A program made the translations under genes and the position numbers. From the IMG/VR virus record IMGVR_UViG_2199352024_000004, positions 1 to 39,231 of that record: 39,231 nucleotides of DNA. The stretch is one strand, 5' to 3'. Within the stretch, counting starts at the first letter, position 1. Each line of letters starts with the position of its first letter. This document shows positions 1 through 39,231 of the stretch, piece after piece. Below the pieces are notes generated by a model. It searched no databases. It saw nothing but the letters and a program-made list of their open reading frames with translations, and was not told the origin of the DNA. This DNA is from a virus.

Positions 1-41
1 CCCATTTCGGGTATATCACGCCCGATGTGGTCGATTTATTA

Positions 42-134
42 GGTAAGCGCGTGCGCTCTGCCGGGTGGCAACTCATGCGGCTTGTTCCTAGCCTGCCCGA
101 TGAACACCTTGACGAGCTTTGCCACGCGCTTACC
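42..134 (-). promoter_or_regulatory. Large hairpin between the tRNA and the left edge
   Basis: GGTAAGCGC (42-50) pairs with GCGCTTACC (126-134), and the stem continues with GTGGCAA (65-71) against TTGCCAC (119-125), leaving 51-64 as a one-sided bulge. A smaller hairpin, ACACCT (140-145) with AGGTGT (158-163), lies between this structure and the tRNA. If the window is a circle, the structure stands upstream of the leftward gene that starts at base 5 and continues from 39231. That would make it a leader or a processed piece of the tRNA transcript. No promoter is evident directly ahead of it. The strand is assigned from the neighbouring genes and is inferred. Confidence 0.5.
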
Positions 135-171
135 TTTTTACACCTGCTTGCAAGGGTAGGTGTGCCCCTTG

Positions 172-244
172 TTGACCAAGACGGACTTGAACCGTCAACC
201 TAGAAGTTATGGGCTTCCCGCGCTAACCATTGCGCCATTGGTCA
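172..244 (-). tRNA. tRNA with anticodon CAT (Met or lysidine-type Ile)
   Basis: A complete 73-base cloverleaf reads on the minus strand. The acceptor stem is TGACCAA/TTGGTCA (7 of 7 pairs), the D stem GCGC/GCGC with an 8-base loop containing GG, the anticodon stem GGAAG/CTTCT (one G-U pair), the variable loop 5 bases, and the T stem GACGG/CCGTC with loop TTCAAGT. The anticodon loop is CCCATAA, giving CAT, so the tRNA is elongator Met, initiator Met or Ile2; the sequence alone does not decide. Two oddities are C instead of the near-universal T at position 33, and a U1-A72 first pair. CCA is not encoded. It lies just downstream of the structured stretch 245-756 on the same strand. Confidence 0.9.
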
Positions 245-756
245 ATATTATTCCCGCGCCGCCCGTCAAAATCCAATCCCGTGAATATGATTGACGACGC
301 GAAAGTCGTGCGCTCAATTGTGTGTACTGTACTCATCCGGTGGATAATCGACTAGGTAGGGGGATTTCCTGCGGACGTTTGGGGGCGGATTATTTGATAA
401 TATCCCTAGCCTTTCTGCGGGACTTTCGCCTACCCGCGTAGCATTTTGGCTAACTGCGTCTTCGTGCGCCCTGCCGCCGCTCGATTGGCTGTCATTTTTT
501 CAACTGGGTACTTGCATCCAGCATTGCGCCAGTCGCTCTCTTGCCAATACACCGTAAACATTTGGCTGCGTCAACCCTTTCGGGACGGTTATTTTTCGAG
601 TGGCTTGAGTTTGCCGTTTTCGGCATCAGGGGTATTACAATCGGCGGGCCGGGACGCAAATCCCGGCTTAGTATCGTGCGTCTTACCTTAGGCCTTCGCG
701 CTGTCGTATCTGCGAAGTCTACCGCCGACTCTGCGCGGGCCGAAGCCCGGTGCATA
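245..756 (-). ncRNA. Candidate large structured non-coding RNA next to the tRNA
   Basis: No convincing reading frame exists here; the open frames on both strands have random-looking composition. Read on the minus strand, the stretch is packed with compact hairpins: CGGGC-TTCG-GCCCG (736-749), CCGGGA/TCCCGG (649-666), GCCG-AAAA-CGGC (613-624), CCC-GAAA-GGG (575-584), GCGGG/CCCGC (417-437), TAGC/GCTA (439-452) and ACGAC/GTCGT (294-309). CTAGG (352-356) pairs with CCTAG (405-409). GCCAA (543-547)/TTGGC (562-566) crosses ACCGT (551-555)/ACGGT (585-589), a pseudoknot. UUCG and GNRA loops on the minus strand favour that strand as the RNA. Large phage RNAs of the GOLLD and ROOL classes are known to lie beside tRNAs; I cannot assign it to either. 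Confidence 0.5.
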
Positions 757-1365
757 CTAAAAAAGGGGGAATACTTGGTCAGGCGGGAAGAAGTAATTCG
801 ATGCGCGTTTTTCTAACGCCACCATGTGGTAGCCGCCCCGAGCGCGATAGACATATACGGCGGCGCTTTTTGAAAAGTCTTCACCATCCGAGCTGACCCC
901 AACCCGCACCCGATCCCCGAACTTAAATTCCGGCTTCGCGGCTGGGCGGCGGATTTGCGATGCAAGCCGGATGACAGTTGCGCCACAGTACGGGCCACCA
1001 ACCAACTTGCACCAATATCTCTCACCGCGCACTTCGTTGACAAAGGCTTCGTGCCAATTATCGCTGTCGTCTTTTTCGTCGCTGACATAGCCGGTTACTT
1101 CAACTTCATCCCCCACCGCATATGCGGGGACGGGCGCGGCGGGCTGCTTCTCGCTGTCGTCAAACACAGGGTTTACCAACTCGCACTCGGAAGGCTTCTT
1201 GACAATGGACACGACTTGCAAAATCACCTGATCGTTATCATACTCTTTTGAGTATCTTTTGGCCAACTCGATCGCATCGTTCGCTGTTTTGGCGGACATC
1301 GCCGGAATTGATTTTTCTATTACGTGCGGCAAGTCGATTACAAAATATTCGTTATACGCGCCCAT
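757..1365 (-). CDS. Early protein with two SH3-like segments
   Basis: A 202-residue protein of unknown function. Its start follows AGGAG seven bases upstream of ATG. The first 60 residues look like a small alpha/beta domain. Two segments, about 82-140 (beginning YAVGDEVEVTGYV) and about 150-202 (beginning FKFGDRVRVGV), resemble tandem SH3-like or KOW-type barrels, with a GD-x-V-x-V start and a charged loop. A related pattern is seen in the 80-residue protein at 8397-8639. It is the only gene of the unit driven by the promoter at 1506-1534, preceded by the leader at 1389-1499. It ends directly at the structured RNA stretch. No catalytic motif is seen. Confidence 0.85.
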   Translation of the reverse strand: MGAYNEYFVIDLPHVIEKSIPAMSAKTANDAIELAKRYSKEYDNDQVILQVVSIVKKPSECELVNPVFDDSEKQPAAPVPAYAVGDEVEVTGYVSDEKDDSDNWHEAFVNEVRGERYWCKLVGGPYCGATVIRLASQIRRPAAKPEFKFGDRVRVGVSSDGEDFSKSAAVYVYRARGGYHMVALEKRASNYFFPPDQVFPLF

Positions 1366-1388
1366 GTCATTGCTCCTGAAAATAAAAC

Positions 1389-1499
1389 ATACGAGCCGCT
1401 ACAATTCACCTTTTTGTTGCCTGTCTTTCGTGTCGAAGGAAAGGGGCTGGTGTTTTGCAACGGCTCGTATATCAACAAAAAATCCCTTCAACCTTCGAC
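1389..1499 (-). promoter_or_regulatory. Pseudoknotted leader RNA ahead of the 757-1365 gene
   Basis: Three perfect stems cross one another. On the transcript they come in the order X (1499-1492), Y (1481-1473), Z (1470-1461), X' (1439-1432), Y' (1419-1411), Z' (1398-1389). X is GTCGAAGG with CCTTCGAC (8 pairs), Y is TTTTTGTTG with CAACAAAAA (9 pairs) and Z is ATACGAGCCG with CGGCTCGTAT (10 pairs). Z can extend inward by about ten more pairs, two of them G-U pairs that exist only on the minus-strand RNA. Z' is followed by GTTTTATTTT and then the Shine-Dalgarno AGGAG, so Z/Z' looks like a terminator that X/X' or Y/Y' could compete with. X begins at the predicted transcription start. Confidence 0.6.
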
Positions 1500-1505
1500 T
1501 TGCTT

Positions 1506-1534
1506 AGTTTATACCCGATGCCCCAGCCTGTCAA
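1506..1534 (-). promoter_or_regulatory. Sigma-70 promoter for the 757-1365 gene
   Basis: On the minus strand TTGACA (1534-1529) is separated by 17 bases from TAAACT (1511-1506), which predicts a start near 1499. An alternative -10, TATAAA, has a 15-base spacing. The -35 overlaps the stop codon of the upstream gene. The predicted start coincides with the first paired base of the leader structure. Confidence 0.65.
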
Positions 1535-1767
1535 GAGCCAGTTTGCGGCGCATCGTAAATAGACCACCCGCGCGTGTCCAGTTCCGGCACGTCGTAGCCA
1601 GGCAGATACCCGTTGATATAACACGCTGCTGGGCAGTCAATCGCGGCAAAGTCGCGGTTATCCTGCCACTGCTCCGGGGTCAGGGTCACGACCACAGCGG
1701 GTATCTCTGCACCGTGTAGCGGCTGGGGCGTGATTCCGCCGAACAAATTGTCATAGTAGGCGTTCAT
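1531..1767 (-). CDS. Hypothetical early protein, 78 aa
   Basis: A 78-residue acidic protein that I do not recognise. Its ATG overlaps the stop of the previous gene (ATGA), as expected for translational coupling in the leftward operon. The sequence contains a hydrophobic beta-like segment (IPAVVVTLTPEQW, about residues 22-34) followed by a proline-rich tail. There are no membrane segments. The -35 box of the next promoter lies across its stop codon, so transcription of this gene and of the 757-1365 unit is closely linked. Function unknown; the coding call rests on composition, start overlap and conserved spacing. Confidence 0.75.
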   Translation of the reverse strand: MNAYYDNLFGGITPQPLHGAEIPAVVVTLTPEQWQDNRDFAAIDCPAACYINGYLPGYDVPELDTRGWSIYDAPQTGS

Positions 1768-1871
1768 TGTCTAACGCTCCCGCACAGTCCACAGCACCAG
1801 CCGCCGCGTACCAGCGGGCCGTGTGGCGTTGATCGGTTGCAAACTGCGCAATACTTCGGTTGATTGCTCAT
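1764..1871 (-). CDS. Small zinc-ribbon protein, 35 aa
   Basis: A 35-residue protein starting at an ATG that overlaps the TGA of the upstream gene. Longer in-frame upstream starts exist but would run antiparallel through that gene's well-formed frame and are rejected. It holds two cysteine knuckles, C-A-V-C near residue 8 and C-C-G-L-C near residue 26, the pattern of a minimal zinc ribbon. Tiny zinc ribbons of this kind are common in phage early operons, where they may bind nucleic acid or host polymerase. No specific function can be assigned. Confidence 0.7.
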   Translation of the reverse strand: MSNQPKYCAVCNRSTPHGPLVRGGWCCGLCGSVRQ

Positions 1872-2179
1872 ATTGTATTTTCTCCAATCTTCGGCAATTT
1901 CACGCCATATTTGGCGCGGATTCTTTCCCTGCGGCTGGGCCAGTCTTCCGACGCGGCCCGGACGGATACGCCGTCCACCTTGCGCTTGTTGCGCTGCTGC
2001 TCGGATTTCGTCTCGCGCGGGATTGCGCCCAAGTCGGCGCGATACTTGCGGCTGCGGCAACTGACGGTGGCCCATGATTTCTGATGACCCGTCAGCGGGC
2101 GCTTGCATCCGCACTCGCACAGGCGCGTCTCGTTGGTCGTCGGCGTGTCTTGGTAGATGCGAAAGGGCAGGGCGGTCAT
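1868..2179 (-). CDS. Early protein with an N-terminal zinc-finger motif
   Basis: A 103-residue basic protein. The start chosen is the ATG overlapping the TGA of the methyltransferase-like gene. Residues 20-46 carry C-E-C-G-C followed by G-H-Q-K-x-W and S-C-R-S-R-K-Y-R, a compact metal-binding motif seen in several phage proteins of unknown role. The C-terminal half is lysine- and arginine-rich (SRRERIRAKYGVKLP), suggesting nucleic-acid binding. It sits between a DNA methyltransferase-like gene and a zinc ribbon, in line with a DNA-modification or regulatory group. Function is inferred only at this level. Confidence 0.75.
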   Translation of the reverse strand: MTALPFRIYQDTPTTNETRLCECGCKRPLTGHQKSWATVSCRSRKYRADLGAIPRETKSEQQRNKRKVDGVSVRAASEDWPSRRERIRAKYGVKLPKIGENTI

Positions 2180-2736
2180 AGTGCGCCCCACTGGATAGCC
2201 ATCGCAAGCGCTATTCCATCAAACGTCTTGCTCCGCTCTCGTTGCCGATCAGGTCCAGGGGGCATACGCCAAATACGCTGTTCGCGGCCTTCGACTTCAT
2301 CTGTGGGCACAAGACAGGGTAAGCCGTGCAACCAGAGCCACGTTTCTTTTGTCTCGCCGTGCCCAAATTGGTAGGGTTGGATTATCTGAGAACGTGGGCC
2401 AATGTATCTCTGCATTACGGTTTTAGGTTGTTCAAGCGCAACTTTATCGCAGTTCTCTTTGGCTTCTTTCCACATTTTGGAGCACAATGCCGCACCTTCT
2501 TGACGCAGTGGGCTATTCCAGTACCAGCGGTTCCCGCTCAGTGATGTGTAAGTGCAGGGCGGATGCAGGATTATCAAATCCCATCCACGCTTTATAACAT
2601 CGAACACGTTGCCTTGATAGTGCTGGGCCTTTGGATTTCGGCTGGGTTGTAAATCACAACTCCAGGCGTCCCACCCAATGCGCTCAAACGCGGCGCGGAC
2701 TGTATCGGATTCTTCGCAGCCAACGAGCATTTTCAT
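2176..2736 (-). CDS. DNA cytosine-C5-methyltransferase-like protein
   Basis: A 186-residue protein resembling the catalytic core of phage C5-cytosine methyltransferases. Residues 5-29 match the SAM-binding motif I (VGCEES followed by WDAWSCDL). Residues 58-61 are HPPC, the motif IV loop with the catalytic cysteine at 61. Residues 123-135 (QFGHGETKETWLW) are typical of a short phage group. The usual motif VI ENV is replaced by EQP (102-104), and no separate target-recognition domain is visible, so it is shorter than restriction-type enzymes. It may protect phage DNA from host restriction. The start is ATG overlapping the upstream TGA. Activity is uncertain because of EQP. Confidence 0.75.
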   Translation of the reverse strand: MKMLVGCEESDTVRAAFERIGWDAWSCDLQPSRNPKAQHYQGNVFDVIKRGWDLIILHPPCTYTSLSGNRWYWNSPLRQEGAALCSKMWKEAKENCDKVALEQPKTVMQRYIGPRSQIIQPYQFGHGETKETWLWLHGLPCLVPTDEVEGREQRIWRMPPGPDRQRERSKTFDGIALAMAIQWGAL

Positions 2737-2978
2737 GACTCACCTACACAGATATGATTCCATGCTATGGTATTTTTGCACTTAGGGCAAATTCTCCCGA
2801 TTTGTAATACAACAGGCGGCGCGGTGGCTGGTCTGATTTCGTAAGAAACTATGTAGGGAAACGAACCGCGCTGTATGTGTTGCTCCACAGCGCCCCGGCA
2901 AATTTCTTCCGTTTCGTACTGAACGGAAGTTACTATGTCCACCCCACCCGCGCATTTACAAACGGCTTCGTAACTCAT
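2733..2978 (-). CDS. Early protein with C-terminal zinc ribbon
   Basis: An 81-residue protein whose ATG overlaps the stop of the upstream gene; an upstream in-frame extension is rejected as non-native. It begins MSYEAVCKCAGG. The middle resembles a small beta domain (VQYETEEICRGAVEQHIQ). The last 20 residues carry C-P-K-C ... H-x-x-C, a zinc-ribbon pattern. It is followed by the methyltransferase-like gene with an ATGA overlap. Possibly a nucleic-acid-binding accessory protein; function not assigned. Confidence 0.75.
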   Translation of the reverse strand: MSYEAVCKCAGGVDIVTSVQYETEEICRGAVEQHIQRGSFPYIVSYEIRPATAPPVVLQIGRICPKCKNTIAWNHICVGES

Positions 2979-3163
2979 CGCGCCCACTCCTGCCCCAGCC
3001 CCACGAGCGCATCCGCGCCTTGCTGCGGCGTGATCTGCTTCGATGCCACGGCCTGCACGCAGTTCCACAGTACCTGGTCCCGCTCGGCCTCGATGCTGCC
3101 CGCCACGAGTTCGGCGGCGACGGCGGGATGGATGACGGTGATTTTGTAAGTTTCGTTTTTCAT
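2975..3163 (-). CDS. Hypothetical early protein, 62 aa
   Basis: A 62-residue protein beginning four bases after the helicase stop. It appears mostly helical (AAELVAGSIEAERDQVLWNCVQAVASKQI) with an acidic-amphipathic character. There are no metal-binding residues or membrane segments. Its position directly after the DnaB-like helicase could suit a small helicase-associated or loader-type protein, but nothing in the sequence proves this. Confidence 0.7.
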   Translation of the reverse strand: MKNETYKITVIHPAVAAELVAGSIEAERDQVLWNCVQAVASKQITPQQGADALVGLGQEWAR

Positions 3164-3164
3164 G

Positions 3165-4226
3165 TCAGTTCTCCACGTTGATATATTTCATTTCGGCTTG
3201 TAGGATGCGATTATAGGCCACGTCAAAACTAATCCAGCGTTCAAAGTTTGCTGGGCCTAACTTGCGCTTAAGAAAGGCTAGTTTCATTTGGTTGTAGCCT
3301 TCCACGCGGATAGATGAATCTTTGTGCGTAAGTTCGCCCTGCGCTCGGTACAATGACGGGCGCATGATCGAAATAACGCCGTCCGAGTCCTGCTCGATTG
3401 AGCTTGTCCATTGCCCGTCTTCCATCGTTGGGGTTGGGTCGTCACGCTGCCCAACTTCGCGGACGGCTTGAACGGCTACAATTGACCGCGTACCCAAACC
3501 GGGCATCATCGTTTTTACTGCACCTGAGTTTTCGGATACGCCGATAGTTTTGTTTTCCGCTTTGCTGTATGGCATCTTTTGCAGATAGTCAATAAATACA
3601 GAGTCGATTATCAAGCTATCTTCTTCTTGCCAGTTTTTTATTTGGTACAGCGCATCTTCAAGCATTGCCACTGATACAAGCGGCTTACGCCGCTTCAACT
3701 CCATACTATGACCAACCACCCAAAGCGGGTCTGCAATCGCGTTGGTATTGATGCGGCTTATTTCTTTCATCTGCGCATCCGAGACAATACCCATTGCCAT
3801 AGCGGTAACGCTCAATCGGTTCTGTTCTGACATACTAGCTGCAAGGTGGAAGGCGTTTAGCTCTTCTACGGGTTGCTCATACGTCACATACACAACCACC
3901 CGCCGCTTTGCTTCTTCATCACCAGCCGCCGCCATTGCGCGGATTATCCCGGCTCTTTCGCGGGCAGTTCGCATCAGAAAGGCCGTTTTGCCATTGCCGG
4001 GGCGGGCTATGACTGAGATCATCTCACCGGGGAGCACTGGCAAGAATCCGATGTCATTGGGGTTTTTCAGGTCAACAACCTTTTTCTGGTCATCGAAAGG
4101 GATATAAAGCGGCATACCACCGCCCAAGCCGCCTTCAATCGCGTTTTTGCGTCTGCGCTGTATATCCGCTTCGCTGATTCGGGCGCGGTCTTGCGGGCTA
4201 AAGATAATTGATTTTACGTCTGTCAT
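3165..4226 (-). CDS. DnaB-like replicative helicase (RecA-fold, SF4)
   Basis: A 353-residue protein with the RecA-type ATPase core of DnaB-family helicases. The Walker A loop is R-P-G-N-G-K-T at about 75-81, the catalytic glutamate lies in T-Y-E-Q-P (E117), and the Walker B region ends with I-D-Y-L-Q near 212-216, the hallmark of DnaB. The N-terminal helical domain of full-size DnaB (about 450 residues) is reduced to roughly 60 residues, as in several phage helicases. It would unwind DNA at the phage fork together with the primase at 5240-6241 and the DnaD-like protein just upstream. No clear Shine-Dalgarno is seen; the start lies three bases after the previous stop, so coupling is likely. 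Confidence 0.9.
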   Translation of the reverse strand: MTDVKSIIFSPQDRARISEADIQRRRKNAIEGGLGGGMPLYIPFDDQKKVVDLKNPNDIGFLPVLPGEMISVIARPGNGKTAFLMRTARERAGIIRAMAAAGDEEAKRRVVVYVTYEQPVEELNAFHLAASMSEQNRLSVTAMAMGIVSDAQMKEISRINTNAIADPLWVVGHSMELKRRKPLVSVAMLEDALYQIKNWQEEDSLIIDSVFIDYLQKMPYSKAENKTIGVSENSGAVKTMMPGLGTRSIVAVQAVREVGQRDDPTPTMEDGQWTSSIEQDSDGVISIMRPSLYRAQGELTHKDSSIRVEGYNQMKLAFLKRKLGPANFERWISFDVAYNRILQAEMKYINVEN

Positions 4227-4229
4227 GGG

Positions 4230-5036
4230 TTAATCTCGCATGGGTGGAAGGCGGTTTACAACGGCGGGTGTATACGCCTTTTTTGGAGCGAAGGATTTTG
4301 CGCGCTCTTCCTTTGTCAACGGGTAGCCGTCTTTCTCCCAACCACGCAGAATAGTGTCTGCGTATTTCTGGTTTTTGCCTTTCGCTTTATCCAAGGCAAG
4401 CATGATTTTTTCATCAGAGTGCATCGCCTTCCAAGTATCAATTAAATTCGATGTGTCTGCATTAGGGAACATTCCTATTGAGTTCATCTTTTCGATTATG
4501 GGGTCTGTGTATATATTTCTGGTTAATTCTGGTTGTGCAGATTTTACCGTGTTCACTGATACAGTTTCTTCAAAAACTGATACAGTTTGTATGGGTGTAT
4601 CAGTTTTTGATACAGGCTCTTTGTGATTGGCTGAGACGAAATCAGTCACGCGGTAAATAGTCCGCTTTGTGCCGTGCCGCGTGACTGAGAGTAGATTATA
4701 TTTATTCTCCAACCGATCAACTGCATCTCTGACAGTATTGATTGCTAAGTCCGTATCTTCTGCTGTTTTACGCAGTCCGGGGTAAGCGGTCTCTGATATG
4801 CGATTGATTGATAGCGCAATGTAAAGCCACACCTTCAGGGCAGTTGCGTCAAGTTCTTTCAGTTCCGATTTAAAGTTCGTCGAAACCTTCACGAACGCGG
4901 GGGATTCCGTCTCTACCATCTGTCTATTGCGCCGCTCAATAACTAACCGCGGGGCTTCAATTTCAATCGATGGTCTGTCGTACCCTTTTCCAACCATTTC
5001 TTTCATGTCTGCCAAGTAATCCGCTTGATCTTCCAC
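4230..5036 (-). CDS. DnaD-like phage replication protein with N-terminal winged helix
   Basis: A 268-residue protein. GTG at 5036 is chosen because AGGAGG lies five bases upstream; a longer ATG frame would start inside the terminator-like leader. Residues about 45-140 form a winged-helix domain (LDATALKVWLYIALSIN, then a recognition helix around TAEDTDLAINTVRDAVDRLE). A linker with three short TxSV repeats follows. Residues about 190-240 (IEKMNSIGMF ... ADTILRGWEKDGYP) match the DnaD/replisome-organiser C-terminal domain. Such proteins recognise the origin and help load the helicase, encoded next. Expression should depend on the promoter and leader at 5037-5231. Confidence 0.8.
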   Translation of the reverse strand: MEDQADYLADMKEMVGKGYDRPSIEIEAPRLVIERRNRQMVETESPAFVKVSTNFKSELKELDATALKVWLYIALSINRISETAYPGLRKTAEDTDLAINTVRDAVDRLENKYNLLSVTRHGTKRTIYRVTDFVSANHKEPVSKTDTPIQTVSVFEETVSVNTVKSAQPELTRNIYTDPIIEKMNSIGMFPNADTSNLIDTWKAMHSDEKIMLALDKAKGKNQKYADTILRGWEKDGYPLTKEERAKSFAPKKAYTPAVVNRLPPMRD

Positions 5037-5214
5037 GCCTTCCTCCTGAGAATAAAAAAAACACCGCCTGCAAGTCTTTATCTGGTCTTCGGCTCTCAGT
5101 AAGGACAAACTGCGGTGATTAGGCGCTCTTTACCGAAAACCAGATAAAAATTACAAACGGTGCTTATGATGTTATCCCTTACTGAGTTTTTGTTACTTTG
5201 TGGTAATCAGCCAC
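5037..5214 (-). promoter_or_regulatory. Pseudoknotted leader with terminator ahead of the DnaD-like gene
   Basis: Three stems cross in the order 1, 2, 3, 1', 2', 3'. Stem 1 is CTCAGTAAGG/CCTTACTGAG (5177-5186 with 5095-5104, 10 pairs). Stem 2 is TTTATCTGGT plus TTCGG against CCGAA plus ACCAGATAAA (5133-5148 with 5077-5092, 15 pairs and one mismatch). Stem 3 is CACCGC/GCGGTG (5112-5117 with 5062-5067), followed at once by eight Ts, an intrinsic-terminator signature with a long loop. Forming stem 1 or 2 constrains stem 3, so the layout suits transcription attenuation. A further hairpin CTTTGTGG/CCACAAAG (5196-5218) straddles the predicted start and may instead be a DNA operator. Confidence 0.65.
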
Positions 5215-5220
5215 AAAGAT

Positions 5221-5231
5221 ATTCTACCACA
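5221..5231 (-). promoter_or_regulatory. Extended -10 promoter for the DnaD-like gene
   Basis: The minus strand reads TGTGGTAGAAT, an extended -10 (TG-G-TAGAAT), predicting a start near 5214. The -35 region is poor (TGGTTA at an 18-base spacing). The same TGTGGTA-AAT form occurs in the promoter at 8349-8357, suggesting a shared promoter class. It lies just downstream of the primase start direction, within the 5037-5239 gap. Confidence 0.55.
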
Positions 5232-5239
5232 AAATCTAA

Positions 5240-6241
5240 TTATCTAACCATTCGCGCCGTCTTCAAAAGCGATTGTGCCCACTGTTTTGACAGGCCATAC
5301 TCGACAATCGCATCGTCCACTTTGTGAGACAATGCAATCACGCCAGCCCCACCACATGCGCGGGCAAACTCGCACGCTTCTTTTTCGCTGCCGGGGTCAA
5401 AGCCTATAAATACTTTGTGCCCCTTTGCCCGCTCTGCCAGTTTGCGCCATTGGTTTTTACCAGCCAACCCGAAAACCTGTAAGTCTGGCATGTTCATAGT
5501 TGCAAAAAGCGTAGCGGCTTTGAATTCGCCTTCCCAGAACAGAATCCGCTCTGTGTTCCACCCAATGTCAGGATCACACATAAATGGATACGTGGGCAGT
5601 CCGTAATTCTGCGGGCGGTACTTATCGGCTGGGTCAATAGGGTTTAATAAGCGGTGGCGTATGTTCTTGATCTGCCAGCCGGTATCGAATATTGGGATTG
5701 TCATTGTAGCGGTAGTAAGTTTTCCCTGTTTTGTCAGGGCTTGAAAGGCTGGGTTATACCCAAACTTCCAAAGGTTCTGCCATTCGTCGGCTATTCCCCT
5801 TTGCCGATAATACGAGCGGATTGAGTTTGTCAGGTTGGCGTGATACTCTTCCCATGCTTGCGCCTGTGATAAGTCTCTCACCGCTTCGTCGTATTCGCGT
5901 TGTTTCTCTTCGAGCTCGGCCTTGGTCTGTATGACCCTGGCCTCTGCCATTTTGCGGGCTTCTTCTGGCGTGATGCGATTTCCGCCGCCCAAATATTCGA
6001 CGGCTTGAACGAATCCAATACCCTGCTGGGCCATCACAAAAGCGATAACGTCACCACTGCCACAATCGCCGCTGAAACACTTCCAACGCTTGCCGTCGTC
6101 GTAGATGGCGAAGGCGTTTATATCCTTGCCGTTGTGGATGGGGCAAGCGCATCGAAATTCATGCCCTGCGCGGTGGGTTGGGTGGTTTTTTAGCACGTCC
6201 ATGATGGAGATGCTTTGTTTGATAGTATCTGTGTCGATCAT
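5240..6241 (-). CDS. DNA primase with CHC2 zinc finger and TOPRIM-like domain
   Basis: A 333-residue primase that would make RNA primers at the phage fork. The CHC2 zinc finger is complete: C33, H36, C55 and C60 (C-P-I-H ... C-F-S-G-D-C). A helical linker with a likely coiled coil follows (about 92-130). The catalytic TOPRIM region has the glutamate in W-E-G-E-F (E237) and a D-P-G turn (282-284) in place of the usual DxD, so metal binding may differ. The start has AAGGA nine bases upstream. No helicase domain is fused; the partner helicase is encoded at 3165-4226. Confidence 0.88.
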   Translation of the reverse strand: MIDTDTIKQSISIMDVLKNHPTHRAGHEFRCACPIHNGKDINAFAIYDDGKRWKCFSGDCGSGDVIAFVMAQQGIGFVQAVEYLGGGNRITPEEARKMAEARVIQTKAELEEKQREYDEAVRDLSQAQAWEEYHANLTNSIRSYYRQRGIADEWQNLWKFGYNPAFQALTKQGKLTTATMTIPIFDTGWQIKNIRHRLLNPIDPADKYRPQNYGLPTYPFMCDPDIGWNTERILFWEGEFKAATLFATMNMPDLQVFGLAGKNQWRKLAERAKGHKVFIGFDPGSEKEACEFARACGGAGVIALSHKVDDAIVEYGLSKQWAQSLLKTARMVR

Positions 6242-6243
6242 GG

Positions 6244-6453
6244 CTAAAATTCCTTGCCCGTTCCAAGTCTAACGTATAAATCCATCCGCCGCGCCATCGT
6301 ATCAAGACCGACGCGGATACCTTGCACCCAGTCTGTGTCCATGCGACAATCCACGCGGCGCATTGCAGAACGTAATGCCATAAGATCGGTTGCCAGCAAG
6401 CGCCGAACATCCGCGTTTTTAATATCTGCATGTGTATGCCTATTTGTAACCAT
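6244..6453 (-). CDS. Hypothetical early protein, 69 aa
   Basis: A 69-residue basic protein overlapping the 3' end of the preceding gene by 14 bases and ending three bases before the primase. It is predicted mostly helical, with many arginines (RRLLATDLMALRSAMRRVD), and could bind nucleic acid, but no family is recognised. It belongs to the promoter unit that starts at 6791-6819. Confidence 0.7.
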   Translation of the reverse strand: MVTNRHTHADIKNADVRRLLATDLMALRSAMRRVDCRMDTDWVQGIRVGLDTMARRMDLYVRLGTGKEF

Positions 6454-6637
6454 TACTCAACAACCTTTCGGCTAATCTCATAGCGTTAGCCGTGCTATTT
6501 TCACGAAACCCGAAACGGTTCAGCAGTGCCATCAAAATATAGTGTTCACCCGTTGCGCCGATGTTGTCACCGGGCGCGGGTGTCTTTTCGTACTGTGTTT
6601 GTAGTTCGTAATATTCGGACTGTGATAGTTTACGCAT
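6440..6637 (-). CDS. Hypothetical early protein, 65 aa
   Basis: A 65-residue protein, first gene of the unit behind the pseudoknotted leader at 6659-6784. It is probably helical (SQSEYYELQTQYEKTP, then ALLNRFGFRENSTANAMRLAERLL). The only Shine-Dalgarno-like sequence, AAGGAAG, is about 13 bases before ATG and overlaps a small CACT/AGTG hairpin ahead of a T-run, so ribosome access may be controlled. The function is unknown. Confidence 0.7.
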   Translation of the reverse strand: MRKLSQSEYYELQTQYEKTPAPGDNIGATGEHYILMALLNRFGFRENSTANAMRLAERLLSNGYK

Positions 6638-6784
6638 AAATAAAAAATCACTTCCTTGTGAGTGTCGATCTGTCGCTCTGGTTGGCTTGGCGGCCCCGCG
6701 AAGAAACGGGAAAGCTAAACAGAAACGACACTCAGAAAAAAGCGATTCGTTTTCTTCGGCCCGCCGCCAAACGGGTTAAGTTGT
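6638..6784 (-). promoter_or_regulatory. Pseudoknotted leader ahead of the 6440-6637 gene
   Basis: On the transcript the paired segments run B1, B2, C, A, B2', B1', C', A'. B1 is TTGGCGGC/GCCGCCAA (6763-6770 with 6687-6694). B2 is CGAAGAAAACG/CGTTTCTTCG (6748-6758 with 6699-6708, one bulge). C is TCGCT/AGCGA (6741-6745 with 6673-6677). A is TGAGTGTCG/CGACACTCA (6726-6734 with 6659-6667) and extends with TCTGT/ACAGA. The nested B stems therefore cross A and C. A' is followed by a short hairpin and ATTTTTTATTT just before the ATG. The structure could act as an attenuator or hide the weak ribosome site. Confidence 0.6.
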
Positions 6785-6790
6785 ACGTCA

Positions 6791-6819
6791 ATATTACTCC
6801 ATGCTCTTTTACGTGTCAA
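6791..6819 (-). promoter_or_regulatory. Near-consensus sigma-70 promoter
   Basis: TTGACA (6819-6814) and TAATAT (6796-6791) are spaced by exactly 17 bases on the minus strand, predicting a start near 6784. It is one of the best promoters in the window. It drives the unit 6637-5240 (two small proteins and the primase) through the structured leader. Confidence 0.8.
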
Positions 6820-6822
6820 GTA

Positions 6823-7095
6823 TCAGTTTGGGTTGTTGAAGCGCAAGAATATAATAGCTTCGATTTCGTCCAACGTTGCGCCTTCCATGACATGGACACC
6901 ACATACAGCCATGATAATATATCGCGTCTTTCCTTTTGGTGCGCCGAATTTCTGTGAATCATCTGGCGCAAAAATATCACGGTTCTTTGTGGCTCGTCCG
7001 CATAAAATACATGGTTCGTGATGCTTTGCGGATTCTAGCATTGCGTCAATAACCCGCTTTGCGTCTATTTCTCCCGGTGTCAGTTTATTTGCCAT
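6823..7095 (-). CDS. Hypothetical early protein with CxxC motif
   Basis: A 90-residue protein. Residues 29-32 are C-I-L-C, preceded by HH and followed later by C-G-V-H-V, so a zinc-binding fold is likely. The C-terminal part is hydrophobic-helical. A 16-codon frame (7135 down to 7085, beginning MSEQGAYS) overlaps both the stop of the preceding gene and the start of this one, and may serve as a coupling peptide. The promoter of the next unit begins four bases upstream of this gene's stop, on the same strand. The function is unknown. Confidence 0.7.
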   Translation of the reverse strand: MANKLTPGEIDAKRVIDAMLESAKHHEPCILCGRATKNRDIFAPDDSQKFGAPKGKTRYIIMAVCGVHVMEGATLDEIEAIIFLRFNNPN

Positions 7096-7129
7096 GCGTC
7101 ACCATCCGCTGAATACGCGCCCTGTTCGC

Positions 7130-7384
7130 TCATTGCGGCACCTTTTCAATCGCGCTGTAATCTTCCGCGATGGTTCCCTTGCAGCGAGAGCACCAGAAAG
7201 ATTCGTCAAATCCATGTCGACACGGGCCTTTCTTTACGTCCGGATCATCGGGCGGATACTTTTCGATAAGTTCAAGCATGGCGGCCTTGTATGATTCGTC
7301 ATACACTTTTCCGACGATCTTGCAGAATGACCGTGCCGCTTCATCGGCGGCTTGGTTCAAGTCGTTCTGTGTCGGCCCGCTCAT
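7130..7384 (-). CDS. Early protein with zinc-binding C-terminus
   Basis: An 84-residue acidic protein. Its N-terminal half is helical (NDLNQAADEAARSFCKIVG). Residues about 55-69 carry C-R-H-G and C-S-R-C, a likely zinc site of the form CxH...CxxC. The ATG overlaps the stop of the upstream gene. No known family is recognised. Confidence 0.72.
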   Translation of the reverse strand: MSGPTQNDLNQAADEAARSFCKIVGKVYDESYKAAMLELIEKYPPDDPDVKKGPCRHGFDESFWCSRCKGTIAEDYSAIEKVPQ

Positions 7385-7758
7385 TGCGGCACCTGCTGAG
7401 CGGGTTTGACGGGTGGCACTACTTCACATTTCATCGCCAATCCCGTAGACAAAACGCGGCTCATTTTTTTTGTATACAAACGCGGTAAATCTCTTGCGCG
7501 TGTGACAAAAAAGTAAGAATCATATTTAATGGTTTGGTCTGTGTCTAGCCAATAGGTATATATTTCTCCGGCTAAAGGAGTCTTGAACATCCCGAGGCGC
7601 ACGGTTGCGACAATCTCAATGTCAGAATAGGTGTATGATCCGCTTTTCCCGCGTCTCGCTGGTCGCTCTCCGGTGACCTCGTTTGACACAAAACGCACAA
7701 CATCGCCCGGCTTTATTTCTGCTCCGTTTTTATCGACAAACACCGCCTGCCCGCTCAT
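7381..7758 (-). CDS. YopX-like or SH3-like early protein
   Basis: A 125-residue protein beginning MSGQAVFVDKNGAEIKPGDV. The D-x-N-G-x-E-I-x-x-G-D-V-V pattern at 9-21 is the small beta-barrel opening shared by YopX-type and other SH3-like phage proteins. Hydrophobic and aromatic strands follow (YTYWLDTDQTI, YDSYFFVTRAR). The start overlaps the upstream stop by ATGA. The role is unknown; binding to nucleic acid or protein is possible. Confidence 0.72.
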   Translation of the reverse strand: MSGQAVFVDKNGAEIKPGDVVRFVSNEVTGERPARRGKSGSYTYSDIEIVATVRLGMFKTPLAGEIYTYWLDTDQTIKYDSYFFVTRARDLPRLYTKKMSRVLSTGLAMKCEVVPPVKPAQQVPQ

Positions 7759-8168
7759 TGCGCGGCCTCGGTGGGGGTGGGCTCAACGAAGCGATACAGC
7801 ATCATGCAAGCAAATTCTTTTCCGTCTTTCACCTTGAATGAGTCTTGTGATCCGTAATAATGCGAAGGAATCCAGCCGTTAACCGGGTTGGCTTCGTAAG
7901 TTCTGCGGGCTACTTCTTTGCGCTCTTTGTAGGTCGTGCCGTTCGGTATCTCAAACTCATGCCAAAGATGCTCTCTCGCCTTCCCCATGTGGTCAAGGCT
8001 TTGAGTAAGGCGCGTAATTTCGCATGGCGTATTACCGAAACGCGCAAGAGCCATACTTAATTGATCTGGGGTCAATTTCACTTCAACAATATCTTCCCCA
8101 GATAGTTTGTCGGCCACTCTTATCACTGTGTAATCTCTGTTGATAAATATCTCTACTTCACCTTGCAT
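7755..8168 (-). CDS. Hypothetical early protein, 137 aa
   Basis: A 137-residue protein starting at the ATG with AAGGAG eight bases upstream; an in-frame TTG nine codons earlier is rejected. The first 60 residues form a likely beta domain (VEIFINRDYTVIRVADKL ... LTPDQLSMALARFG). Residues 70-110 are basic-helical with H-L-W-H and YKERKEVARR. It is the first gene behind the leader at 8194-8342. No known fold is recognised. Confidence 0.78.
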   Translation of the reverse strand: MQGEVEIFINRDYTVIRVADKLSGEDIVEVKLTPDQLSMALARFGNTPCEITRLTQSLDHMGKAREHLWHEFEIPNGTTYKERKEVARRTYEANPVNGWIPSHYYGSQDSFKVKDGKEFACMMLYRFVEPTPTEAAQ

Positions 8169-8193
8169 AATTGACTCCTTGTTTTTAGGCAAC

Positions 8194-8342
8194 AAAAAAC
8201 ACGCTTGCTTACTTTGAAAAAATGGCCGGTACGGTCAGAGTGACGGCCTGCAAGCCACCGCCCAAACCATTTTTTCAAAATCGACAAACGTGTTTTTTTG
8301 AGACATACTCTGTTCGTGTCACGGGTTGCAGCCCGTCTTACA
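8194..8342 (-). promoter_or_regulatory. Pseudoknotted leader with T-run ahead of the 7755-8168 gene
   Basis: Paired segments on the transcript run V, X, Z, Y, V', X', Y', Z'. V is GACGGGCTGCA/TGCAGGCCGTC (8327-8337 with 8242-8252, 10 of 11). X is CAGAGT/ACTCTG (8307-8312 with 8236-8241). Z is AAAAAACACG/CGTGTTTTTT (8289-8298 with 8194-8203). Y is TTTGAAAAAATGG with CCATTTTTTCAAA (8267-8279 with 8213-8225, 13 perfect pairs) nested in Z. V and X cross Z and Y. Z' itself ends in a run of six Ts, so Z/Z' may terminate transcription. A local ACGGG/CCCGT hairpin (8322-8337) competes with V. Confidence 0.62.
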
Positions 8343-8348
8343 AAGACA

Positions 8349-8379
8349 ATTGTACCACACTTCCGCCATTTTGCGCCAA
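8349..8379 (-). promoter_or_regulatory. Extended -10 promoter
   Basis: The minus strand reads TGTGGTACAAT, an extended -10 element (TACAAT at 8354-8349), with a weak TTGGCG -35 at 8379-8374 and a long 19-base spacing. The start is predicted near 8342, at the 5' end of the leader. It resembles the promoter at 5221-5231. Confidence 0.55.
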
Positions 8380-8396
8380 TCCCGGTGCGTGGCGGG

Positions 8397-8639
8397 CTAG
8401 AATAGCCGGTCTTGTGGGCCGATGTCGCCGCCAGTTTTAGGCCGCTCGAACTTAAGGTCTTCACTCCAATGGTTATGGATTCCTTCTGCGCCAAAATCAA
8501 CTTCAACGATTTCATTTCGTCCGCACTTATACCCAGTCCTGCGAACAACTACTCCTGTCATGCCATGTCGTTTCCCAGGGCCATACACTTTTCCGGTGGC
8601 ATCTCTCCATTGTGGATCATCGACTATAACTTTTTCCAT
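8397..8639 (-). CDS. Small SH3-like early protein, 80 aa
   Basis: An 80-residue protein. ATG at 8639 is chosen, with GGAG ten bases upstream; the longer frame upstream overlaps another gene. It reads like a single beta barrel: VIVDDPQWRDATGKVYGP, then GMTGVVVRRTGY and IVEVDFGAEG. The pattern resembles the tandem barrels of the 757-1365 protein. It ends just before the promoter at 8349-8379, so the operon is internally subdivided here. The function is unknown. Confidence 0.72.
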   Translation of the reverse strand: MEKVIVDDPQWRDATGKVYGPGKRHGMTGVVVRRTGYKCGRNEIVEVDFGAEGIHNHWSEDLKFERPKTGGDIGPQDRLF

Positions 8640-8641
8640 GT

Positions 8642-8833
8642 CTAAAACTCTCCATTGATATGCCCGCCGCTGTTGATGGCGGCTTGGGCTTCGGCGTAAC
8701 AAGAGACGGCTATCTCGTGCAGATGTTCCCACCAGCCAACGATATGCCAATCAATGCGCATGGCCCACAGACGGCGGGCGAGTGAAGAGCGCAACCACGG
8801 CGCGGTGATGGTCGGGTGAGTGTGGCGGGTCAT
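8642..8833 (-). CDS. Hypothetical early protein, 63 aa
   Basis: A 63-residue protein rich in His, Trp and Arg (WLRSSLARRLWAMRIDWHIVGWWEHLHE). The ATG overlaps the previous stop and it ends two bases before the next gene. It is probably helical. No family is recognised; the coding call rests on tight operon spacing. Confidence 0.65.
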   Translation of the reverse strand: MTRHTHPTITAPWLRSSLARRLWAMRIDWHIVGWWEHLHEIAVSCYAEAQAAINSGGHINGEF

Positions 8834-9060
8834 AATCCCGTCTCCGTGAGCAATGCGCGTCCTGATTTACTGACTATCGCGCTGCCGTAATATTCTTCCG
8901 CTAATCCCATGTCGAGCAGGGCGCGAACAGACGATGAGAAAATCTTGCCGTCAATAACCCAATCCCCGGTTGAGCCATTGTACGCGGCGATCTTGCCCGG
9001 TTCGTTTAGTAAGCGCAAGACGTATTTTTGCGCCGCTGTCAGTGTGGGGCGGGCGGTCAT
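8830..9060 (-). CDS. Small winged-helix-like protein
   Basis: A 76-residue protein with the layout of a winged-helix DNA-binding domain. Helix 1 is LTAAQKYVLRLLNEPG, the likely recognition helix is SSSVRALLDMGLAEEY, and a wing strand leads into SKSGRALL, the closing pattern of many small phage wHTH proteins. It could be an early regulator. The start overlaps the upstream stop (ATGA). Confidence 0.75.
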   Translation of the reverse strand: MTARPTLTAAQKYVLRLLNEPGKIAAYNGSTGDWVIDGKIFSSSVRALLDMGLAEEYYGSAIVSKSGRALLTETGL

Positions 9061-9371
9061 TGGGCAGCTCGTTCGGCTCGACGTGCTAACGCTTCATCGC
9101 GTGCAGAACGTATCCACCCCATAAATTCTTTGGCGTCAACGTCTGGGCGGTTTCTGTTTGCAAATTCAAGCCGCATGAACCAACCAGAGTACAAACCTTT
9201 TATTAAGTCTTCGCCTTCTTTTAGATCAAAGTCGGCCAATCCGTACCCGAAATTACGCATATAGTAACGCCAGATGCGCTTTGGATCGTCTTTGTATGCT
9301 GGATTATTCGATGGCGGATTTTCACCACGCATTATCTTGTCGTTGGACTTGAAATACTCTTGTAGCGTCAT
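9057..9371 (-). CDS. Hypothetical early protein, 104 aa
   Basis: A 104-residue protein starting at the ATG with GGAG six bases upstream (a TTG four codons earlier is rejected). It has a well-formed globular composition with aromatic clusters (KRIWRYYMRNFGYGLADFDL, YSGWFMRLEFANR) and an Arg/Ala-rich C-terminal helix. It is preceded by the long hairpin at 9388-9487. No family is recognised. Confidence 0.75.
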   Translation of the reverse strand: MTLQEYFKSNDKIMRGENPPSNNPAYKDDPKRIWRYYMRNFGYGLADFDLKEGEDLIKGLYSGWFMRLEFANRNRPDVDAKEFMGWIRSARDEALARRAERAAQ

Positions 9372-9387
9372 AATATTCTCCAATATC

Positions 9388-9487
9388 GCCGCCGTCCGCG
9401 CTCGCTGTCGTTAGGTTATCGCCGATGCGGGGTGATTGCTTGTCGTGCGTTGCAGGGCGAGACTATAACGAGCGTTGGGACGGCGGC
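9388..9487 (-). promoter_or_regulatory. Long nested hairpin ahead of the 9057-9371 gene
   Basis: GCCGCCGTCC (9388-9397) pairs perfectly with GGACGGCGGC (9478-9487). Inside, GCTCG/CGAGC, a short TTA/TAA element and TCGCC/GGCGA continue the stem, giving a nested hairpin of roughly 100 bases that fills most of the gap between two genes. Five-base complementarities from the upstream gene (GTTGC, GATTG) to the apical loop (GCAAC, CAATC) would make crossing pairs, but these are at chance level. No convincing promoter is seen. Confidence 0.55.
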
Positions 9488-9491
9488 CTGG

Positions 9492-9593
9492 TCAATCGTT
9501 TTTCTTGCGCAACTCCATAAGTATCATCGCCACTACGAACAGAACGACGGCCAAGATCGTGCCGCCAATGTCGACATAGCCTTCGGGGGTCAT
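9492..9593 (-). CDS. Tiny single-pass membrane protein, 33 aa
   Basis: A 33-residue protein whose ATG overlaps the TGA of the preceding small gene. Residues 11-26 (TILAVVLFVVAMILM and neighbours) form one hydrophobic membrane segment, followed by a positively charged tail (ELRKKND), implying an N-out, C-in arrangement. It is one of two adjacent tiny membrane proteins. It could disturb the host envelope, or serve in early takeover or superinfection exclusion; none of this is proven. Confidence 0.6.
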   Translation of the reverse strand: MTPEGYVDIGGTILAVVLFVVAMILMELRKKND

Positions 9594-9709
9594 TTCGTCA
9601 CGTAATCCACGAGCGCGGCAATACCGGCGAGCACCGTTATGGCAGCGCCACAGACGAACAGCGCGGCCAGCGGGTCTGTGGATTGCAGGAAGGCGATTAT
9701 CTCATCCAT
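9590..9709 (-). CDS. Tiny membrane protein, 39 aa
   Basis: A 39-residue protein beginning MDEIIAFLQSTDPL, with AAGGA nine bases before ATG; a longer upstream frame would overlap the neighbouring gene heavily and is rejected. Residues 15-35 (AALFVCGAAITVLAGIAAL) make one membrane helix. It overlaps the next tiny membrane gene by four bases, so the two are likely co-translated. The function is unknown. Confidence 0.62.
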   Translation of the reverse strand: MDEIIAFLQSTDPLAALFVCGAAITVLAGIAALVDYVTK

Positions 9710-10232
9710 TGCGTTTTCCTTCGCGCTGGTCCACGCCGTGCTTGTCGTCGTTCGCCATAAGCAACTTTGCGCGTCGGTCAAGTTCTACGCGATAAGCGCC
9801 GATCTCTTCAATCGTCGCATCCGTTTCGTTCACTTTTTGCCACAGGGCGCGGAACTGGATGTCGGTAAGTTCCGGCGCGGCTTCCGGTCCTGGGGCTGGT
9901 TGCGGGGCCGGGGCGAGTAGGGCGTCGCAAGTGTCAAAGATACCGTAAATTATCCGGCTATAGTCCTGCCAGCTTTCCGCGTCATCGATTCGCGTCGCCT
10001 TGATTTCAGTCAGCGCCGCTTCCAGTAGCCCAACCCGTTCCCGCGCCGCGTCACGCTCGGCGGTCAGGGTGGCGATAGTTACGTCCTTTTCGTTGAGTTG
10101 TTCGGCGATTTCGTCGGCATGAATTACGCCATTCATGAGTTCTTGCCCGAAGCAGATGTTAGATTTCTGCGTGTCGTGTACAAACCACGTCCCTGCTGTT
10201 CCGTGAAACTCCACGCTGTATCTGTTACTCAT
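9702..10232 (-). CDS. Coiled-coil early protein, 176 aa
   Basis: A 176-residue protein, start ATG overlapping the upstream stop with GGAG just before. The N-terminal 40 residues look like a small beta domain (RYSVEFHGTAGTWFVHD). Residues 45-75 form a coiled coil (IAEQLNEKDVTIATLTAERD). A Pro/Ala linker (APAPQPAPGPEAAP, about 105-118) leads to a helical C-terminal part. This is the modular build of many phage early hypotheticals. No enzymatic motif is present. Confidence 0.75.
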   Translation of the reverse strand: MSNRYSVEFHGTAGTWFVHDTQKSNICFGQELMNGVIHADEIAEQLNEKDVTIATLTAERDAARERVGLLEAALTEIKATRIDDAESWQDYSRIIYGIFDTCDALLAPAPQPAPGPEAAPELTDIQFRALWQKVNETDATIEEIGAYRVELDRRAKLLMANDDKHGVDQREGKRNG

Positions 10233-10417
10233 TTCTCCACCCGTGACCAATCTCCCAGCCGCAAACCGGGCTTTACCAGTTCGGGTCGGTCAATGACAAC
10301 GCGGGCATCTTGCGCAAAGTTAGGAGAGATAAAAGCGCCTGTCTGGTCTTGCACGCGCTTTATGTCTTCGCCGTTGATGTGAGTTACATTGGTTGATGCG
10401 CTTTTTACTTTTGGCAT
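10229..10417 (-). CDS. Hypothetical early protein, 62 aa
   Basis: A 62-residue protein with AGGA five bases before ATG. A hairpin GCCGCT/AGCGGC (10436-10441 with 10457-10462) lies in the 60-base gap upstream and may affect translation. The sequence is basic at both ends with a central segment QDQTGAFISPNFAQDARVVID. No family is recognised. Confidence 0.7.
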   Translation of the reverse strand: MPKVKSASTNVTHINGEDIKRVQDQTGAFISPNFAQDARVVIDRPELVKPGLRLGDWSRVEK

Positions 10418-10477
10418 TCTATCCTGCTGCTTTCTGCCGCTCCGCCTTGCGACGGTAGCGGCGATGGGATGTGGTGG

Positions 10478-10927
10478 TTACGGCTTCAAATACCCGCTCA
10501 AATCGCTTGCAATCTGGGCGCGGTGTTCAGTGGTGATCTCGACAAGACCGTCGGGGGTCAGGTTTTCTTTGCCAGCTTTTTCGATGGCCTTTGTGTCGAG
10601 TTTTAGCGCGGGTGTAAAGTTCTTCATGGCCCATTCACGGGCGGCTTTCTCGTCAATGACCTTGACAACGGTAAAGGTTTTGATTTCAAGACCTTCAAAC
10701 GGTTTCTTTCCAATCGCAAAGCCGATAAATTTATCGACGGCTTCGGCTTTTATTTCGGCTTCGAGTTTTTCAATATCCGCGCCGATGATACCGCGTACAT
10801 CTAAGGCATTTTCATAAGCTTCCCATTGCGGGGTGTCTTTCGCGCTTGCTTCTGCGTCTTGTACGCGGGCGCTGTTGGCTTGATAGCCAGCGCGTAATTC
10901 TGCGAGTTTCTTTAATTTTTCAATCAC
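10478..10927 (-). CDS. Recombination-module protein of unknown function, 149 aa
   Basis: A 149-residue protein. GTG at 10927 is chosen because AAGGAGT sits seven bases upstream; the longer ATG frame would start inside the structured gap. Residues 1-60 form a likely helical hairpin or coiled coil (IEKLKKLAELRAGYQ ... IGADIEKLEAEIK). Residues 63-115 (VDKFIGFAIGKKPFEG, then AAREWAMKNFTPALKLD) give a conserved-looking domain ending in an FTPAL-type segment. Its position next to SSB and ERF suggests an accessory recombination or nuclease-control role; this is inference from context. Confidence 0.78.
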   Translation of the reverse strand: MIEKLKKLAELRAGYQANSARVQDAEASAKDTPQWEAYENALDVRGIIGADIEKLEAEIKAEAVDKFIGFAIGKKPFEGLEIKTFTVVKVIDEKAAREWAMKNFTPALKLDTKAIEKAGKENLTPDGLVEITTEHRAQIASDLSGYLKP

Positions 10928-11043
10928 GGGTAGACTCCTTTTGTGCGTATCCATGCGCACCCCGGTCTTGCCTGATATGTTATCCGCCGTTGCCAACGTC
11001 GATTTACGGACTGTCAGCATCTTTGGTGCCGATGAGCGGCGGT
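10928..11043 (-). promoter_or_regulatory. Gap with short crossing stems before the 10478-10927 gene
   Basis: The 116-base gap contains CCGCCG/CGGCGG (11037-11042 with 10984-10989) and GCACC/GGTGC (11025-11029 with 10957-10961), which cross, plus a local GTGCG/CGCAC hairpin (10943-10947 with 10956-10960) near the Shine-Dalgarno. Stems are short, so this is weaker than the other leaders. No promoter is evident; transcription would come from the main leftward promoter. Confidence 0.35.
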
Positions 11044-11448
11044 TTAGAACGGTATCCCGTCATCTGGGAAATCATTACCCGCTGGCGTTTCGGCACGAGC
11101 GGCCCCGGCTGGGTCAAGGAATTTGACTTCGGATGCGTTGATCTCAAAGCTGGATTTCGGCTCGTTATTTTTGTTCATCCAAATACGCGGCCCACCCGTT
11201 GCTTTGTCGGCTTGTAGGCGGCCTGTAACGAGTACTTTGCTGCCCTTGTGCAGGTATTTGTTGCACGCTTCCGCCTGATTGCCCCAAACTTGCACGCGGA
11301 ACCAAGTTGTCTCTTTGACTGTCTCACCGTTTTGGGTGTACTGATGGCTGGTGGCTACGCTGAAAGACGTGGTAGCTTTTCCCGCTGGGGTGAATTTCAT
11401 TTCGGGGTCTTTTCCGAGATTACCGACAATTGTTATCTGCTGATACAT
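11044..11448 (-). CDS. ssb: Single-stranded DNA-binding protein
   Basis: A 134-residue SSB. It begins with the typical MYQQITIVGNLGKDPE and has an OB fold (SFSVATSH, then TTWFRVQVWGNQAE and KGSKVLVTGRLQ) over residues 1-110. After a short flexible linker it ends in the acidic tip D-F-P-D-D-G-I-P-F, which in bacterial SSBs recruits replication and repair partners. It coats single-stranded DNA during replication and ERF-driven annealing. It starts one base after the ERF stop. Confidence 0.95.
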   Translation of the reverse strand: MYQQITIVGNLGKDPEMKFTPAGKATTSFSVATSHQYTQNGETVKETTWFRVQVWGNQAEACNKYLHKGSKVLVTGRLQADKATGGPRIWMNKNNEPKSSFEINASEVKFLDPAGAARAETPAGNDFPDDGIPF

Positions 11449-11449
11449 G

Positions 11450-12091
11450 TTAAGCCGCCTTTACGTAGATTTCGCCCGCGTGGGCCTTCGCTGCTGCATC
11501 AGCGGCTTCGAGTTTGCCATCAGTGCGCCAAGGGCGGTAGATGTTATAGAGTTTTGTTGCTTCGCCCATTGTCATCTTACCAATGCCAAGAACGTTGATA
11601 AGATGCTCGGCGTGGGCTGGAACCTTTGCCCACTCAGCCGCAACTACAAGGGCGGCGGTGACTGGTTTTGCGCTGTTATCCGTCGCTTCCTTTTTACCGC
11701 TTGCCCCGTCCGTGTCATCTCCGGTGTAAATCGCCAGAACAGCGGCGAAGGCGTAGCGGCGAAAGTACGATATTGTCAGGCCGACAACCTGCGCATCATT
11801 CAGTCCCTTTTGTGAGCTAGTGTCCATGAGCATTGTGTTGCTCATCCATTCCCCGCTTTCGTGGAGTAGGATCGTCTCCACTCCGATATTCCCGCCGTCG
11901 CTCATTGGGAACTGACTAACAGCTAACCCGTGTTTTGCTAAAACTGGGCGGGCGGCGGCGATAATAGCCCCAAGATCGGCGTATTTATTGCCAAGATGGG
12001 GGTTTTTGGCGTTTTCGCTGGCTACTGGCATTTCTGCCTGTGCTTTTGATAACGCCCCTGCTAAATTCTTGAGACTTTCGGAGTGTTGCAT
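11450..12091 (-). CDS. erf: ERF-family single-strand annealing recombinase
   Basis: A 213-residue protein of the ERF family, which anneals complementary single strands during phage recombination and circularisation. The diagnostic segments are N-P-H-L-G-N-K-Y-A-D-L (residues about 30-40), L-x-K-H-G-L-A-V-S-Q (about 51-60) and T-I-S-Y-F-R-R-Y-A-F (106-115), followed by an acidic G-D-D-T-D-G. The C-terminal third is alanine-rich and variable. It pairs with the SSB encoded next. The gap upstream is structured (12107-12204). Confidence 0.9.
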   Translation of the reverse strand: MQHSESLKNLAGALSKAQAEMPVASENAKNPHLGNKYADLGAIIAAARPVLAKHGLAVSQFPMSDGGNIGVETILLHESGEWMSNTMLMDTSSQKGLNDAQVVGLTISYFRRYAFAAVLAIYTGDDTDGASGKKEATDNSAKPVTAALVVAAEWAKVPAHAEHLINVLGIGKMTMGEATKLYNIYRPWRTDGKLEAADAAAKAHAGEIYVKAA

Positions 12092-12106
12092 TTTTACCTG
12101 TCCTTT

Positions 12107-12204
12107 GTCGGCTATACGTCCGACATGCTAGTTTATCGCTACCCGGTGGTAGCTAATCCAGCGCGGCGATCCCGAATCGCCAATTCTTCCGCGTGCTGCG
12201 CTGG
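12107..12204 (-). promoter_or_regulatory. Structured leader ahead of ERF
   Basis: The 119-base gap holds three clean hairpins: CCAGCGC (12158-12164) with GCGCTGG (12198-12204), on which GGCGAT/ATCGCC (12165-12170 with 12176-12181) stacks directly; GCTACC/GGTAGC (12138-12143 with 12148-12153); and GTCGG/CCGAC (12107-12111 with 12120-12124), the last just before the Shine-Dalgarno AAAGGACAGG. No T-run follows, so control of translation or RNA stability is more likely than termination. Confidence 0.5.
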
Positions 12205-12210
12205 GGGTGG

Positions 12211-12534
12211 TTAGTATCCCGTCCTTGCGTACCCCGTTGGGTCGTCCGTCGCTTCCGGCGTTGGCAGCCAGTCCATGCTGGTCGGGTCGTTTTCCGGTTT
12301 TGCCGGGGCGGGTTGAAGGGCGGTGAGCTGGCTCATGTCCGCCGTGCGCTGTTTGTACCACCATACATCGCTGCTCAAAACGGGTCGTCCGCTGCCAGAA
12401 ATGAACGGGTAGCCTTCGATGGCTTCGACCATTACGCGGGTCGGCTTGATCGTGCTGGTCTGGATGATGCGCACTGTAACATCGACTGCGCTGGGCCATT
12501 GGTCAACGTGCAGGGTGTAGAGTTGTTCTGTCAT
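12211..12534 (-). CDS. First gene of the leftward operon, 107 aa, unknown function
   Basis: A 107-residue protein. ATG at 12534 is chosen because AGGAG lies seven bases upstream; an in-frame ATG seven codons earlier lacks such a site. The first 60 residues look like a globular alpha/beta domain (YTLHVDQWPSAVDVTVRIIQT ... VMVEAIEGYPFISG). The tail is proline-rich. As the first gene behind the main leftward promoter it holds the place of an early regulator, but it shows no helix-turn-helix. The function is unknown. Confidence 0.75.
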   Translation of the reverse strand: MTEQLYTLHVDQWPSAVDVTVRIIQTSTIKPTRVMVEAIEGYPFISGSGRPVLSSDVWWYKQRTADMSQLTALQPAPAKPENDPTSMDWLPTPEATDDPTGYARTGY

Positions 12535-12575
12535 ATCCTTGCTCCTGTTGGTCATTTGTTTGCTAACGATGATTC

Positions 12576-12604
12576 ATTTTAGCACATACATAGCTAAGTT
12601 GCAA
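12576..12604 (-). promoter_or_regulatory. Main leftward promoter
   Basis: On the minus strand TTGCAA (12604-12599), a 17-base spacer and TAAAAT (12581-12576) with a TG two bases upstream form a strong sigma-70 promoter, start near 12569. It lies back-to-back with the repressor promoter at 12629-12657, and its -35 overlaps the tandem repeats at 12603-12620, so a bound regulator would block it. Confidence 0.75.
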
Positions 12605-12620
12605 TAGGCAAAATAGGCAA
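12603..12620. repeat. Tandem 9-base repeat, candidate operator
   Basis: AATAGGCAA occurs twice head to tail (12603-12611 and 12612-12620) between the two divergent promoters. Flanking ACATAC (about 12584-12589) and GTATGT (12624-12629) form a wider inverted pair, and CATGC/GCATG (12647-12651 with 12662-12666) brackets the -10 and start of the HTH gene. These are plausible binding sites for the regulator at 12664-12987; which one it uses is unknown. Confidence 0.5.
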
Positions 12621-12628
12621 TTTGTATG

Positions 12629-12657
12629 TTGCTTTTCTGATAAGTACATGCTATCAT
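12629..12657 (+). promoter_or_regulatory. Repressor promoter giving a leaderless transcript
   Basis: TTGCTT (12629-12634), a 17-base spacer and TATCAT (12652-12657) predict transcription from 12664, which is the A of the ATG of the HTH gene. There is no Shine-Dalgarno. This matches the leaderless layout known for lambda cI made from its maintenance promoter. Confidence 0.65.
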
Positions 12658-12663
12658 TGATGC

Positions 12664-12987
12664 ATGGAAAATAACATTCGATCTGAAAATGATGTTCGTG
12701 ATGAGTTGCGGGCGCTGGTCAAGGAAAGCGGAACCGTGACTAAATTTGCTGCGTCCATTGATTACGGGGCCCAGTATATTTACGATGTGCTTGCCGGGCG
12801 GCGCAATGTCAGTGCAGAGTTGGCGGATAAGATCGGCTATACTCGTGTATACGCTTATACCGCACAACCCGACACATTTCACATTGTGCCGAACGCAGAA
12901 GATAAGCGCGTCCCAGCGCAGGAAGCCGGGGCGGATCGGGATGACTATGCTTGGGACGCCGAGCGTGAAAAAAGTTTGGAAGATTAG
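12664..12987 (+). CDS. Small helix-turn-helix regulator
   Basis: A 107-residue protein, first gene of the rightward arm. Residues 12-62 make a five-helix HTH of the Cro/CI kind: VRDELRALVKESG, VTKFAASI, then YGAQYIYDVLAGRR as recognition segment and SAELADKIGY. The remaining 45 residues are acidic and lack the LexA-type S24 peptidase domain, so it cannot self-cleave. It sits beside divergent promoters and tandem repeats and is probably the early/late switch. Its transcript appears leaderless. Without an integrase in the window, lysogeny is not supported; it may act like Cro. Confidence 0.8.
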   Translation: MENNIRSENDVRDELRALVKESGTVTKFAASIDYGAQYIYDVLAGRRNVSAELADKIGYTRVYAYTAQPDTFHIVPNAEDKRVPAQEAGADRDDYAWDAEREKSLED

Positions 12988-13349
12988 GTCATTCCGGCTT
13001 AGGCCGTGTTTGATGCGCGGGTAGCGCGGCTGACGAGTGTTCTGTAGCACGTGTTCTGGCTGCCGGGTTGGCTTTGTCTAGAAAGTCAACCCGCCCCGCA
13101 AAGTTTGTCCCCGTTATGGGGCGTGCTTCCCCTGTCGAGACGTGTATTCAATCGCGGTTATCCGGTAATCCCGATAGACGGCGGGGCGGTATCGGTTCGG
13201 CGGCGGGTCTTGGGTGGATAGCCTGTCACTCAATAAATACCCCGTAATACGGGCTTATTTCGGCAATGCGTGCATGAGCACGATAGCGGCCACCCGCGAA
13301 TTGCAAGGGCCGGGACTGGCGGCGGTTCCGGCGACTGGATGGAGAGAAT
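12988..13349 (+). ncRNA. Gene-free, highly structured stretch (candidate RNA or long leader)
   Basis: No credible frame is present over 362 bases. Hairpins crowd the plus strand: CGGGTTGGCTTT (13064-13075) with AAAGTCAACCCG (13082-13093), 12 pairs including a G-U that works only on plus-strand RNA; AGCACG (13046-13051) with CGTGCT (13122-13127); CCCC/GGGG (13109-13121); CCGATA/TATCGG (13171-13195); GGGTGG (13212-13217) with CCACCC (13290-13295) enclosing CCCGT/ACGGG (13241-13253) and CGTGC-ATGA-GCACG (13269-13282); GCCGG/CCGGC (13309-13332) just before GGAGAG. It is either a separate RNA or the leader of the 13350-13613 gene. No good promoter is seen. Confidence 0.45.
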
Positions 13350-13613
13350 ATGAAGGACGGAAGTTTTCAACCTATCTTTGAATTTGAAGGCGGCGCAAAT
13401 GTCGTTGGATACATGGCGCATGGGCACATCGAGAAACGTGAGTTTCTCGATTGCGTTTTGAAAGATACGGGCGGCCTGTGGGCGGAGAATGACGTGAGAC
13501 ACGTTTATCAGCGGAACGTACCAGTAGCGCATCAACCCGGTAGCATGGTAATGGTTGAGTGCGCAGGGCCAGCACGCGGCGCTTATCCCGTTACGCTCGT
13601 GGACGTATATTAG
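13350..13613 (+). CDS. Hypothetical protein, 87 aa
   Basis: An 87-residue protein with GGAGAG five bases before ATG. Its composition is protein-like (FQPIFEFEGGANVVGYMAHG, then FLDCVLKDTGG and MVMVECAGP), probably a small beta-rich domain with two cysteines. No family is recognised. It lies between two structured RNA regions, alone in its short unit. Confidence 0.7.
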   Translation: MKDGSFQPIFEFEGGANVVGYMAHGHIEKREFLDCVLKDTGGLWAENDVRHVYQRNVPVAHQPGSMVMVECAGPARGAYPVTLVDVY

Positions 13614-13677
13614 CTAGTATCCCGGCGCGAAAATCCGACTAGCCAGGCGGGCGCTGACACAACAGCCCGCGCCGGGA
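13613..13677 (+). promoter_or_regulatory. H-type pseudoknot in the gap before the 13700 gene
   Basis: GCTAGT (13613-13618) pairs with ACTAGC (13638-13643), and TCCCGGCGCG (13620-13629) pairs with CGCGCCGGGA (13668-13677), in crossing order. A hairpin CGGGC/GCCCG (13648-13652 with 13665-13669) sits between the second halves and overlaps the long stem by two bases, so the two compete. The topology recalls the P1/P2/P4 arrangement of HDV-like ribozymes without P3, but the active-site sequence is not recognisable, so I do not call a ribozyme. Confidence 0.5.
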
Positions 13678-13699
13678 GACATCGATTATTGGAGTGAGT

Positions 13700-13951
13700 A
13701 TGTTAAATATCCAAGAAACTAAGTGGGTTATTATGAGCAAGGACAGGACATTCATTGCCAAGGGTCAGGTTCGTAATCGTTGGCTTGTTCCCGTTGATGC
13801 CCCTGATAAAAAGCGTGTTTTGTATTATGATACGCAAAGAAAAGCAGAGAGTGCTTTTAATGACTACGGATTCTACGGGATGCGCAAAGGGATTGAATTG
13901 GAAGCCGTAAAGGTTGAAATTTCTATTCATGAGATTGTGAGTAAGCAATGA
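13700..13951 (+). CDS. Hypothetical protein, 83 aa
   Basis: An 83-residue protein starting at the ATG five bases after GGAG (a GTG two codons earlier is too close). It is basic and beta-rich (KWVIMSKDRTFIAKGQV, RVLYYDTQRKAESAF), the style of small phage proteins with one compact domain. The stop overlaps the next start by ATGA. Confidence 0.72.
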   Translation: MLNIQETKWVIMSKDRTFIAKGQVRNRWLVPVDAPDKKRVLYYDTQRKAESAFNDYGFYGMRKGIELEAVKVEISIHEIVSKQ

Positions 13952-14352
13952 CCGCCCGTAACTATGCAGCCATGACGGACGCTGAACTGAATCAGGCTGC
14001 GGCGCTGGCTATGGGGTGGAAGGTGTGGGGGTACGGGTATGAAACTATGCCTAATTCTGGAAAACTTTCATGGCGCGGCTTCTACGAATTTAAGCCCGCT
14101 ACCGATCTAAACCACGCCGCCGAATTCTCCGCGGCTTTTATGGACGCAGAACAGGCCAAAGACCGCTGGTACAACCTGACTATCGAATCTGTCGTGCAAC
14201 AGAACAGCGCAGGCGTGCAGGTCAGGCGCTACCGTTGCAAGTTATGGCGCGGGCAGGTCATCGACCGGGACAGTGGTATCTATCACGCGCTGTGCGATAC
14301 CGAAGCACGGGCGCGAACGGAAGCGACACTGGCGGCGTTTGATGGCTCGTAA
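13948..14352 (+). CDS. Phage ABA-sandwich-like protein, 134 aa
   Basis: A 134-residue protein. It opens with MTDAELNQAAALAMGWKVW (from residue 9), continues with a P-x-T-D-L-N-H-A-A-E-F segment and ends with ARARTEATLAAF. This order (helix with M-G-W, then a TD-x-x-A-A helix, then R-A-x-x-x-A-x-L-A-A) is the signature of the phage ABA-sandwich family, widespread small proteins of unknown role. The start overlaps the previous stop; the end overlaps the nuclease start by 11 bases. Confidence 0.75.
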   Translation: MTARNYAAMTDAELNQAAALAMGWKVWGYGYETMPNSGKLSWRGFYEFKPATDLNHAAEFSAAFMDAEQAKDRWYNLTIESVVQQNSAGVQVRRYRCKLWRGQVIDRDSGIYHALCDTEARARTEATLAAFDGS

Positions 14353-14782
14353 AATACCGGTACCAACAGAGCACAAAGAGCAGTCAATTCTCTTTGAGTG
14401 GCTTCAAATGGTGGCGGTAGTTGACTGCCCATTGGTGGAGTTTCTCGTTTTCGCTGTGCCGAACGGCGCGAAACTTGGCGGCGACAAACGGCTGAGATAC
14501 ATCCAAATGAATAACTTAAAATCCGAAGGACTACTACCGGGTGTTTCGGACGTTCTTTGCCTGATACCGTCAAACGGCTATCACTATCTTGCGGTTGAGA
14601 TGAAGAAGCGAGATAGACAAAACGAAAAAGAGAACGGATTTATCACGGGCGGCGTAAGCGAAGGCCAGCGCGAATTTTTAGCGGCTGTTAGTCAGGCAGG
14701 CGGGCTGGATGCTGTCTGTTACGGCGCGGATGAAGCTATCGAAGTTTTTAGGCAATATTTGCACATAAAAGCGGATTTATGA
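14342..14782 (+). CDS. VRR-NUC family nuclease
   Basis: A 146-residue nuclease of the VRR-NUC branch of the PD-(D/E)xK superfamily. The fold markers are V-P-N-G-A-K-L-G-G near 37-45, G-V-S-D near 67-70 with the catalytic aspartate, E-M-K near 88-90 as the E-x-K pair, and G-G-V-S-E-G-Q-R-E-F-L near 107-117. Stand-alone phage VRR-NUC proteins are thought to resolve or nick branched DNA. ATG at 14342 lies inside the end of the previous gene; an earlier in-frame start is rejected because its translation is unlike the family. Confidence 0.88.
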   Translation: MARKIPVPTEHKEQSILFEWLQMVAVVDCPLVEFLVFAVPNGAKLGGDKRLRYIQMNNLKSEGLLPGVSDVLCLIPSNGYHYLAVEMKKRDRQNEKENGFITGGVSEGQREFLAAVSQAGGLDAVCYGADEAIEVFRQYLHIKADL

Positions 14783-14806
14783 CACTTCCCCGCGCAATCT
14801 TGCCCG

Positions 14807-14834
14807 TTGCAAACAGACGCGGGCGTGATATACT
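14807..14834 (+). promoter_or_regulatory. Late promoter giving a leaderless transcript
   Basis: TTGCAA (14807-14812), 16 bases, then an extended -10 TGATATACT (TATACT at 14829-14834). The predicted start, 14841, is the A of the next ATG and no Shine-Dalgarno is present, so the first message would be leaderless. It probably drives the structural genes. Confidence 0.7.
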
Positions 14835-14840
14835 TTAAGC

Positions 14841-14996
14841 ATGATTATCGAATCTGACCCAGACACGAACGGAACAACGGAAGACATCGGGCGCGGCGGC
14901 TTTGGCCGGCGCGTTATTGGGTGGGCTGCCGCGCTGCTCGTTGGGCTCGGTCTATGGCATTTATTTTTTTGGTTGGTTGGTGGGGGATGGCAATGA
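14841..14996 (+). CDS. Small membrane protein at the head of the structural operon, 51 aa
   Basis: A 51-residue protein with an acidic start (MIIESDPDTNG), a basic R-R turn near 23 and one membrane helix at 27-46 (IGWAAALLVGLGLWHLFFWL). It is predicted to be translated from a leaderless message. Its stop overlaps the next start by ATGA. It could be a holin-type or envelope-acting peptide, but a single short helix proves little. Confidence 0.6.
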   Translation: MIIESDPDTNGTTEDIGRGGFGRRVIGWAAALLVGLGLWHLFFWLVGGGWQ

Positions 14997-16255
14997 TAGC
15001 GCAAAACCATGTGGCGAGATTGGATTATTACAAGAGGGCGCGATCCTTGCTCGGCTCGTCTATTATTGCGCACTACAAATTTGACGAAGCAAGCGGCACT
15101 TCTGCGGCGGACATCTCTGGCAGGGTTAATACCGCCACGTACGCAAATAGCCCAACATTGGGCGGCGCTGGTGTCGGCATGATCCCCGGTACAAATGGTT
15201 ACGCCAGTGTACCGACAAGCATGTTCAATTCCAACCTGGGGGAGTTTACCGCGTGTTGCTTCGCTAATCTCTCGTCAACAGCGTGGAATAATGGATTGGC
15301 TAATTATCTGTTCTATTTTGTTGGAGCAGATAACAATAACCGCATTATTGCGCCGAAATTGTCGGCTGACGGTAGGTTATCATTTTCGTACATCGCTGGG
15401 GGGACGAACATAACGATTTTTTCGTCTGCGGTGAAACATACTAATAGATTGCATCTGGCGCTATCGGTTAGTAAGTCGAATAACCGTATGCGCATTTTTG
15501 TCAACGGGATTCCGTCTCTGTATTCTACGGGGCTGGGTACATTCTCGGGCACCATGAGCGGTTATGCGCGGGTTGGTAACAACGCTGGAACGGGTTGGAG
15601 TAACAACATCCATGATTTTATGCTCATCAACCGCGAAATAACATATGCGGAAGCAAGAACGCTTGCTGGATACGATGCGCCGTCAAATGTTTTGGTTGGT
15701 TGTGACGGTGATAGCCGAACATCTACAAAATCTTGGGTGCAGTCAATCTATCCAACAGTTTTGACGAAATATGGTTTTAGCGGCATACAGGAGTGGGGCG
15801 TCAGTGGTCAGACTGTTGGCAATATGATTACCAATGGGGCCGCAAACATTGACAGCAAGCTTATTTCAGGCGGCAGTAATATACTTGTAGTCTGGGGCGG
15901 TGTGAACGATTCGTTGGAAGGCGGCATGACCGCTTCGACCATTTACACCAGACTACAAACGTACTGCCAGGCACGCCGGGCGGCAGGCTGGAATAAAATC
16001 ATTGTGTGCTCAGAGATTGACGCGCAAGACGCCAGCCGTAACGCTGTTGGTTGGCATGGAACCATGTATCCGGCGCTCAATGCGTTACTGCGTGCAAACT
16101 ATTCGTTTGCTGATCGGCTTGCCGATTTGGGTGCTGATGCTCGCTTACAGGATGCGACAAATACAACATATTTCAACGCCGATAAAGTTCATCCAGCCGA
16201 GGGCGGCTGTGATGTTATTGCATCAATTATTCAAACACAGATAAGTTCGCTTTAG
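14993..16255 (+). CDS. LamG-like plus SGNH-hydrolase protein (virion esterase?)
   Basis: A 420-residue two-domain protein. Residues 25-225 resemble a LamG/concanavalin-type carbohydrate-binding sandwich (HYKFDEASG ... MRIFVNGIPS ... IHDFMLINREITYAEA). Residues 232-420 are an SGNH hydrolase with all blocks present: G-D-S with nucleophile S241, G-V-S-G, G-G-V-N-D with N305, and D-x-V-H with D397 and H400. It would remove acyl groups from a surface polysaccharide, as virion-bound esterases of other phages do. ATG at 14993 overlaps the previous stop and has GGGGG upstream. Its place before terminase is unusual for a tail enzyme. Confidence 0.85.
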   Translation: MIAQNHVARLDYYKRARSLLGSSIIAHYKFDEASGTSAADISGRVNTATYANSPTLGGAGVGMIPGTNGYASVPTSMFNSNLGEFTACCFANLSSTAWNNGLANYLFYFVGADNNNRIIAPKLSADGRLSFSYIAGGTNITIFSSAVKHTNRLHLALSVSKSNNRMRIFVNGIPSLYSTGLGTFSGTMSGYARVGNNAGTGWSNNIHDFMLINREITYAEARTLAGYDAPSNVLVGCDGDSRTSTKSWVQSIYPTVLTKYGFSGIQEWGVSGQTVGNMITNGAANIDSKLISGGSNILVVWGGVNDSLEGGMTASTIYTRLQTYCQARRAAGWNKIIVCSEIDAQDASRNAVGWHGTMYPALNALLRANYSFADRLADLGADARLQDATNTTYFNADKVHPAEGGCDVIASIIQTQISSL

Positions 16256-16261
16256 GTAATT

Positions 16262-17065
16262 ATGACAACTAGTTATATTTTTATTGGCGGATGGAAAAAG
16301 GCGGGTAAAGCCGTCGTGCCTACGTCCGTGCCAACTATCACGATTGTAGATGTAACTAATCCGTCTATTGCGCTTGTTTCGGCGGCTGCTATGTCGCTGG
16401 TAACTCCGATCACAAGCGCTTATTATTATTCATATTCCGGCGCAGATAACCTGCCGCTGGCGGCCTATGCGGAAACATCTGATACCACGATGGATGAGCA
16501 GGGATTGTTTATTGAGCCGCAGAGTAAAATACAGACCGGCGACAATTACGCCCGGTTGGGTGTCCCTGTTTTGGCATCGATAAGCGCTGATATTGCGGCG
16601 CAGCCTGCGAGTATTTGGGATAGATTGACGTCGGCCTTGATTACATCTGGCAGCATCGGCAAGCTGATTGTGGATTATTTGGACATGCAAGTGTCGCTGA
16701 TATACAGCCGCGTGGCATCTGCGACTATTACGGTCAACAGCCCTGTTTTATCTGGCGGTAGTATCGAAATTATCCCTGGAGATGACTATTATTATGCGGA
16801 TGGACGTTCTCTTGATTGGTCATCCAACGATTGGCCGAATCTAACAGGCGCTGCGTCTGTCAAGTTTTACGCTGGTTTTGCGTCGTCGTCTCCTGTGACT
16901 ATGAGTGTGGTCACGGCTGGCACTGGCTCTCAGACCGTCAGGGCTGAGTTACCGAAAACACTTACGAGCCTTTTGACTGGTTTTGTATCTGATTTCTCGG
17001 TGGTCGCTGTTTTGAGTGACGGGCACGTGGCTACACTTGTGAAAGATGCAGTTGCACGAGGGTAG
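16262..17065 (+). CDS. Beta-rich, possibly virion-associated protein, 267 aa
   Basis: A 267-residue protein of beta-rich, Ser/Thr-rich composition. Residues 120-155 form a helical stretch (SIWDRLTSALITSGSIGKLI) followed by two sandwich-like halves; SGGSIEIIPGDDYYYADG (about 165-182) and AELPKTLTSLLTG recur in baseplate-type proteins. It follows the SGNH protein by six bases and may form an adsorption module with it. The last base abuts the terS start. No catalytic motif. Confidence 0.72.
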   Translation: MTTSYIFIGGWKKAGKAVVPTSVPTITIVDVTNPSIALVSAAAMSLVTPITSAYYYSYSGADNLPLAAYAETSDTTMDEQGLFIEPQSKIQTGDNYARLGVPVLASISADIAAQPASIWDRLTSALITSGSIGKLIVDYLDMQVSLIYSRVASATITVNSPVLSGGSIEIIPGDDYYYADGRSLDWSSNDWPNLTGAASVKFYAGFASSSPVTMSVVTAGTGSQTVRAELPKTLTSLLTGFVSDFSVVAVLSDGHVATLVKDAVARG

Positions 17066-17509
17066 ATGAGCGATAAAGAACTTGCTAACACGAAAAAATC
17101 AGGCCCTGTCAGGGACGAAAAGGGGAGATGGATAAAGGGAGAGCCTTCACCTAATCCAGCGGGCCGCCCGGCTGATGGGCAGTCGTGGTCTGCTATTATC
17201 CGCGAAATTTCGCAAATGACCCCCGAAGAAATAGTCGGAATGGTGGGAAAAGACAATGACTTGGGGCGGGCATTCCTGCAACTTCCAAAAAAAGTGCAAC
17301 TCAAAAAACTAATGATCGCCCGTGTGTTTACTGCGCTTATGTTTGAGCCAAATTCGTCGTTACTGTCGGTTATTATGGATAGAGACGAAGGGGCGGTAAA
17401 GAACGGCATGAACATTTCTAGCATAGATTTGTCGAAATTATCAGTCTCCCAACTAAAACGCATTAGAGACGGTGAAGATGTCCTATCAGTCCTATCAACT
17501 CCAGATTGA
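17066..17509 (+). CDS. terS: Terminase small subunit-like protein
   Basis: A 147-residue protein directly before the large terminase. Residues 15-40 carry the R-W-x-K-G-x-x-x-P-N-P-A-G-R-P motif of the DUF5681-type family, commonly encoded beside large terminases. The rest is helical. The 3' end overlaps terL by 32 bases in another frame. The DNA-binding role and packaging-site choice are inferred from position; no classical HTH is obvious. Confidence 0.75.
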   Translation: MSDKELANTKKSGPVRDEKGRWIKGEPSPNPAGRPADGQSWSAIIREISQMTPEEIVGMVGKDNDLGRAFLQLPKKVQLKKLMIARVFTALMFEPNSSLLSVIMDRDEGAVKNGMNISSIDLSKLSVSQLKRIRDGEDVLSVLSTPD

Positions 17510-19079
17510 CGCAGAAATCGAACTGCGCAATCGCTTTGCCAGCGGAGATAAAAACTTGATACCGCCTGACGATTGGCGTGATTGGCTACCTGACTTATTC
17601 CCAAAATATGTCGCTGCCCCTTTTGCGCAGCGACATATTGATTTCTGGGAGTGGGTGGATAATATAAACGTTGGCGTGAGACCATCTCCATTCGTCGGCT
17701 TGTGGCCCCGTGGTGGCGCAAAGTCTTCAAGCGCCGAACTTGCATCTGTTCGATTGGGGGCAACCGAGAAAAGAAAATACATTTGGTACGTAAGCGGCAC
17801 ACAAGACAAAGCCGACTCGCACGTCGAGAACATCGGTGGCATGTTAGAGAGTGGGCAGATAGAGAAATATTACCCATCCTTGGCATCTCGTGCGATAGGA
17901 AAATATGGGAACTCAAAGGGCTGGCGGCGCTCTCGCTTGAAAGCCAGCAACGGCTTTACGGTTGACGCGCTCGGATTGGATACCAGTGCGCGCGGCATGA
18001 AGGACGAAGAACAGCGCCCCGACATGATTATATTAGACGATGTGGACGAATTGCACGATAGCTTTGCCACGACGCAAAAAAAGATACAGACTATTACAAA
18101 GAGCATATTGCCAAGCGGGTCAAACGGGGATTGCGCCGTGTTGTTTATTCAAAACCTAATACACCCTGACAGCATCGCTTCGATGCTCGCTGATGGGCGC
18201 GCCGACTTTCTCGCAGATCGTATTGTAAGCGGCCCATACCCGGCGCTAAACGGATTGACGTATGAGATACGTTACAGCGCAGAACACAAACGCAGCATGT
18301 ATTTTATCACGGGAGGCGTTCCGACGTGGCAAGGGCAAAATATAGAGATATGTCAAAGCCAAATACATCTATGGGGATTGTCTTCTTTTTTACAGGAAGC
18401 GCAGCACGATGTAGACCGTTCGGGCGGCATATGGGATCATATCGAATTTGAGCACATCGAGCGGCGCAACTTACCAAACTTTGTGCGCGTTGTCGTATGG
18501 GTTGACCCAGCCGTCACATCCACGGACAAGAGCGATAGCATGGGCATTAGCGCTGGTGGGGTAGATGAGAATGGAAAAGTATACGGCTTATACTTTTGGG
18601 AAGCCATCACTAGTCCAGAAGATGCAATGGAGCGGGCGATACTCAAAGCGTTGGAACTGGGCGCGTCTGTTGTCGGCGTGGAAACCGATCAGGGTGGCGA
18701 CACTTGGATCAGCGTTTACATGCGTGCGTGCGATAAAATACGTGCCGAACATCCAGAGCTATCCCGACATGTATTCCCAGCGTTTGATTCTGAAAAGGCG
18801 GGCGCTGGCAATGGCTCAAAGGTTGAGCGCAATTCGAGAATGTTGGCGGATTATGAGCATGGAAATGTTGTGCACATGACGGGCACTCATGCTACAATAG
18901 AGAAATCGTTGCGTCGTTTCCCCAACAAGCCGCTGGATTTGGCTGATAGTTGGTTTTGGACATGGTTCGACTTGGCAGGACATCACACGCCACTGCCCAA
19001 AAATCAGCCCGAACACAAAAGTAAGTGGCTGGGGCAGGAAGATGAAGAAAGTAATCACGGATGGACTAAAAGGTATTAA
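17478..19079 (+). CDS. terL: Terminase large subunit
   Basis: A 533-residue packaging motor. The ATPase part has a Walker A-like loop W-P-R-G-G-A-K-S-S (77-85) and Walker B M-I-I-L-D-D-V-D-E (183-191). The RNase H-like nuclease has D343 in W-V-D-P-A, E402 in V-G-V-E-T-D and a late D in L-D-L-A-D-S-W near 505. The length fits the family. The ATG at 17478 is preferred over a GTG two codons earlier; the ribosome site is weak, so coupling to terS is likely. The packaging style (cos or headful) cannot be told from the sequence. Confidence 0.95.
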   Translation: MSYQSYQLQIDAEIELRNRFASGDKNLIPPDDWRDWLPDLFPKYVAAPFAQRHIDFWEWVDNINVGVRPSPFVGLWPRGGAKSSSAELASVRLGATEKRKYIWYVSGTQDKADSHVENIGGMLESGQIEKYYPSLASRAIGKYGNSKGWRRSRLKASNGFTVDALGLDTSARGMKDEEQRPDMIILDDVDELHDSFATTQKKIQTITKSILPSGSNGDCAVLFIQNLIHPDSIASMLADGRADFLADRIVSGPYPALNGLTYEIRYSAEHKRSMYFITGGVPTWQGQNIEICQSQIHLWGLSSFLQEAQHDVDRSGGIWDHIEFEHIERRNLPNFVRVVVWVDPAVTSTDKSDSMGISAGGVDENGKVYGLYFWEAITSPEDAMERAILKALELGASVVGVETDQGGDTWISVYMRACDKIRAEHPELSRHVFPAFDSEKAGAGNGSKVERNSRMLADYEHGNVVHMTGTHATIEKSLRRFPNKPLDLADSWFWTWFDLAGHHTPLPKNQPEHKSKWLGQEDEESNHGWTKRY

Positions 19080-20660
19080 ATGACCAATCGAAAACGCCAA
19101 TCCTACGCCACCAAAGACGCCCCAGAATACCCCACCACCCTGCCGGGCCAGATCGCAACGCCCCCGTCTTCAATCTTGGGCGGCTCCGATCTCGTCAAGA
19201 ATACCGCCGTCCCCGTTGACATGGAAGTCGGCGTAACAGGTCTTGCGCAGTTTAGCGGCCTGATATTTCAAGAGCCGCTGGTTGAGTTGCGCGGCAAAGA
19301 AGCATACAAGCGCTACAACGAAATGCGGCTTAACTCGCCCATCGTTGGGGCGCTATTGATGAGCAACGAAAACCCATTGCGGGGTATGTCGTGGACTTTC
19401 TCTAGCAACAAAGGCGAAGAAGACCCGCGCTTAGAGTTGCTGGACTCTGCGCGTGCCAACCTGTGTCACTCGTGGAATGACCACATCAGCGAAGCGCTGA
19501 CCATGATACCGTTCGGCTTTTCGATGTTCGAGACGGTTTACCAAAATGTGGATGGTCAGATGTTGTGGCACTCATTCAGCCCGCGCGGACAGGACACGGT
19601 GTATCGTTGGTTGTATGAGGAAATACGCAACAGCGCGGAAGACCAAAACCCAAAACAAAAACTAAGGGGATTCGTGCAGCTTGCTCCCCCGCACTACCGA
19701 CCCACTGCAATACCGATTGAAAGATTGATGACGTACCGTCTGCGGGCAGAGCGAGATAACCCCGAAGGGCGGTCAATGCTGCGCACCGCATGGGTGCCAT
19801 ATTATTACGTCAAGCATATCCAGCAGATTGAAGCTATCGGCATTGAGCGCGACCTTGCCGGGTTGCCGGTAATCCACCTACCCGCTGGGGCCACTACAGG
19901 CGGGGATACAACAGACGACGCAAAAGCCGCAAAGATTGTCAGGAATATCAGAAACGATGAACAATCAGGGCTGGTTTTGCCTGACGGCTGGACGGCAGAG
20001 CTTATGTCAACGGGTGGTACGCGAGCCTTCGACACGGACAAAATTATCACGCGCTACGAAAAGCGCATACTAATGTCGTGCCTTGCTCAATTCCTAATGC
20101 TGGGTCAGGACGGCGCGGGCAGTCTTGCGCTATCCACCGATCAAACAGACTTCTTCACAATGAGCGTCAATTCAGTTGCCGACATCATCGCAGAGACATT
20201 TACCAAGTGCGCCATTCCGCAACTGATGGAGCTAAACGGTTACGACTGCGAAGGGTTGCGACTTGAACACACACCCGCGCAAGGCAATGCTGGTGCTACG
20301 GTGGTGGCAGACTTCTTGCAGAAATTACAGGGAGCTATCACACTGGATGCTAACGATGAAATTTGGCTGCGCCAGGTGCTACGGATGCCAGAAAAAGATG
20401 TAGAGCAAATCAAGATAGACCGCGAAGAAGCCGACGCAAAGAAAGCCGAACAGCAGAATATCTTGCTGGAAAAGATGAAGCAGGGTCAGCAGAACGCCCA
20501 ACAACAACCCGCGCAGAAGATGAGAGCCGATATGTACGCCGCCAATCCGCATGACGAGAAGAAGCGGCTGGCGCTGGAAAAGGAACTCAATCAGGTCATG
20601 CGCAAGTTTTTTGATGCACAGAAAAGGCGTGTATTAAAGGCGGCGAAGGAGTTGCGATAA
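19080..20660 (+). CDS. Portal protein, Mu gp29-like (DUF935)
   Basis: A 526-residue portal that would form the dodecameric ring for DNA entry. Diagnostic stretches: N-S-P-I-V-G-A-L-L near 90, S-E-A-L-T-M-I-P-F-G-F-S near 137 and T-R-Y-E-K-R-I-L-M-S-C-L-A-Q-F-L near 324, all typical of the Mu gp29/DUF935 family. A Lys/Gln-rich C-terminal tail (about 455-526) is predicted to coil. It starts directly after the terL stop and overlaps the next tiny gene by one base. Confidence 0.9.
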   Translation: MTNRKRQSYATKDAPEYPTTLPGQIATPPSSILGGSDLVKNTAVPVDMEVGVTGLAQFSGLIFQEPLVELRGKEAYKRYNEMRLNSPIVGALLMSNENPLRGMSWTFSSNKGEEDPRLELLDSARANLCHSWNDHISEALTMIPFGFSMFETVYQNVDGQMLWHSFSPRGQDTVYRWLYEEIRNSAEDQNPKQKLRGFVQLAPPHYRPTAIPIERLMTYRLRAERDNPEGRSMLRTAWVPYYYVKHIQQIEAIGIERDLAGLPVIHLPAGATTGGDTTDDAKAAKIVRNIRNDEQSGLVLPDGWTAELMSTGGTRAFDTDKIITRYEKRILMSCLAQFLMLGQDGAGSLALSTDQTDFFTMSVNSVADIIAETFTKCAIPQLMELNGYDCEGLRLEHTPAQGNAGATVVADFLQKLQGAITLDANDEIWLRQVLRMPEKDVEQIKIDREEADAKKAEQQNILLEKMKQGQQNAQQQPAQKMRADMYAANPHDEKKRLALEKELNQVMRKFFDAQKRRVLKAAKELR

Positions 20661-20800
20661 TGTTTGAAAAAATAAGACTTGTCATTGCGTGTGCCATTCT
20701 AATTGTTGCTGTTTGCTTCGTCATAGAAGCCGTAACTTGTTTTGTTTTCCCGATGTTTCACCTATCTTTTTGTCCGCCTAATAACTTCGTTCAACAATGA
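20660..20800 (+). CDS. Tiny membrane protein between portal and MuF, 46 aa
   Basis: A 46-residue protein squeezed between portal and MuF genes, overlapping both (one base and ATGA). Residues 5-33 (IRLVIACAILIVAVCFVIEA and on) form one long or two short membrane segments; four cysteines are present. Such an insertion in a head operon is unusual. It might act at lysis or in the envelope; nothing is proven. Confidence 0.6.
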   Translation: MFEKIRLVIACAILIVAVCFVIEAVTCFVFPMFHLSFCPPNNFVQQ

Positions 20801-21396
20801 CCAACCCTTTGCAGTACCAATTCTGGCAAGACGAAGAAGCCGACCTGTGGGACGAACTCGCCGCCATTCTGGTCGATGCCTACATGAGCGGCGTGGAAGG
20901 TGGTGCAAACATCTTGCCGCCGTCTATCCGCTCGTTGTTGCGCTACGACGCAGCCAATCAATCGGCGCTGGACTTCGCAAAGAACTACAGATACACATGG
21001 ATCAAGGGCATTACCGATACCACTCGCACGCAGACCCAGCAGGCTATATCGGATTGGATTAGGGAAGGCTCCCCGTTATCGGCGCTGGAAGCGCGTCTAA
21101 CGCCGATATTCGGGGAATCGCGCGCAAGCATGATAGCAGCAACCGAAACGACACGGGTATTTGCGCAGGGCAACATGGACGCATGGGAGAGTACCGAAGT
21201 CGTTGACGGCGCTACATGGATGACAGCGCAGGATGACTTAGTGTGTCCGATTTGTGGCGAGTTGGACGGTACGCACATTGGCGCGGGGGATATGGACGCG
21301 GCCCCACCAGCGCATCCAGGATGCCGTTGTTACCTACAGCCTACCGTCAATGAAGACATGGTACACGATAAGATTGCAAGGATACTGGTAGGATAA
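20797..21396 (+). CDS. MuF-like head morphogenesis protein
   Basis: A 199-residue member of the Mu gpF family of minor head proteins, which sit near the portal. The family core is at the C-terminus: A-A-T-E-T-T-R-V-F-A-Q-G near 110-121, then W-M-T-A-Q-D-D-L-V-C-P-I-C near 137-149 and H-P-G-C-R-C near 173-178, giving a zinc-binding set C146, C149, H173, C176, C178. The N-terminal half is helical. It follows the portal as in Mu-like phages. Confidence 0.9.
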   Translation: MTNPLQYQFWQDEEADLWDELAAILVDAYMSGVEGGANILPPSIRSLLRYDAANQSALDFAKNYRYTWIKGITDTTRTQTQQAISDWIREGSPLSALEARLTPIFGESRASMIAATETTRVFAQGNMDAWESTEVVDGATWMTAQDDLVCPICGELDGTHIGAGDMDAAPPAHPGCRCYLQPTVNEDMVHDKIARILVG

Positions 21397-21406
21397 GGAG
21401 CGCGAA

Positions 21407-21631
21407 ATGTCAGAGTTATTTGAAGAATACCCTTTGCCGTGGAAGATAGAGAGAACCGGAAGCCCCCTTTTTAAAGGAAACGGCTCATTCATCATTACCG
21501 CGTCCAACGGAGAGAATCCACTTATTGGCGGTACTTATTCCGGCGACGGCGACGAGTATATAGGTTTGTCGTACGAGCAAGCCAAAGAGCTTGTTGACGT
21601 GGTAAATAACAGAATGGCAGCGAAGCGATGA
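21407..21631 (+). CDS. Hypothetical protein, 74 aa
   Basis: A 74-residue acidic protein with AAGGAG upstream. The opening L-P-W-K-I-E and the ending Y-E-Q-A-K-E-L-V-D-V-V-N-N-R recall small phage proteins that enclose a beta-sheet between two helices (P-W-x-x ... A-x-x-I-V-x-A-x-N). The role is unknown. The stop overlaps the next tiny gene. Confidence 0.75.
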   Translation: MSELFEEYPLPWKIERTGSPLFKGNGSFIITASNGENPLIGGTYSGDGDEYIGLSYEQAKELVDVVNNRMAAKR

Positions 21632-21738
21632 TTAATTGCACATCGTACTCCCCCGAAACTATCACGGCAATGGCGATTGTTGCTACCTTCGTCGTTTGTC
21701 TATACTTTTACCTAAAAGTGCGCTGGTGTCAAAAATGA
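21628..21738 (+). CDS. Tiny membrane protein, 36 aa
   Basis: A 36-residue protein overlapping both neighbours by ATGA. Residues 11-30 (TITAMAIVATFVVCLYFYLK) form one membrane helix with a positive tail (KVRWCQK). Its existence rests on the perfect overlaps at both ends and the hydrophobic pattern. It is the second tiny membrane gene inside the head cluster. Confidence 0.58.
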   Translation: MINCTSYSPETITAMAIVATFVVCLYFYLKVRWCQK

Positions 21739-22187
21739 CCACGATCATAGAACAACACGGACTTGACCAACTCATACGCAGGATGCAAGCCTACCCCGAA
21801 AAACTAAAATCGGTGATATTTGTCACGATGGATGCAACTCTGCTCACGCTGTGGGAGAGTGTCCCGCCGTATCCGCCCAAACCGTCAAACTCCAGCTACA
21901 CCCGCACGGGTACACTTGGACGCAGTTTGGGTAGCGGCGAAGGTGGCGGCCAGGGGAGCGGTACGCCGTCCATCTTTGAGTCTAAAGAGTTGGGCGGCTT
22001 TGGCTATCAAGGGCGCTTTGGCACAAACTTGAATTATGCAGAATATGTTATTGGTGACGACACGCAAGCATCACAAAATAGCCACTGGTGGGTTATGAAG
22101 ACTGTGGCCAGCCGCGCCAAAGAAAAGATTGACCGGCTTTGGAAGAATTTGGCGTCACAGATGGCTGAATTCTTGGAGCGTGGATAG
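21735..22187 (+). CDS. HK97 gp10-like or virion-morphogenesis protein
   Basis: A 150-residue protein. Residues 1-45 are helical (LDQLIRRMQAYPEKLKS), a Gly-rich stretch follows, then G-R-F-G-T-N-L-N-Y-A-E-Y-V-I-G-D and a terminal helix (RAKEKIDRLWKNLASQMAEF). The N-Y-A-x-Y-V-x-x-G and closing-helix pattern is that of tail-completion/gp10-like or Mu gpG-type proteins. ATG at 21735 overlaps the previous stop; the longer frame upstream is rejected. Confidence 0.75.
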   Translation: MTTIIEQHGLDQLIRRMQAYPEKLKSVIFVTMDATLLTLWESVPPYPPKPSNSSYTRTGTLGRSLGSGEGGGQGSGTPSIFESKELGGFGYQGRFGTNLNYAEYVIGDDTQASQNSHWWVMKTVASRAKEKIDRLWKNLASQMAEFLERG

Positions 22188-22394
22188 ATGGCAACCGGTG
22201 ACGTGTCGATAACCGTTGTCGCCGTGCGTATGCCAAAGATTGACATACGTGACCACCGCTGCCCATATTGCGGCAAGTTGCTATTCCGCGCTCATATCCC
22301 GCAAGGCGTAGGCGTGGTGATTGAGATACGGTGCAAATGTGGACGGATGACGGTTATAGATGGGTGTACTAACTGTGACGAATCGCCCGCTTGA
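22188..22394 (+). CDS. Com-like zinc-finger protein
   Basis: A 68-residue protein. From residue 25, C-P-Y-C-G-K-L-L-F-R-A is followed by V-V-I-E-I-R-C-K-C and a final C-T-N-C, closely resembling the Mu Com zinc finger, R-C-x-x-C-x-K-L-L-F ... I-E-I-K-C. Mu Com binds RNA and controls translation of the modification gene. It lies right before a promoter and structured RNA, so an RNA target nearby is an attractive idea, but inference only. Confidence 0.75.
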   Translation: MATGDVSITVVAVRMPKIDIRDHRCPYCGKLLFRAHIPQGVGVVIEIRCKCGRMTVIDGCTNCDESPA

Positions 22395-22419
22395 CATGCG
22401 ACGGATTTTGGCGTAAGAT
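22391..22419 (+). promoter_or_regulatory. Consensus sigma-70 promoter inside the head cluster
   Basis: TTGACA (22391-22396), exactly 17 bases, TAAGAT (22414-22419); start predicted near 22426. It overlaps the stop codon of the Com-like gene and precedes a leader that ends in a strong terminator. Confidence 0.8.
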
Positions 22420-22425
22420 AGAAGC

Positions 22426-22583
22426 GATCGTTACTGCACAAGCAGATGCAATGTCGGCCTTCGGCTTGCTGTAAAGTTGGTGATATTCCAGCGGCGATCA
22501 CGCAATTATTATTTTATAGAGCGCCAGCGAGCGCCGGTAACACAGAACTCCTAAGCAGAGAGTCAATTGACTCTCTGCTTTTT
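22426..22583 (+). ncRNA. Promoter-proximal RNA ending in a terminator (attenuator or small RNA)
   Basis: A transcript from the promoter at 22391-22419 would run about 158 bases to the terminator below. It contains a GCC-TTC-GGC hairpin within CAAGC/GCTTG, and GATCG/CGATC and GTTAC/GTAAC pairs in crossing order (short, so tentative). An early AAGCAGA copy (about 22439) could pair with TCTGCTT of the terminator and open it, a simple antiterminator scheme. It either acts as a free small RNA or limits expression of protease, scaffold and capsid. Confidence 0.5.
22553..22583 (+). terminator. Strong hairpin terminator before the head protease
   Basis: AAGCAGAGAGTC (22553-22564), loop AATT, GACTCTCTGCTT (22569-22580): 12 perfect pairs followed by TTT (five Ts in all with the end of the stem). 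The Shine-Dalgarno GGAG of the protease lies five bases further on. Complete termination would switch off the capsid genes, so read-through must be frequent or controlled. Confidence 0.75.
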
Positions 22584-22595
22584 GTTTGGAGAAAC

Positions 22596-23648
22596 ATGAG
22601 CAACGCAGAAAAGGTTATCGATACATTCGTTTCAACACAGCCGGGCCAGCCTTACCGCTTGCTCCCTTTTGGCGTGATAAAACGCGCCAGCGGCGGCCCA
22701 TCTCGCAACTTTACCCCTGAGATGGCGGCGCGTTTCAAGTTGCCACACTTTCAACCGCCTATCAAATTAGGCAGCCATGAAGACGCAACGGCGGCAGGCG
22801 GTCATATCACTTCGCTATTCGTGCGCAACGAAGGCAACGCCAAAACGGACGGCCTTTGGGCTGTACCAGTACTGACCGAAAAGGGCGCGAAATCATGGGG
22901 AGAAGGCGATTACAAATACCACTCGCCAGAGATTATTTGGGAAGGTGGCGGTCTTGAAGATGCAACCACGGGCACGTTTATTGACGGCCCGCTGATCGTG
23001 GGGGATGCCTTACTGCATGTACCCGCATTGGGCGAAGCGACCGCCCTTTACACGTCGCAAGTCAAAACAGGAGAGAATATGTCAGAAGAAACAATGGTAC
23101 AAGTGCCAAAGGGTTTTCTGGATCAATTGATGGCCTTTTTCAAGCCTACTGCTGATCCCGTCAAGCCCGAACCACAAAAGCCCGTCGAGCAGCCCGCCGT
23201 GACGGATGAGTACAAAGCCGCAGTCAAAGAGCGTGACGATTTCAAGGCGAAACTCGAAACACTCGAAGCCGAGCGCCTGCACGCTACCCGTGTGACCGAA
23301 TTGGCCGCAGAACTCAAAAAGACAGAGCGGTTCAGCGCCACGTTCAAGGACGAAAAAGCCGCGAATGATGCTGCTGAAAAACTCGCCGCGCTGCCGAAAG
23401 AATCGCAAGAATGGGTCATGCAGCAGCTTGCCGCGCTGTCAAAGCGCATTGATTACAGCAAGCTCACCGCCGAACTGGGTAGCGATGCAACCACAGCGAT
23501 TGCAGACCCCCGTCAGGCGTTCGCTGCGGCTGTTGATGCGAAGGTGAAAACAGGAAAGATCAGCTATACCGACGCCTACGTCATCGTCAAAGACGAAGCG
23601 CCCGAACTTTTCGCCGCTTACGCCAATCACAAGCCAAAAGGAGACTAA
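22596..23648 (+). CDS. Head maturation protease, Mu gpI-like, with C-terminal scaffold
   Basis: A 350-residue protein starting at the ATG after GGAG; the longer frame upstream runs through the terminator and is rejected. Residues 1-150 match Mu-type phage I protease (N-F-T-P-E-M-A-A-R-F, G-S-H-E-D near 60 and Y-H-S-P-E-I near 106). The remaining part is a long Lys/Glu/Ala-rich helix, the scaffold, which also has its own start at 23079. The protease cuts the scaffold during prohead maturation. The catalytic serine and histidine cannot be fixed with certainty by eye. Confidence 0.82.
   Translation: MSNAEKVIDTFVSTQPGQPYRLLPFGVIKRASGGPSRNFTPEMAARFKLPHFQPPIKLGSHEDATAAGGHITSLFVRNEGNAKTDGLWAVPVLTEKGAKSWGEGDYKYHSPEIIWEGGGLEDATTGTFIDGPLIVGDALLHVPALGEATALYTSQVKTGENMSEETMVQVPKGFLDQLMAFFKPTADPVKPEPQKPVEQPAVTDEYKAAVKERDDFKAKLETLEAERLHATRVTELAAELKKTERFSATFKDEKAANDAAEKLAALPKESQEWVMQQLAALSKRIDYSKLTAELGSDATTAIADPRQAFAAAVDAKVKTGKISYTDAYVIVKDEAPELFAAYANHKPKGD
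23079..23648 (+). CDS. Nested scaffolding protein (internal start)
   Basis: AGGAG (23069-23073) lies five bases before an in-frame ATG at 23079, inside the protease gene and exactly at the boundary between the protease domain and the helical part. Translation from here gives a 189-residue scaffold alone (MSEETMVQVPKGFLDQL onward, with a coiled coil about 55-110). The same nested design is known for Mu gpZ within gpI and lambda Nu3 within C. Confidence 0.75.
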   Translation: MSEETMVQVPKGFLDQLMAFFKPTADPVKPEPQKPVEQPAVTDEYKAAVKERDDFKAKLETLEAERLHATRVTELAAELKKTERFSATFKDEKAANDAAEKLAALPKESQEWVMQQLAALSKRIDYSKLTAELGSDATTAIADPRQAFAAAVDAKVKTGKISYTDAYVIVKDEAPELFAAYANHKPKGD

Positions 23649-23651
23649 CCA

Positions 23652-24047
23652 ATGGCCCAAGCATTTACCACCCGTTATGACACAATCCCTGGGCTGACCG
23701 CGAACGCTGATCTGAGCACGCATCAATTCAAGGTTGTCAAGCTGCTCTCGACCGCTGGTAGTTGCGGCCTTGCGGCTACATCCATCCTGGTATCCACCGT
23801 AATCGGCCTGTTGCAGAACAACCCGAAGTCAGGCGACGCCGCCGAAGTTGCCTACAATGGCATCGCAAAAGCGATTGCGGGCACATCCCTGATTCGCATT
23901 GGTCACATTCTGGCAGTCAACACCACGAGCCGCGTGGTCAACACCACCACGGACAACGTTCAGCAAATCGGCAAAGCATTGACTGATGCCAGCGCCATTG
24001 GCGACGAAATTGCCGTCATGCTCACACCTGGAGGCGCTCGCTACTAA
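23652..24047 (+). CDS. Capsid decoration (cement) protein, DUF2190-like
   Basis: A 131-residue protein between scaffold and major capsid, with AAGGAGA upstream. The sequence (A-N-A-D-L-S-T-H-Q-F-K-V-V-K-L, I-G-L-L-Q-N-N-P-K-S-G-D-A-A-E-V-A-Y-N-G, then A-I-G-D-E-I-A-V) is the pattern of DUF2190-type head decoration proteins, which bind the outside of expanded capsids. Length and position both fit. Confidence 0.82.
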   Translation: MAQAFTTRYDTIPGLTANADLSTHQFKVVKLLSTAGSCGLAATSILVSTVIGLLQNNPKSGDAAEVAYNGIAKAIAGTSLIRIGHILAVNTTSRVVNTTTDNVQQIGKALTDASAIGDEIAVMLTPGGARY

Positions 24048-24062
24048 AGCGGCGATTAACAC

Positions 24063-25013
24063 ATGGCTCAACCTACTATTGGCAATGTCCAACAGATCGA
24101 CCCGGTACTCACCAATCTGGCGATTGGGTACCAGCAAAGCGATGATCGTTTTGTGTCTCAGAAAGTCTTCCCCATCGTGCCAGTTGACAAAGCGCGTGAT
24201 ACCTACTACGTTTTTGATAAGAAATACTGGTTCACCGATTCGATGCAAGTACGCGCGCCGGGTGGCAGCTACGCCCGAAGTGGTTACGGCCTTTCGACTG
24301 GCACCGTCGTTACCCTGCAATATGCTCTCGCCCACCCCATCCCTGACGAAGTGATCGCCAACAACCAGACTCCAATGAGTTTGGAAGAAGCCGGTACCCG
24401 TTGGCTGGCACAACAGAGCCTTATCCGCAAGGAACGCGCATGGAGCGCTGACTTTATGGCCCTGAGCGTGTGGGGCACCGACGACAACAACAGCGCCGTT
24501 GATTGGAACAACTACACCAGCGGCGACCCTGTAACCAACGTCCTGACTGCCCGCCGCACCATCAGCAACAACACCGGCTTTGATGGAAACACTATGGTGA
24601 TGGGTTACTTCGTGCATCAAGGTTTGATGAATCACCCAGACATCATTGATCGCGTCAAGTTTGTGCAGATGGCAACCGCCGCGAATGTCGAAAGCGCAAT
24701 GGCTTCACTGTTTGGCTTGAAAAACTACATCGTTGGTAAGGCCAGCTACAACAGCGCAAATGCCGCCGCTACTTTCAGCGGTTCCGGTATCATCGGCAAC
24801 GATGCGCTGGTATGCTACGTCAGTGGTACCGCTGGTATTTTCGACGCAAGCGCCGGTTACACCTTCGTCTGGCAGCCAGGCGGCGGGCAGGGTACTATTG
24901 CCCGTTACCGTGACGATGCCGTTGATTCTGACGTGCTGAAAAGCAAAGAGCAATGGGATCAGAAAGCCGTTGCGACTGACCTGGGCTACTTCTTCAAGAC
25001 CATCGTTGCGTAG
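24063..25013 (+). CDS. Major capsid protein
   Basis: A 316-residue protein after the decoration protein, with balanced composition and codon use suited to high expression. It reads V-F-P-I-V-P-V-D-K-A-R-D-T-Y-Y-V-F near 38-54, W-L-A-Q-Q-S-L-I-R-K-E-R near 118-129 and W-Q-P-G-G-G-Q-G near 277, consistent with an HK97-fold subunit of the Mu-like or encapsulin-like branch. No Shine-Dalgarno is clear. It is the best candidate for the shell because it follows scaffold and cement genes. Confidence 0.85.
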   Translation: MAQPTIGNVQQIDPVLTNLAIGYQQSDDRFVSQKVFPIVPVDKARDTYYVFDKKYWFTDSMQVRAPGGSYARSGYGLSTGTVVTLQYALAHPIPDEVIANNQTPMSLEEAGTRWLAQQSLIRKERAWSADFMALSVWGTDDNNSAVDWNNYTSGDPVTNVLTARRTISNNTGFDGNTMVMGYFVHQGLMNHPDIIDRVKFVQMATAANVESAMASLFGLKNYIVGKASYNSANAAATFSGSGIIGNDALVCYVSGTAGIFDASAGYTFVWQPGGGQGTIARYRDDAVDSDVLKSKEQWDQKAVATDLGYFFKTIVA

Positions 25014-25024
25014 GAGGCCTGATA

Positions 25025-25396
25025 ATGGCTACCCATCCGCAAAACAGCCCAAGGGGACTTTTTATCAAACAGCTTATCCAGATCACGAATTCAACTGGTT
25101 CGTTGGCGTTGACTCCTGTGTCTGGTGGTGGTTTGAAACTCGCCAACTCGACAGGGAATATTCAGCTTACCCCCGTTAGCGGCGGTCTGAAAGTAGCGAG
25201 CTCTACCGGAAACGTCACCTTTACCCCAACATCGGGCGGCGGCGTATCTTTGGGCGTGTCAAACTGGGCGCTCACAGCGAAGTCCACCGGTATTATTATC
25301 GGCGCTTTGCTCAAGTATCTCAATGTCAACTCCACTGGTATTCGCATCGGAACGAAGTACGTTTTTACAACTTCCGTTGCGGGCGGTGGACAATAA
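25025..25396 (+). CDS. Repetitive beta protein, 123 aa
   Basis: A 123-residue protein with AGGAGG upstream. From residue 22 it is built of four to five repeats of about 17 residues, N/S-S-T-G-x-x-x-L-T-P-x-S-G-G-G-x-x-L/V, e.g. NSTGSLALTPVSGGG, NSTGNIQLTPVSGG and SSTGNVTFTPTSGGG. This resembles a short beta-solenoid or a head fibre. It lies just after the capsid gene, so an exterior decoration role is plausible. No homolog is recognised. Confidence 0.75.
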   Translation: MATHPQNSPRGLFIKQLIQITNSTGSLALTPVSGGGLKLANSTGNIQLTPVSGGLKVASSTGNVTFTPTSGGGVSLGVSNWALTAKSTGIIIGALLKYLNVNSTGIRIGTKYVFTTSVAGGGQ

Positions 25397-25402
25397 TTTA
25401 TT

Positions 25403-25468
25403 GATAAGGGGCTAGGGCGCTACGCGCGCTCGTAGTGTCCTGCCCTTTATCTACTCAGCGCGGAGTAG
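25403..25468 (+). promoter_or_regulatory. Kissing-loop leader hiding the ribosome site of the glycosyltransferase gene
   Basis: Hairpin b is GGGCGCTACG (25415-25424) with CGTAGTGTCC (25431-25440), ten pairs including two G-U, loop CGCGCT (25425-25430). Hairpin c is CTACTC (25451-25456) with GAGTAG (25463-25468), loop AGCGCG (25457-25462). The two loops are perfectly complementary (six pairs). GATAAGGG (25403-25410) and CCCTTTATC (25443-25451) can close b. The Shine-Dalgarno GGAG (25462-25465) lies in the loop and 3' arm of c, so folding should limit translation of the next gene. Confidence 0.6.
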
Positions 25469-25470
25469 AT

Positions 25471-26376
25471 ATGGATAAAAAGTTTTACACAGGTACGTGT
25501 TACGTTGGTTCGGTTGGTTCGGAGACGGAAAACGGCCAATGCCGTAACTCCATCTATAACATCCAATTACGCCCCGGTGACTCTTTGCCCCGTCCATTTT
25601 GGGCGACAAAGGGCTATGAATCCCGACAGCAGCACCTTGACAGCTTCATAAACGAAACCAATCACGAGTTTATTTTGCTGCTGGACAGTGATATGGTATT
25701 CCCGCCGCACGCATTGGAGCGCTTACGCTCTCACGGCCTGCCATACGTTAGCGGGCTGTACATGCGCCGCCGATTTCAGCCCATCGCACCGGTTTGGTTT
25801 GAGAATGGCGCAAAAGGCAAGCTGCCCTTGCGTTGGTTCACCAAACCTTGGGAAGATGGCAAGTTATACCCGCTGGGCGGCTCTGGCTGGGGTTGCGTGC
25901 TCATCCATCGCGAAGTTGTGCTCGCTGTACGCGCCATTTTGAAAGGCGAAAAGGAAATCCTTGAAGATGATATGGATTTATACCCCTACGATTTAGCGCG
26001 GATTATGCAGGCCGTGAACGGTATCAAAGAGCTTGCGGAAGGAAAAGGCGCAGGGCCAGCCACTTCTAAGGTTGCTCTGAGAGAGTTTTCAAAGATTCTT
26101 GCCGAAGAAATTCGCCCGCTCACAGGCCGCAAAGATAATATCAACGGGTCAGATGTGCGCTTTCCCTTCTTTGCGAAGCTCGCAGGCTACCAACTGTACG
26201 GTGATACTGGCGTACAGTGCGGGCATATGCTCAATTACCCGCTGATGCCGTCCGACTACCTGCAATCACCGCCTGACGTTATCGAAGCGCTCTCGAAAGA
26301 AGTCACGGCAGTTACTGCTAAAGAAGTTCGCAAACAAAACGCTATTTTGGCGCAGTTGCGAGGCGAGAATGCTTAA
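25471..26376 (+). CDS. GT-A type glycosyltransferase-like protein
   Basis: A 301-residue protein starting at the ATG behind the kissing-loop leader. The nucleotide-sugar site is suggested by F-I-L-L-L-D-S-D-M-V-F (68-78), where D72-x-D74 is the metal-binding DxD of GT-A enzymes. The N-terminal half (S-R-Q-Q-H-L-D-S-F-I, G-L-Y-M-R-R-R) fits the GT-A fold. Residues 150-230 are an unusual helical insert rich in Lys and Glu. The end overlaps the next gene by eight bases. It may add sugar to a virion protein or to a host structure; the substrate is unknown. Confidence 0.75.
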   Translation: MDKKFYTGTCYVGSVGSETENGQCRNSIYNIQLRPGDSLPRPFWATKGYESRQQHLDSFINETNHEFILLLDSDMVFPPHALERLRSHGLPYVSGLYMRRRFQPIAPVWFENGAKGKLPLRWFTKPWEDGKLYPLGGSGWGCVLIHREVVLAVRAILKGEKEILEDDMDLYPYDLARIMQAVNGIKELAEGKGAGPATSKVALREFSKILAEEIRPLTGRKDNINGSDVRFPFFAKLAGYQLYGDTGVQCGHMLNYPLMPSDYLQSPPDVIEALSKEVTAVTAKEVRKQNAILAQLRGENA

Positions 26377-27934
26377 ACTCCACATCGTTTCGCCTTATCA
26401 ATCGGTAGCAATGCAGCGCATGACCGCGCCGCTCGTGGAAGGGTTGAAAACGCTCTACGAAACAACCATTTCAGACAGCATTGACCCATCGGCAGACGTG
26501 AATTATCACATCCCCTGGCATACCCTAATAGGTCTGGACAGGGGAGAATCAGTGGCAAAACACGCCATGCTGTACACGCACTGCAACCCAACAGACTGGG
26601 CCGCGCTGTATGATGCGTGCGAACGCGCAGACCAGATCATTTGTATGTCATTCCAGGGGCGGCGCGAACTGGTTGAATTAGGTGCAGACCCCGCGAAGAT
26701 GTGGGTGATCTATGCTGGTTCAAACTTCGCGTACACCCGGCGCAATATCGGTATTATCGGTTCCGATCAACCCAACGGGCGCAAACGCTTCCACATCCTG
26801 CTTGACCTGATTTGGAAGATGTCCCCGCAGGGCTTGCGGGCGCTCAATTTCGTAATGGTTGGCGATGGGCTCGAAGGGTACTGTGAACAAATGAAACTAG
26901 CAGGCGCGGTTGTCTCTCATCTGAAAGAGTTGACCGACGACAATCTAGCCGACGTGTACGCGCAGCTTGACGCGCTGATCGTTACCGGGTACGCGGAAGG
27001 CGGCCCGCTCCCACTCATGGAAGCCTTTGCCGCTGGCGTGCCGGTCTTCTCGCCTGATATTGGATATGCGTCTGATTTTCTTGAAGACTGGAATTTGTAT
27101 GAGACGGTTGAAGATTTGTCAAAACTGCTTCACAACTTCCTGTCCACAAGCATCTCGAACAACCTTTTAGCATCCGCGCTCAACTGGAATCAGTACATCA
27201 CAGAGCACGCCGTGGCGCTGGGTAGGTTGTGCGGCGTTAGCGCTGAACTAACAAAGGACGGCGCAGATCGGTACGCACAAGTCTTGGACATCATTCGAGA
27301 AACAAAAGCGCAGCGCATTGTCGAAGTTGGTACATGGAGCGGGGCGCGGGCTGTTCAGATGATACAGGAAGCCGCGAAGCACCACCCCATCGGCGAAGTT
27401 GAATATGCAGGTTTTGATTTGTTCGAGCAACAGACCGGCGAATCGTACCGGCGCGAATTTTCAAAGCAGGCATGGCCTTACGAAGTTGTGATGCGCAGAC
27501 TACTTGCAACCCGCGCAAAATATCAACTCATTACTGGGCCAACAAGTGAGACAATGAAAACCGCCAATTTACACGGACATGACCTGTACTTCATAGACGG
27601 CGGCCACTCGGTAGAGACCATCACGAATGACTGGGGCTTCGTATCACAGTGGATGAAAGTTGGTTCCGTTGCTATTTTTGATGACTACTACGACAACAGC
27701 ACAAATGAAAATATCGGATGCAACAAAGTTGTTGAGCAAATCGACTTATCCGAATTCGATGTCAAGTTTTTGCCAGTCGTCACCGAGACGGAAAAGAAAC
27801 TCCTGATTAGCATGGTGAAAGTGACAAGGATTAAAGATGCCAGAATACCAGTACACGGATGGAAAACACACACAACAGGTCACGCACTCAATGAGCCAAT
27901 GCCCATTAGTGGTTTGCTCAACGTGCGGGGCTAG
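26369..27934 (+). CDS. Fused glycosyltransferase (GT-B) and SAM methyltransferase
   Basis: A 521-residue two-domain protein. Residues 1-300 form a GT-B glycosyltransferase (group 4-like) with the donor-site motif E-G-G-P-L-P-L-M-E-A-F-A-A-G-V-P-V-F near 211-228. Residues 300-490 form a class I methyltransferase with I-V-E-V-G-T-W-S-G near 311-319 as SAM loop, and Y-F-I-D-G-G-H-S and A-I-F-D-D-Y-Y later, like Methyltransf_24 members. One protein could therefore attach and methylate a sugar. The last 98 bases overlap the FmdB-like gene in another frame, so the very C-terminus may be non-native. Confidence 0.82.
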   Translation: MLKLHIVSPYQSVAMQRMTAPLVEGLKTLYETTISDSIDPSADVNYHIPWHTLIGLDRGESVAKHAMLYTHCNPTDWAALYDACERADQIICMSFQGRRELVELGADPAKMWVIYAGSNFAYTRRNIGIIGSDQPNGRKRFHILLDLIWKMSPQGLRALNFVMVGDGLEGYCEQMKLAGAVVSHLKELTDDNLADVYAQLDALIVTGYAEGGPLPLMEAFAAGVPVFSPDIGYASDFLEDWNLYETVEDLSKLLHNFLSTSISNNLLASALNWNQYITEHAVALGRLCGVSAELTKDGADRYAQVLDIIRETKAQRIVEVGTWSGARAVQMIQEAAKHHPIGEVEYAGFDLFEQQTGESYRREFSKQAWPYEVVMRRLLATRAKYQLITGPTSETMKTANLHGHDLYFIDGGHSVETITNDWGFVSQWMKVGSVAIFDDYYDNSTNENIGCNKVVEQIDLSEFDVKFLPVVTETEKKLLISMVKVTRIKDARIPVHGWKTHTTGHALNEPMPISGLLNVRG

Positions 27935-28106
27935 TATGTGGCGCAGGCCGCAGCCTGTCCGTGTCAATTGGGGAGGCCTACCGCCCCATCTGGCGGACGC
28001 GCGCGGGCCTGCAATACAATCGATGATTGACGGCGCAAGTGAACGCCGCGAAGTATACGAATCAACCAAGCAAGATAATATCTACAACGACCAGAGGAGC
28101 GCGTAA
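27837..28106 (+). CDS. FmdB-like zinc-ribbon protein, 89 aa
   Basis: An 89-residue protein with AAGGA ten bases upstream. It begins M-P-E-Y-Q-Y-T-D-G-K-H-T and has C-P-L-V-V-C-S-T-C-G near 22-31, the FmdB-type zinc ribbon M-P-x-Y-x-Y-x-C ... C-P-x-C-G. The C-terminal half is polar. It overlaps the previous gene by 98 bases in a different frame, an unusually long overlap for this compact genome. The function is unknown. Confidence 0.75.
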   Translation: MPEYQYTDGKHTQQVTHSMSQCPLVVCSTCGASMWRRPQPVRVNWGGLPPHLADARGPAIQSMIDGASERREVYESTKQDNIYNDQRSA

Positions 28107-28107
28107 C

Positions 28108-28398
28108 ATGGCACAGAATAAGCAGCAGGTAAAACAATCCCCATCCGTGAAGTACACGGCATTGTCTGAATTTGGTGTCACCGATGAGTTTGGCGACACC
28201 GCCAATTATGTCGCAGGTGATGAGTTTGAGCCGGGCGCGAAGTGGGCGGAAATCCCAAACAGCCCGGGCGACAACACGAACGCCGTCAAGTTTTCCGTTC
28301 CGTATGTCACCAACCCGGAAGCCAAGAAAGAAGATCGACTGGTAAGCGCACGCACAATGATTTTGCCAGTTCGTAAGGTGCTCGTCACCGAGGAGTAA
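28108..28398 (+). CDS. Hypothetical structural-region protein, 96 aa
   Basis: A 96-residue protein starting two bases after the FmdB-like stop, with GGAG upstream; an overlapping longer frame is rejected. It is acidic in the middle (FGVTDEFGDTANYVAGDEFEPGAKW) and ends in beta strands (RTMILPVRKVLVTEE). Its place between capsid and connector genes suggests a small head or neck component. Confidence 0.72.
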   Translation: MAQNKQQVKQSPSVKYTALSEFGVTDEFGDTANYVAGDEFEPGAKWAEIPNSPGDNTNAVKFSVPYVTNPEAKKEDRLVSARTMILPVRKVLVTEE

Positions 28399-28403
28399 CA
28401 CGC

Positions 28404-28721
28404 ATGGCCTTTTCAAGAAATGCCCCCGCTGGACTCATCTCAAAAGCCTTTCAGCGTATTGTCACAAACAGCACCGCTACGGTAAACACACTCAGTTCAA
28501 CCGCGCAAGTCGGCACTGTTCTCGTCTTCTCCGTGGAGACACAGAGTATCCGCGCTACGTTTGATGGGTCACCGCCAACGGCTAACACTGGCGTTTTGTT
28601 TACTGCCGCCAATTCTCCATATCAGTTTGAAGGGTTAAATTTGGCTAACTTCAAATTCGTGCGTGCCACGAACGGCGCAATTGTCAACGTGCAGTCATTC
28701 GGGCGCGTAGGTGATAAATAA
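28404..28721 (+). CDS. Hypothetical head or neck protein, 105 aa
   Basis: A 105-residue Ser/Thr/Ala-rich beta protein (TATVNTLSSTAQVGTVLVFSVETQSIRATF, split by short turns). It resembles small head-fibre or decoration subunits. It begins five bases after the previous gene and ends directly at the next ATG. No defined family is recognised. Confidence 0.7.
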   Translation: MAFSRNAPAGLISKAFQRIVTNSTATVNTLSSTAQVGTVLVFSVETQSIRATFDGSPPTANTGVLFTAANSPYQFEGLNLANFKFVRATNGAIVNVQSFGRVGDK

Positions 28722-29291
28722 ATGACACTACGCGCAGACAGTTACGGCACCACCGGCGAAGTGAAAGCCTTTACCCGTCACCTACTCGATGGGCAGGCGG
28801 CCTTCAATTCAACCACGCGCCCCACGGGAACAGAGCTTGAGAAGTTCCTTGACCGTGCGTCAGGGGTGTTGAATATCTCTTTGTGGAACTGTGGTTTTGC
28901 GCCATCCGCTATTATCGCTAACTCAACCGCAAAGTTGATGTGCGATGATTGGGTGGTCATGCAGGCCGTCAAGTACGTGGAGCTTACCCAGCGCGGTACG
29001 GGTTACAGCGACGCCGAAGGCTCACGCATTGGTGCGTTCAATGGCCTGTACAAGTCTGCTGACAATTTCGTTAGCTCATACAAACTTGGCTTACAAAGAG
29101 ACGGTGTATCGCAGGCGTACAAGTTGAGTGACGGTCTACAGTTCACCGGACTTGACGCAGTATCCAGCCGCAGCGACCCGTCAGACGAAAGCCTGGCGCA
29201 ACCAATGTTTGTCCGTAATCAATTCGAGTTTCCGAAATCCAACGCAGACAGCATGAGCGGTGGAAACGGTGACGACGGGCCAGATTTGTAA
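28722..29291 (+). CDS. Probable head-tail connector protein
   Basis: A 189-residue protein. The first half is helical (KAFTRHLLDGQAAFNS, then TELEKFLDRASGVLNISL and C-D-D-W-V-V-M-Q-A-V-K-Y-V-E-L), like adaptor proteins of the HK97 gp6 type. The second half is longer and polar. It follows head genes and precedes tail genes, where the adaptor is normally found. Assignment by position and helical pattern. Confidence 0.65.
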   Translation: MTLRADSYGTTGEVKAFTRHLLDGQAAFNSTTRPTGTELEKFLDRASGVLNISLWNCGFAPSAIIANSTAKLMCDDWVVMQAVKYVELTQRGTGYSDAEGSRIGAFNGLYKSADNFVSSYKLGLQRDGVSQAYKLSDGLQFTGLDAVSSRSDPSDESLAQPMFVRNQFEFPKSNADSMSGGNGDDGPDL

Positions 29292-29737
29292 TGGCGTACA
29301 CGGACGGGGAAGCCCTGGTGCTTACGCAACTCCGCGCTGTGCCTGGTTTTTCGTTAGACAACACGGCACGCGGTAAATGGGGCATGCTCAACTCTGGCAA
29401 GTCCGACCACTACGGCATCATCAAGCCGGGTAAATTCAAGACTACCGACCGCTCGCAGATTGGTACGATTTGGCAGACCGTTATTAGTATATATCAGCGC
29501 TACACAGACGACGGCGTAAGCCTTTTAGCACTTGAAGCGAACATCAGTGCAGTGCTATTGCGCTTCCGCCAATACAGGAAGTTGGCAGACACCACCGGCA
29601 CGATCAACGATTCCGCGCCCATCTCTGGGTCAGAAGTAACAGAGATTTGGACGAAAGGCGGTAACGGGCCGTCTTGGTTGCGGCAAGATGTAATCATCGA
29701 ATGGAGTGAAGAAAACCATGTCAGTTATGCAGAGTGA
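29291..29737 (+). CDS. Probable tail terminator or head-closure protein
   Basis: A 148-residue protein overlapping the connector stop by one base. It contains an alpha/beta pattern (G-T-I-W-Q-T-V-I-S-I-Y-Q-R-Y-T-D-D near 57-73, later W-L-R-Q-D-V-I-I-E-W near 131-140), which suits tail-terminator-type proteins that cap the tail tube. The 3' end overlaps the small next gene by 20 bases. Assigned from position. Confidence 0.65.
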   Translation: MAYTDGEALVLTQLRAVPGFSLDNTARGKWGMLNSGKSDHYGIIKPGKFKTTDRSQIGTIWQTVISIYQRYTDDGVSLLALEANISAVLLRFRQYRKLADTTGTINDSAPISGSEVTEIWTKGGNGPSWLRQDVIIEWSEENHVSYAE

Positions 29738-29891
29738 CCTACAGAGAGAGATCGAGCGCATGGAAGTCGAAGTAAAGCGCCAAGAAGAAAGCGGGCAATT
29801 CAACACGGCTTCGCATGAAGTTTTAGCAAATCTTAAACGGGCCGCGCAAGATAAGCCCGTTGAAACCATTAGCAAGAAAGATAAGGAGTAA
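29718..29891 (+). CDS. Small charged helical protein, 57 aa
   Basis: A 57-residue protein made almost wholly of charged helix (LQREIERMEVEVKRQEESG, then EVLANLKRAAQDK). It overlaps the previous gene by 20 bases and is followed after three bases by the tail tube. ATG at 29718 is used; a GTG four codons earlier is possible. The function is unknown. Confidence 0.68.
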   Translation: MSVMQSDLQREIERMEVEVKRQEESGQFNTASHEVLANLKRAAQDKPVETISKKDKE

Positions 29892-29894
29892 CCA

Positions 29895-30311
29895 ATGGCA
29901 AACACTACCTACAAAGATGTTGCCCTGCGCATCGCTGGGAATGGCACCAGTGTACTGACTACAATCACGGCCTACGTCAATAAGCACGACTTAAAGCGCA
30001 CCTGTGCTCTGATTGATTCGTCAGCTTATTCCGACGCAAACCGGCGCTATATTCCCGGTTTGAGTGGTACGACTGTCTCTGTCAATGGCTGGGTAAACAC
30101 CACCACGGATGGCATTTTTGGGCCGCTCGTTTCTGCGCAGACCAGCGTTAGCAAGCGGTTTGAATTGAAGGCTTATGCCGCCCGCTTTTACAATGGCAAT
30201 GTGTTTTTGTCTGACGTGACGTACAGCGGCAGCCTGAACAACATGCAAACATTCAGTGCTAACTTGACATTCGATGGCGCGGTCAACCGCACCAGCGTAA
30301 CACTCACCTAA
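29895..30311 (+). CDS. Major tail tube protein
   Basis: A 138-residue protein with AAGGAG upstream. It is rich in beta strands and Ser/Thr/Asn (ALIDSSAYSDANRRYIPGL, TVSVNGWVNTTTDG, MQTFSANLTFDG), with the length and order expected of a siphovirus tail tube subunit, and it comes directly before the chaperone pair. The fold is inferred from composition and context. Confidence 0.75.
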   Translation: MANTTYKDVALRIAGNGTSVLTTITAYVNKHDLKRTCALIDSSAYSDANRRYIPGLSGTTVSVNGWVNTTTDGIFGPLVSAQTSVSKRFELKAYAARFYNGNVFLSDVTYSGSLNNMQTFSANLTFDGAVNRTSVTLT

Positions 30312-30324
30312 AAGGAATAAACAA

Positions 30325-30618
30325 ATGGAATTCAAGCGCGAGGATTCAGCATGTATTTTTACCGTACCAGATAGAATTAATGTCAAGCAGCAGTTAGAGT
30401 TTTACTCCACGGTCGGCGGCTTATCTGGCGCTGAGATGTGGGAACGAATGTGGGAAGGTGCCAAAAATCTTATTCAGGACTGGCAATGTGAACTTATGCC
30501 AGATATTGATACCGACCTGACGACCATCGACAATCCAGAGATTGCGGGTATTTTGATTTGGGCATCGGCTCGTGTCAATGCTCACATGGGCGGTCTAAAG
30601 TCCATCCCAAAAGCCTGA
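30325..30618 (+). CDS. Tail assembly chaperone, short form (G)
   Basis: A 97-residue acidic protein between tail tube and tape measure. It contains F-Y-S-T-V-G-G-L-S-G-A-E-M-W and a D-T-D-L-T-T-I-D-N segment, and it ends I-P-K-A. At its 3' end lies a slippery heptamer (30606-30612) that shifts a share of ribosomes by -1 into the frame of 30612-30896. Position and frameshift are those of the lambda G/GT chaperones, which coat the tape measure during tail assembly. Confidence 0.85.
   Translation: MEFKREDSACIFTVPDRINVKQQLEFYSTVGGLSGAEMWERMWEGAKNLIQDWQCELMPDIDTDLTTIDNPEIAGILIWASARVNAHMGGLKSIPKA
30606..30612 (+). promoter_or_regulatory. Programmed -1 frameshift site
   Basis: C CCA AAA lies in the chaperone frame six codons downstream of A-H-M-G-G-L and one codon before the TGA, a perfect X-XXY-YYZ heptamer. 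A GCGGC-GATT-GTCGC hairpin begins eight bases after it (30621) and would stimulate slippage. A -1 shift reads through into a 285-base open frame. Confidence 0.85.
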
Positions 30619-30896
30619 TAGCGGCGATTGTCGCATGTATTGACGACAACGATCCGCCCCCTTTTGAATTAGAGCTTGCTTGGCAGTGCGAACGCTGGCA
30701 CAGCCTACCCGACGTGGGCGCGATGTACCAGCAAGACGCGCAGATCATGTATCGCATGGCCGTGTCACTAAATATACATGACGCGCTGACCCATCTTAGA
30801 AACTCCACCGGCGAGCAGATACATAACCTGACCGATTCTGAGCGCCGAACATTACGCCTACTCATAGACATGGGATTGATTTTCAATGACCGATGA
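30612..30896 (+). CDS. Tail chaperone frameshift extension (T part of GT)
   Basis: The frame entered after a -1 shift at 30606-30612 encodes 94 residues (from S-L-I-A-A-I-V-A-C), joined to the first 96 of the chaperone for a fusion of about 190 residues. It is rich in Glu, Trp and Asp (FELELAWQCERWHSLP) and helical (ERRTLRLLIDMGLIF). The frame has no good independent start, which supports the frameshift. It overlaps the tape measure start by 11 bases, as in many siphoviruses. Confidence 0.8.
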   Translation, partial: SLIAAIVACIDDNDPPPFELELAWQCERWHSLPDVGAMYQQDAQIMYRMAVSLNIHDALTHLRNSTGEQIHNLTDSERRTLRLLIDMGLIFNDR

Positions 30897-32778
30897 AGTC
30901 GATATTGTTGTTAAAACAGTGGACGAAAGCACAGCCGAAATACAAAATATTGCGGGTGGATTTTCTGCGCTTCAATCGCAACTCAAAGAACTAAATCAGT
31001 CTATGGATGTTTTGAACAGGGGGTCTGGATCAGAAGGATTTTCCGGGAAAACGCGGGAATCTGTTGGGCAAGCGACTGACACGTACAGCCAATTCATGGC
31101 TGTGCAGCAGGTCGGCAACACAATCATGGAGCGGGCAAAACAAGCCTACGATTCCACGATTGGCAGTACGATTGAATATGCCAACACCATACGCAGCACC
31201 GCAGCAGAGTTAGGATTAACCACAGAAGAAACATCAAAACTCGTTGATCTTACCGATAATTACGGTATTTCAACCGGCGCTCTAACGCAAGCACAAAAGC
31301 AACTTTCTCAGGATGGATTGAGCCTGAATATTGACACGCTAAAGAAGTTGTCTGACCAATACAACAACCTGAATACTCAATCTGAAAAAACCGTATTTCT
31401 CACGTCGTCTCTGGGCGGGCGGGCTGGTTTGCAGTTTGCACAAATGTTTGACATGGGCACCGCTTCAATGGCGGCGAACTATGAACAGACCAACAAAAGC
31501 AACATCCTGACGAAACAATATTCTGACCAGTTGTTAATGTTGGAGATTGCTCAAAATAACGTTGGGGATGCTACACAAGGACTTGCTAACTCCATCACTG
31601 CGCAGGTCTTGCCTGCTTTTTCGTATGCGGTTCCAGTGGTTGAACAGTTTTTCACGTCGTTGGACAATCAGGTGCAAAAAGACGGTATTGGTGCGATTGT
31701 GTCTGGTTTGACCACCGGCGCACCTATGGTCAGGTCTGCCGTTGAGATAATCAAGAATGAAATTAACGGCGGGCTGGCTGGCGCATTTGGAGAAGGTTAT
31801 AACGTGCAGGGCGGCGGATTAATTACCGCTTTTCAATCGGCTGGCGAGTACCTTAAGAACAACATGCCGGGATCGACGGGTGGGGCGGGCGGTGGTGGGG
31901 ATGTTATACAGGGGCCGCAAGTGCCTAAGGATTACCAAGAAAGTCTACAAGCATTATCTAATCAGTACTCCGACATTACCGTATTGACACAACAGGTCGG
32001 CGCTGCATCTTCTTCGCTCGCATCCACACAGGAAACGCTTGCAGGGAAAATAGCGGACGTGCGCGCGGAGCTGGAACACGCTACAAGAATGGGATACTCC
32101 CCTGCCGGGCAGCACATTCAAGAACTAAAACAAAACCTTGAAGGGCTGACTGAGCAATTCCAGACCAACGAAGAAGCCGCGCAGTCAAACACCAATAAAC
32201 AGGTGTATGCCGATTATCTAAAGATGAACTCATCTAAACAGATGACATACGCCATGTTCCAGCAGCAGCAAGATTTGGGCGTGGCGTTGGGCGTGTTCTC
32301 GGAAGCCGACGCAAAGACAGCGAAGAACATTTACGAACTGGAGCAGCGCTTGCAATCTGGCAAAATATCTGCGCAGCAATTCGCGGAGCAGCTAAAGCAT
32401 GTCGCCGACGTTGCGCCGTCTCAATCTGGTCAGGCAGCCGCGCAGCAGTGGCAGCAAGACCACCCAGAGAGCGCTACTCCTACTGCGTCAACTACTGCGA
32501 CCCCAAAACCATCCCTGACAGGGCAGGACGCAGCGAAGGCATGGCAGGACGCGCAGACGCAAGCGAAGAAGACTCAGGATGCAGCGAAGGCCGCAACCAC
32601 TTCAATGTCGAGCGCTTTTACCACCTACTCCACCACCGTGCAGAAACAAGCTGACGCAGCCACCGAAAAAGTGGATGCGCTTATATCGACCCTTTCTGGG
32701 TTAAGTCAATTCGGCACAATCACGATCAGCGTGACTGGAAGTTCTAGCAACGGCCTGCCTCCTGTGGAGTTTCCATAA
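30886..32778 (+). CDS. Tape measure protein
   Basis: A 630-residue protein, the expected tape measure after the chaperones. It is mostly helical with Gln/Ser/Ala-rich coiled coils (LQSQLKELNQSMDVLNRG, ASTQETLAGKIADVRAELEHA) and a Gly-rich break at about 330. The C-terminal Ala/Lys/Thr-rich part (about 515-590) is low complexity. At roughly 1.5 angstroms per residue it would set a tail near 95 nm; that is only an estimate. No lytic transglycosylase or peptidase domain is seen. Confidence 0.85.
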   Translation: MTDEVDIVVKTVDESTAEIQNIAGGFSALQSQLKELNQSMDVLNRGSGSEGFSGKTRESVGQATDTYSQFMAVQQVGNTIMERAKQAYDSTIGSTIEYANTIRSTAAELGLTTEETSKLVDLTDNYGISTGALTQAQKQLSQDGLSLNIDTLKKLSDQYNNLNTQSEKTVFLTSSLGGRAGLQFAQMFDMGTASMAANYEQTNKSNILTKQYSDQLLMLEIAQNNVGDATQGLANSITAQVLPAFSYAVPVVEQFFTSLDNQVQKDGIGAIVSGLTTGAPMVRSAVEIIKNEINGGLAGAFGEGYNVQGGGLITAFQSAGEYLKNNMPGSTGGAGGGGDVIQGPQVPKDYQESLQALSNQYSDITVLTQQVGAASSSLASTQETLAGKIADVRAELEHATRMGYSPAGQHIQELKQNLEGLTEQFQTNEEAAQSNTNKQVYADYLKMNSSKQMTYAMFQQQQDLGVALGVFSEADAKTAKNIYELEQRLQSGKISAQQFAEQLKHVADVAPSQSGQAAAQQWQQDHPESATPTASTTATPKPSLTGQDAAKAWQDAQTQAKKTQDAAKAATTSMSSAFTTYSTTVQKQADAATEKVDALISTLSGLSQFGTITISVTGSSSNGLPPVEFP

Positions 32779-32779
32779 A

Positions 32780-34966
32780 ATGAACTTGGCACCCTATAAT
32801 TACACGGGCCCCAGCGGCGTGGCGACGATATTGGATGGAACGGCAGGCAGTCACTTTGTGGCTACGATTGTAAATACATCCATACAGCCTTCGGCGATTG
32901 TTAATTGGACGATCACGAACAGCGGAAAAGACCCGTACCCATCCGGGAAGACTCTTCGCGGATCAACAATTGAACTGTTGATAAAAACTACCGGCGCAAC
33001 ACTCGGCGCGGATTTGTCTGCCCTTTCGAGCGTTTTCGACGTCCACGACACGACGCTGCGTACGCTGATTTGCAAAGACTCCGACGATTCTAGCCGTCAA
33101 TGGTATGCGCAGTGCACCCCCACCGATATGCCGAAAAATACGGGCAAGGGCGTGACGGTAAAACTCGCTGTAAAATCTGCATACTGGCTGACAGTCAACG
33201 ACACAACCGAATCAACCTGGTCGGTGACCGCATCCGGCCAAACGCACAATTATGTCGTCTCTCTCGGAAATGTGGAAGCCTTGCCTAAAATCCGCATTAC
33301 TCCCACGGCGGCAAAGGGGGTTATTGGCGGCGGCGGAACATATAAGCGTTTTATCACAATGTACAACTACACCCGCAAGGCCGCTCACGCATACCCTATT
33401 GATGTAACGGATGGTGGTCTAAATACGCAGGCTATTATTCAAGACGCCACGGTGAGTAACCAGATCAATCACGTCGGCGGGTATACATCGTCTGATACCA
33501 CATTTGTTATCGATACAAGCGTTGGCGGCGGGTTGGCGGCGTCTGGTGGCATGTGGTACTGCCAGCGCACCGGCGAACAGGGATCGTACACTGCTATCAG
33601 CGCGGGAAGTATGACGGGCATCGTGCGCGGGATTGGCGGCACGACGGCAACGGCGCTTTTAGACAACGACATTCTAGTCAACTCCAAGATGCTTGCTAAC
33701 GGCGACGATTTGCTTATATTTGTAGGTAATGCCAACGGCAGGCTGGTTGAAGTACCGCGCTGGTTTGGAACGGCCGGAACGGCGCAGATCAACAGCACCG
33801 CAACTAAAATATGGATCAGCCACACTTTTGCCGTCCGCGCACAGGGCACGCTTGCCGCAACGATAAACAATAGCATTACAACATTCACGCTCAATCAGCC
33901 GGAAGGTGATGTACCGACATCTGGCGGCCTGGCGCTTTGCGGAACAGAGATTATGACCGTGGACAGTTTCAACACATCTACAAACGTAGCCACAGGCTGC
34001 TTGCGTGGCAGATTTGGAACCACGGCGGCTGGCCATACGGCGGGCGCAAAAGTAGTATTTTTGCCGCAGGCATGGATGTTTTATGGTGACGCATCTGCGC
34101 CAACCCCTGTATATTCCGATGCCAATAAGCCGACAATAAGCCTATCGTCCACTAATTCAAGTTGGGTATATACTGCTTTTTCAACAGACGACCAAACAGA
34201 CGTAACCAAGTGGCAACCAATACGCAATGGCGCTGATGCTGTTGTTTACACAAAAGATCAAGATCCGCTAAACGCCGCTCCGATTGACCCCGTAACAGAC
34301 ATAGGCGTTAGTTTAATAAATAAATCGTCACAGGCGGCATGGCAACTTACGTTACCATTTGGGTATACGAGCGCGGCGTTCACAAATGTAGACCGGTATA
34401 ATCTACCAGCCAGCCAGGCTTATTATAGAGACGCCCAAAGCGGTGATTCGTTGGCCGTGACAAGAAGCACAAGCAACAACACATGGCAATCTACCAGCCA
34501 GACGTTTACACCAGCGGCAACCGGGTTTGTTTTACAGTTGTTTTTGAAAAACGTCCGCACCACAAATTACACTACGCGGGCGGCTGTAAGTGCGGGCGGT
34601 TGCACCGTGACGCTGGATACTACCACGACCGGCACACAGAGAGGCGTCCCAAATGTTTCGCTAGGCGCGGAGCAGATTATCACCTACGCTCTAAATGTCA
34701 CGCTCACAAATAATACTACCGGCGAGAGTATCCAAATTGTGCATCCAATGGAGACAAACGAGACGGTAGAAATTGACACCATGAATAAAACCGTCACCTA
34801 CCTGAAGGACAACAGCGATATATTCCCGGCATTGCATTATTTTCAGGCACGCAATGAGTGGTTTAGGCTGGTGCAAGGCACGAACACGATCTCCTACACC
34901 GAAACCGGCGTAACTGGCGTTGATGTAGTTTTTATCCATAAAGGCAGAAGTAATACGGCGGCGTAA
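32780..34966 (+). CDS. Distal tail protein with repeated beta modules
   Basis: A 728-residue protein following the tape measure. The first 160 residues resemble a distal tail protein domain (PSGKTLRGSTIELLIKT, RQWYAQCTPT). The middle holds two similar modules with T-x-x-x-G-x-x-L-C/I-G-T-E-I-M-T-V and R-G-x-G-G/R-T-T-A, about 245-300 and 350-420, a pattern seen in phage structural proteins with short beta repeats. The end (about 640-725) is like a tail-sheath or Dit C-terminal domain. Likely baseplate or tail tip. Confidence 0.75.
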   Translation: MNLAPYNYTGPSGVATILDGTAGSHFVATIVNTSIQPSAIVNWTITNSGKDPYPSGKTLRGSTIELLIKTTGATLGADLSALSSVFDVHDTTLRTLICKDSDDSSRQWYAQCTPTDMPKNTGKGVTVKLAVKSAYWLTVNDTTESTWSVTASGQTHNYVVSLGNVEALPKIRITPTAAKGVIGGGGTYKRFITMYNYTRKAAHAYPIDVTDGGLNTQAIIQDATVSNQINHVGGYTSSDTTFVIDTSVGGGLAASGGMWYCQRTGEQGSYTAISAGSMTGIVRGIGGTTATALLDNDILVNSKMLANGDDLLIFVGNANGRLVEVPRWFGTAGTAQINSTATKIWISHTFAVRAQGTLAATINNSITTFTLNQPEGDVPTSGGLALCGTEIMTVDSFNTSTNVATGCLRGRFGTTAAGHTAGAKVVFLPQAWMFYGDASAPTPVYSDANKPTISLSSTNSSWVYTAFSTDDQTDVTKWQPIRNGADAVVYTKDQDPLNAAPIDPVTDIGVSLINKSSQAAWQLTLPFGYTSAAFTNVDRYNLPASQAYYRDAQSGDSLAVTRSTSNNTWQSTSQTFTPAATGFVLQLFLKNVRTTNYTTRAAVSAGGCTVTLDTTTTGTQRGVPNVSLGAEQIITYALNVTLTNNTTGESIQIVHPMETNETVEIDTMNKTVTYLKDNSDIFPALHYFQARNEWFRLVQGTNTISYTETGVTGVDVVFIHKGRSNTAA

Positions 34967-36087
34967 TGGCAGATGTAGTTGTTGTTTTTGATAGAACGGG
35001 CAAGCCCCTTGACGAACTAAATGTATCTGTAGTTCGTCATCTAAAACTGGATCACTCTATCGATTTGGATCGCGGAGTATTTTCTATTTCAGTGACCGAC
35101 CCGAAAGCAACCGCAAGAAACCTGAAACGCAATAACTTCGTCCTGGTGACGAGCGACCAAATTGGCATAAAGCCGTGGTGTGCTGTTATGTGGCCGGACG
35201 AAAATACAGGCCTGACGGTCAATACAAATGCAGAATACGTCATCCCATTGCGCGGTGTAGAATCAATATTAGCGCAACGGCTCACAGGCGTTATCGAAAC
35301 CATCAACCCGCCAGCATCACCCGGGGCGATATTTATGAAAATATTGAGAATCGCGCAAGTCGCAGCCGCCTTTCCGCCGTTATCACAATCATCTGATGCT
35401 ATCAGCATGGTAGGCACACCCACCAATCCGACATGGAATCTCATGGATTGCTACAACATCGTCAATCAGATGGCCGTTGATAATGATATGTACTGGGGAT
35501 TTAGCGCATCACGAGATTTTGACGTAAGCACTGGTAAGGGAACGGGGAAGCTTATTCTCACCCCCTATTTTTTGTCAAAAATAGGAAAAAAATACAGGAC
35601 GACTCTGATAGCGCGGGGCAGCGGTGGAACCAATGCGGCTGCGGATTCGGCCAATCTGGTTGGCAGCCAGATCCAAGAGAAATCAATGAAGCCCTTTGCT
35701 AATCGCATCGTCGCCTATGGTCAAATGGATAACTGGTCGGACGCAGTGACCAACACTGTCAACGACGAAAAAAGTCAGGGCGAATATGGGATCGTCGCCG
35801 CTGCCGCTGAATTTACTACCATTACCAGCGCCGACGCGCTTTTGCCTGCGGCCAGGCGTGAACTAAAAATGTGCTCCCACCGTCTCTACGTGGACGGAAC
35901 GCTGATAAACGTTTCCGCCTTTCCGTCAATAGGTGACGTGTGTTTAGTACAGCCGGATTACAGTGGAGCACAATTTTTAGCTAACAAATACGGGACCACG
36001 CTCCGTATGAGAGTTAAAGAAACCAACTACAGCCCATTGAATAACACGATGGCGGTTAACCTGGAAGGATTATTCGACGATGAGTGA
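34966..36087 (+). CDS. Tail tip (hub-like) protein, 373 aa
   Basis: A 373-residue protein overlapping the previous stop by one base. Segments V-S-V-V-R-H-L-K-L, L-D-R-G-V-F-S-I-S-V-T-D and F-V-L-V-T-S-D-Q are like those of gp27/gpD-type hub proteins, which join the tail tube to the receptor-binding apparatus. Residues 150-180 contain N-L-M-D-C-Y-N-I-V-N-Q-M. No enzyme motif is present. Assigned from position and pattern. Confidence 0.7.
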   Translation: MADVVVVFDRTGKPLDELNVSVVRHLKLDHSIDLDRGVFSISVTDPKATARNLKRNNFVLVTSDQIGIKPWCAVMWPDENTGLTVNTNAEYVIPLRGVESILAQRLTGVIETINPPASPGAIFMKILRIAQVAAAFPPLSQSSDAISMVGTPTNPTWNLMDCYNIVNQMAVDNDMYWGFSASRDFDVSTGKGTGKLILTPYFLSKIGKKYRTTLIARGSGGTNAAADSANLVGSQIQEKSMKPFANRIVAYGQMDNWSDAVTNTVNDEKSQGEYGIVAAAAEFTTITSADALLPAARRELKMCSHRLYVDGTLINVSAFPSIGDVCLVQPDYSGAQFLANKYGTTLRMRVKETNYSPLNNTMAVNLEGLFDDE

Positions 36088-37792
36088 AAATATTGATGTA
36101 CTTGCACAAATGCGGGCACGAAATTCCAACCCGATTGTGAACGAACTGCGCAGAATGATGCCAAGGCTTACCCAGACATCGCGGCTGGCAACCGGATACA
36201 GAAATATGAGCGTTGAGCAATTTAGGCTTTACGCAGATTTTTCCATATCGGCGTCGGCAAAAATTGTCACGATCATCCCGCGTGAGAGCCAATTGGTCAG
36301 TCTGTATGGCGATGATGGGTACAACAATTACGTCATCCCCGCATCGTTGACACTGGATTTTGCAACGGGGACAAGCGGAAAAAAGCACGCGATGTATCTT
36401 TACGTTGATCCTATCGTCACAGCTACGACAACAGACAACGCCGAAATAATGGCAGAGTTTGAAGCATGGACGGATGAGACGACCCGCGCCACAACGCTTG
36501 ATAACGTGGAAGGCGTTTTCTTGAAATCCACCGATTATTCACGCCGCTGGATTGGCGATGCGTATTACGATGGCACCGCTGTTTACATCAAAGGTGGAAT
36601 TGACCAATTAAACGGCGAGTGGCTGGGCACTGGCGACCCCAACAACATGAGCGGCGGAACCACCACTGGCTACGGCTATCAGGTGCCTGGCGTGTTGATT
36701 GGCTCGACCCGGTACAATTCGTTTACGATCAAAAACGATGTGCTGCAAGTTGGATTTAATATAGATGGAGAACTAGAAGCGGGCGCGGGCGCGGTGGTTT
36801 TGGATAGTAGCGGCGTTTCGATATTCCCATCTGGTACTTTTTTAATCAACAGTGTCAAGTGGTACGACGCCGCAAACAATGTGATAGCAACTGTTTTTGG
36901 CAGAGAGACATCCGCCCCCGCTGTTACATCTGTAAATTCAGGTGGAACACTCGATTTAATAGTAGAGCATTTGAAACTTTCCCCTATGACCGATCTTATC
37001 GTAAACGAAGGTGGAGCAAACACAGACATTAGAATCGAAGGCGTCTCAGATCAAAACCTTTTTTTCTTGGACGCATCCGCCGATAAAATTGGCATTGGCA
37101 AAAATGCGCCAACCGAAAAGCTTGATGTGACTGGAAATATCAAGGCCAGCGGTACCGTGACCGGATCCAACATAGCCAACGGATGGAACGAAGTTTCAGA
37201 TTCGTGGGCGTACGCCAGCGCCAGCACGATTACGGTTCCGACAGATGCAACCGCTATTTACGAAAAAGGCGATTATCTGCGGTGGAAACAGGGCGGCGGC
37301 TATAAATACGGGGTTATTGCTTCTGTGGCAGCTACGCTTATTACGATCATCGTAAATACAGATTACACCGTGGCGAATAGCGCGATAACAGACATCGCAT
37401 ACAGTCGAGCATCCAAGCCGCTCGGCTGGCCCGGCGTGTTCAACTACACCCCAACCATTACCGGCTACTCGGCCAACCCAACGAATGGAGTGTATCAATA
37501 CCGGACGATTGGCAATCGCTTTGAGTGGCACATCAACGAAGCGGGCAACGGCACCAGTAACGCCACCACCACCACCTATTCCATCCCTGTGACACCAGTC
37601 AGCACGACCAATATCACATGGCGCGGTGCGGCGGGTGGACGTGACAACGGCGTAGACCTGACAACCCCTGCATTGTGGATCATTAACGGCAACTCGGCTA
37701 TAATCAACTTCTATAAAGATTTTGCCGCTAATGCCTGGACAAACTCCGGCACAAAGCGCATTTACGGCGCTGACGGCTGGTGTACATTTTAG
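36080..37792 (+). CDS. Tail fibre or receptor-binding protein
   Basis: A 570-residue protein at the distal end of the tail cluster. The N-terminal 60 residues are helical and would anchor it. Residues about 330-365 contain V-G-I-G-x-x-x-P-T-E-K-L-D-V-T-G-N-I-like repeats (here K-I-G-I-G-K-N-A-P-T-E-K-L), a fibre-repeat signature common in phages and bacteria. The C-terminal 120 residues are aromatic- and Gly-rich and probably form the receptor-binding knob. It overlaps the previous gene by eight bases. Confidence 0.8.
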   Translation: MSENIDVLAQMRARNSNPIVNELRRMMPRLTQTSRLATGYRNMSVEQFRLYADFSISASAKIVTIIPRESQLVSLYGDDGYNNYVIPASLTLDFATGTSGKKHAMYLYVDPIVTATTTDNAEIMAEFEAWTDETTRATTLDNVEGVFLKSTDYSRRWIGDAYYDGTAVYIKGGIDQLNGEWLGTGDPNNMSGGTTTGYGYQVPGVLIGSTRYNSFTIKNDVLQVGFNIDGELEAGAGAVVLDSSGVSIFPSGTFLINSVKWYDAANNVIATVFGRETSAPAVTSVNSGGTLDLIVEHLKLSPMTDLIVNEGGANTDIRIEGVSDQNLFFLDASADKIGIGKNAPTEKLDVTGNIKASGTVTGSNIANGWNEVSDSWAYASASTITVPTDATAIYEKGDYLRWKQGGGYKYGVIASVAATLITIIVNTDYTVANSAITDIAYSRASKPLGWPGVFNYTPTITGYSANPTNGVYQYRTIGNRFEWHINEAGNGTSNATTTTYSIPVTPVSTTNITWRGAAGGRDNGVDLTTPALWIINGNSAIINFYKDFAANAWTNSGTKRIYGADGWCTF

Positions 37793-37829
37793 TATGCCCC
37801 CCGGTCCGCGCCGGTGGAAGGATGAAAGC

Positions 37830-38108
37830 ATGGAATTACCGGTATATCTGACATTCCTATTTGGTAGCGTAGTTTGCGGCGCAGTGGGTCTTTACCTGCT
37901 GCGCCGCGGATTCGCGCGTTGGAAAAACAGTAAAGGTCTTGCTGTTGCCGCGCTCATTATCGGGGGGGTATTGTCATGGTGGGCTGGGCTGTATGTTTGC
38001 GTGTTATTGGGGTACCTGACGCCGTCTACATATTCAATCTACGCCCGGTACGGTCTGCCGTTTCTGTGCCTGGGCATCTTTTACTTGGCGCGAAAAGTGG
38101 GGTTATAG
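37830..38108 (+). CDS. Multi-pass membrane protein, 92 aa
   Basis: A 92-residue protein with AAGGAT eight bases before ATG at 37830. Three membrane helices are evident: residues about 4-24, 37-57 and 73-88. Their order, length and charge (R-R after the first helix) are those of a class I holin, but phage membrane proteins at this place can also be spanins or superinfection-exclusion proteins. Confidence 0.7.
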   Translation: MELPVYLTFLFGSVVCGAVGLYLLRRGFARWKNSKGLAVAALIIGGVLSWWAGLYVCVLLGYLTPSTYSIYARYGLPFLCLGIFYLARKVGL

Positions 38109-38536
38109 TGCAAGATTTCATCATGCCTTTTTTGTGGCTGCTGGTTGGCATTCTCGGTTTATGGAAGCAACTTTCAGACCTGCGCAATAACGATAAAAGC
38201 ACTGACGGCGGTGTAGCCGGTGAAATATCCGCAGCGTGGGAACGGCTGAATAAGCCACTCTTAGAGCGCATTGACGCGCTATCGGTAGAAGTGCAGACAA
38301 TGAAATCAGAGAGAGAGCGTCATTTACGGTTTATCGGCGAACTGATACGCGGGGCTAAAATTCATCTCGACCAACTCGAAGGTGTAAACGTAAAAAGCCG
38401 CTGGCAGCCATCCGACGAACTCATGCCGCTGTTTCAAGAAATACTGAACGCGCAGGCGGTTGGAGACGAAACCCCCACCCAACCAGACAATAGAAAGCCG
38501 CCACGCAAAAACGGCGGACTAGGGATGCGAAGATGA
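38108..38536 (+). CDS. Membrane-anchored coiled-coil protein, 142 aa
   Basis: A 142-residue protein. The start taken is GTG at 38108, overlapping the previous TAG; an ATG five codons later is also possible. Residues 6-22 (MPFLWLLVGILGLWKQL) form one membrane helix; residues 45-90 form a helical coiled coil (RIDALSVEVQTMKSERERHL) in the cytoplasm or periplasm. The C-terminus is basic (RKPPRKNGGLGMRR). This layout suits a spanin-like or holin-accessory protein; the class is not certain. Confidence 0.65.
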   Translation: MQDFIMPFLWLLVGILGLWKQLSDLRNNDKSTDGGVAGEISAAWERLNKPLLERIDALSVEVQTMKSERERHLRFIGELIRGAKIHLDQLEGVNVKSRWQPSDELMPLFQEILNAQAVGDETPTQPDNRKPPRKNGGLGMRR

Positions 38537-38853
38537 AAGACGTAATCAAAGATGTAATCATATCCATTCTGACGGGCTTCGGCCTGCACCAGACTGCCAG
38601 TTTTACACATAAAATGCCGGAAGGATACGAGCAGATATTTGGTACGTCTATCGGCGTAGTGGGTACGCTTCCCGTGTTTATGCTGTGGCTGAAACGTTTG
38701 AGCGGTATAAAGAATCCGTTTACGTGGGCGGTGTCGGCGTTTCTCATCGCGTTCTTATGCGTGGGCATTGGCGTATCGGGCGGATGGTTCTGGGATACGT
38801 TATTTAATATTGACCGTGGACATGGAATAAAGAGCGACACGGAAGAAAAGTAG
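38533..38853 (+). CDS. Membrane protein, holin-like, 106 aa
   Basis: A 106-residue protein overlapping the previous stop. Two or three membrane helices are predicted (about 34-54, 65-85 and a shorter N-terminal one), with a charged C-terminal tail (RGHGIKSDTEEK). Two-to-three helix proteins at this position are usually holins. No endolysin lies beside it. The three membrane genes 37830-38853 probably form the lysis or membrane module. Confidence 0.68.
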   Translation: MKDVIKDVIISILTGFGLHQTASFTHKMPEGYEQIFGTSIGVVGTLPVFMLWLKRLSGIKNPFTWAVSAFLIAFLCVGIGVSGGWFWDTLFNIDRGHGIKSDTEEK

Positions 38854-38877
38854 CCCCCCCCATCCCGTGACACAAAA

Positions 38878-38908
38878 ACAGCCGCCCGGCTTGCGTCGTG
38901 GCGGCTGT
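38878..38908. terminator. Bidirectional terminator between the two arms
   Basis: ACAGCCGCC (38878-38886), a 13-base loop and GGCGGCTGT (38900-38908) give nine perfect pairs. AAAAA directly upstream supplies a T-run on the minus strand; the plus strand has TTGCGTTTCT. Located between two convergent genes (stops 38853 and 38916), it should end both transcripts. Confidence 0.75.
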
Positions 38909-38915
38909 TGCGTTT

Positions 38916-39231
38916 CTATTGGGTGTCGTCTGTTTTCTCTGGGGGCATTACGTCTGTAAACTCAGGCGCCCATATCTCAAAGTGAGTTTTTGCATTCTGG
39001 ATGAACGCAAGATACTCTCTCCCGTAATTATTGTGACCGTGAGTTTTTAGTACGGCTTTCTGGAATTCGTCAATCGTTCCATCGAAACATCCAGCCCGAA
39101 CGCGAATTTCAGTTTCGCCAACACCAAGACGAGCTGTAGCGCGATCATTTCTCGAACCGATTGGGCTTTGCGTGTACAGTCTCTTAGTGTGATTGATTTT
39201 CGAGTTGTACACGCGGGAGTTGTCCACGCGG
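38916..39231 (-). CDS. Leftward gene running off the right edge (partial or junction-spanning)
   Basis: The open frame encodes at least 103 residues from a GTG at 39227 and stays open to the last base. If the ends are joined, it begins with ATG at base 5 and gains three residues (MGR). The sequence is protein-like (GETEIRVRAGCFDGTIDEF, then HGHNNYGREYLAFIQNAKTHFEIW). It has the same strand as the early arm. No Shine-Dalgarno is visible for either start. I do not recognise the family; the start is unresolved. Confidence 0.65.
   Translation of the reverse strand, partial: RVDNSRVYNSKINHTKRLYTQSPIGSRNDRATARLGVGETEIRVRAGCFDGTIDEFQKAVLKTHGHNNYGREYLAFIQNAKTHFEIWAPEFTDVMPPEKTDDTQ

Follow-up and report, generated by a model that had tools for sequence, protein, structure and literature searches.

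Promoter-headed leader RNAs with crossing helices as candidate folding switches at the heads of early phage operons

Leaders that combine crossing helices with a terminator-like or SD-covering last helix stand at the 5' ends of early phage operons, where, judging from their predicted folds, there is an even chance that they act in cis as co-transcriptional folding switches. The window, i.e., the whole stretch of 39,231 nucleotides that was analysed (IMG/VR record IMGVR_UViG_2199352024_000004), contains four of them, W1 to W4, at about 1500-1366, 5216-5037, 6786-6638, and 8344-8169; these leaders and all features of the window given below lie on the minus strand. A promoter stands at the head of each leader, whose promoter-proximal arm a, often accompanied by an arm b, pairs with partners (a', b') located ahead of c'. 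The final helix, c:c' (or d:d'), takes one of two forms: a hairpin resembling an intrinsic terminator, with an unpaired SD behind it, or a pairing in which the SD itself is covered. The same layout, without a common sequence, is also found before single genes in about 11 other uncultured phages (IMG/VR records), and the genes behind the leaders are mostly replication initiators and endonucleases.

As an observation, the leaders noticed in a preliminary description of this DNA are real, and the stems claimed in all four were located again in their places. Dinucleotide shuffling, named there as a check, favours the leaders: the MFE z values are -3.8 for W1, -5.4 for W2, -4.0 for W3, and -4.9 for W4, and none of 300 shuffles equalled the native MFE in any of the four. 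Very long helices are present in all four leaders and crossing helices beyond chance in three, W1 being marginal per stem. W1 has its arms in the order a b c a' b' c'; for W2-W4 the order is a c a' c', where arm c merges the b and c of the preliminary description. A minus-strand sigma-70 promoter scan of the window gave its top two scores to the promoters of W1 and W3; those of W2 and W4 have a good -10 and a poor -35.

The W1 leader (1366..1500), which was also recovered by a structure-blind, promoter-anchored test, follows the promoter TTGACA-17-TAAACT (1506..1534; -35 at 1534-1529, -10 at 1511-1506; score 14.1, the best on the minus strand), with the TSS at about 1499. Arm a (GTCGAAGG, 1492..1499) lies at the TSS and pairs with a' (CCTTCGAC, 1432..1439), arm b (TTTTTTGTTG, 1473..1482) pairs with b' (CAACAAAAAG, 1410..1419), and arm c (1455..1473) forms 19 bp with c' (1404-1386). 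The latter is continued by the U-rich tract TTATTTT (1385-1379), the whole (1379..1404) being terminator-like, and behind the tract lie the unpaired SD CAGGAG (1378-1373) and a gene of 202 aa with no assigned function (757..1365). W1 has two crossing stems, the best single one of which, a:a', gives p about 0.04-0.09 given the hairpin. The corresponding value for a:a' in W2 (5037..5216) is about 0.002-0.005. This leader has a -10 TAGAAT (5226-5221) without a good -35; its arm a (CTCAGTAAGGG, 5176..5186) pairs with a' (TCCTTACTGAG, 5095..5105), and arm c (5132..5165), composed of two stacked stretches of 15 and 19 bp, pairs with c' (5093-5059), which runs into a U-tract (5058-5051) and is terminator-like (5051..5093 in all). 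A DnaD-like replication initiator with a GTG start (4230..5036) follows W2, and next comes a DnaB-like helicase (3165-4226).

In W3 (6638..6786), the output lies in the SD. Its promoter, TTGACA-17-TAATAT (6791..6819, score 13.2), places the TSS at about 6784, and each arm consists of two stretches: 6772-6763 and 6758-6751 for arm a (6751..6772, co-linear), 6706-6699 and 6694-6685 for a' (6685..6706), 6748-6736 and 6734-6726 for c (6726..6748), and 6667-6659 and 6657-6645 for c' (6645..6667). The SD AAGGAAG is inside c' and is paired with P about 1 in the predicted full-length fold; for the crossing a:a', one of the two co-linear stems has p about 0.02-0.03 given the hairpin. A 65-aa gene (6440..6637) comes after W3, and the operon continues to a primase (5240-6241). 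The layout of a T-run followed by the gene, formerly ascribed to every leader, thus describes W1, W2, and W4, whereas the T-run of W3 is a spacer from the helix-buried SD to the AUG.

W4 (8169..8344; -10 TACAAT at 8354-8349, -35 weak) is a weaker case than W1-W3. Its arm c (8265..8298, as 8298-8284 and 8281-8265) forms 32 bp in all with c' (8194..8227, as 8227-8211 and 8208-8194), which ends in TTTTTT and is terminator-like; the unpaired SD AAGGAG is next, ahead of a 137-aa gene with no assigned function (7755..8168). The proposed arm a CAGAGT (8307..8312, partner 8241-8236) is weak, as the crossing stem has only 6 bp (CAGAGT/ACTCTG) and is not above chance. W4 therefore shares the interrupted 32-bp hairpin and the U-run, its crossing helix is unproven, and a chance origin is possible for that stem alone. 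The crossing order once claimed for all four leaders is above chance in W1 (with a marginal single stem), W2, and W3 and weak in W4.

Two stable nested folds are predicted for nearly every leader: a:a' makes up the early one, before c' exists, and c:c' the late one. Adding c' switches the MFE fold from the former to the latter. The mean z is -3.4 for the prefix fold (without c') and -4.8 for the full-length fold, values that are not unbiased since the leaders were chosen partly on structure; in 12 of 13 prefixes, at most 7 of 300 shuffles reached the native stability. When folds were constrained to state 1, the last 45 nt were on average less paired in all 11 leaders tested, the drop being small in L021. 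Crossing is the rule (42 of 48 helix pairs), and linkers are too short for full-length coexistence in 12 of the 42 crossing pairs, which affects 9 of 16 leaders, including all four of the window; in about half of the leaders, linker length suffices for full pseudoknots. As the prefix and full-length folds differ and are both unusually stable, and as the linkers are short, alternative structures fit better than one pseudoknot. The single pseudoknotted fold of the preliminary description, for which at least one crossing pair has too short a linker in each window leader, is thus probably not the right picture, within energy models that ignore pseudoknots and kinetics.

The last helix is terminator-like with an unpaired ribosome site behind it in 8 of 16 leaders and covers the SD in 7, together 15 of 16; known attenuators and sequestors have such outputs too. 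A stable hairpin with an immediate U-tract lies between promoter and start codon in eight, including W1, W2, and W4; this attenuator-type element is absent from the seven leaders in which the SD is covered instead. Attenuation, one option of the preliminary description, is kept among the supported readings. Shielding of the mRNA by a static, woven pseudoknot against 5'-to-3' decay, Rho, or helicases, in the manner of a nuclease-resistant RNA, leaves such a last helix unexplained and seems unlikely. Such a pseudoknot would be barred from forming its helices simultaneously by the short linkers of the nine leaders mentioned above, and threading of c' would presumably be hindered while RNA polymerase holds its 3' end. 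Shielding would nevertheless suit several features: in many leaders, only a few bases separate the start of arm a from the TSS, which leaves the 5' end paired (in 10 of 16, no more than about 15 nt lie between the assumed start of the leader and the first paired arm), most helix pairs cross, the 3' half of several leaders is a nearly gapless series of paired arms, and an architecture kept without sequence suits a mechanical role.

In the proposed switch, a:a' (with b:b', or with a decoy c*:c in two leaders) would form first during transcription and hold c away from c', and polymerase would read on or ribosomes would load, i.e., the ON state. Where c:c' prevailed, termination would follow or the SD would be hidden, i.e., the OFF state. 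The decoy is an upstream copy, c*, that pairs straight with c in L050a and L120 (E -25.9 and -22.9). That a:a' opposes rather than helps c:c' is a direction that we infer, and the balance may depend on polymerase speed, ribosome loading, a helicase, or a protein of phage or host.

Promoter anchoring and a Watson-Crick-weighted score replaced a genome-wide energy scan, which was dropped because chance crossing stems in GC-rich coding DNA swamped the results. Reversed sequence was unusable as a control, since reversal preserves inverted repeats; the mirror control ('a downstream') was contaminated by the same elements read off the opposite strand, and one set of shuffle p-values, biased because the best place had been chosen first, served only as a candidate list. 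Among promoter-gene pairs, the structure-blind test gave high scores to 6 of 68 from TerL-related phages and to 8 of 22 from a held-out set of DnaB-related phages; three of these eight are new leaders, and the others are of L037 or L047 type. High scores were absent from the 25 pairs of unrelated control phages and about absent from shuffles, and the scores were bimodal. The idea that a motivated reader singled out chance complementarity draws on the many energetic crossing stems that GC-rich phage DNA yields by chance; against these blind and held-out results, it is refuted for the family and retains a negligible probability.

The trait belongs to the phages, not to the endonuclease gene: 79 relatives of the L050 endonuclease have no convincing interleaved leader. 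Of the 16 leaders, 7 precede HNH or other endonucleases. Close relatives of the window, sought via TerL, DnaB, DnaD, and DNA similarity, gave TerL matches of 45-67% identity at most and no match for the early genes. The only close cellular TerL matches are an Anaerolineae MAG (51%), with few matches in its class, and Rubrobacter (47%), and a search of the MAG contig carrying the match found no such leader. Between leaders, blastn returned words of at most 15 nt, the exception being a 27-nt stretch matching at 85% in a pair of leaders from a single phage, and sequence similarity gave no sign of common ancestry. The view that one architecture with unrelated sequences reflects selection on RNA structure where early operons begin is supported, with the layout reaching well beyond the window. 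Several leaders may occur within one phage (four in the window phage, three in G030), which suggests co-regulation, as expected if a phage-encoded RNA-binding protein (repressor or antiterminator) read the shape instead of the sequence and drove the fold; a precedent is the binding of gp32 to the leader pseudoknot of T4 gene 32 (PMC3014915). This reading is quite doubtful: the motif search across leaders yielded nothing beyond U-runs and the word GGGCGCTTT, which three of them share, no protein emerged as a candidate present in all the phages, and kin share little with the window besides TerL.

Exchange among phages would favour a feature of the DNA itself, in which clustered inverted repeats would be operators, parts of a replication origin, or recombination joints, and RNA structure a by-product. 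Leader and initiator gene are exchanged as a block between G019 and G012, whose flanks are about 90% identical, the same leader is retained upstream of different initiators in L283 and L289, and many arms are perfect repeats. In symmetric stem extensions (13 leaders), G.U exceeds A.C by just 12 to 5; the earlier claim of G-U pairs valid only on the RNA strand thus leans to the mRNA strand and is not decisive. A DNA-level role is nevertheless improbable, given that the elements span TSS to start codon, are always oriented in the gene sense, and have a last helix coinciding with terminator or SD positions. In close pairs (L283/L289, L287/L285/L290), the helical arms are nearly identical, with one U-A to U-G change, one deletion beside a mismatch, and no compensatory changes seen.

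Crossing order would let each state exclude the other without shared sequence, so that primary sequence need not be kept. Several leaders carry extra helices (b, e, d), more than a two-state switch requires, and with the predominance of crossing pairs the woven fold itself could be selected. We tentatively propose, as a possibility with somewhat less than even prospects, that the topology itself is conserved, as a ligand-free, sequence-independent switch whose 3' arms pair with 5' arms in parallel (crossing) order. With the advance of polymerase, the helices might either shut one another out or thread through one another, which would yield a timed ON-to-OFF relay or an RNA that is truly woven, and a whole group of uncultured phages might use it for general off-control of replication and endonuclease genes. 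If the proposed switch is correct, it would add a class of RNA control in which nothing but the order of complementary arms is preserved, so that neither sequence search nor ordinary covariance models could find it. Experiments could then ask whether termination or translation can be set by topology and folding order alone, with neither a ligand nor shared sequence, and the leaders would offer ready-made parts with interchangeable terminator and SD-hiding outputs; promoter anchoring is a route to such leaders in other genomes.

The class appears to be absent from the papers and RNA families searched. Rfam at gathering score, applied to the window and five kin loci, found tRNA only, and a permissive search gave one sub-threshold chance match; no match was obtained to a cis-regulatory family, C4 antisense RNA, or HEARO-like RNA, and none of the papers searched describes multiple leaders with such an arrangement. 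The P4 CI and P1 c4 RNAs of prophages are leaders that exist both as terminated and as read-through transcripts. Gifsy-1 IsrK is another such RNA (PMC4825925). The present leaders resemble all three in leading early phage operons and in their internal complementarity, alternative structures, and termination (here predicted); however, those are trans-acting small RNAs with conserved sequences, whereas the leaders of one phage here are mutually unrelated.

The phage homing endonuclease genes T4 I-TevI, Aeh1 mobE, and T4 segB have RBS-sequestering hairpins (PMC3014915), in which, as here, a 5' helix hides the SD of a phage endonuclease gene; there, expression is kept low. An SD paired in a stable helix ahead of an endonuclease gene is found in L050a, L120, and L295, and none of W1-W4 precedes a recognised endonuclease. 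The seven SD-covering leaders and the seven that precede endonucleases are not the same seven. Contrary to those single hairpins, the leaders here have several crossing helices, occur also before replication genes, and include a terminator version. The T4 gene 32 leader pseudoknot also controls expression (PMC3014915); it is a single short pseudoknot of the H type, whose helices coexist and whose ligand is a protein, in contrast to the long helices and many sequence-unrelated copies described here. In the fluoride riboswitch, an attenuator, a pseudoknot competes against a terminator (PMC11077080). Like riboswitch attenuators, the leaders would set an early upstream fold against a later intrinsic terminator, and SD-hiding and terminator outputs both occur; unlike riboswitches, they are without a conserved aptamer or sequence, and exclusion would arise mostly through crossing order, not through shared bases.

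The early arm of the window, an IMG/VR virus record of 39,231 bases, lies on the minus strand, and each of its four leader RNAs (W1-W4, starting near 1499, 5214, 6784 and 8342) is located immediately 5' of a gene on that strand, namely 757-1365 for W1, the DnaD-like gene 4230-5036 for W2, adjoined by a DnaB-like helicase, 6440-6637 for W3, whose operon leads to a primase, and 7755-8168 for W4. The W2 operon also holds a DNA methyltransferase (phrog_757; 2176-2736, minus), and a tRNA-Met (CAT) is present near the record edge (171-244, minus). A preliminary description had presented the leaders as promoter-headed units with complementary segments in crossing order (a b c ... a' b' c'), and a stem listing confirmed that the named arms are present in W1-W4. 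The promoters hold for W1 and W3, whose sigma-70 matches are the top two on the window's minus strand, whereas those of W2 and W4 are weaker, with a good -10 only. Against dinucleotide shuffles, the minimum free energies gave z-scores of -3.8 (W1), -5.4 (W2), -4.0 (W3) and -4.9 (W4), and the observed energy was reached by none of 300 shuffles of each; all four leaders thus fold far better than chance would allow. When the hairpin is taken as given and the crossing stem is judged alone, W2 is convincing, W3 fair and W1 marginal (single stems); that of W4 is not significant, and W4 is thus the weak member. The mismatch strand bias leans weakly to RNA, and, apart from a single U-A to U-G substitution in a leader of the kin, no compensatory changes were found.

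TerL relatives were gathered from IMG/VR and the larger records fetched; they have little in common with the window except TerL, and no close relative of the window was found among them. A scan with Watson-Crick weighting, which sought a long helix and one or two upstream arms crossing it, yielded leaders of the same build in loci L021 (helices of 12, 10 and 19 bp), L033, L037, L045, L047, L050 (two), L120 and L127, those of L050 and L120 sharing one phage record, G030. Leader-against-leader blastn returned short words only, bar a single 27-nt match, which links two leaders from the same phage; the architecture repeats while the stem sequences differ, as had been proposed. Inverted repeats in interleaved order (AGATCAAAAAGG/CCTTTTTGATCT with CGCTGATCTTGATT/AATCAAGATCAGCG) are also present at L058:8894-9003, where neither a clear promoter nor a clear start codon could be seen, an arrangement that differs from leaders of the W1-W4 type.

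Since the scan leaders had been picked for structure, a sequence-only test was designed, anchored on a sigma-70-like promoter followed by a Shine-Dalgarno (SD) sequence and start codon 90-215 nt downstream, outside an open frame. A score of at least 42 was reached in 6 of 68 promoter-gene pairs of the TerL kin (shuffles, about 0.05), in 0 of 25 pairs of unrelated control phages, and in 8 of 22 pairs of the DnaB kin, later finds made through the DnaB beside the L037 leader that set no parameter of the test. These eight comprise three new leaders (L294, L295 and L298) and variants of the already known L037 and L047 leaders. The score is bimodal, with almost no pairs between 28 and 38. The test settles that the leader family exists in phages of the TerL and DnaB kin and that phages of the control set have it rarely, if at all.

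The 16 leaders contain 48 helix pairs, of which 42 cross and 6 nest. The last helix, c:c', finishes on a U-rich tract in W1, W2, W4, L033, L047, L050b, L127 and L294, where the SD comes later and is not part of the helix; the SD is inside c' in W3, L050a, L120, L045 and L295; and in L037 and L298 it is in an extra arm, d', which pairs with the hairpin loop and is invisible to nested folding. The output of L021 is ambiguous (terminator-like or SD-covering). In attenuators and riboswitch expression platforms, terminator and SD-hiding outputs are typically interchangeable. Replication initiators stand behind five of the 16 (W2, L037, L047, L045 and L298) and HNH-type endonucleases behind six (L021, L033, L050b, L120, L294 and L295); L050a precedes a Myb/DUF1064 nuclease, and W1, W3, W4 and L127 precede genes of no recognised function. 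Identities for W2, L037, L047, L050a, L050b and L033 are Pfam or PHROG matches, the HNH match of L050b scoring under the Pfam cut-off, while those for L021, L120, L045, L294, L295 and L298 were read from translations by eye. No convincing leader of the W1-W4 kind was found at 79 other viral loci with DUF1064 nuclease orthologues; therefore, the trait goes with the phage rather than with the gene.

Nested folding of the growing leader favours a:a' in most cases until c' is made, and c:c' from then on; the early a:a' is accompanied by b:b' or, in L050a and L120, by c*:c, where c* is an upstream copy pairing with c. Stability is unusually high both in prefixes ending before c' (mean z -3.4, with L050b excepted) and in full-length leaders (mean z -4.8), values from a partly structure-selected set that support the reading without proving it. 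By our own simple reach estimate (2.8 Å per bp, 6.2 Å per nt), 12 crossing pairs cannot coexist at full length; every window leader has one or more of them, that of W4 involving its weak arm a; linkers would permit coexistence in about half of the leaders. When a:a' is imposed as a folding constraint, most leaders have a large part of their final 45 nt freed. Because of the nested folds, the reach estimate and the constrained folds, the interleaving in the window is read mainly as mutual exclusion of two states, and the single pseudoknotted fold proposed at first is less likely. The chances are about even that the leaders act as co-transcriptional on/off switches, as the folding models suggest; the state favoured by a:a' in the cell, and what would shift the balance, are matters that we infer.

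Between phage records G019 and G012, identity is about 90% in the flanks and 99% in DnaB, and the leader-plus-initiator blocks that these enclose are unrelated (L037:11184-12043, DnaD-like, versus L047:6834-7809, O-like), which indicates that replication modules are swapped at the promoter/leader edge between these phages. Loci L283 and L289 (about 4130-4260) carry a nearly identical leader, about 112 nt long, each followed by a different initiator gene; the helical arms are all unchanged, several bases of the promoter spacer differ, and this leader reads as a conserved joint. The DnaD-like initiator gene of the window contains a set of repeats that resemble the iterons of a replication origin: direct repeats (ACTGATACAGTTT, at 4555-4567 and 4576-4588), a perfect inverted repeat of 15 bp (4570-4584/4596-4610) and a second inverted repeat of 12-14 bp (4642-4688). 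The nearest cellular TerL, at 51%, is on an Anaerolineae bacterium MAG contig (L222), which hints at Chloroflexota as possible hosts for phages of this group.

The leaders had no match in an Rfam search. Among described systems, homing endonuclease genes of the T4 type have single SD-hiding hairpins, and the T4 gene 32 leader forms a short protein-bound pseudoknot, as of 2010 perhaps the sole viral one in translational autoregulation (PMC3014915); the Gifsy-1 prophage leader IsrK has terminated and read-through forms (PMC4825925), and in the fluoride riboswitch a terminator competes with a pseudoknot (PMC11077080). None of these accounts describes a large set of sequence-unrelated leaders in the same crossing order. 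We rate the leaders as belonging to known leader attenuation or sequestration, in a new form; the topology itself may be the conserved trait, which would be categorically new.
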